IMG/VR virus record: IMGVR_UViG_3300046171_000002
Coordinates: 1-37,231 of that record
Origin: a virus
DNA: 37,231 nt
Direction: 5' to 3' (one strand)
Shown here one piece after another: positions 1 through 37,231 of this stretch. A program made the translations under genes and the position numbers. A model generated the notes under the pieces. It did no database searches. It saw only the letters and a program-made list of their open reading frames with translations, and was not told the origin of the DNA. How positions within the stretch are numbered: the stretch's first letter is position 1; the number at the start of each line of letters is the position of its first letter.

Positions 1-210
1 ACTATAGAAGGACACACTCTTTGGCATTCTCAAGTTCCCCTTAAGTAAACTGTTGTAATCTATTGCGCACCTAAGTCTAACCGTTAGGCTCTTTGGTTGT
101 CCCTTAGTCTAACTGTTGTACACTGGGGAAAACCTTAGTCTAACTGTTGTACTAAGGGGGCTAACGATAAGGGTACGGGGGGCCGCTGGCGTCACTGATG
201 ATTATTGTAG
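1..210. repeat. Direct terminal repeat, left copy
   Basis: These 210 bases are repeated exactly at the far end (37022-37231). This is what is seen when a linear phage genome has direct terminal repeats, or when a circular assembly is written with an overlap. The segment is non-coding and contains the phased repeats described separately. It lies between the leftward early genes and the rightward packaging genes, which suits a terminal or packaging region. The sequence alone does not say whether the physical virion end is here. Confidence 0.9.
39..157 (+). repeat. Four helically phased direct repeats (iteron-like)
   Basis: Four copies of a roughly 20-base unit, best form CCTTAGTCTAACTGTTGTAC, lie at about 39-58, 70-89, 102-121 and 133-152. 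Copies three and four are identical; the first two are degenerate. The shared AAC falls at 48, 79, 111 and 142, giving spacings of 31, 32 and 31 bases, close to three turns of B-DNA. Copy four is flanked by perfect 7-base arms (CCTTAGT at 133-139, ACTAAGG at 151-157) and copy two by 5-base arms. A protein-binding array such as a replication origin, packaging site or transcription control region is inferred; none is proven. The array is repeated in the right terminal copy (37060-37178). Confidence 0.8.
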
Positions 211-355
211 TAGGCACTCCAGTACTCAAAAGTAGAAATTAGAAAACTACAGTAAAATAATAAAAAAGTAAGTATTCACTAACTTATGTAACCTCTTGAA
301 TACACAAGAGAAATTAAAACTTTGACCCAGTCTAAAAAATAACAGTAAAAAGTAC
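211..355. other. AT-rich non-coding leader region
   Basis: Together with 1-210 this makes a 421-base stretch without a supportable gene. It is strongly AT-rich, with repeated ACAGTAAAA at about 250 and 342, and a small perfect inverted repeat at 293-310 (CTCTTG, six-base loop, CAAGAG). The hairpin has no following T-run, so an operator is as likely as a terminator. The region ends in the strong promoter at 356-384. Confidence 0.6.
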
Positions 356-384
356 TTGACAAATGCTTAAAAATATGCTATAAT
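356..384 (+). promoter_or_regulatory. Consensus sigma70-type promoter, rightward block
   Basis: TTGACA at 356-361 and TATAAT at 379-384 are both perfect hexamers separated by exactly 17 bases. TG precedes the -10 by one base (extended -10, TGCTATAAT). The leader ends in AAGGTAAATACATT directly before the ATG at 422. A near-identical promoter and leader recur at 8796-8875. The perfect match implies that host RNA polymerase transcribes the packaging and structural genes. Confidence 0.9.
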
Positions 385-421
385 AAATAGGTATTCTTAG
401 ATAGCTTAAGGTAAATACATT

Positions 422-844
422 ATGGATAATCAAGATGATCCTCCTAAAAGGAAAAGAGGTAGACCTAGGAAAGATGAGGTAGTTAAGAAGACTAGTGGCT
501 CTAGAGGTAAGGTAGGTAGACCTAAAGGGGATGCTTCAATTATCAATGAGTATAAAGCTAGGATGTTAGCTAGTCCTAAGTCTCGTAGAGTACTAGATAG
601 TATATTTGATGCAGCACTTAATGATGACCATAAGAATCAAGCTGCTGCTTGGAAGCTAGTAATGGATCGTATGTTACCCTTAAGCTACTTTGAGAAGGAT
701 AGTGCTGGAGGTAGATCAGCGGTATCCATAACAATCTCAGGTATAGGTGGAGGCGCTGTAGAGACAGATGTTACACCTAACCAAGAACCTCAGATGAGTG
801 ATAACTCATTTATTGAAGGAGACTATACAAACAATGACGTTTAA
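422..844 (+). CDS. Probable terminase small subunit
   Basis: A 140-residue protein that begins with an Arg/Lys-rich segment containing two AT-hook-like GRP motifs (around residues 13-16 and 32-34), followed by a helical acidic middle (residues 50-85) and a Gly- and acid-rich tail. It is the first gene after the strong promoter and lies three genes upstream of the large terminase. Position, size and DNA-binding character suit a small terminase subunit, which recognises the genome end and loads the motor. No motif proves it; a DNA-binding regulator is the alternative. An AAGG ribosome site lies 10 bases before the ATG. Confidence 0.6.
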   Translation: MDNQDDPPKRKRGRPRKDEVVKKTSGSRGKVGRPKGDASIINEYKARMLASPKSRRVLDSIFDAALNDDHKNQAAAWKLVMDRMLPLSYFEKDSAGGRSAVSITISGIGGGAVETDVTPNQEPQMSDNSFIEGDYTNNDV

Positions 845-1187
845 GTACTTCAGTAGAGATGAGTTTGCCTGTAAAGCTACAGGTGAGAATGAAATAGAAG
901 ATGAATTAATCTTTGCTTTAGATGAGCTTAGAGAACACTGTGGCTTCCCTTTTGTAATCACAAGTGGCTATAGATCCCCTGACCATCCTATTGAGTTAGG
1001 TAAAAAACAACCCGGTACACATGCACAAGGTATAGCTGCGGACATAGCTGTATCCTCTGGTCTACAAAGGTACACTATAGTAAAGAATGCTATTAAGTTA
1101 GGCTTTACTGGTATTGGTGTAGCTGGAGGCTTTGTGCATGTAGACATTAGGGCTACTGATACACCTGTAATGTGGACGTATAGTTAG
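834..1187 (+). CDS. M15-family peptidoglycan endopeptidase (endolysin)
   Basis: A 117-residue protein of the Peptidase M15 / VanY type, typically an L-alanyl-D-glutamate or DD-peptidase that cuts peptidoglycan peptides. The zinc-binding pattern is visible: SGYRSPDHP near residues 44-52, H63 and D70 in GTHAQGIAAD, and H102 in GFVHVD. The ATG at 834 is preferred over an upstream in-frame ATG because it has AAGGAG 12 bases ahead and begins the domain directly. It overlaps the previous gene by 11 bases. The likely role is host lysis; there is no signal peptide, so it would need a holin (see 11239-11583). Confidence 0.85.
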   Translation: MTFKYFSRDEFACKATGENEIEDELIFALDELREHCGFPFVITSGYRSPDHPIELGKKQPGTHAQGIAADIAVSSGLQRYTIVKNAIKLGFTGIGVAGGFVHVDIRATDTPVMWTYS

Positions 1188-1330
1188 TGAACACTAACAA
1201 AGAATACCTAAAGACCTTAGCACAACAAGAAGATCTAAACTGGGACGGTGATCCTGATTTAGATGTTGAGTATGAATGTGAGGAAGAAAAAGATTTAGAC
1301 GAGTACGTAGTCAAGTACTTCCATGACTGA
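1187..1330 (+). CDS. Small acidic hypothetical protein
   Basis: A 47-residue reading frame with a GTG start overlapping the endolysin stop codon, running into the start of the large terminase (overlap 8 bases). The product is very acidic, with Asp and Glu clusters in its second half, and it resembles nothing I can name. It is supported by filling the gap exactly between two coupled genes; there is no domain evidence. Confidence 0.5.
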   Translation: MNTNKEYLKTLAQQEDLNWDGDPDLDVEYECEEEKDLDEYVVKYFHD

Positions 1331-2573
1331 ACTAAACATACAACTACTTGATTGGCAGAAGAAGGTCTGGGCTGACAGTACCAGATTTAAGATTGTAGCT
1401 GCTGGTAGACGTACAGGTAAGTCCAGACTAGCAGCATGGATGTTGATTGTAAATGCTCTACAGGCAGACAAAGGCCATGTGTTCTATGTAGCTCCAACAC
1501 AGGGACAGGCCAGAGACATCATGTGGCAAACACTATTGGAGCTGGCGCACCCTGTTGTAACTAACGCACACATAAACAATCTACAGATTAAGCTGGTCAA
1601 CGGTGCAACTATCAGCCTCAAGGGTGCTGACAGGCCAGAGACTATGCGTGGTGTGTCACTAAAGTTCCTAGTGATGGACGAGTACGCTGACATGAAGCCA
1701 GAGGTGTTTGAGCAGATCCTTAGACCTGCCTTGGCTGACCAAAAAGGTGGTGCATTGTTCATTGGTACACCTATGGGTCGTAACCACTTCTATGACCTGT
1801 ACAAGTACGCAGAGCTAGAGAACGATGAGTCCTATCAGGCATGGCACTTTACAAGTTACGACAATGAGCTACTAGACCCAGAGGAGATTGACCTAGCTAA
1901 AAAGTCTATGTCATCCTATGCCTTCCGTCAAGAGTTTATGGCATCCTTTGAAGCTAGAGGCTCAGAGATGTTTAAAGAGGACTGGGTTAAGTTTGGTGAG
2001 ACACCAGAGATAGGTGACTACTACATAAGCATTGACTTAGCTGGCTTTGAGGATGTAAGTAAGAAGAGAACTAAAAACTCTAAGCTGGATGAATCAGCTA
2101 TTGCTGTTGTAAAAGTGAATGAAAATGGATGGCACCTAGAGAACATCATACATGGTCGCTGGGACTTAGCGGAGACAGCTAGGAAGATTTTTGAGGCTGT
2201 ACGGGACTACAGACCCATCAGTGTAGGTATTGAAAGAGGTATCTCCAAACAAGCTGTTATGTCTCCCCTAATGGACTTGATGAAGCAACGTGGTAGATTT
2301 TTTGTTGTAGAAGAGCTAACTCACGGCAACAAGAAGAAGACAGATAGAATCATGTGGGCCTTACAGGGTAGATTTGAGAATGGTCAGATTACCTTGGGCA
2401 AGGGTGAATGGAACAGTAGATTCTTAGACCAGTTATTTCAGTTTCCAGATGTACTAACACACGATGACCTTGTGGATGCCTTTGCGTACACAGACCAACT
2501 GGCTAAAGTAGCCTACTCATATGACTTTGAGATTGATGATCTTGAAGTATTAGACGTTGTAACAGGATATTAA
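1323..2573 (+). CDS. terL: Terminase large subunit (packaging ATPase and nuclease)
   Basis: A 416-residue terminase. The N-terminal ATPase shows Walker A AAGRRTGKS (residues 26-34), and Walker B LVMDE with D119 and catalytic E120. The C-terminal RNase H-like nuclease shows an acidic residue in YISIDLAG (D238), GIERG in the middle, and HDDLVDAF near residue 380. Length is typical for podovirus and lambdoid large terminases. It drives genome packaging through the portal encoded at 3026. It overlaps the small upstream gene and is followed after one base by the next ATG, so it sits in a tight operon. Confidence 0.95.
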   Translation: MTELNIQLLDWQKKVWADSTRFKIVAAGRRTGKSRLAAWMLIVNALQADKGHVFYVAPTQGQARDIMWQTLLELAHPVVTNAHINNLQIKLVNGATISLKGADRPETMRGVSLKFLVMDEYADMKPEVFEQILRPALADQKGGALFIGTPMGRNHFYDLYKYAELENDESYQAWHFTSYDNELLDPEEIDLAKKSMSSYAFRQEFMASFEARGSEMFKEDWVKFGETPEIGDYYISIDLAGFEDVSKKRTKNSKLDESAIAVVKVNENGWHLENIIHGRWDLAETARKIFEAVRDYRPISVGIERGISKQAVMSPLMDLMKQRGRFFVVEELTHGNKKKTDRIMWALQGRFENGQITLGKGEWNSRFLDQLFQFPDVLTHDDLVDAFAYTDQLAKVAYSYDFEIDDLEVLDVVTGY

Positions 2574-2574
2574 C

Positions 2575-2763
2575 ATGCCCACTAAAGCTAAACCTAAGTC
2601 AAAAGTCAATGAAGCCGGTAACTACACCAAGCCCACTATGCGTAAGAACTTATTTAATAAAATCAAAGCAGGTACAAAAGGTGGCAAAGCTGGACAATGG
2701 TCAGCGAGAAAAGCCCAGATGTTGGCAAAGGAATACAAAGCCAAGGGTGGAGGATACAAATAA
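2575..2763 (+). CDS. Small basic Gly/Lys-rich protein
   Basis: A 62-residue, strongly basic protein whose C-terminal half (KAGTKGGKAGQWSARKAQML and following) resembles a short conserved protein that I recall from marine phage genomes, function unknown. It starts one base after the terminase stop and overlaps the next ATG by one base. It could bind DNA or be a minor virion component; that is inference from charge and location only. Confidence 0.7.
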   Translation: MPTKAKPKSKVNEAGNYTKPTMRKNLFNKIKAGTKGGKAGQWSARKAQMLAKEYKAKGGGYK

Positions 2764-3020
2764 TGGCTCTAGCTAAGTCACAGAAGTCCTTAAAGAAGTG
2801 GACTAAGCAGAAGTGGCGTACAAAATCAGGCAAGCCTAGTACTCAAGGCTCTAAAGCTACTGGAGAACGCTACTTACCGGAAAAAGCAATCAAGTCTTTG
2901 TCCAGTAAAGAGTACGCAGCTACCACCAAGAAAAAAAGACAAGACACTAAGACTGGCAAACAACATTCAGCACAGCCTAAGAAGATAGCAAAGAAAACTA
3001 AACGCTCACGCTCAAGGTAA
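2763..3020 (+). CDS. Small basic protein, DUF5872-like
   Basis: Starting at the ATG at 2763 that overlaps the previous stop, this gives an 85-residue Lys/Arg-rich protein. Its core (KKWTKQKWRTKSGKPSTQGS, then TGERYLP) resembles the DUF5872 family, from memory, which has no assigned function. A longer in-frame extension upstream lies inside the preceding gene and is not needed. The protein ends in a basic KKTKRSRSR-like tail that could contact nucleic acid. Confidence 0.75.
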   Translation: MALAKSQKSLKKWTKQKWRTKSGKPSTQGSKATGERYLPEKAIKSLSSKEYAATTKKKRQDTKTGKQHSAQPKKIAKKTKRSRSR

Positions 3021-3025
3021 AAATT

Positions 3026-5065
3026 ATGGATTATGGTGACAATGACGTTTTGTCAAGTGACGAACACCTAGAAAACTGGGTAATGGCTAAGTGTGACTCA
3101 TGGCGAGATCACTATGAGTCTAATTATTCAGAAAGATTTGAAGAGTTTTACCGTTTATGGCGGGGTATCTGGGCAGCAGAGGACATGGAACGCAAAAGTG
3201 AGCGTTCACGTATCATCTCACCTGCATTACAGCAGGCTGTAGAGTCCAGTGTAGCAGAAATTGAGGAAGCAACCTTTGGTCGTGGTAGTTATTTTGACAT
3301 TACCGACGATATGGGTGACGCAGAGGCTCAAGATGTCGTTTATTTGCGACAAAAGTTGCATGAGGACTTTGAGAAGACACAGATACGCAAGCAAGTAGGT
3401 GAATGTTTAATCAACAGTGCTGTGTTTGGTACTGGTGTAGCTGAAGTAGTGCTAGAGGAAGTCAAAGAGATGGCTCCTGCTACACAGCCCATCATGGACG
3501 GACAGCTACAGGCAGTAGGTGTTAACGTCACAGACCGTACAGTGGTTAAGCTACGCCCTGTGATGCCTCAGAACTTTCTAATTGACCCAGTAGCTACGTC
3601 CATTGAGGACGCTATAGGCGTTGCTGTAGATGAGTTTGTGCCACGACATAAGGTACAACAGCTACAGGAAGAAGGTGTCTACAGGAGCGTGTACGTAGGT
3701 CAGGCGGCTAGTGACTACGACCTAGAGCCAGACCAAGACCTAACGAGCTTTGACGAAGACAAGGTACGGCTAACTAAATACTACGGCCTTGTGCCTCGCT
3801 ACTTGCTAGAGATTGGCGAGAAAGAAGCACTGCTTGATGAAGACGAAGACATTGCTGATATTGAAGTAGAGGAACCAGAGGCAGATGAACAGGATGACAG
3901 CTATTACGTCGAAGCTATTGTGGTTGTGGCTAATGGAGGCATCCTACTAAAAGCAGAAGCTAACCCATACATGATGCAGGATCGTCCTGTAGTAGCATTC
4001 CCTTGGGATGTAGTTCCCGGTAGGTTCTGGGGCCGTGGTGTATGTGAGAAGGGCTACAACAGCCAAAAGGCGCTTGATACAGAGCTACGTGCCCGTATTG
4101 ATGCCCTAGCACTAACCGTACACCCAATGATGGCTATGGACGCTACAAGGCTCCCTAGAGGATCTAGGCCAGAGGTACGCCCCGGTAAGATCATCTTGAC
4201 CAATGGCGACCCTAAGTCTGTCTTAAATCCATTTAACTTTGGTCAGGTTAGTCAGATTACATTTGCACAGGCAGCAGAACTACAGAAGATGGTTCAGATG
4301 TCTACAGGCGCTATTGACTCCGCTGGTATCCCCGGTAGTATCAACGGTGACGCTACGGCTGCTGGTATCAGCATGTCCCTTGGTGCAATCATTAAGCGTC
4401 ATAAGCGTACCCTGATTAACTTCCAGCAGTCATTCTTAATTCCATTTGTCAAGAAGGCTGCTTGTCGTTACATGCAGTTTGATCCAGAGAACTACCCTGT
4501 CAAGGACTACAAGTTTAACACTACGTCTACTCTAGGTATCATTGCCCGTGAGTATGAAGTAACGCAACTTGTGCAACTACTGCAAACCATGCCAGCAGAG
4601 TCTCCACTGTACAACACGTTAATCCAGTCAATCATTGACAACATGAACCTGTCTAACCGTGAAGAACTAATGGCTAAGTTGGCTCAGGCAGAGCAAGCAT
4701 CACAGCCTACACCTGAACAGCAGCAGATGCAACAAGCGGCTGCACAGGCACAGATGGCCTTCCAGCAGTCACAAACAGCAGCACTCAACGGTCAGGCACA
4801 GGAGTCTAGTGCTAGAGCGCAGAAGATTGCTACGGAAACTCAGTTGCTGCCTGATGAGCTTGAGATTGATAAGATTAAAGCTGCCACTAACAATCTGAAG
4901 GCAGGCACTGCTGACGATAAAGAGTTTGAGCGTAGGCTGAAGATTGCAGACATAGCTTTGAAAGAGAAGGATATAGACTTAAAAGAGAAAACACTAAAAA
5001 CCCAAGGTAAGCAACAAGAGCAGAGTGCTCAAGCAGAGCAGCAGCTTCTTAACAGACTATCTTAA
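3026..5065 (+). CDS. Portal (head-tail connector) protein
   Basis: A 679-residue protein between terminase and structural genes, the usual place for a portal. It has the podovirus portal look: an N-terminal helical region ending in an SRIISPALQQAVESSVAEIE-like stretch, a central part with RPVVAFPWDVVPGRFWGRGV (about residues 320-340), then SMSLGAIIKRHKR, and a Gln/Ala-rich coiled C-terminal tail from about residue 555. The ring would form the unique head vertex through which terminase pumps DNA. It overlaps the next start codon by one base. Confidence 0.85.
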   Translation: MDYGDNDVLSSDEHLENWVMAKCDSWRDHYESNYSERFEEFYRLWRGIWAAEDMERKSERSRIISPALQQAVESSVAEIEEATFGRGSYFDITDDMGDAEAQDVVYLRQKLHEDFEKTQIRKQVGECLINSAVFGTGVAEVVLEEVKEMAPATQPIMDGQLQAVGVNVTDRTVVKLRPVMPQNFLIDPVATSIEDAIGVAVDEFVPRHKVQQLQEEGVYRSVYVGQAASDYDLEPDQDLTSFDEDKVRLTKYYGLVPRYLLEIGEKEALLDEDEDIADIEVEEPEADEQDDSYYVEAIVVVANGGILLKAEANPYMMQDRPVVAFPWDVVPGRFWGRGVCEKGYNSQKALDTELRARIDALALTVHPMMAMDATRLPRGSRPEVRPGKIILTNGDPKSVLNPFNFGQVSQITFAQAAELQKMVQMSTGAIDSAGIPGSINGDATAAGISMSLGAIIKRHKRTLINFQQSFLIPFVKKAACRYMQFDPENYPVKDYKFNTTSTLGIIAREYEVTQLVQLLQTMPAESPLYNTLIQSIIDNMNLSNREELMAKLAQAEQASQPTPEQQQMQQAAAQAQMAFQQSQTAALNGQAQESSARAQKIATETQLLPDELEIDKIKAATNNLKAGTADDKEFERRLKIADIALKEKDIDLKEKTLKTQGKQQEQSAQAEQQLLNRLS

Positions 5066-6081
5066 TGATTAATCCTGATCTAAAGCTAGCAGCGGTCTAT
5101 GACTCCTTAGAGTCTAAGATCAACGCTGTAACAAAGCAAATTGGCCCTAAAGGAGACACAGGCGCTCAAGGGCCACAGGGGCCGCAGGGGCCACAAGGTA
5201 TCCCCGGTAAGGACGGTGTTCCCGGTAGGGACGGTAAGGACGGCAAGGACGGTACAGACGGTAAGGACGGTGAAGCTGGCCCTGAAGGTTTAGGCATATC
5301 CTCCGTAGAGCTAGACATAGATGGTCATTTAGTATGCACCATGACGGATGGCTCTACTATTGATGCAGGCTCATTAGACGAGCTAGGCGCAGCTAGTGGA
5401 ACTAAAGGTAGTTCAGTTGTCTACTCTAGTGGTGGTGGACGAGGCGAACAAGGCGAGACAGGGCCACAGGGGCCACAGGGCGAGACTGGCGCTCAAGGCC
5501 CACAAGGAATCCAAGGAGCCACCGGCCCCGCTGGCGCTACCGGAGCCACCGGCCCCCAAGGGCCAGCAGGAAATGACGGCGCACAAGGGCCACAAGGTAT
5601 ACAGGGAGCCACCGGCCCACAGGGGCCAGCCGGAGCAGACGGACAGGACGGACAGGACGGTGCCACGGGTGCTCAAGGCCCCCAAGGAATTCAAGGCCCA
5701 CAAGGGCCAGCAGGGCCAGCCGGATCTGGTTCTGGCTCTACTTCCAGTACATTGACAATATTTGGTAGAGCTTTAAACAGTGTCATAAGTGCTGTGTTTA
5801 ACAGAGCAGGGACATCAGTATTAAACTCAGCTTCTTCTTTAACTTTAGTTGCCGTAAGTAGAACAGCAACTACTGCAATAACACAGATACTAAATCGTTC
5901 AGGTTCATCAGTTATTGATCCTTCAGAACTAACAACTGTGACAGCTAGGTCTGGAGATGTTACACTACAAAACGCTGACTTGTTTGTACTACAAAGTAGG
6001 TCTAGTAACTTAACGCTAAAAGCAACAGGAACATTCTTTGTTGTTGCAGGTAGAACACAGAATCATTTAGTAGGAATATAG
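5065..6081 (+). CDS. Collagen-like structural (tail fibre) protein
   Basis: A 338-residue protein with two blocks of Gly-X-Y repeats (about residues 28-75 and 126-220), dominated by GPQGPQG, GATGPAG and GKDGKDG triplets, separated by a short globular segment, and ending in a Ser/Thr/Val-rich domain of about 110 residues likely to form beta structure. Collagen-like triplets in phages form trimeric rods of fibres and tail appendages. It follows portal directly, and two probable tail proteins follow. An attachment or fibre role is inferred. The nucleotide repeats are GC-rich compared with their surroundings. Confidence 0.8.
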   Translation: MINPDLKLAAVYDSLESKINAVTKQIGPKGDTGAQGPQGPQGPQGIPGKDGVPGRDGKDGKDGTDGKDGEAGPEGLGISSVELDIDGHLVCTMTDGSTIDAGSLDELGAASGTKGSSVVYSSGGGRGEQGETGPQGPQGETGAQGPQGIQGATGPAGATGATGPQGPAGNDGAQGPQGIQGATGPQGPAGADGQDGQDGATGAQGPQGIQGPQGPAGPAGSGSGSTSSTLTIFGRALNSVISAVFNRAGTSVLNSASSLTLVAVSRTATTAITQILNRSGSSVIDPSELTTVTARSGDVTLQNADLFVLQSRSSNLTLKATGTFFVVAGRTQNHLVGI

Positions 6082-6083
6082 TA

Positions 6084-6755
6084 ATGGCTAATAGATTTCC
6101 GTTAACTCTTGATGGAACAACAATTAAAGAACTGCCTTCCGGTGATAACTTAGACCTTACTGGTTCAAGTATTAGTATTAGTGGATCTCAAGGCACAGAC
6201 GGGCAGGTACTTACCTCAACTGGCTCTGGCATAGCATGGGAAGACGCAGCTTCTGGTGGAGGTGGAAGTAGTATATGGAATGTAATTAGCTCTCAAACAG
6301 TAACTAGCTCTGTTACTAGCGTTACTTTTTCAAATTGTTTTACCTCTACCTATGATGCCTATGAGCTTCATTTGACTGGCGTTCTTGGTAACGGTTTCAA
6401 TCAAATCAAATATCTTAACGGCTCCACAGAGTTGAGCACTTACGAGCAGCTTCTTGTAAGATTTATTGGATCATCTTCACCTAGTCATTATTTTGACACA
6501 GGCTTTAATTATATATACGCCTACGGAAACAGCGGTAGATCATTAAATGCAAGATACAAAATTAATCAACCGCTTGATGCAACATATAACTCTGTAATTG
6601 GCGAGATGCATACGACTTCTTCAGGTTCAAACTTAATGTATGTGACGGCTGTTGCTAGAAATACAACAGGCACCGCAGGTAATGGTTTAATTATTAAAGG
6701 CGGAAACAATATAACAGCAGGAACCTTTACCCTTTACGGACTATCAACTTCATAG
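6084..6755 (+). CDS. Tail-tip or fibre protein, paralogue A
   Basis: A 223-residue protein that shares three blocks with the next gene: the N-terminus MANRFPL with KELPSGDNLDLTG, a middle GTDGQVLTSTGSGIAWEDA segment followed by a Gly-rich linker and WNVIS, and the C-terminus FTLYGLSTS. The GTDGQVLTSTG motif is common in phage fibre and tail-associated proteins. The region between the shared ends is divergent and would be the variable face. No enzyme motif is seen. Confidence 0.7.
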   Translation: MANRFPLTLDGTTIKELPSGDNLDLTGSSISISGSQGTDGQVLTSTGSGIAWEDAASGGGGSSIWNVISSQTVTSSVTSVTFSNCFTSTYDAYELHLTGVLGNGFNQIKYLNGSTELSTYEQLLVRFIGSSSPSHYFDTGFNYIYAYGNSGRSLNARYKINQPLDATYNSVIGEMHTTSSGSNLMYVTAVARNTTGTAGNGLIIKGGNNITAGTFTLYGLSTS

Positions 6756-6767
6756 GATCACAAAACA

Positions 6768-7523
6768 ATGGCTAACAGATTTCCCTTAATTGTTGACAGT
6801 TCAGGCGTTGCTGCACTTAAAGAACTACCTTCTGGAGACAATCTTGATTTAACTGGCAATGGCATCGTAGGTGCTGGCACTGTTGCTCTAACAAACTTAA
6901 CCGTTGGTGGGTCTCAAGGTACTGATGGGCAAGTGCTGACTAGCACAGGCTCAGGTATTGCGTGGGAGGATGCTGCTTCTGGTGGAGGCGGTGGTGGTGC
7001 ATGGAATGTGATCTCTACCACAACGGTCAGTAGCAATGTGTCAAGCGTGTCTCTGACTCTTAGCGGATACGATAACTACGCGATTTTGTTCACGGGTATT
7101 ACTTACCAAGGAAGCTCTAGCTACGATTTCAATAAGTGGGATTTCTCAACAGATAGCGGCTCTAGTTTCCTTTCTTCAGGTATTCATCAGTCAGAGACAC
7201 GCAAAGGATCTTGGATCTCTGGCGGCTACCCAGATACCACAGGCAGGTCAAACGTATCGTATGTAGAAATTGGCGAGATTTATGGCAACGGTCAAAACCA
7301 CGACGGAATCATGTATTTATTCAACAACGTAGCTGGCACCAATTACAAAGTCGGTCGATACGAGGCAGCAATGTATGGCAGTTCTGGTGTTATGCAAGAG
7401 CATGGTGCTTTTCAGGTCGGAACCACGTCAGTAATTACAACAATTAGATACCGGTCTCATGGCAACAACAATATTGGCATTAATGGAGGCAAATTTACCC
7501 TTTACGGATTATCAACCTCATAG
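6768..7523 (+). CDS. Tail-tip or fibre protein, paralogue B
   Basis: A 251-residue paralogue of the preceding gene, with the same MANRFPL start, the same GTDGQVLTSTGSGIAWEDA block, a longer Gly linker, and the same FTLYGLSTS end. An extra segment with GAGTVALTNLTVGG appears near residue 37. The C-terminal 150 residues differ almost completely from paralogue A apart from the last nine. Tandem duplication followed by divergence of the exposed domain is inferred. Confidence 0.7.
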   Translation: MANRFPLIVDSSGVAALKELPSGDNLDLTGNGIVGAGTVALTNLTVGGSQGTDGQVLTSTGSGIAWEDAASGGGGGGAWNVISTTTVSSNVSSVSLTLSGYDNYAILFTGITYQGSSSYDFNKWDFSTDSGSSFLSSGIHQSETRKGSWISGGYPDTTGRSNVSYVEIGEIYGNGQNHDGIMYLFNNVAGTNYKVGRYEAAMYGSSGVMQEHGAFQVGTTSVITTIRYRSHGNNNIGINGGKFTLYGLSTS

Positions 7524-7532
7524 GAGAACAAA

Positions 7533-7775
7533 ATGAGCACAGGCATTTTCAAATTGGTCGATGGCGAAACCATCGAACTGACGGAAGAAGAAAACAATCA
7601 ACGCATCGCTGATGGCGAGGCATCACTAGCTGAGTACGAGGCTGGCGCATGGCTGCGTGGTCGCCAAGAAGAATACGGAGCTTTGACTGACCAGCTTGAC
7701 GAAATGTTCCATGACTTCGACGCATGGAAAGCTCGCATCCAAGCAGTTAAAAACAAATACCCTAAACCTGAGTAG
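7533..7775 (+). CDS. Small protein, tail-fibre-assembly-like C-terminus
   Basis: An 80-residue acidic protein preceded by AGGAG. Its second half (REEY..LTDQLDEMFHDFDAW then IQAVKNKYPKP) resembles the short conserved ends of small proteins encoded after tail fibre genes in many phages. A chaperone or accessory role for the fibre proteins just upstream is plausible but not shown. Confidence 0.65.
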   Translation: MSTGIFKLVDGETIELTEEENNQRIADGEASLAEYEAGAWLRGRQEEYGALTDQLDEMFHDFDAWKARIQAVKNKYPKPE

Positions 7776-7789
7776 TAAGAGGATAATCT

Positions 7790-7945
7790 ATGGTTGTAAC
7801 ACGTACAGAGCTAACTCAAATAGTAGATCAAGTTAACAAGAAGTTTGAAGAACTAGAAGCTAAGATTAAAGAGTTAGAGGAACTAAATGCTAAGAATTCA
7901 GCACCATCTCGAAAAGTTACAAAACAAACACAGAAGGCTGCGTAA
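7790..7945 (+). CDS. Small coiled-coil protein
   Basis: A 51-residue reading frame with ATG at 7790 and AGAGG about seven bases ahead. Residues 10-35 form a clear heptad-type Lys/Glu/Leu coiled coil (VNKKFEELEAKIKELEEL), followed by a basic tail. The stop overlaps the next start codon (TAATG). Function unknown. Confidence 0.6.
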   Translation: MVVTRTELTQIVDQVNKKFEELEAKIKELEELNAKNSAPSRKVTKQTQKAA

Positions 7946-8229
7946 TGGCGAAAGAAAAAGATTCGCGTCTCCAACGTGCTGGAGTCAGCGGTTACAACAA
8001 ACCTAAACGTACACCCAACCACCCTACTAAATCTCATGTGGTGGTAGCTAAGGAAGGTGATAAAGTAAAGACCATCAGGTATGGTCAACAAGGAGTTAAG
8101 GGTGCAGGCAAGTCACCTAAGACAGCTTCTGAAAAAGCAAGGCGTAAGTCTTTCAAAGCAAGACACGCTAAGAATATAGCCAAGGGCAAGATGTCTGCGG
8201 CATATTGGGCTAATAAATCTAAGTGGTAG
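7945..8229 (+). CDS. Conserved basic phage protein
   Basis: A 94-residue basic protein with the block GYNKPKRTPNHPTKSHVVVA near residues 16-35 and KSFKARHAKNIAKGKMSAAY near the end. I recall similar proteins in many marine phages, usually near structural genes, with no known function. It overlaps the previous gene by one base. Nucleic acid binding or a virion role is inferred from charge and neighbourhood. Confidence 0.75.
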   Translation: MAKEKDSRLQRAGVSGYNKPKRTPNHPTKSHVVVAKEGDKVKTIRYGQQGVKGAGKSPKTASEKARRKSFKARHAKNIAKGKMSAAYWANKSKW

Positions 8230-8242
8230 TAAGGAGAATACT

Positions 8243-8341
8243 ATGCCAATGGTAGGTGGAAAGAAGTACAGCTATACCCCTAAAGGTAAAGCAGCAGCAG
8301 CTAAAGCTAAAAAACGCATGGCTAAAAAGAAGAAGAAGTAA
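8243..8341 (+). CDS. Lys/Ala-rich 32-residue peptide
   Basis: A very short frame with a good AAGGAG ribosome site seven bases before the ATG at 8243. The product begins MPMVGGKKYSYTPKGK and ends in a run of Lys. Peptides of this kind are common next to structural genes in marine phages. Supported by the strong ribosome site and exact fit between neighbours. Confidence 0.6.
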   Translation: MPMVGGKKYSYTPKGKAAAAKAKKRMAKKKKK

Positions 8342-8343
8342 CA

Positions 8344-8799
8344 ATGATAGCAGAGATAAGTGCAATTGTCGCTGGTGTTAACGCTGCAACATCTGCTATT
8401 AAGCGGGTAGCGGAGACAACCAATGACATCTCAAGTATCTCTGGTTTCCTATCGTCCCTTGGTGGTGCAGAGGTTGAACTAGCAAGAGCGCAGAATGAAG
8501 GTAAGCTATCTGAAGCAGATGCTGTCAAAGCTGCACTAGCCAAGAAACAAATACAAGAGACTATGAAGGAGATTAAAGATCTCTTTACAGTCAGTGGTAA
8601 CGGGCAGCTATACAACGAAGCTATGGCTGCTATGGCTGAAGCAAGGAAGGCTAAACAACTAGAGTTAGCTAGGAAGGCAGCAGCTAAGAAACAATTTTGG
8701 AAGGAGGTTAAACAGTACTCAGCTATCTTTAGCGTTGTAGTTATACTACTACCTATGATACTTGCACTTTTAATTAACTTTTTATTAAAAAACACTTGA
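8344..8799 (+). CDS. Membrane-anchored protein of unknown function
   Basis: A 151-residue protein with an Ala-rich helical body and a single membrane segment near the C-terminus (about residues 126-147, FSVVVILLPMILALLINFLL). Its stop codon TGA lies inside the -35 box of the next promoter (8796-8801). Candidates are a lysis accessory protein or a virion membrane component; neither is supported by a motif. Confidence 0.65.
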   Translation: MIAEISAIVAGVNAATSAIKRVAETTNDISSISGFLSSLGGAEVELARAQNEGKLSEADAVKAALAKKQIQETMKEIKDLFTVSGNGQLYNEAMAAMAEARKAKQLELARKAAAKKQFWKEVKQYSAIFSVVVILLPMILALLINFLLKNT

Positions 8800-8824
8800 C
8801 AAATACAAAAAAGTATGCTATAAT
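8796..8824 (+). promoter_or_regulatory. Second consensus sigma70-type promoter (capsid block)
   Basis: TTGACA at 8796-8801 and TATAAT at 8819-8824 with a 17-base spacer and extended -10 TG, matching the promoter at 356-384. Context CTTGACAAAT and TATGCTATAATA, and the leader end AAGGTAAAATACTT before ATG, are shared too. It sits after the stop of the membrane protein and should raise transcription of scaffold and capsid. Confidence 0.9.
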
Positions 8825-8875
8825 AGATAGGTACTTTACGTACATTCAGTATTCTTTAACAAAGGTAAAATACTT

Positions 8876-9139
8876 ATGACTCAAGAGTTAGAAACATATT
8901 TTAACAATTACTTTTCAATGTTTCGTTCAGAAGGCTGGAAACAGCTAATCTCTGACTTACAAGGTAATGTTGGACAAATCAACTCAGTAGAGATGACTAC
9001 GGATAACGATAACTTGAACTTCCGTAAGGGACAGTTAGCTATCCTAGCAACCATACTTAATCTTGAAACACAGATTGACAATGCTCAATCACAAGCAGAA
9101 TCAGAAGACTCTGAGGAAGCTGTAGATGAGGTTGTTTGA
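8876..9139 (+). CDS. Small acidic protein upstream of the scaffold
   Basis: An 87-residue protein directly downstream of the second promoter, with an aromatic N-terminus (LETYFNNYFSMF, then EGWKQLI) and an acidic Glu/Asp tail. I recall similar proteins at this place in other marine podovirus genomes but no function is known. It overlaps the zinc-ribbon gene by 14 bases. Confidence 0.7.
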   Translation: MTQELETYFNNYFSMFRSEGWKQLISDLQGNVGQINSVEMTTDNDNLNFRKGQLAILATILNLETQIDNAQSQAESEDSEEAVDEVV

Positions 9140-9350
9140 TTTTAGATGCCCTTGCGGTAAACTGTTTGAAGATTTAGTTAAGTCTGATGTCACAACTTCT
9201 AGGTGCAGTTGTGGCTTGGACGCTAAACGTGTTATCTCCCCGGTGAGATCTAATCTTGAAGGTATCAGTGGAGACTTCCCTGATGCACATGACAGATGGG
9301 TTAAGCGTAGGGAACAGCACATGGCACATGAGCGAAGGCAAACCTCATAG
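9126..9350 (+). CDS. FmdB-like zinc-ribbon protein
   Basis: A 74-residue protein with CxC near residues 8-10 (RCPCGKLFE) and a second pair CSCG near residues 28-30, the pattern of the short FmdB-type zinc ribbon. The rest is basic and holds an RRxQHMAHERR-like tail. GAGGAAG lies before the ATG inside the upstream gene. Role in phage is unknown; protein or nucleic acid contact is inferred. Confidence 0.7.
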   Translation: MRLFDFRCPCGKLFEDLVKSDVTTSRCSCGLDAKRVISPVRSNLEGISGDFPDAHDRWVKRREQHMAHERRQTS

Positions 9351-9399
9351 AGAACCTTCATAATAAAAACCTCCACAATACTAAGGTACGGAGTTAATA

Positions 9400-10188
9400 A
9401 TGGCTAAGATTATTGAACCTGAGCGTCAGGATAATCAAGAAGATAACGAACAGCAACTAGAGATGTTTGCACAACCAGAGGAACAACAGGCAACCCCTGA
9501 ACCACAGGAACCTGAGATACCTGATAAGTACAAAGGCAAGACTGCTGAAGAGCTTGTACAGATGCACCAAGAAGCTGAGAAGCTATTGGGCCGACAGAGT
9601 TCTGAAGTAGGTGAGCTACGTAAGGTTGTTGATACGTATATCCAGACACAACTCACAGAAGATACGCAACAAGCACCCCAACAAGACGAAGAAGTAGATT
9701 GGTTTACAGACCCTGATAAGGCTGTAGACAGGGCTATTCAGAACCATCCTAAGATTAAGGAAGCTGAAGCCGTAACGCAACAGTATCGTGCAAGCACTGC
9801 ACTATCAGAGCTACAACGTAAGCACCCTGATATGCAACAGATTTTGCAGGATACTAACTTTGCTGAATGGATTAAGGCATCTAATGTTAGGACTAAGCTG
9901 TTTGTAGCAGCAGACCAGCAGTACGACAGTGAAGCCGCTGATGAGCTATTTAGCTTGTGGAAAGAGCGACAGAACATTGTACAGCAGACTGCCGCTGTAG
10001 AGGAGCAATCCCGTAAGCAAGCAGTTAAGGCAGCATCCACAGGCAATGCCCGTGGTAGCAATGAGTCAGCACCTAAGAAGATCTACCGACGCGCAGACAT
10101 TATTAACCTTATGAGAACCGACCCTGATCGCTATGCTGCTCTACAACCAGAGATTATGAAGGCATACGAAGAAAAACGGGTCAGATAG
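9400..10188 (+). CDS. Capsid assembly scaffolding protein
   Basis: A 262-residue acidic protein immediately before the major capsid gene. It has a Gln/Glu/Pro-rich disordered N-terminus (to about residue 45), then PDKYKGKTAEELVQMHQEAE and LGRQSSEVGELRKVVD, as in podovirus scaffolds, a long helical middle, and a short basic C-terminus as expected for binding the coat protein. It would act transiently inside the procapsid. Confidence 0.85.
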   Translation: MAKIIEPERQDNQEDNEQQLEMFAQPEEQQATPEPQEPEIPDKYKGKTAEELVQMHQEAEKLLGRQSSEVGELRKVVDTYIQTQLTEDTQQAPQQDEEVDWFTDPDKAVDRAIQNHPKIKEAEAVTQQYRASTALSELQRKHPDMQQILQDTNFAEWIKASNVRTKLFVAADQQYDSEAADELFSLWKERQNIVQQTAAVEEQSRKQAVKAASTGNARGSNESAPKKIYRRADIINLMRTDPDRYAALQPEIMKAYEEKRVR

Positions 10189-10210
10189 TATATCTTAGGA
10201 GATATTTATT

Positions 10211-11176
10211 ATGACTGATTCCACATATCCCGCAACTGGCGGGTTTGTTGACAACACTAGCGCAGCTACTTTCATTCCAGAAATCTGGAGTGATGAGATT
10301 ATTGCGGCCTACCAGAAGAACCTCGTATTGGCAAACCTTGTCAAGAAGATGTCTATGGCTGGCAAGAAGGGTGATACCATCCATGTGCCTAAGCCTGTCC
10401 GTGGTGACGCTCACGCTAAAGCTGAGAACACCGCTGTAACGGTTCAGAACGCTACGGAAGGTGAAGTGCAGATCTCTATTGACAAGCACTTTGAATACTC
10501 ACGTCTGATTGAAGACATTACGGACGTACAGGCTCTTAGCTCACTACGTCAGTTCTACACGGAAGATGCTGGCTACGCTTTGGCGAAGCAAGTTGACACC
10601 GACCTACACAGCTTGGCTACTGGCCTTGGTTCTGCTGGTACGTCTTCTACGACTTACCTCAACAATGGTGGTACGTTCTTCGCAGACGCTACCAACGGTC
10701 TGTCTACCTACACGGCTGACACTGTAACCACTGCTGATGTATTCACTGACGCTGCATTCCGTGGCATCATTCAGAAGCTAGACGATGCTGATGTTCCTAT
10801 GGAAAATCGTTGCTTTGTCATTCCTCCTTCAGTTCGCAACACCATCATGGGTATTGATCGTTACGTAAGCTCTGACTTCGTAAACAACGGTCAGGTTCCC
10901 GGTGGTCAGATTGGTCAACTGTACGGCATTGACGTATATGTTAGCACCAACTGCCCTGTTGTTGAAGCTGCTGGCGACAACTCTGCTTCCTCTGTAGACT
11001 CTTTGGGCGCGCTGTTGTTCCAGAAGGATGCAATTGTAATGGCTGAACAACTGGGAGTTCGTTCTCAGACTCAGTACAAGCAAGAGTTCCTTGCTAACCT
11101 GTTCACCTCAGATACTCTGTACGGCGTAAACGTACTGCGTCCTGAGTCAGGTTTGACCTTGGTTGTTCCTAAGTAA
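10211..11176 (+). CDS. Major capsid protein
   Basis: A 321-residue protein following the scaffold and closed by a strong terminator. Features fit an HK97-fold coat protein of the podovirus type: N-terminus with FIPEIWSDEIIAAYQKNLVL (residues 23-42), GDTIHVPKP near 56, an E-rich loop, and a C-terminal domain with NTIMGIDRYVSSDF and GIDVYVSTNCP. A TAGGAGA ribosome site lies nine bases before the ATG. Confidence 0.9.
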   Translation: MTDSTYPATGGFVDNTSAATFIPEIWSDEIIAAYQKNLVLANLVKKMSMAGKKGDTIHVPKPVRGDAHAKAENTAVTVQNATEGEVQISIDKHFEYSRLIEDITDVQALSSLRQFYTEDAGYALAKQVDTDLHSLATGLGSAGTSSTTYLNNGGTFFADATNGLSTYTADTVTTADVFTDAAFRGIIQKLDDADVPMENRCFVIPPSVRNTIMGIDRYVSSDFVNNGQVPGGQIGQLYGIDVYVSTNCPVVEAAGDNSASSVDSLGALLFQKDAIVMAEQLGVRSQTQYKQEFLANLFTSDTLYGVNVLRPESGLTLVVPK

Positions 11177-11185
11177 CAATCATTT

Positions 11186-11228
11186 AGCTGGGGGCTGCGC
11201 TGCAGTGGCCCCTTAGCTTTATCTTTAA
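11186..11228 (+). terminator. Rho-independent terminator after the capsid gene
   Basis: An imperfect stem AGCTGGGGGC (11186-11195) pairs with GGCCCCTTAGCT (11207-11218), followed by a T-rich tail TTTATCTTT. It lies ten bases after the capsid stop and before the holin gene, so it would set high capsid expression against lower expression downstream. Confidence 0.8.
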
Positions 11229-11238
11229 GGAGTGTAAC

Positions 11239-11583
11239 ATGTGGCAAGCGTTGATTGGCCCTGTAGCAAACTTAGCTGGTACTTTCCTTAAAAATAAAGC
11301 TGCTGAGAAGCAAGCTGTCCATGAGTCCAAGATGCGTAAGATTAATGCTGACGCAGACTGGGAAACTCAACAAGCCGCTGCATCACAGTCCTCATGGAAG
11401 GATGAGTGGTTTGCAGTTATTTTGAGTTTGCCTTTAATTGGAGCCTTCATTCCTAGTATGGTTCCCTACGTACAAGAAGGGTTTTCCGTATTGTCTACTA
11501 TGCCTGACTACTACAAAGCATTTTTAGGTGGCGCTATAGCTGCCAGCTTTGGTATCAAAACTTTGTCTCACTGGGGTAAATAG
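11239..11583 (+). CDS. Probable holin (gene-transfer-agent 3TM type)
   Basis: A 114-residue membrane protein preceded by AAGGAG. It has an amphipathic N-terminal helix, then WKDEWFAVILSLPLIGAFIP (about residues 52-71), and a third segment with FLGGAIAASFGIKTLS near the end. The WKDEW followed by two hydrophobic helices resembles the Holin_3TM family described from gene transfer agents. It would release the M15 enzyme encoded at 834-1187. It overlaps the next start by one base. Confidence 0.7.
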   Translation: MWQALIGPVANLAGTFLKNKAAEKQAVHESKMRKINADADWETQQAAASQSSWKDEWFAVILSLPLIGAFIPSMVPYVQEGFSVLSTMPDYYKAFLGGAIAASFGIKTLSHWGK

Positions 11584-14500
11584 TGTTTCAGATATCAGTA
11601 CCTACAGGACTTTTTAGTCAAACACCTGACGGGTTTTACACTAGAGGCGGCACTGAGTTTAATCTTCCTAGTTTGGAGCAGGTAGAAGAAGACAGACGTA
11701 CTCGTGAACAACAAGCAAGAGAAAAAGCCCCTGAAGCACTATCTGATTACTTTGACGTTTTAAAAAGTGCATCGTCTGATTACTCTACTTACACAGGTCA
11801 TGATGCCAGAAGGGAGTCTGAACGTCTATTTCAAGAAGACTTAATAACTACTCTTAGTAAAAGCGATGCGTCTAATTTACTTAGACCTCTTTCTTACGAT
11901 TTGTCGGATGTTGATGTAGGTGAGTTTACATTTGATAAAACTCTTGAAGACTTTAGGGGGCCAGAAGGAAACTGGCTTTATGGTGATATATCTAATGAAA
12001 ACTTAAAGGCTTTTCAAGAAGAACTATTGCCTGTTATGGCTAAAGCAGTAGCCAAAGAACAGTTAGATACTCAGGGCAAAGGTGAAAGAATAGGTGCTTA
12101 TGTTGGCATACCTTGGTCAGAGGCTCTTACAGGAGCAATTGTAAATAATCCTGAAGTCCAACAAATATATCAAAAGTATGGTGTAAGCCCCACACGGACA
12201 GATAAAGAAGGATCTCAATATCTTTACGATCCTTTTTCATTTCAAGAAATAAGAACTTTAGACCTTAGTAGTGATTGGCGTGATACTGCAAGAGGTATTG
12301 GCCTTTCTTTAGCTGGAGGCGCTTTACTTGGGCCATTAGCAGGAAGCCTAACAAGTAGTTTAGGAGTTCCAGCGGCACTACAGCCTGCTCTTACAGGCGC
12401 TTTAACATCAGCGGCGATGGGTGGTGATCCTCTTACAGGGGCGCTTACAGGTGGCTTAGGTGGCTTTGCAGATCCTATTATAGCTGGAGCAGACTTAGGT
12501 ACTTTAGGTACTGCTGGTGCTAGAGGAGTTAGCTCTGCTGCTATTGCAGAAATAACTGGTGGTGATCCACTGACAGCAGGTTTACTTTCTGCTGGTACAT
12601 CTCTTGGCAAAGGTGTATTAGAGGACATAAAAGAAGATCGTTTAGCAGAGTTTAGAGAAGATGTAGGAGCTATTGAAGTTCCTGAGTTACCTGAGTTTGA
12701 CGTAGGTGCTGGTTCAGGAGACTTACCTTTCGATGTTGACTTAGAGTCAGCAGTAAAAGATGCAGCTTTTAGAGCAGAAGTAGCCGGTATCACAGTACCG
12801 GAAATACCAGAGTTTGATGTTGGTGCAGGCTCAGGAGATTTACCTTTTGATGTATCTCCTTTAGCTCCTGCGTTTCCTTCTATGGAGTCAAGTCTTGACC
12901 TTGAAGCTCTACCTACTGGAACTACAGTACCTTTAGAGCCTACTTATGTAGGTCAAGAAGGTTTTACTAGGGCTACAGAAGATTTACATAGGCAAGAAGA
13001 TAGTCTTAAAGCAGAAATAAAACGTCTTGAAGCAATAACTACGCCTAGAGGAGCTTCAGTTAGACGAGACAACATAGCTTCTTTAAGAGAAGAATTATCT
13101 GGTGTGCAAGACACTCTAGCCAAAATATTCGGCACAGATACTGATGTAACTACTGTTGATTTAACAGAGCCTACGCCTATAGCAGACGACATACTACAGG
13201 TTCCTCCTAGAGAAACAGTACGGCCTGAGTTATCAGTAGAGCCTCCCGCACCTGATGTAGATTTAACACCTCCAGAGTTTACTCCTCCTGTTATTACACA
13301 GGATCTACCAGAGTTTGTTCCACCTACTATAGACATAGCTCCTCCAGTTATACAACCTGAACCTATACGTATACCTACTCCTGTTGCAGGTGGTGGCGGT
13401 GGAGCCGCAGCAGGAGGCCCAGTTACAAGCGGATTATTGACAAGTGGTAGTGTAACTAATGCTTTACTTACAGGAAACTTTAGTGATTTAGGGGCACCAG
13501 CACCAACACCAGCACCAGAACCTGCTCCTGCTCCTGCACCTATTCCTCAGCCTGCTCCAGAACCTGCTGCACCAGTACCAACACCAACACCGGCTCCAGC
13601 ACCTACACCAGAGCCTACACCAGAGCCTATAGGTGTAGAGCCTCCTGTAGAAGTTTCAGAGCCTTCACCGGAGCCTGTAGAAGCCGCAGAGCCTACAAAT
13701 ATATTTACAGACACTACAGATGTTTTTGCAGACACTACACAGCCTGTAGACACTGTAGAGCCTGTAGACAGCACACCTTTTGGTGAAGGAGACCTTGCTA
13801 CTGCTAGAGAAGAAGGTTTAGCTGAAGGTCAGGAAGGATTAGCTGAAGCAATACAAAGATCTAATGAGCTTACAGAAACTCTTGAGTCTACAAAAGCAGA
13901 CTTAGCAGAGCAACGTGATGTAACTCAGGCACTACAGACAGACATTGATGGTCTGAATGAAGCAGTTACTGGATTGACAGGTACTGTAAATAGTTTAGAA
14001 GGGAAACTAAGCGAGGCTCAAGAAGCTAGAGAAGCTGCTGTACAACAAGGCAATCAAAAACTTGCTGAATCTATAACTAAATATGAAGGTTTATTAGAGC
14101 AACAGATATCAAGCTCTAAAAAAATCTTAGCTGATGCTATAGAAGCTGGAGATACTAAAGTAGATGAAGCTGTAGCTGCGGGTAAAGCTGCTGTAGATGA
14201 AGCAGTAGCAGCAGGTAAAGCTCTTGGTGAAGCTAAGTACGGTGAAGGGTTAGGCACAGGCAGAGGCCAAGGTGCAGGGGCTGGCATAGGTCTAGGCTTA
14301 GGTGTAGGTCTTCTTAGTCAAATGTTGGGTGGAGATACTACGTATACTCCTAAAGACTTTGAAGACTATAAGTTTAGAAAAACATATCAAAGCCCTGAGT
14401 TATTGGAAAGAACACTTCCTTTACAAGGTTATCAAGCTCCTCAGTATTCACAACAAGACTATGCTCAAACAATAGCAAATGAGATACGCAACCTTACAAG

Positions 14501-14609
14501 TTTCCCAACACTGGACAAAACACAGGTACAAAAAAGACTAGGTTTGTTTGATGATTCTTTATTACAACAAGCAGTTATGCAAAATTTATATGGAGCAGGC
14601 GGTAGATGA
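11583..14609 (+). CDS. Large multi-domain virion protein (unknown role)
   Basis: A 1008-residue protein with a GTG start overlapping the holin stop (TAGTG). Domains in order: a globular N-terminal part to about 215; a Gly/Ala-rich hydrophobic segment (about 238-335) that could insert in membrane; two near-identical copies of VPE(L/I)PEFDVGAGSGDLPFDV at residues 365-385 and 404-424; a Pro/Thr/Ala-rich linker (about 637-705); a long coiled coil (about 745-875); another Gly-rich hydrophobic stretch (about 895-915); and a C-terminal part with aromatic residues. Size and mix suggest an internal or ejection protein. I do not recognise the family. Confidence 0.65.
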   Translation: MFQISVPTGLFSQTPDGFYTRGGTEFNLPSLEQVEEDRRTREQQAREKAPEALSDYFDVLKSASSDYSTYTGHDARRESERLFQEDLITTLSKSDASNLLRPLSYDLSDVDVGEFTFDKTLEDFRGPEGNWLYGDISNENLKAFQEELLPVMAKAVAKEQLDTQGKGERIGAYVGIPWSEALTGAIVNNPEVQQIYQKYGVSPTRTDKEGSQYLYDPFSFQEIRTLDLSSDWRDTARGIGLSLAGGALLGPLAGSLTSSLGVPAALQPALTGALTSAAMGGDPLTGALTGGLGGFADPIIAGADLGTLGTAGARGVSSAAIAEITGGDPLTAGLLSAGTSLGKGVLEDIKEDRLAEFREDVGAIEVPELPEFDVGAGSGDLPFDVDLESAVKDAAFRAEVAGITVPEIPEFDVGAGSGDLPFDVSPLAPAFPSMESSLDLEALPTGTTVPLEPTYVGQEGFTRATEDLHRQEDSLKAEIKRLEAITTPRGASVRRDNIASLREELSGVQDTLAKIFGTDTDVTTVDLTEPTPIADDILQVPPRETVRPELSVEPPAPDVDLTPPEFTPPVITQDLPEFVPPTIDIAPPVIQPEPIRIPTPVAGGGGGAAAGGPVTSGLLTSGSVTNALLTGNFSDLGAPAPTPAPEPAPAPAPIPQPAPEPAAPVPTPTPAPAPTPEPTPEPIGVEPPVEVSEPSPEPVEAAEPTNIFTDTTDVFADTTQPVDTVEPVDSTPFGEGDLATAREEGLAEGQEGLAEAIQRSNELTETLESTKADLAEQRDVTQALQTDIDGLNEAVTGLTGTVNSLEGKLSEAQEAREAAVQQGNQKLAESITKYEGLLEQQISSSKKILADAIEAGDTKVDEAVAAGKAAVDEAVAAGKALGEAKYGEGLGTGRGQGAGAGIGLGLGVGLLSQMLGGDTTYTPKDFEDYKFRKTYQSPELLERTLPLQGYQAPQYSQQDYAQTIANEIRNLTSFPTLDKTQVQKRLGLFDDSLLQQAVMQNLYGAGGR

Positions 14610-15259
14610 GTACCACATATTTGAACATAGTCAACGAGGTACTGCGTAGGCTACGAGAAGATGAAGTAGCAAGTGTAACACAGACCACTTACAGTAAAAT
14701 GGTAGGTGACTTTGTTAACGATGCCAAGCAAATAGTGGAAGACTCACATGACTGGTCTGCACTACGAACAACTGTTGTAGTTCCTACTGTAGCAGACACT
14801 ACAGAGTACAGCCTAACGAATGCTGGAGAGCGTGTAAAGGTGTACAGTGTCATCAACGACACATCTAACTTTTTTATGCACTATCAAACACCTAACTGGT
14901 TTAATAATGCTTATTACATTTCTGGTGAAGTAACTGGTAGTCCTGACTCATATACCTTTAGTGGTATTGACAGTAACGATGATACTAAAGTAAGAGTATA
15001 TCCTAAACCATCAGGTGTGTTTAGTTTACGTTTTGATTTAATTGCTAGGGAGCCTGAGTTATCTGGAGATGCAGATACTACAGTCTTACCTAAGAATGCT
15101 ATTGTCCACAACGCTGTAGCTTTGTTGGCTAGAGAGCGTGGTGAGACAGGTGGTACTACAGCACAGGATTACTTCTTGATTGCAGATAAACATTTGTCTG
15201 ATGCCATTGCATTGGATGCTTACAAGAACCCTGAAGAATTCATTTACACGGTTCCATAA
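14606..15259 (+). CDS. Head-tail adaptor / tail tube A-like protein
   Basis: A 217-residue protein that begins STTYLNIVNEVLRRLRED and has VNDAKQIVEDSHDWSALRTT near residue 35, followed by a beta-rich middle and a helical ALLARERGETGG segment with a C-terminus ending in P. This is the pattern of T7 gp11-type adaptor proteins that dock to the portal. It overlaps the previous gene by four bases (ATGA) and the next start by one base; the next gene is the nozzle, the usual partner. Confidence 0.75.
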   Translation: MSTTYLNIVNEVLRRLREDEVASVTQTTYSKMVGDFVNDAKQIVEDSHDWSALRTTVVVPTVADTTEYSLTNAGERVKVYSVINDTSNFFMHYQTPNWFNNAYYISGEVTGSPDSYTFSGIDSNDDTKVRVYPKPSGVFSLRFDLIAREPELSGDADTTVLPKNAIVHNAVALLARERGETGGTTAQDYFLIADKHLSDAIALDAYKNPEEFIYTVP

Positions 15260-16779
15260 TGGCTCAAGAAAGACAAAACATTTATATTGCTGCTCCGGGT
15301 TTCAAGGGACTTAATACACAAGACTCCCCTGTTACTCAGGATGCGTCCTTTGCGTCTATTGCTGAGAATATGGTAGTAGACAAGTATGGACGTATTGGTG
15401 CTAGGCAGGGCTTAGATAAGCTCACAAGCAGTGCTACGCCACTAGGGTCTAGCATTGGCATTGAGACTATCTTTGAGTTTGTAGCTAGGGACGGTACTGA
15501 GACTGTCTTCTCTGCTGGTAACAACAAGATCTTTACAGGTACTACTACATTAACTGAAGTAACGCTACCTGTTGGATATAGTATTACTGCTAACAACTGG
15601 AAGATCGTTAGCTTTAACAATGAAGTTTACTTCTTTCAACGGGGTCATGCAGCTATTGAAAGCGTTGCAGGAAGCACAACATTAGTAGAAACAGCAGATA
15701 GCGCACATACAGCACCAGCAGCTAATGAAGCTCTAGCATCCTTTGGTAGACTTTGGGCTGGTGATGTAGCAGGAAATAAATATACGTTGTACTGGTCTGA
15801 CTTACTGGACGGTGACAACTGGCATGGTGGTACTTCAGGCTCACTAGACTTAACTACTGTGTGGCCTACAGGATACGATGAGATTGTAGCCTTAGCAGAG
15901 TTTAACGACTTGTTGGTTATCTTTGGTAAGCGTAGTATTCTATTGTACTCTGGTGCAAGCTCACCGTCCTCAATGGTACTAGCAGACGCTATTACAAACA
16001 TTGGCTGTATTGCTAGAGACAGCGTACAGTCTACAGGTACAGATTTATTCTTCCTGTCTGACACAGGTGTACGTAGCTTAGGCAGAGTTATCCAAGAGAA
16101 GTCTAATCCTATTGGTGACGTATCTAAGAATGTACGTGACGAGATGATGTTCACTGTCAATACACAGACTAACAACATTAAGTCTGTTTACAGTCCAGAG
16201 CATTCTTTCTATCTGCTGTTCTTGCCCACAAGCTCTATTGTTTATTGTTTTGATACAAGAGGTAAACTAGAGGACGGAAGTAATCGTGCCACTACTTGGC
16301 CTAGCACTAAGATCTTGTGTGGTGACAGGGCAGCAGATGGTACTTTGTACTTAGGTAGTATCAAAGGTATCAATAAGTACAGTGGTTACTTAGATGACAC
16401 TAGCACATACACGTTACGTTACTACACTAACCCATTGTCCTTTGGTGACGCTAGTAGACTAAAGATTTTAAAAGAAATTAACTTTACAGTTATTGGTGGT
16501 CAAGGCGCACCAGTAACAGTTAACTGGGGATATGACTACACTGAAGGATACACAAAGCAAGCTGTAACTGTAGCTAACGCTAGTATTGCTGAGTACGGCA
16601 TATCTGAGTACAACGTAAGCACATCAGAATACAGTGCTACAATTATTATTGACACCGCTAAAGCTAAAGCAACTGGATCTGGCAGAGTAGCCACTATTGG
16701 CTTGGACTGTACTATTGATGAAAGATCATTGTCCATCCAAGAAGTAAACATTGAAGCACTTATAGGTAGATTAATCTAA
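15259..16779 (+). CDS. Tail nozzle / tail tube B-like protein
   Basis: A 506-residue beta-rich protein. The N-terminus APGFKGLNTQDSPVTQDASF followed by AENMVVDKYGRIGARQGLDK is typical of podovirus tail stabilisation or nozzle proteins (P22 gp10- or T7 gp12-like), with propeller-type repeats through the middle (LYWSDLLDGDNWHGG, IVALAEFNDLLVIFGKRS). It would extend the adaptor ring and carry the fibres encoded next. Confidence 0.75.
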   Translation: MAQERQNIYIAAPGFKGLNTQDSPVTQDASFASIAENMVVDKYGRIGARQGLDKLTSSATPLGSSIGIETIFEFVARDGTETVFSAGNNKIFTGTTTLTEVTLPVGYSITANNWKIVSFNNEVYFFQRGHAAIESVAGSTTLVETADSAHTAPAANEALASFGRLWAGDVAGNKYTLYWSDLLDGDNWHGGTSGSLDLTTVWPTGYDEIVALAEFNDLLVIFGKRSILLYSGASSPSSMVLADAITNIGCIARDSVQSTGTDLFFLSDTGVRSLGRVIQEKSNPIGDVSKNVRDEMMFTVNTQTNNIKSVYSPEHSFYLLFLPTSSIVYCFDTRGKLEDGSNRATTWPSTKILCGDRAADGTLYLGSIKGINKYSGYLDDTSTYTLRYYTNPLSFGDASRLKILKEINFTVIGGQGAPVTVNWGYDYTEGYTKQAVTVANASIAEYGISEYNVSTSEYSATIIIDTAKAKATGSGRVATIGLDCTIDERSLSIQEVNIEALIGRLI

Positions 16780-17663
16780 TGACGAACTATACAAAAACTA
16801 CTGACTTTGCAGCAAAAGATGCTCTACCTTCAGGTAACTCTGCAAAGATTGTAAAAGGCTCTGAGATTGATACAGAGTTTAATAACATTGCAACTGCATC
16901 AGCAACTAAAGCAAACGCTAACGCTGCTGCACTTACTGGCACTACTACCTTTGAGACTATCTCTGACGGTACTATTGCTATCACTGCATTTGTTGATGAA
17001 GACAACATGGCATCCGACAGTGCTACGTTGCTGCCTACGCAACAGTCAGTCAAAGCCTATGTAGACTCACAGGTTACTGCACAGGATCTTGATGTAACTG
17101 ATGGCTCCACTAGCATTGACATTGACCTAGACTCTGAGTCTTTAGGTATCTTAGGTGGCACAGGTATTGACTCCACTGCTTCAGGCACTGGTGTAACCTT
17201 AGCCATTGACTCTACTGTAGCTACGCTTACAGGCTCACAAACGCTGTCTAACAAGACTTTGTCTGCACCTGTGGTATCAGGTAACTTGACTACTGATGGC
17301 CTCTTAGATGGCCGTGACGTAGCTACTGATGGCACTAAACTAGACGGTATTGAAGCTAGTGCAGATGTAACTGACACAGCTAATGTAACTGCTGCTGGTG
17401 CCTTGATGGACAGTGAGCTTACCAGTGAAGCATCAGTCAAAGCATTGAACCAAGGTGTAGCTACTACTGATAGCCCTACGTTTGCTGGGTTAACTACAAC
17501 CGCTGATGTATCCTTTGGCGACAACGACAAGGCTGTGTTTGGTGCTGGCTCTGACCTAATTCTTTACCACGACGGTAACGACAGCTACATCCAAGATTCT
17601 GGCACCGGCCTTTTATTTATTCGTGGCAGTAGCTCAGTACGAATACAAGGGCGCAAACGGTGA
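16779..17663 (+). CDS. Tail fibre, N-terminal part (frame-disrupted)
   Basis: A 294-residue frame with fibre features: an N-terminal tail-binding segment (KIVKGSEIDTEFNNIATA), LLPTQQSVKAYVDSQV near residue 85, LTGSQTLSNKTLSAPVVSG near 150, and LDGIEASADVT near 190. The last residues before the stop (SYIQDSGTGLLFIRGSSS) belong to a fibre repeat that continues in the +1 frame from 17650. Reading CAA (17646-17648), skipping one G and going on with GGC GCA AAC fuses both parts into one 821-residue fibre. So this is probably half of one gene, broken by one extra base. Confidence 0.75.
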   Translation: MTNYTKTTDFAAKDALPSGNSAKIVKGSEIDTEFNNIATASATKANANAAALTGTTTFETISDGTIAITAFVDEDNMASDSATLLPTQQSVKAYVDSQVTAQDLDVTDGSTSIDIDLDSESLGILGGTGIDSTASGTGVTLAIDSTVATLTGSQTLSNKTLSAPVVSGNLTTDGLLDGRDVATDGTKLDGIEASADVTDTANVTAAGALMDSELTSEASVKALNQGVATTDSPTFAGLTTTADVSFGDNDKAVFGAGSDLILYHDGNDSYIQDSGTGLLFIRGSSSVRIQGRKR

Positions 17664-19245
17664 AAGCGCCATTGATGTGAATGAGAATGGAGCCGTTAAT
17701 CTTTACTACGACAACAGCAATAAACTGTCCACGACCAACACAGGCATAGACGTTACTGGCACAGTGACTGCTACCGCTGGAGCCTTTGAATCAACAGGCG
17801 CAACTGAAATAACGCTAGAGGATACTGATGGAGGTTTCGCGGCGTCCAAGATTAACGTCCAAAATGGTGGCAGAGACTTAAAGGTAACTGTGCCACAGGA
17901 CATAATTTTCAACGTCGGTTCAAGTGATGCGGTTACAATTCTAAATGGTGGGAATGTTGGTATTGGTACTAGTTCGCCTAGTGAGAAGCTCACAGTGCAA
18001 TCAAGTGCGGCATCAGGAGCAGACTCTACTGCATTGCGGTTATCACAAAATAACTTCAACGTAGGTGGAACAACGCTAATTAAATTTGGAACAGAAAACA
18101 CAACATGGTCTAAAGGCGCAGTTGGCTTTGAAAGAGTAAGCGACTATGACACAGGCGCTTTAATCTTTTGTACAAATGATAGCAGTTCAACAACAGATGT
18201 TTCTTCATCAGATGAACGTATGCGCATAGACTCTAGTGGTCATATTGGCATTAACGTAAGTTCATCTTTAGACCAAAAGTTAAACATGGCTGACACTGCT
18301 GATGTTGGCATTAAGATGACCAAGACAGGCTCAATTACAACCACAATGAGAGCGGTTGGTGGAGCCTTGGCATTTGGTGTTGATGGTGGCTCTGGAACTA
18401 CAGAACGTATGCGCATAGACTCACAAGGTAATCTCTTGGTGGGTACTACGACAACCAACATAGCTACAGAAGGGACTGTTATTTACGGTACAAACAATGA
18501 AGGCGTTATGCAGCTTTCAAGTACTGCTATGACGGCGCTGTATGTCAATAGAAGCAATAATGGTGAGTTAGTTCAGTTTAGGGCCGCTAACGTACCAGTA
18601 GGTAGTATTGGTACTGTCACGCAGTCAGGCGCTACTAATCTAGTTCTTGATTCTACAAGTGCTGTTTACTTTGATACAAACGCAAGACCCAAAACCGATA
18701 ACACGTATGATGTAGGCTCTGGTACTTATCGCTTCAAAGACCTCCACCTGTCAGGCACTGCTAATGTTGGCAGTAATCTCTTGGTGGGGACTACTTCTGC
18801 ACCAACTGGATCAACTGGTGGGTCGGCTTTCATTGCAGAGTCTGTCGGGCGCAAAACTCTCAAAATCGCTTCTACAACAACAGGTGGCGCTGGCCTAGCA
18901 GAGTTTATTAACCCCAACGGAATTGTCGGCTCTATAAGCACTTCAGGTTCCGCTACAACCTACAGCACATCCTCAGACCAACGCCTCAAGGAAAACATCG
19001 TAGACGCACCTTCTGCTTCTAATGACATTGACGCTATTCAAGTACGTTCGTTTGATTGGATTGCTGACGGTTCACATCAAGACTACGGCATGATTGCACA
19101 GGAGCTACAGGCTGTTGCACCAGAAGCAGTCACTGGAGACGCTGACTCAGACGAAATGATGGGTGTGGACTACTCAAAGCTAGTCCCAATGCTTGTTAAA
19201 GAAATACAATCACTACGCGCCAGAGTTGCGCAACTGGAGAACTAA
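17623..19245 (+). CDS. Tail fibre, C-terminal part with S74 chaperone domain
   Basis: The listed frame opens at a GTG at 17623 with no ribosome site. True coding probably begins at about 17650, as the continuation of the preceding gene. Fibre repeats (VGIGTSSPSEKLTV, ERMRIDSSG twice, LLVGTT) are followed by a C-terminal intramolecular chaperone: STSSDQRLKENI, RSFDWIADGSHQDYGMIAQE, then MGVDYSKLVPMLVKEIQSLR and a coiled coil. S74 domains trimerise the fibre and then cut themselves off; a Ser-Asp pair near SSDQRLKEN is visible. Host recognition is the likely role. Confidence 0.85.
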   Translation: MAVAQYEYKGANGESAIDVNENGAVNLYYDNSNKLSTTNTGIDVTGTVTATAGAFESTGATEITLEDTDGGFAASKINVQNGGRDLKVTVPQDIIFNVGSSDAVTILNGGNVGIGTSSPSEKLTVQSSAASGADSTALRLSQNNFNVGGTTLIKFGTENTTWSKGAVGFERVSDYDTGALIFCTNDSSSTTDVSSSDERMRIDSSGHIGINVSSSLDQKLNMADTADVGIKMTKTGSITTTMRAVGGALAFGVDGGSGTTERMRIDSQGNLLVGTTTTNIATEGTVIYGTNNEGVMQLSSTAMTALYVNRSNNGELVQFRAANVPVGSIGTVTQSGATNLVLDSTSAVYFDTNARPKTDNTYDVGSGTYRFKDLHLSGTANVGSNLLVGTTSAPTGSTGGSAFIAESVGRKTLKIASTTTGGAGLAEFINPNGIVGSISTSGSATTYSTSSDQRLKENIVDAPSASNDIDAIQVRSFDWIADGSHQDYGMIAQELQAVAPEAVTGDADSDEMMGVDYSKLVPMLVKEIQSLRARVAQLEN

Positions 19246-19246
19246 A

Positions 19247-19561
19247 ATGGCTACATGGACTATCGCAACACTTGAACGAGACTTACAGGGTGACTTAGCG
19301 GGAGGCGTTATCGTAGCCCACTGGCGAGTCACTGAAGAAGAAACTGTGGGGGAGGATACATACAGTGCTTCATCCTATGGAACTTGTGGCTTTACCCCAG
19401 ACCCTTCCTCTGAAGGATACATCGCCTATGATGACCTAACGGAAGCCGACGTGATTGGCTGGTGTCAGGGTGAGTTGGACGTTGAGGCTATTGAAGCCTC
19501 CCTGACTGCCAGTATTAATGAGCAGAAGAACCCTACAACCGCTGATGGTGTACCTTGGTAA
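19247..19561 (+). CDS. Conserved protein after tail fibre (DUF7936-like)
   Basis: A 104-residue acidic protein beginning ATWTIATLERDL with VAHWRVTEEET and YDDLTEADVIGW. Similar short proteins often follow fibre genes in aquatic phages; the DUF7936 label is from memory. The ATG at 19247 just after the fibre stop is preferred to a longer frame that overlaps the S74 domain. Fibre accessory or structural role is inferred. Confidence 0.7.
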   Translation: MATWTIATLERDLQGDLAGGVIVAHWRVTEEETVGEDTYSASSYGTCGFTPDPSSEGYIAYDDLTEADVIGWCQGELDVEAIEASLTASINEQKNPTTADGVPW

Positions 19562-19791
19562 TGATGGAGCAAAAGCAAGTGACTCATCAAGATTTAGCTA
19601 TAGAGGCTTTAGATCGCATAGCTCAACATGAGAAAGAATGTGGTGAGCGTTGGGCAGAGGCAATAGTTGAACTTAGGGAACTAAGGAAGGCTACTGATGC
19701 ACATGCTATGCGTTGGGAGAAACTTGCTTGGCTTGTTGTTGCGTCTGCCGTGACAGCAGCGGTAACGATAGTAACAACAGTAATAGTTTAA
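19561..19791 (+). CDS. Small coiled-coil protein with a C-terminal membrane anchor
   Basis: A 76-residue protein (ATG at 19561 overlapping the upstream stop) with a charged helical N-terminal part and one hydrophobic C-terminal segment (LAWLVVASAVTAAVTIVTTV, about residues 54-73). The layout is like XhlA-type or small lysis accessory proteins, but no diagnostic motif is present. Confidence 0.6.
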   Translation: MMEQKQVTHQDLAIEALDRIAQHEKECGERWAEAIVELRELRKATDAHAMRWEKLAWLVVASAVTAAVTIVTTVIV

Positions 19792-19803
19792 AGAGAATAT
19801 ATT

Positions 19804-21204
19804 ATGTTAATGTTAGGTAGTTTACCAACAGGAGCAGTTTCAAATACTGGCTCAATAAATATAGACGAAGAATTAGGTGCTGGTTTGATGCAAGACCTAG
19901 CTCCTTTTATGCCTAATGCCCCTACAGGTACAAGCTCAGGTGTTGGAGGAGTTTTTAGTGGTTTGTTTGATACTTTAACAGGTAGTAATTTAGTACAAAC
20001 TGGACTTAGTGCTGCTGCCTTACAAGACCAAATGAACCGTCTGTCTAACATAGGCACTGGCCTTGCTACAGGTGCCCGTGAGTTAGGTGAAGAAGCTCAA
20101 GCTGGTACAGCCTTTAGACCTTTTACAGTATCTACAGGCTTTGGCGGTGTGCAGGCTACTCCTACAGGTGGTTATACTACTACACTGTCTCCTGCTATGG
20201 CTGCACAACAACGAGCATTGCAAGGGATTACCAGTGGCTTGCTTGGTGGCATGGGTGGCATGGGTGCTATGGATGGTCAGACTCTACTCCCCGGTACTCT
20301 TACAGAAGATACGATGAGATTTAGGGCTGACCCTACGGTAGGTATAGCTAGACCACCCGGAACACCAGCGCCTCCTAGAATGTATACTGACCAACTAACA
20401 GGTAAAAGGGTTACTCAAGAAGAAGTTGATGCTTTGGGCGGTATGACAACCCTACAAGCTCCTACAGCCCCTGCTACAGGAGGTTTTGGTTCAGGTATAC
20501 CAGATGTATCAGGTATCCAACAGCAGGCTCTAGGCGGCGTAGGGGGCTTCCTAACAGGGGCTATGGCTCCTATGGCACAAAGGGAAGCTGATGTATATGA
20601 ACGTATTAGGGCTACACAGCGGCCTGAAGAACAGCGTGCACAGCTTGCACTAGAAGAACGTCTAGCTGCACAAGGACGCACAGGTTTACGTACAGCACAG
20701 TTTGGTGGTTCTCCTGAGCAACTAGCGTTAGCACAAGCACAGGAAGAAGCTAAGGCTAGGGCATCTCTAGGTGCACTAGAGCAAGCACAAGCAGAGCAGT
20801 TGCAACAAGCAAAACTTGCTGAAAGTATGTTTGGTCTTGGTGGTAGAGCAGCAGCGTTACCTCAAGGACTACAGTTAGGTCAGTTGCAAAACATTGGTCT
20901 TGCACAAGCTGCACAATATCTACCTGAGCAACAACTACTTGCTTCACTGACCCCTGCTATTAGTCTTGCTGATATTGCTGGCGTAGGACAACGACAAGGT
21001 GCTGGCTATCTTGCACAAGCAGGTACTACAGGTCTTGAAGCATTAGGTGAAATTGAGACTTCTAGAGCTAACTTGCTAAGAGACTTGTACAGTAGCTTGT
21101 TAGCTCAACAAACTAGTGCACAGACAGGTGAACGACAAGAAAGCGTTGCTGGTGGGTTATTTGGTGACTTACTTGCAGGCATTGGTGATATCTTTACAGG
21201 ATAA
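19804..21204 (+). CDS. Candidate internal virion (ejection) protein 1
   Basis: A 466-residue protein rich in Gly, Ala, Gln and Leu. Visible parts: a low-complexity Gly/Met segment near residues 140-155, a helical Arg/Gln/Glu-rich middle (about 260-340, QREADVYERIRATQRPEEQR), and a Gly-rich hydrophobic C-terminal end. Three large, helix-rich proteins in a row after the fibre occupy the place of podovirus ejection proteins. Role inferred from position and composition. Confidence 0.55.
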   Translation: MLMLGSLPTGAVSNTGSINIDEELGAGLMQDLAPFMPNAPTGTSSGVGGVFSGLFDTLTGSNLVQTGLSAAALQDQMNRLSNIGTGLATGARELGEEAQAGTAFRPFTVSTGFGGVQATPTGGYTTTLSPAMAAQQRALQGITSGLLGGMGGMGAMDGQTLLPGTLTEDTMRFRADPTVGIARPPGTPAPPRMYTDQLTGKRVTQEEVDALGGMTTLQAPTAPATGGFGSGIPDVSGIQQQALGGVGGFLTGAMAPMAQREADVYERIRATQRPEEQRAQLALEERLAAQGRTGLRTAQFGGSPEQLALAQAQEEAKARASLGALEQAQAEQLQQAKLAESMFGLGGRAAALPQGLQLGQLQNIGLAQAAQYLPEQQLLASLTPAISLADIAGVGQRQGAGYLAQAGTTGLEALGEIETSRANLLRDLYSSLLAQQTSAQTGERQESVAGGLFGDLLAGIGDIFTG

Positions 21205-21210
21205 TAAATA

Positions 21211-22431
21211 ATGGCTATTAAATTATCAGAAGGGCTATTGTCTAGATTAGGTTCTCTTGGGGGTACGCCGCAAGACGCTAGACAACCTATGGGTTCAGGT
21301 TTGTTACAACCTGCACTGTCTTCTAATCCTCTAGTTAACACTCTAGTTAGAAGCATTGGGCAGGCTCGTGGCATGGACATGAGGACTCCGGGTGAAGTAG
21401 CTACACAGGCTATGTCTCAGATTGGTCAAGATGATCCTGAAAGACTGCGTAAGATTGTAGAGATACAACTACAGGCTGCTGTACGTGCGGGAGATACTAC
21501 TAATGCAGCTAAGTATGCTAATGTGCTTGAGAACATTAAGGCGCAAGAGGTTACTAGATCAAAGTTAGCTACGCCTAAAGCAGGATTAAGCAGCTCAGAA
21601 TTGTTTGTTCAAAAGGGAGAAGACGGTAAAAACTATTACTATAGATCTACACCTACAGCTACAGGAGGTGCTGTATCAGAGCAAATAACTCCTGTAGGAG
21701 GACATAACAGAGACTTTGACCCTAATAAACCTGTATCTGCTGTAGGAGGACAGTTCCTTGAAACTGCTATGGAAAACTTAGATAGGCAAGTAACAGAAGC
21801 TGGTGAAACAACAGAAATAACAGGGTGGAAAGCAGAACAATTAAGTTTTAGTCAAGAACTCCCTAAAGTACAGTCCTCTTTGAAAGGTGTAAGAGCGATG
21901 TTAGAAGTTCTTAAAGGAATAGAAACCGGCGGCGTTGCGGCTGGAGCCTATCAAGCTGTTGCTGAGTTTTTTAACATAACAGATCCTCAAGCTATAGGGG
22001 CTGCTAAACTTAAAAGAATGGCACAGGGAGAAGTGTTAAAACAGCTTAAAGCTACTGTTGGCGGTAATCCTTCAGACGGAGAACGTAAAGCTCTTGATGC
22101 GCTTATTACAGACATTACCGCAGCTAAAGAAGTTAACTTAGACACATTGCTTAGAACTGAAGACGCTTTAGTAAACTCACAACAAAGGTTAATTTATGGT
22201 CTTGGAGCTGAAAGTTTTGATGACTACAAAGAGTATATTATTTCAGGCGGAGCTTATGACTCTTTATTTGACCCAGAAGAACAACCTGCTACCTTAGCAA
22301 CCCCTACTACCCCTTCTGGAAGGCCTATTATAGGGGGACGTACTGGTGCTGCAAGCTCTTTTAAGAGACTGCCTTCTCCTGATGCTGTAGACGGCTTGCA
22401 GGCATCAGACTCTAGATACTTTCAACAGTAA
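21211..22431 (+). CDS. Candidate internal virion (ejection) protein 2
   Basis: A 406-residue mostly helical protein without recognisable motif. A stretch around residues 210-330 (SFSQELPKVQSSLKGVRAML, then LKRMAQGEVLKQLKATVGGN) looks like long amphipathic helices, and the last 40 residues are Pro/Thr/Ser-rich. It lies between two other candidate ejection proteins, six bases after the first and twelve before the third. Confidence 0.5.
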   Translation: MAIKLSEGLLSRLGSLGGTPQDARQPMGSGLLQPALSSNPLVNTLVRSIGQARGMDMRTPGEVATQAMSQIGQDDPERLRKIVEIQLQAAVRAGDTTNAAKYANVLENIKAQEVTRSKLATPKAGLSSSELFVQKGEDGKNYYYRSTPTATGGAVSEQITPVGGHNRDFDPNKPVSAVGGQFLETAMENLDRQVTEAGETTEITGWKAEQLSFSQELPKVQSSLKGVRAMLEVLKGIETGGVAAGAYQAVAEFFNITDPQAIGAAKLKRMAQGEVLKQLKATVGGNPSDGERKALDALITDITAAKEVNLDTLLRTEDALVNSQQRLIYGLGAESFDDYKEYIISGGAYDSLFDPEEQPATLATPTTPSGRPIIGGRTGAASSFKRLPSPDAVDGLQASDSRYFQQ

Positions 22432-22443
22432 CGGAAACAACTA

Positions 22444-24492
22444 ATGGCTAGTTTACAAGAGTACAAAGACGCTTATCGTAGAGCTTATGAAGCTGAAGAC
22501 TACGAAGCAGCAAAAAGAATACTAAATGTTATTGAGCAAAATACTGACGCTGCTGAAGAAAGTTTCTCTGTAGGACAGTTTTTGAAAGAAAACATGGAGA
22601 TTCCTCTAGGCTTAGGTGGAGCAGTAGGAGGAGCCGCTACAGGGTTTTTAGTAGCTGGGCCTCCGGGGGCGCTTGTAGGTTCTGTACTTGGAGGAGCTTT
22701 AGGTTCAGGTACAGGATCTATAGCTTCTGATGTGTTTGAAGGAACAGACCCTGATTATGCTAAAGCGTTAGAAGAAGCCTTAATATCTGCCGGTATTGAC
22801 GTAGTTACATTAGGCGTAGGCAGTAAAATTAAACCTTTCTTACTTTCCGCTAAAGCAGCTAAGATGGATCCCTTGGAAGCTGCTGAAATGTTTGTAAAAG
22901 AAGCAGCTATGGATGCTGGTGAACAAGCACAAGCAACAATAGCTAAAGCAGCAGCTACGGAAGGTTTAGCTAGATCATCTTCTATGGGATTAGCTGCTGG
23001 TTCTCCAGAATCTCTAAGAGAGTCTCAGAGATTAGCTGAAGAAGCAGGAGCGTCTTTTACACCTTCTCAAACAGGTTCTGCAAGCTCTTTACAGATCTTA
23101 TCTGAAGGTATTGCTAACTTAGGCTTGTTGTCAAGCCAAACTATGCAAAGAAATGCTGAAAGAATTGAAGGGGCTGCTCAAAGTGCTATTAGTCAAATAA
23201 TTAACAGGTCTCCAGAAACTCTTGATGACCCTGCTGCTTTAGGAGAAGCCCTAAACACAATTATTACTACGGGTAAAAAAGCTGCTTCAGATAACTACGT
23301 AAGATCTATTGATGAAATAAAAGCAGGCGTTAGAAACAATCAAGTTAGCAAAACTCCTCTAAAAGTTTCTCTAACTCAGTTCTTGAAGAAAAACAAACGC
23401 AGCTTTGGAAGTATGCTTGATGACAGGACTATCAGATATGTAGAAAACATGCAGAATAGACTGGCTTCAGGCGGCTCTAAGATAGATGTTAGTGAGCTAA
23501 TTGACTTTCAGACAGCTATTAACAAAGAAATAAGAAAACTAGGTAATCTAACTAGCAAAGACGCTAATCCTGACTTAGTACCTGAGTTTTCTCAGTTATC
23601 TTCTAATTTAAGGGGAGTTATACAAAGAGCTTTAGAAAGAACCAATCCTGATTTAGCTAAGCAGTATAAAGAAACAAAGAAAGCATTTGGCATAGCCACT
23701 GAAGGACTTTTGCCTGTCATAAACAAAAGTTTTATTACTAATGCCAAAAAAGGCAACTACACACCTTTAGGTAAGGTATTAACTCACACAGGTAATGTCG
23801 ATCAGATTAGAGCCTTGATGGGAAGCATAGATGAAGCCTATCGTCTTATGCCTTCTTCTGCACGTAAAGATCTGCCTGTAAAATCTCCTGAAGAAGCTAG
23901 GGCAGCTATTAAGTCTGCCTTTCTTTCTCAAAAGTTTAGCACCGCACAAGGGGCTTTTGATGCAGATTCTTACGTAAAGATGGCAGCAGAGTTTCAACAG
24001 CCTGATAAAGCAGCTAGAATGGCAGCTATATTAGGCAAAGACACCCCTACAGTTAAACAAGTAATGAACTTAATATCTGAGGCTTCTCAAGAGATAGAAG
24101 GAAACTTAGGTAGTCTTTTGTTTAGAAGTAAGGAGTACAGGGCGGCAGAAGCGCCAATCAGGGTTGCTGGTATGGTAGGCCAAGGTGCTGGTATAGCTTC
24201 TATAGGATTTGGTGCTTTAGATTTACTAGCCTCTGGTATGATAATAACTCTACCTGTAGTGTTAGCTAAAATATCTACTAACCCTAAACTAGCTAATAAG
24301 CTACTGGCTTTTGAGAAGAAAACTTTTCCATCTGAAGAAGCAAAGCTGTTATTTGCTAACCAGATAGTAAATGAAGTTGTTTCTGACATGACTGAAGAAG
24401 AACGTCAGTCTTTAAGAGACAGTATTAGAAGCTCTAGTGATAAAGATATTGTAACTAGAGGACAGAGGCAGCAACAAGCTGTTGGACAGTAG
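22444..24492 (+). CDS. Candidate internal virion (ejection) protein 3, membrane-active
   Basis: A 682-residue protein whose N-terminus is a short helical region followed by a Gly-zipper type hydrophobic stretch (about residues 53-95, LGLGGAVGGAATGFLVAGPP and on), then a long helical body and another hydrophobic stretch near residue 590 (GIASIGFGALDLLASGMIIT). Two membrane-prone segments in a large virion-type protein fit a role in forming the DNA channel through the cell envelope, but this is inference. It is the last gene of the rightward block and ends at the shared hairpin. Confidence 0.55.
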   Translation: MASLQEYKDAYRRAYEAEDYEAAKRILNVIEQNTDAAEESFSVGQFLKENMEIPLGLGGAVGGAATGFLVAGPPGALVGSVLGGALGSGTGSIASDVFEGTDPDYAKALEEALISAGIDVVTLGVGSKIKPFLLSAKAAKMDPLEAAEMFVKEAAMDAGEQAQATIAKAAATEGLARSSSMGLAAGSPESLRESQRLAEEAGASFTPSQTGSASSLQILSEGIANLGLLSSQTMQRNAERIEGAAQSAISQIINRSPETLDDPAALGEALNTIITTGKKAASDNYVRSIDEIKAGVRNNQVSKTPLKVSLTQFLKKNKRSFGSMLDDRTIRYVENMQNRLASGGSKIDVSELIDFQTAINKEIRKLGNLTSKDANPDLVPEFSQLSSNLRGVIQRALERTNPDLAKQYKETKKAFGIATEGLLPVINKSFITNAKKGNYTPLGKVLTHTGNVDQIRALMGSIDEAYRLMPSSARKDLPVKSPEEARAAIKSAFLSQKFSTAQGAFDADSYVKMAAEFQQPDKAARMAAILGKDTPTVKQVMNLISEASQEIEGNLGSLLFRSKEYRAAEAPIRVAGMVGQGAGIASIGFGALDLLASGMIITLPVVLAKISTNPKLANKLLAFEKKTFPSEEAKLLFANQIVNEVVSDMTEEERQSLRDSIRSSSDKDIVTRGQRQQQAVGQ

Positions 24493-24526
24493 AGACAAAG
24501 GGGGCATTTAAGCCCCCAAGTCTACT
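24488..24526. terminator. Hairpin between convergent operons
   Basis: A perfect GC stem GGGGGC (24500-24505) / GCCCCC (24512-24517) with a six-base loop is extended by outer arms AGTAGA (24488-24493) and TCTACT (24521-24526). On the minus strand it is followed by TTTGTCT, making it a better terminator for the leftward operon after the NrdB stop. On the plus strand no T-run follows, so rightward termination would depend on the hairpin alone. Confidence 0.75.
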
Positions 24527-25497
24527 CAAGCTACATTAGCAAACTTAACCTTCCCTACGTCACCACGTAAGCCAGCCTTCATGTAGGTAGTTGCACGACC
24601 TTCAAAGAAGTTCTGATGCTCTACACCTAACACATCGTCAAGCCAGTTTAGTGGGTTCTCTTTGACATTGTAATTAGTCTTCAGTCCTAACTGTAGCAGT
24701 CTACGGTCAGCAATGTACCTGATGTACTGTTGCATCTCAGACTTAGTCAAGCCCGGTATATCACCCTGCTCAAACACCAAATCCAAGAACCTATCCTCTA
24801 GGTCAACCATCTCACGACATGCCTGATAGATCTCAGCCTTGAAGTCATCAGTCCACAGGTCAATGTTCTCCTGCATAAACTCCCTGAATAGCTTTGTCAT
24901 TGCCTCTACGTGCATGGACTCATCACGTATGCTGTAGGTAATGATCTGTCCCATACCCTTCATCTTGCCAAACCTTGGGAAGTTCAACAGGATGATGAAG
25001 CTAGAGAACAACTGTAAGCCTTCAGTAAAGCCTGAGTAGATAGCCAGTGCCTTAGCAATGGACTTCTTGTCGCCCTTAGTGACCTTCACAGCGTTGATGT
25101 ACTCATGCTTGTCAGCCATAGCCTCGTACTCTGAGAACGCCTTATACTCCACCTCTGGCATCCCTACGGTGTCCAGTAGCAGGCTGTAGGCATGTTGGTG
25201 TATGGACTCCATGTTAGCAAAGCTAGACATCATCATACGTGCTTCAGGCTTCTTAAAGATACGCATGTATCTATCAACGTACCCAGCACCTACGTCTACA
25301 TCAGACTGTGTAAACAGACGGAAGATCTGAGTCAGTAGGTTCTTCTCTTCATCAGTCATTGTCTGCCAATCTTTAACGTCATTGTGCAGAGGTACATCCT
25401 CTGGAAACCAGTGCATCTGGTTCTGTTGTGAGTAGTAGTCAAACATCCAAGGATGGTCAAACGGTTTGTAGTAATCTCTAGTATCTAATAAGCTCAA
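24526..25497 (-). CDS. nrdB: Ribonucleotide reductase class I beta subunit
   Basis: A 323-residue protein with all residues expected of the diiron-tyrosyl radical subunit: D66 in TQSDVDVG, E97 and H100 in MESIHQHAY, the radical Tyr at Y104, E159 in GFTEGLQ, and E193 / H196 in RDESMH. With NrdA (26594-28480) it reduces ribonucleotides to deoxyribonucleotides for phage DNA synthesis. It is last in the leftward operon; its ATG overlaps the MazG stop by four bases. Confidence 0.95.
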   Translation of the reverse strand: MSLLDTRDYYKPFDHPWMFDYYSQQNQMHWFPEDVPLHNDVKDWQTMTDEEKNLLTQIFRLFTQSDVDVGAGYVDRYMRIFKKPEARMMMSSFANMESIHQHAYSLLLDTVGMPEVEYKAFSEYEAMADKHEYINAVKVTKGDKKSIAKALAIYSGFTEGLQLFSSFIILLNFPRFGKMKGMGQIITYSIRDESMHVEAMTKLFREFMQENIDLWTDDFKAEIYQACREMVDLEDRFLDLVFEQGDIPGLTKSEMQQYIRYIADRRLLQLGLKTNYNVKENPLNWLDDVLGVEHQNFFEGRATTYMKAGLRGDVGKVKFANVA

Positions 25498-25799
25498 GCT
25501 GCATCTCCTTCTTTGATAAAGACACCATGTGTATTCATGTGTCCCTTCCTGTCTTTAATATCATTGTACGCTACCTTCAGGCATTCCTCAAGGGTCGTAT
25601 CATTCATAATGGCTAGGTTGTTTAGTACCACCAAGCAGTCACCAATGTCATCAGTAACATCACGCTCCTTGGCTACGTTGTCCCCTAGCTCACCTACCTC
25701 TGACACAAGTTTAGCAAACTGTGCCAAGGGTGTACTGTTGTTGATTATACCCCGCTGCATAGACCATACGCTAATCAGGTGTATAAGTTCATCGCTCAT
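25494..25799 (-). CDS. mazG: MazG-like NTP pyrophosphohydrolase
   Basis: Counting from the ATG at 25799 gives a 101-residue all-alpha protein with the MazG metal-binding pattern: SEVGELGD (two Glu about residues 36-39) and DDIGDCLVVL (about residues 52-61). MazG-type enzymes hydrolyse nucleotides such as dNTPs or, as proposed for cyanophages, ppGpp. An upstream in-frame extension of nine residues overlaps the preceding gene and is not favoured. Placed between small genes and NrdB in a nucleotide-metabolism cluster. Confidence 0.85.
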   Translation of the reverse strand: MSDELIHLISVWSMQRGIINNSTPLAQFAKLVSEVGELGDNVAKERDVTDDIGDCLVVLNNLAIMNDTTLEECLKVAYNDIKDRKGHMNTHGVFIKEGDAA

Positions 25800-25956
25800 C
25801 TTTGTTGTTCTCCAAGTGTTCTTCAAGCAGTCTAGTCAAACCTATGTCAAGTAGTAGCTGTACTGCTTTAGAGTCTAAGTCTAGTTCCATGTTAGCAGAG
25901 CCATCCTCATTCTCTATGACTTCCTTAACAACTATCTTAGGTAGATCATCAATCAT
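25789..25956 (-). CDS. Small acidic hypothetical protein
   Basis: A 55-residue frame (ATG at 25956) that bridges the upstream gene and MazG, overlapping MazG by 11 bases. It begins IDDLPKIVVKEV and continues with a Leu- and Asp/Glu-rich helix (ELDLDSKAVQLLLDIGLTRL). Function unknown. Supported by filling the operon exactly. Confidence 0.6.
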   Translation of the reverse strand: MIDDLPKIVVKEVIENEDGSANMELDLDSKAVQLLLDIGLTRLLEEHLENNKDER

Positions 25957-26167
25957 CTATCTCATGCCCTGCTGTAATGACTGCATGTTTGAATACCTCC
26001 AGTAGGTAGATAGTCTCACGTAAGTCCATAGACGTTGTAGCCTTAGCTGTTAGCTGCTCCTCTGGAGTCCAGCCAATTACCAGCACATGCTCAAAGTCCC
26101 CTTTACAATCCTCTAGTACTTCATCAGCAGTAGCTTGTGTAGGCATGAGGTTAATTACGTTACTCAT
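25949..26167 (-). CDS. Small conserved hypothetical protein
   Basis: Starting at the ATG at 26167, this 72-residue protein reads SNVINLMPTQATADEVLEDC and contains VLVIGW near residue 30 and DLRETIYLLEVFKHAVI toward the end, a pattern I recall from small phage proteins of unknown role encoded near replication genes. The start overlaps the upstream stop by eight bases; a start seven residues earlier is possible. Confidence 0.65.
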   Translation of the reverse strand: MSNVINLMPTQATADEVLEDCKGDFEHVLVIGWTPEEQLTAKATTSMDLRETIYLLEVFKHAVITAGHEIDD

Positions 26168-26372
26168 TAAAATGTGTCTCCAATACAATCAGCTTGTCTT
26201 CTGCTTCAGCAATCTTAGCAACCAAGGTGTCCATAGTCTCAATCAAGTTACCATGCTCACCTACGCCCACAGGGTTGTCTAGGTAGTTCTGTACCTCTGC
26301 CTTGTATACGTCTATCTCAGCGTTGTACAGACGCTTCATGGCTTTAATCTTAGGATCTATCACTGTATCCAT
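26160..26372 (-). CDS. Small hypothetical helical protein
   Basis: A 70-residue predicted helical protein with a central loop (NPVGVGEHGN) and a second helix ending in VLETHFNE, perhaps a helical hairpin. It overlaps both neighbours (23 bases upstream, 8 downstream). No recognised family. Confidence 0.6.
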   Translation of the reverse strand: MDTVIDPKIKAMKRLYNAEIDVYKAEVQNYLDNPVGVGEHGNLIETMDTLVAKIAEAEDKLIVLETHFNE

Positions 26373-26604
26373 CCTCCAGTAATTGTTTGTACTTGTTTAG
26401 GTACTCTTTGTAACTCAAGGGTGCCTCCTCCTGTTTAATCTTATTGCTCATGTAGCTAGACCACATCTGCATACAGTAGTTACTAAACAACATGATCTTG
26501 TCATCTTGTTCCTTATAGTATACCAGATAGTCATGCCAGTTGGTATACTTTTTTAGCTCAGGTATGTAAAACTTAGCTCTGTACGCTGGGTGTTCATCCT
26601 TCAC
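26350..26604 (-). CDS. Small hypothetical protein rich in Tyr and Lys
   Basis: An 84-residue protein with many aromatic residues (KKYTNWHDYLVYYKEQD) and no recognised motif. Its start overlaps the end of NrdA by 11 bases, so it is translated from the same transcript. Function unknown. Confidence 0.6.
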   Translation of the reverse strand: MKDEHPAYRAKFYIPELKKYTNWHDYLVYYKEQDDKIMLFSNYCMQMWSSYMSNKIKQEEAPLSYKEYLNKYKQLLEDGYSDRS

Positions 26605-28480
26605 AGCTTAGACACTCCCCATCCTCTAGGTTGATTCTAGGTATCTTGATGTTAACATTCTCTGTATTTCTAGCTGCTGTAGAGCGCAGGTAATACATAG
26701 ATTTGAGTTTGTTAGCTCCTGTCCAATGTACACTGTTAACATACTCCAGATACTCATCATGTACCTCCTGTGGTGCTGTAGCTGGTGGTGGCTCAAAGAA
26801 TAAGTTTACTGACTGTGCTTGGCAGACGTACTTCTGTCGCTGGTAGGCATGTTCAATGATCCAGATCTGGTTGAGTTCTGGTGCTGTCTTAAATACTTCC
26901 TTCTCTTCTTCTGTGAGTTCCTCCAAGTCTTTAACAGAGCCTTCATCAGCAGCAATATCTTTCCACGTTTTTTCTGTGTTAATACCTTTGGTTTCAAGTA
27001 ACTGCTCCAAGTATTTGTTTTTTACTTTGTATGACCCTGTCAGCGTCTTGTGCGTAAATACGTTAGCCCTTGTAGGCTCAATACTAGGGCTTGTTCCACC
27101 ACATATAATACTAGAACTAGCATTAGGGGCAATAGCAAGCAGATGGGAATTACGCAGGCCACTACGAGCCATGTCAGGAGCCTCCCCACGGTTTCCAGCC
27201 AGACGCCGGGAAGCCATCGTAGCTCTGTCTTTGATTGTTTTAAACGCTCTATTGTTAAAGCTGGAGGCGTACATTCCTTCAAAAGGGATTCCATTACGTT
27301 GAAGGTAACTATGAAAACCCATCGCTCCAAGACCAACCGCACGTTCTCTATATGCACTATAAGCGGCTTTTGTAAAGCCTGTTTTATCTGGTTCCACATT
27401 CTCTAAAAACTCCCGTTTGCTCATGCCAGTCTTGGGATAGCTATGGCTACCACCTGTGGCGTTATCAATGAAGTGTTCAATGGTATTGTCAAGCATTGTA
27501 ATGAGATCATCAATGAACAGTTCATCGTCCTTCCATTCATCAAAGTACTCTAGGTTGACACTAGATAAGCAGCATACTGCTGTACGCTCCTCACTGGTCG
27601 GTAGGGTAATCTCAGAGCATAGGTTACTCTGGCGTACCTGTAGCCCTAGCTCCTTCTGTTCCTCCGGTAGAGCCTCATTACAGCGGTCTAGGTTAACAAT
27701 GTAAGGTTCACCTGTCTCTGCTCTGGTATGCACTAGCTGCCACCACAAGTCCCTAGCGGATACAGTCTTGACTGCCTGCTTAGACTTAGGGTCAATCAAG
27801 CGCCACTGGTCATCATTCTTCACAGACTGTAGAAACTCATCTGTTACTGTGATACCGTTGTGTAAGTTAAGACACTTACGATTTAGATCACCACCAGTAG
27901 TTTTACGCATAGCAATGAACTCCTCCACCTCTGGGTGGCTGATGTCCATGTACGCTGCATAAGACCCCCTACGGGTTACACCTTGGTTGAAGGCCAGCAT
28001 CTGACTGTCCACTACGTGCATGAAAGGGATGCTACCAGTAGACTGACTGCCGTTAGCAGTAGAAACGCCATTACTTCTAACATCACCCCAATATCCGCCC
28101 AAGCCTCCACCTCCACTTGCCAGCCATATGTTCTCATCATAGTGATCAGATAGGCCACGCCTTGAGTCAGGAACATAATTGAGAAAACAGCTAATAGGGA
28201 GGCCACGAGTGGTTCCCCCGTTACTAAGTATAGGAGTGCTAAAACCAAACCAACTCTTGCTTGCGTAGTTGTAAAGTCGCTGTGCAAGATCGTAGTCAGT
28301 AGCCCCTTGATACGTTGCACCATAGACGGACGCTCTGGCAAAGGCTTCTTGGGCATGTGTCTCATCTCCCCACAAGTATCTGTCCTTCAGTGTCTCTAGT
28401 GAGAACACATTAAGGTCTTCATCTCTGTCGTAGTCAATCTGGATACCTAGGTAATCCTGTAGTCCTGTCTTATTTATCAC
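26594..28480 (-). CDS. nrdA: Ribonucleotide reductase class I alpha subunit
   Basis: A 628-residue catalytic subunit. Counterparts of the active-site residues are visible: C98 in GLPISCFLN, N286, C288 (thiyl radical) and E290 in SNLCSEI, C303/C304 next to LSSVNL, and Gly-rich ASGGGGLGGYWGD near residue 121. The C-terminus ends in CLSC, the redox pair that is recharged by thioredoxin or glutaredoxin. It lacks the N-terminal ATP-cone found in E. coli NrdA, so activity control by dATP is probably absent. It partners NrdB at 24526-25497. Confidence 0.95.
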   Translation of the reverse strand: MINKTGLQDYLGIQIDYDRDEDLNVFSLETLKDRYLWGDETHAQEAFARASVYGATYQGATDYDLAQRLYNYASKSWFGFSTPILSNGGTTRGLPISCFLNYVPDSRRGLSDHYDENIWLASGGGGLGGYWGDVRSNGVSTANGSQSTGSIPFMHVVDSQMLAFNQGVTRRGSYAAYMDISHPEVEEFIAMRKTTGGDLNRKCLNLHNGITVTDEFLQSVKNDDQWRLIDPKSKQAVKTVSARDLWWQLVHTRAETGEPYIVNLDRCNEALPEEQKELGLQVRQSNLCSEITLPTSEERTAVCCLSSVNLEYFDEWKDDELFIDDLITMLDNTIEHFIDNATGGSHSYPKTGMSKREFLENVEPDKTGFTKAAYSAYRERAVGLGAMGFHSYLQRNGIPFEGMYASSFNNRAFKTIKDRATMASRRLAGNRGEAPDMARSGLRNSHLLAIAPNASSSIICGGTSPSIEPTRANVFTHKTLTGSYKVKNKYLEQLLETKGINTEKTWKDIAADEGSVKDLEELTEEEKEVFKTAPELNQIWIIEHAYQRQKYVCQAQSVNLFFEPPPATAPQEVHDEYLEYVNSVHWTGANKLKSMYYLRSTAARNTENVNIKIPRINLEDGECLSCEG

Positions 28481-28841
28481 CCGGATGCTCCAGCAAATAG
28501 TTAATCATTCTTTCTTCGTACCACCTAGCTTTACGTAGGTCTTCAATAGGTTTACCTTTGTATCTAAACCTCCACATGTACTTCAGGGCATTGCCACGTA
28601 GGTAGCCTATGTACTCATCATGTGTAAGCATACCTTTGATAGCATCAATACACTCCATGCCACCATTGTTGTAATGCTCTGGTCGGTTTACTGCGTCGTA
28701 GCTCTTAACCATAGCTTCCTCAGAGAACACTGGATGTTCATTGGGTGCGTTGTCATCATCATAGATACGGTTCCAAGCCTCAGCTATACTAGCTTTACTG
28801 TTGCGTAGTCCTATCCCATTCCTCTGGTGTTGCATTATCAA
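28470..28841 (-). CDS. DUF3310 protein (T7 gp1.7-like)
   Basis: A 123-residue protein whose second half carries the DUF3310 signature: AVNRPEHYNNGGMECIDAI, then YLRGNALKYMWRFRYKGK and DLRKARWYEERMI. T7 gp1.7, which shares this domain, acts as a nucleotide kinase; whether this protein has that activity is unknown. It lies directly upstream of NrdA with an 11-base overlap, consistent with dNTP supply. The start may be two residues later. Confidence 0.85.
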   Translation of the reverse strand: MIMQHQRNGIGLRNSKASIAEAWNRIYDDDNAPNEHPVFSEEAMVKSYDAVNRPEHYNNGGMECIDAIKGMLTHDEYIGYLRGNALKYMWRFRYKGKPIEDLRKARWYEERMINYLLEHPGDK

Positions 28842-29029
28842 TACTCATCTTGTTCTACCTCTGCTTCATCTTCGTCTACAGCTTCCTCAAAGTCCTGTAG
28901 GCGGGTAATAAATTTATCTTCAAACCTGTCCAGTAGTTCCTCAGATGTAATGTCCAAGGCTTCCAGCAAGTCTTCAGGGTCATAGCGTTTAAGGATACGC
29001 TCTATTACTTCATCCATTGTTAGTGACAT
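28838..29029 (-). CDS. Small acidic hypothetical protein
   Basis: A 63-residue, very acidic protein (tail EAVDEDEAEVEQDEY). Helical N-terminus with ERILKRYDPEDLLEALDITSE. Overlaps endonuclease I (20 bases) and the DUF3310 gene (4 bases). No named family; acidic phage proteins may mimic DNA, but nothing here shows it. Confidence 0.6.
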   Translation of the reverse strand: MSLTMDEVIERILKRYDPEDLLEALDITSEELLDRFEDKFITRLQDFEEAVDEDEAEVEQDEY

Positions 29030-29399
29030 GATCTACATACTCATCAACTGTGTAAAACTCAAAGCCTTCCTTGTGGCACCACTGGCCCATAGTAATCTTA
29101 GAACCCTTCCTGACCTTCTTGTTGGGGTCTGACAGGACAAAGATTAACTTTATGGGTGCAATACTATCACGTATTGACGTATACTTCTGGGTGTCTCCTG
29201 CTCTAAAGAAACCTTTAGTTTCTATGTAGTCTCCTGTCTTCTTATCTACAAAGTCTGGCTTGTACTTCCTGTGCATCACGTAGGGTACATCATATGGCTC
29301 ATACAAGTACCTACGTTTAGGTGCTGACTGTGCAAATCGTTTCTCTAGTCCAGACCTGTAGATGCTCTGCTTACGTGATCTCTTGGACTTTAGGCTCAT
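29010..29399 (-). CDS. Endonuclease I (T7 gp3-like Holliday junction resolvase)
   Basis: A 129-residue protein matching T7 endonuclease I in its catalytic pattern: E19 in RSGLEKR, D49 in YKPDF, E60 and K62 in IETKG. The motif KGSKITMGQWC later aligns with the KGSPTSYGEFC region of T7. It is expected to cut branched DNA during replication and recombination and to help degrade host DNA. The start overlaps the upstream exonuclease by 29 bases. Confidence 0.9.
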   Translation of the reverse strand: MSLKSKRSRKQSIYRSGLEKRFAQSAPKRRYLYEPYDVPYVMHRKYKPDFVDKKTGDYIETKGFFRAGDTQKYTSIRDSIAPIKLIFVLSDPNKKVRKGSKITMGQWCHKEGFEFYTVDEYVDHVTNNG

Positions 29400-30246
29400 T
29401 AGCCACCTCCGTTAAGTATCTTGGCCCTGTGGAGTACAGGAATGTACGTAGCTTAGGATAACAAGCATGTTTGAAGTGACAGTAGGAGCAGCCCATAGCC
29501 AGCTTCTTGTTACCCGACTTACCATCAGGGACTGTATCATGACACAAGGGTGGAGGCTCTTTAGTTTCCACCATCTGCTTAACGTGTTTAATGCGATCCG
29601 TTATATCTTCCTTGAGAACCTCATAGACAGGAGCCTGTGTATCCTCTAGGTCATACTTCAGATAAGTCAAGTGACCATTAGCTTTGTCCATAGCAAGCCA
29701 ACCTACCTGTGTCTCACCTTCAGACTTAGCGTATCCTTTGATTTGATCTATGTACCCAAAGGGGTCATCAAATGCAAGTGTAGCATCCTTGAACTTCTTG
29801 AAGCCATAAGTGCTGGCAGACTTAACGTCAGTCACTATACCATCAATTTTACAGTCCATGCTACCTGAGATACCTTCTACGGTTGCCTGTGCCTGCTCAT
29901 GTGTCACTGTATGGCCTGCTAGTCTAGCAAACAATAGCAACATCTCCTCAATCAAATGACCGTACATGAACTTCACAAGGGTGTGAGGCTGCATCTTCTC
30001 CTTTGGCCCTACATTGTTGTAGTGGTTCCACAGGAACCTGTCGGTCTTACCAATGTTGGACATGCGTAGCTTACGTGCATCAAACCTACCACGTTGGGTA
30101 AACTCTTTACGCATAAGGTCTTTACATGCTTCACCAAAGTCATCAATGATCTGCTCTGCGTCCACTGCTTTATCAGGTGACTTAAACTTCACAAGATCGT
30201 AGATGTCATCTATTAGGGTGTTAACTGTTTTCATCAAAGTATCCAT
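29371..30246 (-). CDS. PD-(D/E)XK exonuclease, RecB/Cas4 type
   Basis: A 291-residue nuclease. Motifs in order: GHLIEEML (Glu of motif I, about residue 97), GSMDCKIDGIVTDVKSAS (Asp, then D-x-K, about residues 127-144), and QIKGYA (motif with Gln/Tyr). Near the C-terminus a spaced Cys set (CHDT, CSYCHFKHAC, about residues 234-262) looks like the four-Cys Fe-S site of Cas4/AddB-type exonucleases. It sits where T7-like phages encode their gp6 exonuclease. An alternative start lies four residues downstream (MKTVNT). Confidence 0.8.
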   Translation of the reverse strand: MDTLMKTVNTLIDDIYDLVKFKSPDKAVDAEQIIDDFGEACKDLMRKEFTQRGRFDARKLRMSNIGKTDRFLWNHYNNVGPKEKMQPHTLVKFMYGHLIEEMLLLFARLAGHTVTHEQAQATVEGISGSMDCKIDGIVTDVKSASTYGFKKFKDATLAFDDPFGYIDQIKGYAKSEGETQVGWLAMDKANGHLTYLKYDLEDTQAPVYEVLKEDITDRIKHVKQMVETKEPPPLCHDTVPDGKSGNKKLAMGCSYCHFKHACYPKLRTFLYSTGPRYLTEVANEPKVQEIT

Positions 30247-30769
30247 CTAGTATTTCTTTAGCTACTGGTGCAGCAATTACAAACCATTCGTTCTTACTGC
30301 CATGAGTTTTCCTTAGTAGCTCATGTATCTCACTCTCTGCTCTACGTCTGTCCTTAGTGTCATAAGACTTTATCAAGATGTAGTCCCTGTATGGGCTACC
30401 TGTCTGAAACTGCTTTAGCCTGTCCTCTGCGTCCACTGCCATACCTATCTTAACCCAGCTAGGGTAGGCAGGACTGTACAGGATGTACACTTGACCTTCC
30501 TTTGCAGTCTTGTAGTTACTTAAAGACTCAAACGCTGCGTCACCGAAGGACTTGTAGTGTCCAGGTTTGTGTAGAGGATGTGTTTTTGGTACGTGTCTAC
30601 CATTAACGTACATCCTTCTTTTCTCTTGTTCGTGATTTATTTTCTTAAGACAAGGTTTACAAACATAATAACTGTTTTTAACGAAACTTGAATTCCAGTT
30701 TTCTCCAACTGTTAACTCTACTCCACATTTAATACAAGTATTAGTGTGTGTCTGCCCAACTACTTCCAA
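30221..30769 (-). CDS. GIY-YIG (T5orf172/MUG113-like) nuclease with zinc finger
   Basis: A protein with a C-terminal GIY-YIG-type domain: GQVYILYSPAYPSWVKIG, then RLKQFQTGSPY, AESEIHELL and NEWFVI. An N-terminal CxxC pair (CIKCG) and a second (CKPC) suggest a zinc finger. The frame is open back to an ATG at 30910 inside the polymerase gene. I prefer the TTG at 30767-30769 because AGGAGA lies eight bases ahead and the remaining product (182 residues) contains both domains; it still overlaps the polymerase stop by 29 bases. Possibly a free-standing homing endonuclease inserted after the polymerase. Start choice is uncertain. Confidence 0.75.
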   Translation of the reverse strand: MEVVGQTHTNTCIKCGVELTVGENWNSSFVKNSYYVCKPCLKKINHEQEKRRMYVNGRHVPKTHPLHKPGHYKSFGDAAFESLSNYKTAKEGQVYILYSPAYPSWVKIGMAVDAEDRLKQFQTGSPYRDYILIKSYDTKDRRRAESEIHELLRKTHGSKNEWFVIAAPVAKEILDGYFDENS

Positions 30770-31448
30770 CTTGGTACTCTCCTGTGAGTTTGCAGTTGAG
30801 TCCCAGTTCAATTCCTGCTGCTTCCAAGCAGGAGACTGCAAGTCTTCCGTACTTGTCTGCTTGGTCTGCTCTAACTTCTGCTTGTACTTCATCATGGATA
30901 TTCCCCACAAAGTAATAGTCTAAGTTCCATAGTATAGCATACTCCTGTAGTAAACACAAGGCTTTTTTCATTACAATAGCGCCTGCACTTTGAAGCAATG
31001 TGTTCAAGGCTGAATGTTCTGACCTTATGTGTAGCTTCCTACCGTCTAGTCCTTCAATGACTCCTTGGGCTGAGTCTCTTGCAGTCTTGTCTTTAAGAGA
31101 TGCAAATGCTGGGAGATTACGCATAAATCGTTCTCTAAGTTTGCTACCAGCACCTCTGCCTCCTCCTGCCACTGTTCCAAGTTTAGCATCTCCAGCACCG
31201 TACAGGAGTGCGTAGATGAAAGTTTTAGCCTTATCTCTTGATTCAAGTCCTGCAAGGTGTTGGTTAGCTGTGTGGATGTCTCCGTTAATGACTTCATTGG
31301 TGTAGTCCTTATCGTTCATGTAGTGGGCTAACATACGTAGCTCTAGGCCACTAGCGTCAAACCCTACAAGTTTGTAGCCATCTCTAGCAATCCAACACTG
31401 TCGGCATTCCTTGCCATACGGTGAGTAGCCTTGCAGGTACTTGGGCAA
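30741..31448 (-). CDS. DNA polymerase I family, polymerase domain (frame-disrupted)
   Basis: The listed frame opens at a TTG at 31448 with no ribosome site; genuine coding begins about 31430 as a continuation of the gene at 31384-32481. Family A motifs are intact: motif A GFDASGLELR with D31 (counted from the TTG), motif B RDKAKTFIYALLYG (about residues 71-84), motif C NIHDEVQ with D186. The fusion is 579 residues, a common size for marine podovirus polymerases. Removing one base at 31431-31432 joins NLAQVP to AGYSPYGKECR, matching the family spacing (T7: NLAQIPGVRSPYGEQCR). Confidence 0.85.
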   Translation of the reverse strand: MPKYLQGYSPYGKECRQCWIARDGYKLVGFDASGLELRMLAHYMNDKDYTNEVINGDIHTANQHLAGLESRDKAKTFIYALLYGAGDAKLGTVAGGGRGAGSKLRERFMRNLPAFASLKDKTARDSAQGVIEGLDGRKLHIRSEHSALNTLLQSAGAIVMKKALCLLQEYAILWNLDYYFVGNIHDEVQAEVRADQADKYGRLAVSCLEAAGIELGLNCKLTGEYQVGSSWADTH

Positions 31449-32481
31449 GGTTAGGTTTAGAGTGTGTCATCCTACCAGTGACAGCACCATTGGTGTTAAC
31501 ATAGCCATGCACTCTGTCTGTGTCTGGGTTAGCTTCATCTACCCATGACTGCACTTGAGCCACACGCTTTTGTAACATCAGGTACTCAGCTATCAACGCT
31601 GCCTGTGGTATGTCCTTGACAGTAGACAGTACTGCTTCATCTACTATTGGCTGACCTGTAGGTGTTAGCTTGCAAGGCTCCCATCCAAAGTCCATTAGGT
31701 ACTCACCTATCTGCTGTCTTGAGCCAAGGTTAAATGGCTTAAGCATCTTACGCATGAAGGGAGTCCTGTCACCGGACTGTTGTACCTTCTGGTATTCTTC
31801 GTCAGTGAGTCCTACCTTAGACAGGCTGCCGTCCTTCTTGGTCTTTGGCACTACCTGTTTAACGTCCACCCACTTAGGTTTGAATACCTTATGTACTTCA
31901 TCCTCCACAACCAGCTTGCGTTCCTTCAGGGTAGCTAACAAGTCCATAGCATGTCGTATGTCCAATAGCCAGCCATTACGTATCTGCTCTTGAGTTATCC
32001 ACTGCACCTCATGCTCAAGGTCAATGGACTCTGGGCTAAAGTTACGTAGCTCTAGCTTCATCTTGTTGTATGCCTTAGCTGTCACACGGACATCTTGGAT
32101 ACAATAAGCAATCATCTCAGGAGACAGGCATGTCCAGTCACTGTGGTCGCCTTTAGGGAAGCCTAGTATCTCACCCCAGTTAGACAGTCTGTGACCGCCT
32201 TCCCGCTGTGGGTTAGCTAGTCTGGACATAACCAAAGTGTCCTGTACCCTGCTCTTGTCCACTGTGATGTCCCATAGCTTCTCTAACACTGGAATGTCAA
32301 AGCCTATGAGGTTATGGCCTACCACTGGGAAGTTACCTGTGAGAGCCTGTGAGAGACTGTCACGGTCATAGTGCTCCTGTATCTCATCGTCCTGCATAGT
32401 CACAGCTACCCATATGGTATCAGGGTCAAGACCATTAGTCTCTATGTCAAGGAACATAGGCTTATAGCTCATTGACTGCAT
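31384..32481 (-). CDS. DNA polymerase I family, 3'-5' exonuclease and N-terminal part
   Basis: A 365-residue frame with the proofreading exonuclease motifs: LDIET (D12, E14), HNLIGFDIP (about residue 75), and YCIQDVRVT (about residue 130). The end reaches the start of the polymerase domain (NTNGAVTGRMTHSKPNLAQV) and then runs into about 18 foreign residues and a stop. The rest of the polymerase is in the +1 frame. It would copy the phage genome with the primase-helicase encoded directly upstream (20-base overlap). The true start may be three residues later. Confidence 0.9.
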   Translation of the reverse strand: MQSMSYKPMFLDIETNGLDPDTIWVAVTMQDDEIQEHYDRDSLSQALTGNFPVVGHNLIGFDIPVLEKLWDITVDKSRVQDTLVMSRLANPQREGGHRLSNWGEILGFPKGDHSDWTCLSPEMIAYCIQDVRVTAKAYNKMKLELRNFSPESIDLEHEVQWITQEQIRNGWLLDIRHAMDLLATLKERKLVVEDEVHKVFKPKWVDVKQVVPKTKKDGSLSKVGLTDEEYQKVQQSGDRTPFMRKMLKPFNLGSRQQIGEYLMDFGWEPCKLTPTGQPIVDEAVLSTVKDIPQAALIAEYLMLQKRVAQVQSWVDEANPDTDRVHGYVNTNGAVTGRMTHSKPNLAQVPARLLTVWQGMPTVLDC

Positions 32482-34120
32482 CCTCCTTTGGCTTGCTAGT
32501 CTCTGACATCCTACCAGTAAAGTTATCGTACTTTAGGTAGCAACAAGCCCCTGTCAAACCTGAGTACCGATTCTTGAGCACACGCACTGTGGTTGTATTG
32601 CGTTTCTCAGGGTTATCGTCCTGCTGGTCACGTTCCAAGCCTATCACCATGTCGGATAGCTGAGCGATAGCCTGTGAGCCTCTTAGTTCACTTAGGCTAA
32701 TCTGCCCACCGTCTTCATGTGCTTTGCCTTGGGTACGCTTCAGGTGTGACACAAGGAACAAACCTACGCCTAGCTCCTGCACCAGTGACCGTAGCTTGGT
32801 CATAATAGCGTCAATGGCCTTGCGCTCATCGGCGTTATCCTGTGCTGACACAACAATGGACAGGTGGTCTAGGAATATCCACTTGCAGTCCAAAGCCTTA
32901 GCCATGTACCTGACCCTAGCCAACAGATTGTCCTCACTGGTGCTGCCCCAATGGTCAAACAAGTAGTACCTGCCTGTGCCAAGAGTCTCCTCCCAGATAG
33001 GGAATGCCATGTCAGTGTCTAAGTCTTCCTCAAGGTGCAATGGGCAGTCAGCGTGTACTGACATGATTCCCAGTGCTGTCCTTGCTACATCTTCCTCCAA
33101 GGCTAGGATTCCAATGTTGTCCTCTGTGGCGTTTAGTAGGTAGTACTCTAACTCCCGCACCATCTGGCTCTTGCCCATGCCCGACCCTGACGTTATCGTC
33201 ACTAGCTCATATGGTCTAAAGCCTTTGGTGTAGACGTTCAAGCCCTGCCAAGGGTAAGGTATTGACTTTACCTTAATCTTGTTGGTCAAGGCATCCCACG
33301 TATCACTACCCTGAACAATGCCGTCGGGTTGATACACCTTGGCATTCCACCATGCGCCGGTAAAGTCTCGCACCTTGTTGGCTACTAACATTTCGTTAGC
33401 GTCCTTCAAAGGTAGCTTTACTATCTTCAGCTTGCTTGGTGAAAACAAGTCCTTGATGTCATCCACGGCCTGCTGGCCTGCCTTGTCACCATCAAAGCAA
33501 ACTACCACGTTGTCGTAACCTTCGAGGAAGTCTAGGTTTTCCTTTATCTCCTTGGCTGCTGATGATGCACCGTTACGCAATGAGACCACATCCCACTTAC
33601 GCTCGAACATTTCAGACACGCTGAGAGCGTCTACCTCGCCTTCTGTGATGGTTATGTACTTACCCTTACCTTTGCACGTCTGTTGACCAAATAAGCCCAC
33701 ATTGGTGGTTATATCGCCTGTAACGTGAAAGTCTTTGGTTTTCACATGGCGAACCTTTGTGGCCTTTAGTTCGTCACTGTCGGTGCTGTAGTAGGGGTAT
33801 ATGTGCTTTGCTATCTCACCGGCAGCGTTGTACTCAACCATGACATTGTATTTTCTACAAGTCTCTTGGCTAAGTCTTCTGTCGGGTATAGCTGCTATGA
33901 CGCCTGCTGCTGTCATATCTTCCAATGGCCTCCTTGGTTGGGGCTGTAGCGTTACTACGTTGCCATTTGAATGTTCGTGATGATCACATAGGTTTGAAAA
34001 GCAATGCGCTGACCCGCTGCTATAGCGAGCCAGTGCATCCTTAGAGCCACACTTGGGGCATGGCTCATGTCTTACAAACGGATCATCCTTGCTATGCCTA
34101 TAGGTCTGCATCAATCCCAC
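32462..34120 (-). CDS. Primase-helicase (T7 gp4-like)
   Basis: A 552-residue bifunctional protein. The zinc-binding domain has C21, C24, C40 and C45; the TOPRIM primase core shows E160 in ITEGEVDAL and DGD at 210-212; the DnaB-type helicase shows Walker A SGSGMGKS at 311-318, a Walker B-like WIFLDHLSIV, and SELRGSQAIAQLSD toward the end. It unwinds the fork and primes lagging strand synthesis. Start at 34120 or three residues later (ATG 34111). It overlaps the end of the ssDNA-binding gene. Confidence 0.95.
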   Translation of the reverse strand: MGLMQTYRHSKDDPFVRHEPCPKCGSKDALARYSSGSAHCFSNLCDHHEHSNGNVVTLQPQPRRPLEDMTAAGVIAAIPDRRLSQETCRKYNVMVEYNAAGEIAKHIYPYYSTDSDELKATKVRHVKTKDFHVTGDITTNVGLFGQQTCKGKGKYITITEGEVDALSVSEMFERKWDVVSLRNGASSAAKEIKENLDFLEGYDNVVVCFDGDKAGQQAVDDIKDLFSPSKLKIVKLPLKDANEMLVANKVRDFTGAWWNAKVYQPDGIVQGSDTWDALTNKIKVKSIPYPWQGLNVYTKGFRPYELVTITSGSGMGKSQMVRELEYYLLNATEDNIGILALEEDVARTALGIMSVHADCPLHLEEDLDTDMAFPIWEETLGTGRYYLFDHWGSTSEDNLLARVRYMAKALDCKWIFLDHLSIVVSAQDNADERKAIDAIMTKLRSLVQELGVGLFLVSHLKRTQGKAHEDGGQISLSELRGSQAIAQLSDMVIGLERDQQDDNPEKRNTTTVRVLKNRYSGLTGACCYLKYDNFTGRMSETSKPKEDAVNEL

Positions 34121-34470
34121 TGCTGTCTTCCGCTACTTCTACCACCCTAATAGCATTTAGGTAGGTTGGAGTACCATGGACTGGGTGTGGCGTACCTGTC
34201 TTGTAGCTAAGGCGTACCACTGAACCTCGTGGAATGTTACCAACAAAGGGCTGGTCGTTAGCATCAATGACCTTTACGTTGAACTTACTAGCAAACTTGC
34301 GTTGCTTGTTACCAGTCGTAGTCTCTTAGCTTTACCCCTTGCTCAGACAAGATCTGTGCATTCTCATCGTCCAAGGTTACAGTTAGGGTATACCGTCCTG
34401 TGTCCTGTCCGTTATACACCTCTGTGCTGTCCAAGTGAGCAAACGCTGCTTTACCACTTACTACTGCCAT
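34098..34470 (-). CDS. ssDNA-binding protein (T7 gp2.5-like), frame-disrupted
   Basis: The first frame starts at ATG 34470 with VVSGKAAFAHLDSTEVY, GRYTLTVTLDDENA and EQGVKLRDYDW, then stops at 34309-34311 after 53 residues. The +1 frame continues from 34313 (GNKQRKFASKFNVKVIDAND, GNIPRGSVVRLSYKTG, HPVHGTPTYLNAIRVV) to 34098. Skipping one base (34314) gives a 123-residue protein DYDGNKQRKF, which resembles the short ssDNA-binding proteins of marine podoviruses as I recall them. The second part has no start codon or ribosome site of its own near the junction. Position before primase-helicase supports the call. Frame error or recoding, see findings. Confidence 0.75.
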
Positions 34471-34520
34471 ATCAATTACCTCTAAGGTTTAGTTAAGTTT
34501 ACTAAAGTAGACTAAAGAAT

Positions 34521-34545
34521 AATCATAATGATTAACATAATGTTA
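34521..34545. promoter_or_regulatory. Twin palindromes upstream of the replication operon
   Basis: Two adjacent dyads, AATCATAATGATT (34521-34533) and TAACATAATGTTA (34533-34545), each perfect over six-base arms with a central A. They share the core CATAATG and their centres are 12 bases apart. They lie in the 132-base gap (34471-34602) before the ssDNA-binding gene, where an operator for the leftward replication genes would be expected. I do not see a convincing promoter in this gap. Confidence 0.55.
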
Positions 34546-34602
34546 TCCCTTAGCCTCTTTAGAGTACTAGTGTAACATGAGATACACTAATCTTGCGGAG
34601 AA

Positions 34603-34797
34603 TTAACTTGAAAAATTTTCATGTTCCCTAGTTATCCTCATTATTCCTTCAACATGTTCAATAAAATCTTGTGCTTCTGTGTCCCTGACTTGCTTCTGGT
34701 CTGGAAACCTTGCCTTCAGTTCCTCTACGCTGCAAGGGTGACATAAGTCACCTTTGTCAAGGTCAGTCTGTAGCGTATCACAGGCTTTGCAGCGCAT
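34603..34797 (-). CDS. Small zinc-ribbon protein
   Basis: A 64-residue protein with two Cys pairs (CKAC near residue 3 and CHPC near residue 19), a zinc ribbon or knuckle, followed by a charged helix. Its start overlaps the upstream stop (TAATG). Last of the run of small leftward early genes. Function unknown; such phage proteins often bind host factors. Confidence 0.65.
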   Translation of the reverse strand: MRCKACDTLQTDLDKGDLCHPCSVEELKARFPDQKQVRDTEAQDFIEHVEGIMRITREHENFSS

Positions 34798-35036
34798 TAG
34801 TGCACCTCCTGGGACTCTGGGCCTACTAACTGCGCGTATAAGGCCTCTAAATCGCCCGTAGAGCGTTTTTCTAGGTCTTCTGATAGGTAGGCACTGCTTA
34901 TCGTTAACATCTCGCTAACGGCCATTACGTTGAGCCTATAGTCTACCAAGGTTTGCACTATTAGATCCCTTCTGTCTTGCTCTGGGTCTGGTTCTTGGTT
35001 ACTTGTAACGTCTTCCTCGTAATATGTTGTACTCAT
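34797..35036 (-). CDS. Small acidic early protein with helix-turn-helix-like segment
   Basis: A 79-residue acidic protein. The middle (IVQTLVDYRLNVMAVSEMLT, then ISSAYLSEDLEKRS) could form a small helical domain with a turn, but no DNA-binding family is recognised. Start overlaps the upstream stop by three bases (ATGA). Confidence 0.6.
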   Translation of the reverse strand: MSTTYYEEDVTSNQEPDPEQDRRDLIVQTLVDYRLNVMAVSEMLTISSAYLSEDLEKRSTGDLEALYAQLVGPESQEVH

Positions 35037-35197
35037 TTGACCACCTCAGTTAGACCATGCCAATCGTTAATCGTTAGCTTTGCCATGCGCTTGTTATGTG
35101 CTATGTACCATGAACGCTTGCCAAAGTGATAACCTGTGAAGGCTCGCCCTACTGAAATCCCCCAACGGCGCTTATGTTTTCTTAGTCTATAGATCAT
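35033..35197 (-). CDS. Small basic early protein
   Basis: A 54-residue frame starting at ATG 35197 (overlapping the upstream stop as TAATG) and ending in the next start (ATGA). Basic, with many Arg, Lys and Trp (RLRKHKRRWGISVGRAFTGY). No named family. Supported by coupling on both sides. Confidence 0.65.
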   Translation of the reverse strand: MIYRLRKHKRRWGISVGRAFTGYHFGKRSWYIAHNKRMAKLTINDWHGLTEVVK

Positions 35198-35406
35198 TAA
35201 ATTTCATCCTCATATTGGTCACATCGTTTGCAGTACATACCGCCTTCGTATTGTAGCACAGTTCCTCGGCCCGATAAAGACTCATATTCGTCAGGTACAT
35301 ACTCCCATCTATGGTTACACTCTACCGGCTCACGTCTACTAGCGTTAGCTAAAGCTCTAATCTCTGCCGCTAGTTGCAGTATAGACTTTTCTTCGTGTCT
35401 CATCAT
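35197..35406 (-). CDS. Small early protein with Cys/His metal site
   Basis: A 69-residue protein. It starts MMRHEEKS and contains CNHRWEYVPDEYES near residue 30 and YCKRCDQYED at the end, a C-x-H plus C-x-x-C pattern that may bind zinc. The N-terminus is helical (ILQLAAEIRALANASRR). AGAAGG lies ahead of the two ATGs. Function unknown. Confidence 0.65.
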   Translation of the reverse strand: MMRHEEKSILQLAAEIRALANASRREPVECNHRWEYVPDEYESLSGRGTVLQYEGGMYCKRCDQYEDEI

Positions 35407-35409
35407 TGT

Positions 35410-35616
35410 TTACCTTCTTCCTTGTGGTGATTTTTTCCATTGTGACCGTCTGACTATATATTTAACCTGTCCAAGTGTTATGTCAAGCTCTTTTGCTATG
35501 TTTTGTTGGTTTACACCCTGAAAATATAGCTTCCGCACCCTTGGTTCCAATGGGTTTGCTGTTGGCTGGCGGAACACTTCAAACCTTTTATCCTGTGCCC
35601 TTATTGCTTCAATCAT
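35410..35616 (-). CDS. Small helix-turn-helix protein
   Basis: With the ATG at 35616, which overlaps the upstream stop by four bases (ATGA), the product has 68 residues. PRVRKLYFQGVNQQNIAKEL followed by DITLGQVKYIVRRSQW is a clear helix-turn-helix of the homeodomain-like or sigma region 4 kind, with recognition helix VKYIVRR. It may be a regulator of early genes or host transcription. A longer version from GTG 35643 overlaps the membrane peptide and is less likely. Confidence 0.65.
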   Translation of the reverse strand: MIEAIRAQDKRFEVFRQPTANPLEPRVRKLYFQGVNQQNIAKELDITLGQVKYIVRRSQWKKSPQGRR

Positions 35617-35768
35617 GAGGCCAGCCCTAGCAGGAAGGCCCACATAAGATAACCAAAGAGAACTAAAGAGACACCTACGCTTGCTTTGTTTAAGGCGTTA
35701 TACACCGCTTGCTCACGCTGTTGGTGCTCACGTTCTTCCCTACGTGACGGGGTGAAGTCTTTAATCAT
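35613..35768 (-). CDS. Small membrane peptide
   Basis: A 51-residue frame with a charged N-terminal half (SRREEREHQQREQ) and one hydrophobic helix (about residues 32-50, VSLVLFGYLMWAFLLGLAS) that ends at the C-terminus. Coupled by ATGA overlaps to both neighbours. A small early membrane protein; possibly acts on the host membrane or excludes other phages, unproven. Confidence 0.65.
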   Translation of the reverse strand: MIKDFTPSRREEREHQQREQAVYNALNKASVGVSLVLFGYLMWAFLLGLAS

Positions 35769-36016
35769 TGTTTCAAATCCTTTGCTGTGAAGCCATAGCG
35801 AGCTAGTGAGGTTGCCAGATGCTTTTGGAGGATCTCGTTATCGCTTAGGTCTGCCCTAGTCTTTTTGTCAGCGTCAGCGTGCGATATTTGCAAGCGGTAT
35901 GGTTCATCGCCTCCCGCTTCTTCTGTGTAGATTTTGACGCTGTAGAATGTTCCTCCGGCTGTGGTAATTGTTCTAATAGTTGCCAAGTCCCCGAGGCTGT
36001 TTGTAACTGTTTGCAT
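35765..36016 (-). CDS. Small early hypothetical protein
   Basis: An 83-residue protein with a beta-rich first half (TVTNSLGDLATIRTITTAGG, FYSVKIYTE) and a helical C-terminus (LQKHLATSLARYGFTAKDL). No motif recognised. It overlaps the membrane peptide by four bases and starts four bases after the previous gene's stop. Confidence 0.6.
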   Translation of the reverse strand: MQTVTNSLGDLATIRTITTAGGTFYSVKIYTEEAGGDEPYRLQISHADADKKTRADLSDNEILQKHLATSLARYGFTAKDLKQ

Positions 36017-36020
36017 GGTC

Positions 36021-36206
36021 TTATGCCTCCGCTGCGTGTATGTCGAATTGCTTATGTATTAGTTTCGCATCTAACCTGCCATATTCACTGACAGTAAAAA
36101 ACCCAGCGTTATAGATACGCTCCAAACTACGCTCCAATTGTGCAAGCTCTTTGCTTGTGTTTGCCTTGTTTAAGCGTTGCAATGCTGATTTATATTCCTC
36201 TGACAT
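36021..36206 (-). CDS. Small early hypothetical helical protein
   Basis: A 61-residue basic helical protein (EEYKSALQRLNKANTSKELA, then LERSLERIYNAGFFTVSEYG). No family recognised. It begins two bases after the stop of the previous gene. Confidence 0.6.
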   Translation of the reverse strand: MSEEYKSALQRLNKANTSKELAQLERSLERIYNAGFFTVSEYGRLDAKLIHKQFDIHAAEA

Positions 36207-36208
36207 GG

Positions 36209-36448
36209 CTACACCTCACCGACTAAGTTGTACAGATCATCCTGTGGCACTAACTCCACACAATCAGAGACAGCAGCTAACCACTTGTTGAGGTGCTTGC
36301 TGGTAGTTACTGACCACTTCTTTTCTGTGCGTATGTAGCGCCCACTGGGAAGCATTGCTGCCACTGGTGTCTCATAGCTAAAGAATACAACTGAACCACA
36401 AGGTAAGCTGAGTTCTGTCTGGTTTGATGCAATTTGTCGTAGTTTCAT
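36209..36448 (-). CDS. Small early hypothetical protein
   Basis: A 79-residue mixed alpha/beta protein with SLPCGSVVFFSYETPVAAML, RYIRTEKKWSVTTSKHLNKW and LVPQDDLYNLVGEV. The mid-part (KKWSVTTSKHLNKW) resembles a motif in small phage proteins I cannot name. Three bases separate it from the upstream stop. Confidence 0.6.
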   Translation of the reverse strand: MKLRQIASNQTELSLPCGSVVFFSYETPVAAMLPSGRYIRTEKKWSVTTSKHLNKWLAAVSDCVELVPQDDLYNLVGEV

Positions 36449-36451
36449 TGT

Positions 36452-36604
36452 TTAGTCCTCTGTTGCTAAGAATTGGATTATGATTGTGGTGGCCCAGTCA
36501 ATCCTTCGTTGTCTTGTTGTTTCGTTCTCCGGTATAAAATCCCTGCCGGCGCATACGTCAAACCACTGCGCGGCGAAGCGATTTAGCTTTTTTGTAGTGT
36601 CCAT
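36452..36604 (-). CDS. Small early hypothetical protein
   Basis: A 50-residue frame (ATG at 36604) with KKLNRFAAQWFDVCAGRDFI and a hydrophobic-leaning C-terminus (ATTIIIQFLATED). No motif. Supported by exact packing in the early operon. Confidence 0.55.
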   Translation of the reverse strand: MDTTKKLNRFAAQWFDVCAGRDFIPENETTRQRRIDWATTIIIQFLATED

Positions 36605-36648
36605 TGTCTATCCTTCTCTATTGTTGTGTTTGGCTAATACTGCCACTA

Positions 36649-36672
36649 ATGGCCCCTGTATGCAAGGGCCAT
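36649..36672 (-). terminator. Hairpin in early operon gap
   Basis: ATGGCCC (36649-36655) and GGGCCAT (36666-36672) form a perfect seven-base stem in the 78-base gap between the first and second leftward genes. No T-run follows on the minus strand, so it may be an attenuator, RNA processing or stability element rather than a strong terminator. Confidence 0.4.
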
Positions 36673-36682
36673 GTGTGGGGCA

Positions 36683-36892
36683 CTATGCACGCTTTACAGT
36701 ATATTCACAGTCCAGCATGGAAACAAAGTCTAACCTCATAGGATCTCGGCGTCCATTGTTTGCCAAGTGTTGTTCCATCTTACTTAGTAAGGCTCGGCTA
36801 ACGTCGCTAGCGTTTACTGCTTCCATTTGGCCTTTGCCTGACAGTGTGCCGCATGGAGTGTTGTAGGTGTAGTTGTAAGTCTTTAGCTTCAT
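36683..36892 (-). CDS. First early gene, small hypothetical protein
   Basis: Counting from the ATG at 36892 gives a 69-residue protein beginning KLKTYNYTYNTPCGTLSGKG with a helix near residues 27-45 and a VSMLDCEYTV end. An upstream in-frame ATG 14 residues earlier lacks a better ribosome site. It is the first gene after the candidate leftward promoter and separated from the next by a hairpin. Function unknown. Confidence 0.6.
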   Translation of the reverse strand: MKLKTYNYTYNTPCGTLSGKGQMEAVNASDVSRALLSKMEQHLANNGRRDPMRLDFVSMLDCEYTVKRA

Positions 36893-36972
36893 TGTCTGCC
36901 CTTGTTTGTTGCTGTTGTTGAGTATATTGCCCAAGCACTAACACAAAGACAAGGTTTTTCTTAGAACTTATT

Positions 36973-37000
36973 GTTATATGCATTGGTGGTCTTATGTCTA
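36973..37000 (-). promoter_or_regulatory. Candidate leftward early promoter
   Basis: On the minus strand TAGACA (36995-37000, five of six to TTGACA) and TATAAC (36973-36978, five of six to TATAAT) are separated by 16 bases. It lies about 80 bases before the first leftward gene and just outside the right terminal repeat. It is weaker than the two rightward promoters. Confidence 0.55.
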
Positions 37001-37021
37001 CTGGAGAGAACCTTATTGGCT

Positions 37022-37032
37022 ACTATAGAAGG
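37022..37032 (+). promoter_or_regulatory. SP6-promoter-like core at the terminal repeat edge
   Basis: ACTATAGAAGG, also at bases 1-11, equals the core and start region of the SP6 phage promoter (GACACTATAGAAG). The upstream recognition part (AGGTG in SP6) is not matched; the context is TTATTGGCT. No single-subunit RNA polymerase gene is present, so use as such a promoter is doubtful. Confidence 0.25.
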
Positions 37033-37231
37033 ACACACTCTTTGGCATTCTCAAGTTCCCCTTAAGTAAACTGTTGTAATCTATTGCGCACCTAAGTCTA
37101 ACCGTTAGGCTCTTTGGTTGTCCCTTAGTCTAACTGTTGTACACTGGGGAAAACCTTAGTCTAACTGTTGTACTAAGGGGGCTAACGATAAGGGTACGGG
37201 GGGCCGCTGGCGTCACTGATGATTATTGTAG
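37022..37231. repeat. Direct terminal repeat, right copy
   Basis: Exact second copy of bases 1-210. The base before it (t at 37021) belongs to the leader of the leftward early operon. If the genome is circular or circularly permuted, this copy is the same locus as the left one. Confidence 0.9.

Follow-up and report, generated by a model that had tools for sequence, protein, structure and literature searches.

Which protein reads a row of four related sites inside the terminal repeat of a phage genome, and what does its binding control? This question is raised by the record of an uncultured marine bacteriophage, whose 37,231 bases are referred to here as the window. An earlier note had described four repeats at 39-157, phased at three helical turns and placed between divergent operons within the terminal repeat, with a dyad in copy four and, less fully, in copy two. 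The observation was confirmed. The copies start at positions 39, 70, 102 and 133, at spacings of 31, 32 and 31, and score 15, 15, 20 and 20 of 20 against CCTTAGTCTAACTGTTGTAC; copies 3 and 4 are identical (20/20), with copies 1-2 at 15/20. In 200 dinucleotide-preserving shuffles of the 551-bp intergenic region the best pair of 20-mers never exceeded 17/20, against an observed 20/20, and none of the 200 contained four copies at 15/20 or better. Within the 25-mer, copy 4 forms 10/12 dyad pairs, copies 2 and 3 form 7/12 and copy 1 forms 4/12, while a perfect 11-mer, CTAACCGTTAG, lies inside copy 2.

The array and the genome ends

The array separates two divergent arms. Leftward run the early and replication genes, including DNA polymerase parts, a T7-type primase-helicase, ribonucleotide reductase and nucleases, and rightward a TerS-like gene, endolysin, TerL, portal, capsid and tail. 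The relevant features are:

1..210, left direct terminal repeat, position 1 being the physical DNA end (exact repeat and an adapter-marked end in the relative G013)
39..58, + strand, repeat copy 1, degenerate (15/20)
70..89, + strand, repeat copy 2 (15/20), with the core CTAACCGTTAG
102..121, + strand, repeat copy 3 (20/20)
133..157, + strand, repeat copy 4 with the 25-bp dyad CCTTAGTCTAACTGTTGTACTAAGG (10/12 pairs)
177..182, + strand, G-run CGGGGGG, putative terminal element near the right cut (distance to the boundary in relatives)
220..430, AT-rich stretch of low stability (at 311, the second least stable 120 bp of the genome)
356..384, + strand, late sigma-70 promoter TTGACA-17-TATAAT (12/12 consensus match)
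422..844, + strand, TerS-like gene with an N-terminal AT-hook motif (weak match to PF02178)
1323..2573, + strand, large terminase, TerL (phrog_2, E 4.8e-42)
36683..36934, - strand, first leftward early ORF (ORF scan)
37022..37028, - strand, candidate early -10, TATAGT on the minus strand within the conserved TACTAYA, with its left-repeat counterpart at window 1-6 (fixed distance to copy 1 in relatives)
37022..37231, right (early-end) terminal repeat, 37231 (= 210) being taken as the other physical end (repeat and CGGGGG-to-TAG^ distance)
37060..37178, + strand, second occurrence of the array, in the right terminal repeat

The record has the array twice, since it lies in an exact terminal repeat of 210 bases, window 1-210 being the same as 37022-37231. 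The left end could be placed through the relative G013 (L363/L111, IMGVR_UViG_3300046167_000019), which ends in the complete, untrimmed PacBio SMRTbell adapter of 45 bases (L363 2457-2501). It is joined directly to ...CCTATATAGT, giving a DNA end ^ACTATATAGG whose terminal base is the homologue of window position 1, ^ACTATAGAAGG. Another relative, G016, stops where position 13 would lie; the contigs of most relatives run through the region and are hence uninformative on the ends. A search for the adapter at the right boundary gave no match. The distance from CGGGGG to the TAG^ boundary is 34-36 bases among the 28 matches listed of 65 (122 slots scanned), and a six-base C-run (CCCCCC) lies 27-32 nt from the sequenced ends of the phages Pf-WMP3 and A-4L and 29-34 here. 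Judged by sequence, the record thus represents a linear phage genome bounded by short direct terminal repeats, its right boundary placed by the G-run distance and by comparison with sequenced ends, and the conserved element next to the cut is the G-run rather than the array. The G-run was also considered as the GC-cluster of a DnaA unwinding element; this was dropped, as a terminal element fits better.

Several observations concern the arms themselves. Window 8786-8833 copies the late promoter region (346-393) to 85%, falls in the 120 bp of lowest stability in the genome and is probably a second late promoter. At 30741-32481 (- strand) the DNA polymerase is found as two overlapping ORFs of 365 aa and 235 aa, where the relative L058 has a single ORF of 573 aa, and they adjoin a T5orf172 gene of the GIY-YIG type at 30221-30910; a frameshift, a split gene or a sequence error may account for this arrangement. 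The TerS-like protein carries the AT-hook-like motifs RGRPRK and VGRPKG at its N-terminus, had no matching isolate in the phage collection, and its AlphaFold model was of too low confidence to be used (pLDDT 52). The TerL search returned at least about 600 related stretches. Four metagenome bins contained TerL relatives, in five contigs altogether; the bins belong to different groups and are uninformative for host assignment.

Recurrence and exchange of site arrays

The earlier note had proposed looking for the phased array in related genomes, and there it recurs, conserved and in a single orientation. A pattern search for two or more phased cores retrieved 47 viral contigs. With five exceptions, family genes adjoin the array, and in family contigs that include the TerS-like gene the array lies upstream of it. 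The family total is 42 or 43 depending on L102, a short locus that is family-like by sequence without a gene match. Matches in L121, L123 and L138 were rejected as coding VTP repeats. The unrelated phage L108 (13634-13710) has two copies of GTCTAACTGTTGA, 31 bp apart, upstream of a small gene, which could reflect a shared host regulator or chance.

In 36 distinct relatives, 3-7 copies are found per genome, all in one orientation, and the 118 spacings are mostly 31 (67) or 32 (20), with 29 (14) and others making up the rest. Placement on one face of the DNA at three-turn intervals, as had been described for the copies of the window, fits most spacings, but the 29-bp interval is common and strict phasing is not kept. 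Likewise, loss of the repeats or of their spacing in relatives had been named as evidence that would speak against the array: the repeats persist, while their exact phasing is relaxed. Overlapping sigma-70 promoters were discarded as the cause of the 31-bp period, since the 3' part varies (GTAC, GGGC, AGGC) and the 29-bp spacing breaks the period. The consensus of the site over 37 genomes, CCTWAGTCTAACYGTTR, is asymmetric with a strong left half; its dyad is weak outside the core, and the core itself was imposed by the search pattern. The distance from the first core to the conserved TACTAYA is 45-48 bp in 31 of the 35 genomes measured, and later spacings vary.

Sister phages carry other elements in this slot: DnaA boxes in 27 genomes (3-10 perfect boxes, often 11/12 or 22/23 bp apart), the sigma-54 promoter element TTGGCAYGNNNNTTGCW in 19 genomes, and in a single genome, L287/L080, three Fur boxes at spacings of 31 and 30 bp. 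Among the window-type slots listed, no TTATNCACA box was found, and the window array is not a cluster of DnaA boxes (TTWTNCACA). The density of the window core is 9.3/kb in slots versus 0.11/kb elsewhere in the loci (86-fold), and that of DnaA boxes is 12.4/kb versus 0.04/kb (311-fold); note that genomes of these two kinds were partly gathered by searching for those very patterns, many others coming from the TerL search. Sigma-54 elements reach 6.1/kb in slots versus 0.004/kb elsewhere in the loci (1424-fold). They point toward the early operon in 51 of 53 cases, and their flanks, on which the search imposed nothing, match the full sigma-54 consensus, mrNrYTGGCACGNNNNTTGCWNNw. Fur sites outside the L287/L080 array are few, with a slot density 5-fold over the rest of the loci, and LexA was set aside as a slot motif, having few sites and a 3-fold excess over the rest of the loci. 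None of the named motifs is present in 27 of the 122 slots; other short repeats occur in L294, L332, L057 and L031 (AAACAATC; ATCATGCAGA; ACTTGAGAA; CTCACGCAT).

The reader of the array and its possible role

The earlier note had named two phage proteins as possible binders, and neither candidacy was supported by the comparison. For the TerS-like protein encoded at 422-844, proposed there in connection with terminase recognition, the kind of array does not follow the TerS sequence: L045, with a DnaA array, and L053, with a sigma-54 array, do not differ in the trimmed columns of TerS, and L031 has a TerS and downstream region nearly identical to those of L027, yet an unrelated array. On well-supported branches of the TerS tree, the DnaA label must change at least 10 times and the sigma-54 label at least 8 times. 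Because identical or nearly identical TerS proteins adjoin different kinds of array, TerS probably does not read the array. The helix-turn-helix protein at 35410-35616 fared no better, its gene being absent by similarity from many array-bearing genomes. A similarity search across the early arm, weak evidence in itself, revealed no DNA-binding protein whose presence follows that of the window-type array; only lineage markers emerged, and a phage-encoded reader was set aside. A literature search with the array sequence as a string returned nothing relevant and no known regulator was recognized for CCTWAGTCTAACYGTTR. Literature searches on DnaA-box phage origins and host-regulator sites likewise came back empty. 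By elimination of the phage candidates and by analogy with DnaA and sigma-54, the reader is most likely a host-encoded DNA-binding protein.

We lean, without being fully persuaded, to the view that the array consists of host-protein sites controlling the leftward early promoter. We infer that TACTAYA is this promoter; a sigma-70 consensus search found no -35/-10 pair at the candidate -10. The directly repeated sites of 17-25 bp would be bound by one sequence-specific protein, most likely of the host, within the terminal repeat and just upstream of the promoter. If TACTAYA is the early -10, the site centers would fall near -57, -88, -120 and -151, at intervals of about three helical turns, and cooperative binding would set the activity of a promoter that has no recognizable -35 of its own, either at genome entry or at the concatemer junction. 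The slot is modular, being occupied in sister lineages by DnaA boxes, by sigma-54 elements facing the early operon, or in one case by Fur boxes. We further infer an effect of the array on early transcription, and that this is activation rather than repression is a guess. The position of the array relative to the candidate promoter, fixed in 31/35 genomes, is that expected by sequence of an upstream operator array. Transcription control is favored because of this fixed distance upstream of the candidate -10, the single orientation, and the sister promoter elements that face the early operon. Against it count the 29-bp spacings, the 27/122 motif-free slots and the small number of Fur and LexA sites, and also that DnaA boxes are better known as elements of origins than as activator sites and that an AT-rich stretch lies close to the array.

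A replication origin of the iteron type follows close behind, and the two roles may be combined; we consider it rather unlikely. Here a host or phage initiator would bind the array and open the AT-rich stretch at 220-430, which begins about 60 bp past the array, and the T7-type primase-helicase and a family-A polymerase would load there. The array at 39-157 and this stretch do present the layout of tandem sites, putatively for an initiator, beside an AT-rich region. Iterons beside an AT-rich region are found in lambda and plasmid origins, those of plasmids usually in helical phase (PMC5043065, PMC10797057). In addition, the 120 bp adjacent to the array are the second least stable of the genome, and perfect DnaA boxes fill the slot in sister genomes, but the sigma-54 elements that occupy it in others do not belong to origins. 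Cumulative GC skew reaches its minimum at the slot but is confounded with gene orientation, and the lack of a match to a single-subunit RNA polymerase, which would also fit an origin, carries little weight, as the control of that search was silent. Neither a Rep_3 (PF01051) nor a lambda-O (PF04492) initiator domain was detected in ten family genomes, and the conserved G-run is accounted for by the genome end.

It is improbable that the arrays serve to hold host DNA-binding proteins, either titrating them or shielding the DNA end as a roadblock. Several near-consensus sites for unrelated host proteins near a physical end would suit such a function, but titration needs neither a uniform orientation nor a fixed distance to the early element, and 3-7 sites per genome are few. 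A TerS recognition site for packaging is the least probable of all: the array does lie between two terminal cut sites and upstream of the TerS-like gene, and T7 has CCTAAAG repeats at its end, but the L045/L053 and L031 cases and the G-run as conserved terminal element speak against it.

With early-promoter control as the preferred reading of the array, we propose more hesitantly that the terminal-repeat slot is a modular socket. Lineages would exchange site arrays for host proteins in it – DnaA, sigma-54, possibly Fur and LexA, and the putative reader of CCTWAGTCTAACYGTTR – and so link the onset of phage development or replication to differing host states without a phage-encoded regulator.

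Comparison with known systems

The origins of lambda and of iteron plasmids resemble the window in that repeats, frequently in helical phase, are lined up next to an AT-rich stretch (PMC5043065). They differ in that no cognate initiator was found here (ten genomes, PF01051/PF04492) and that the array lies inside a terminal repeat, near a candidate early promoter. Pf-WMP3 and A-4L (Saffermanviridae) share direct terminal repeats (234-bp and 810-bp, respectively), a run of six C or G some 30 nt from the end and distantly related major capsid proteins, but no repeat array was found in their first 500 bp. Sigma-54 promoters and bacterial DnaA-box clusters provide the elements seen in the slot of sister lineages, whereas the window itself contains neither and its repeat differs in sequence.

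T7 likewise has short direct repeats in and next to its early-end terminal repeat, upstream of early promoters read by the host. Its CCTAAAG 7-mers, however, lie mostly at 13-bp intervals and have an unrelated sequence, whereas the sites described here measure 17-25 bp, lie at 31-32 bp and are exchanged among relatives. To our knowledge, short repeats near phage ends such as those of T7 have no agreed function. The hundreds of relatives constitute a natural experiment in which the slot keeps its position but recognizable host-protein sites take the place of the array. This exchange makes the role of the array directly testable, and it suggests that phages of the lytic type may adjust early expression or replication to the regulators of their hosts by swapping a cis element alone.
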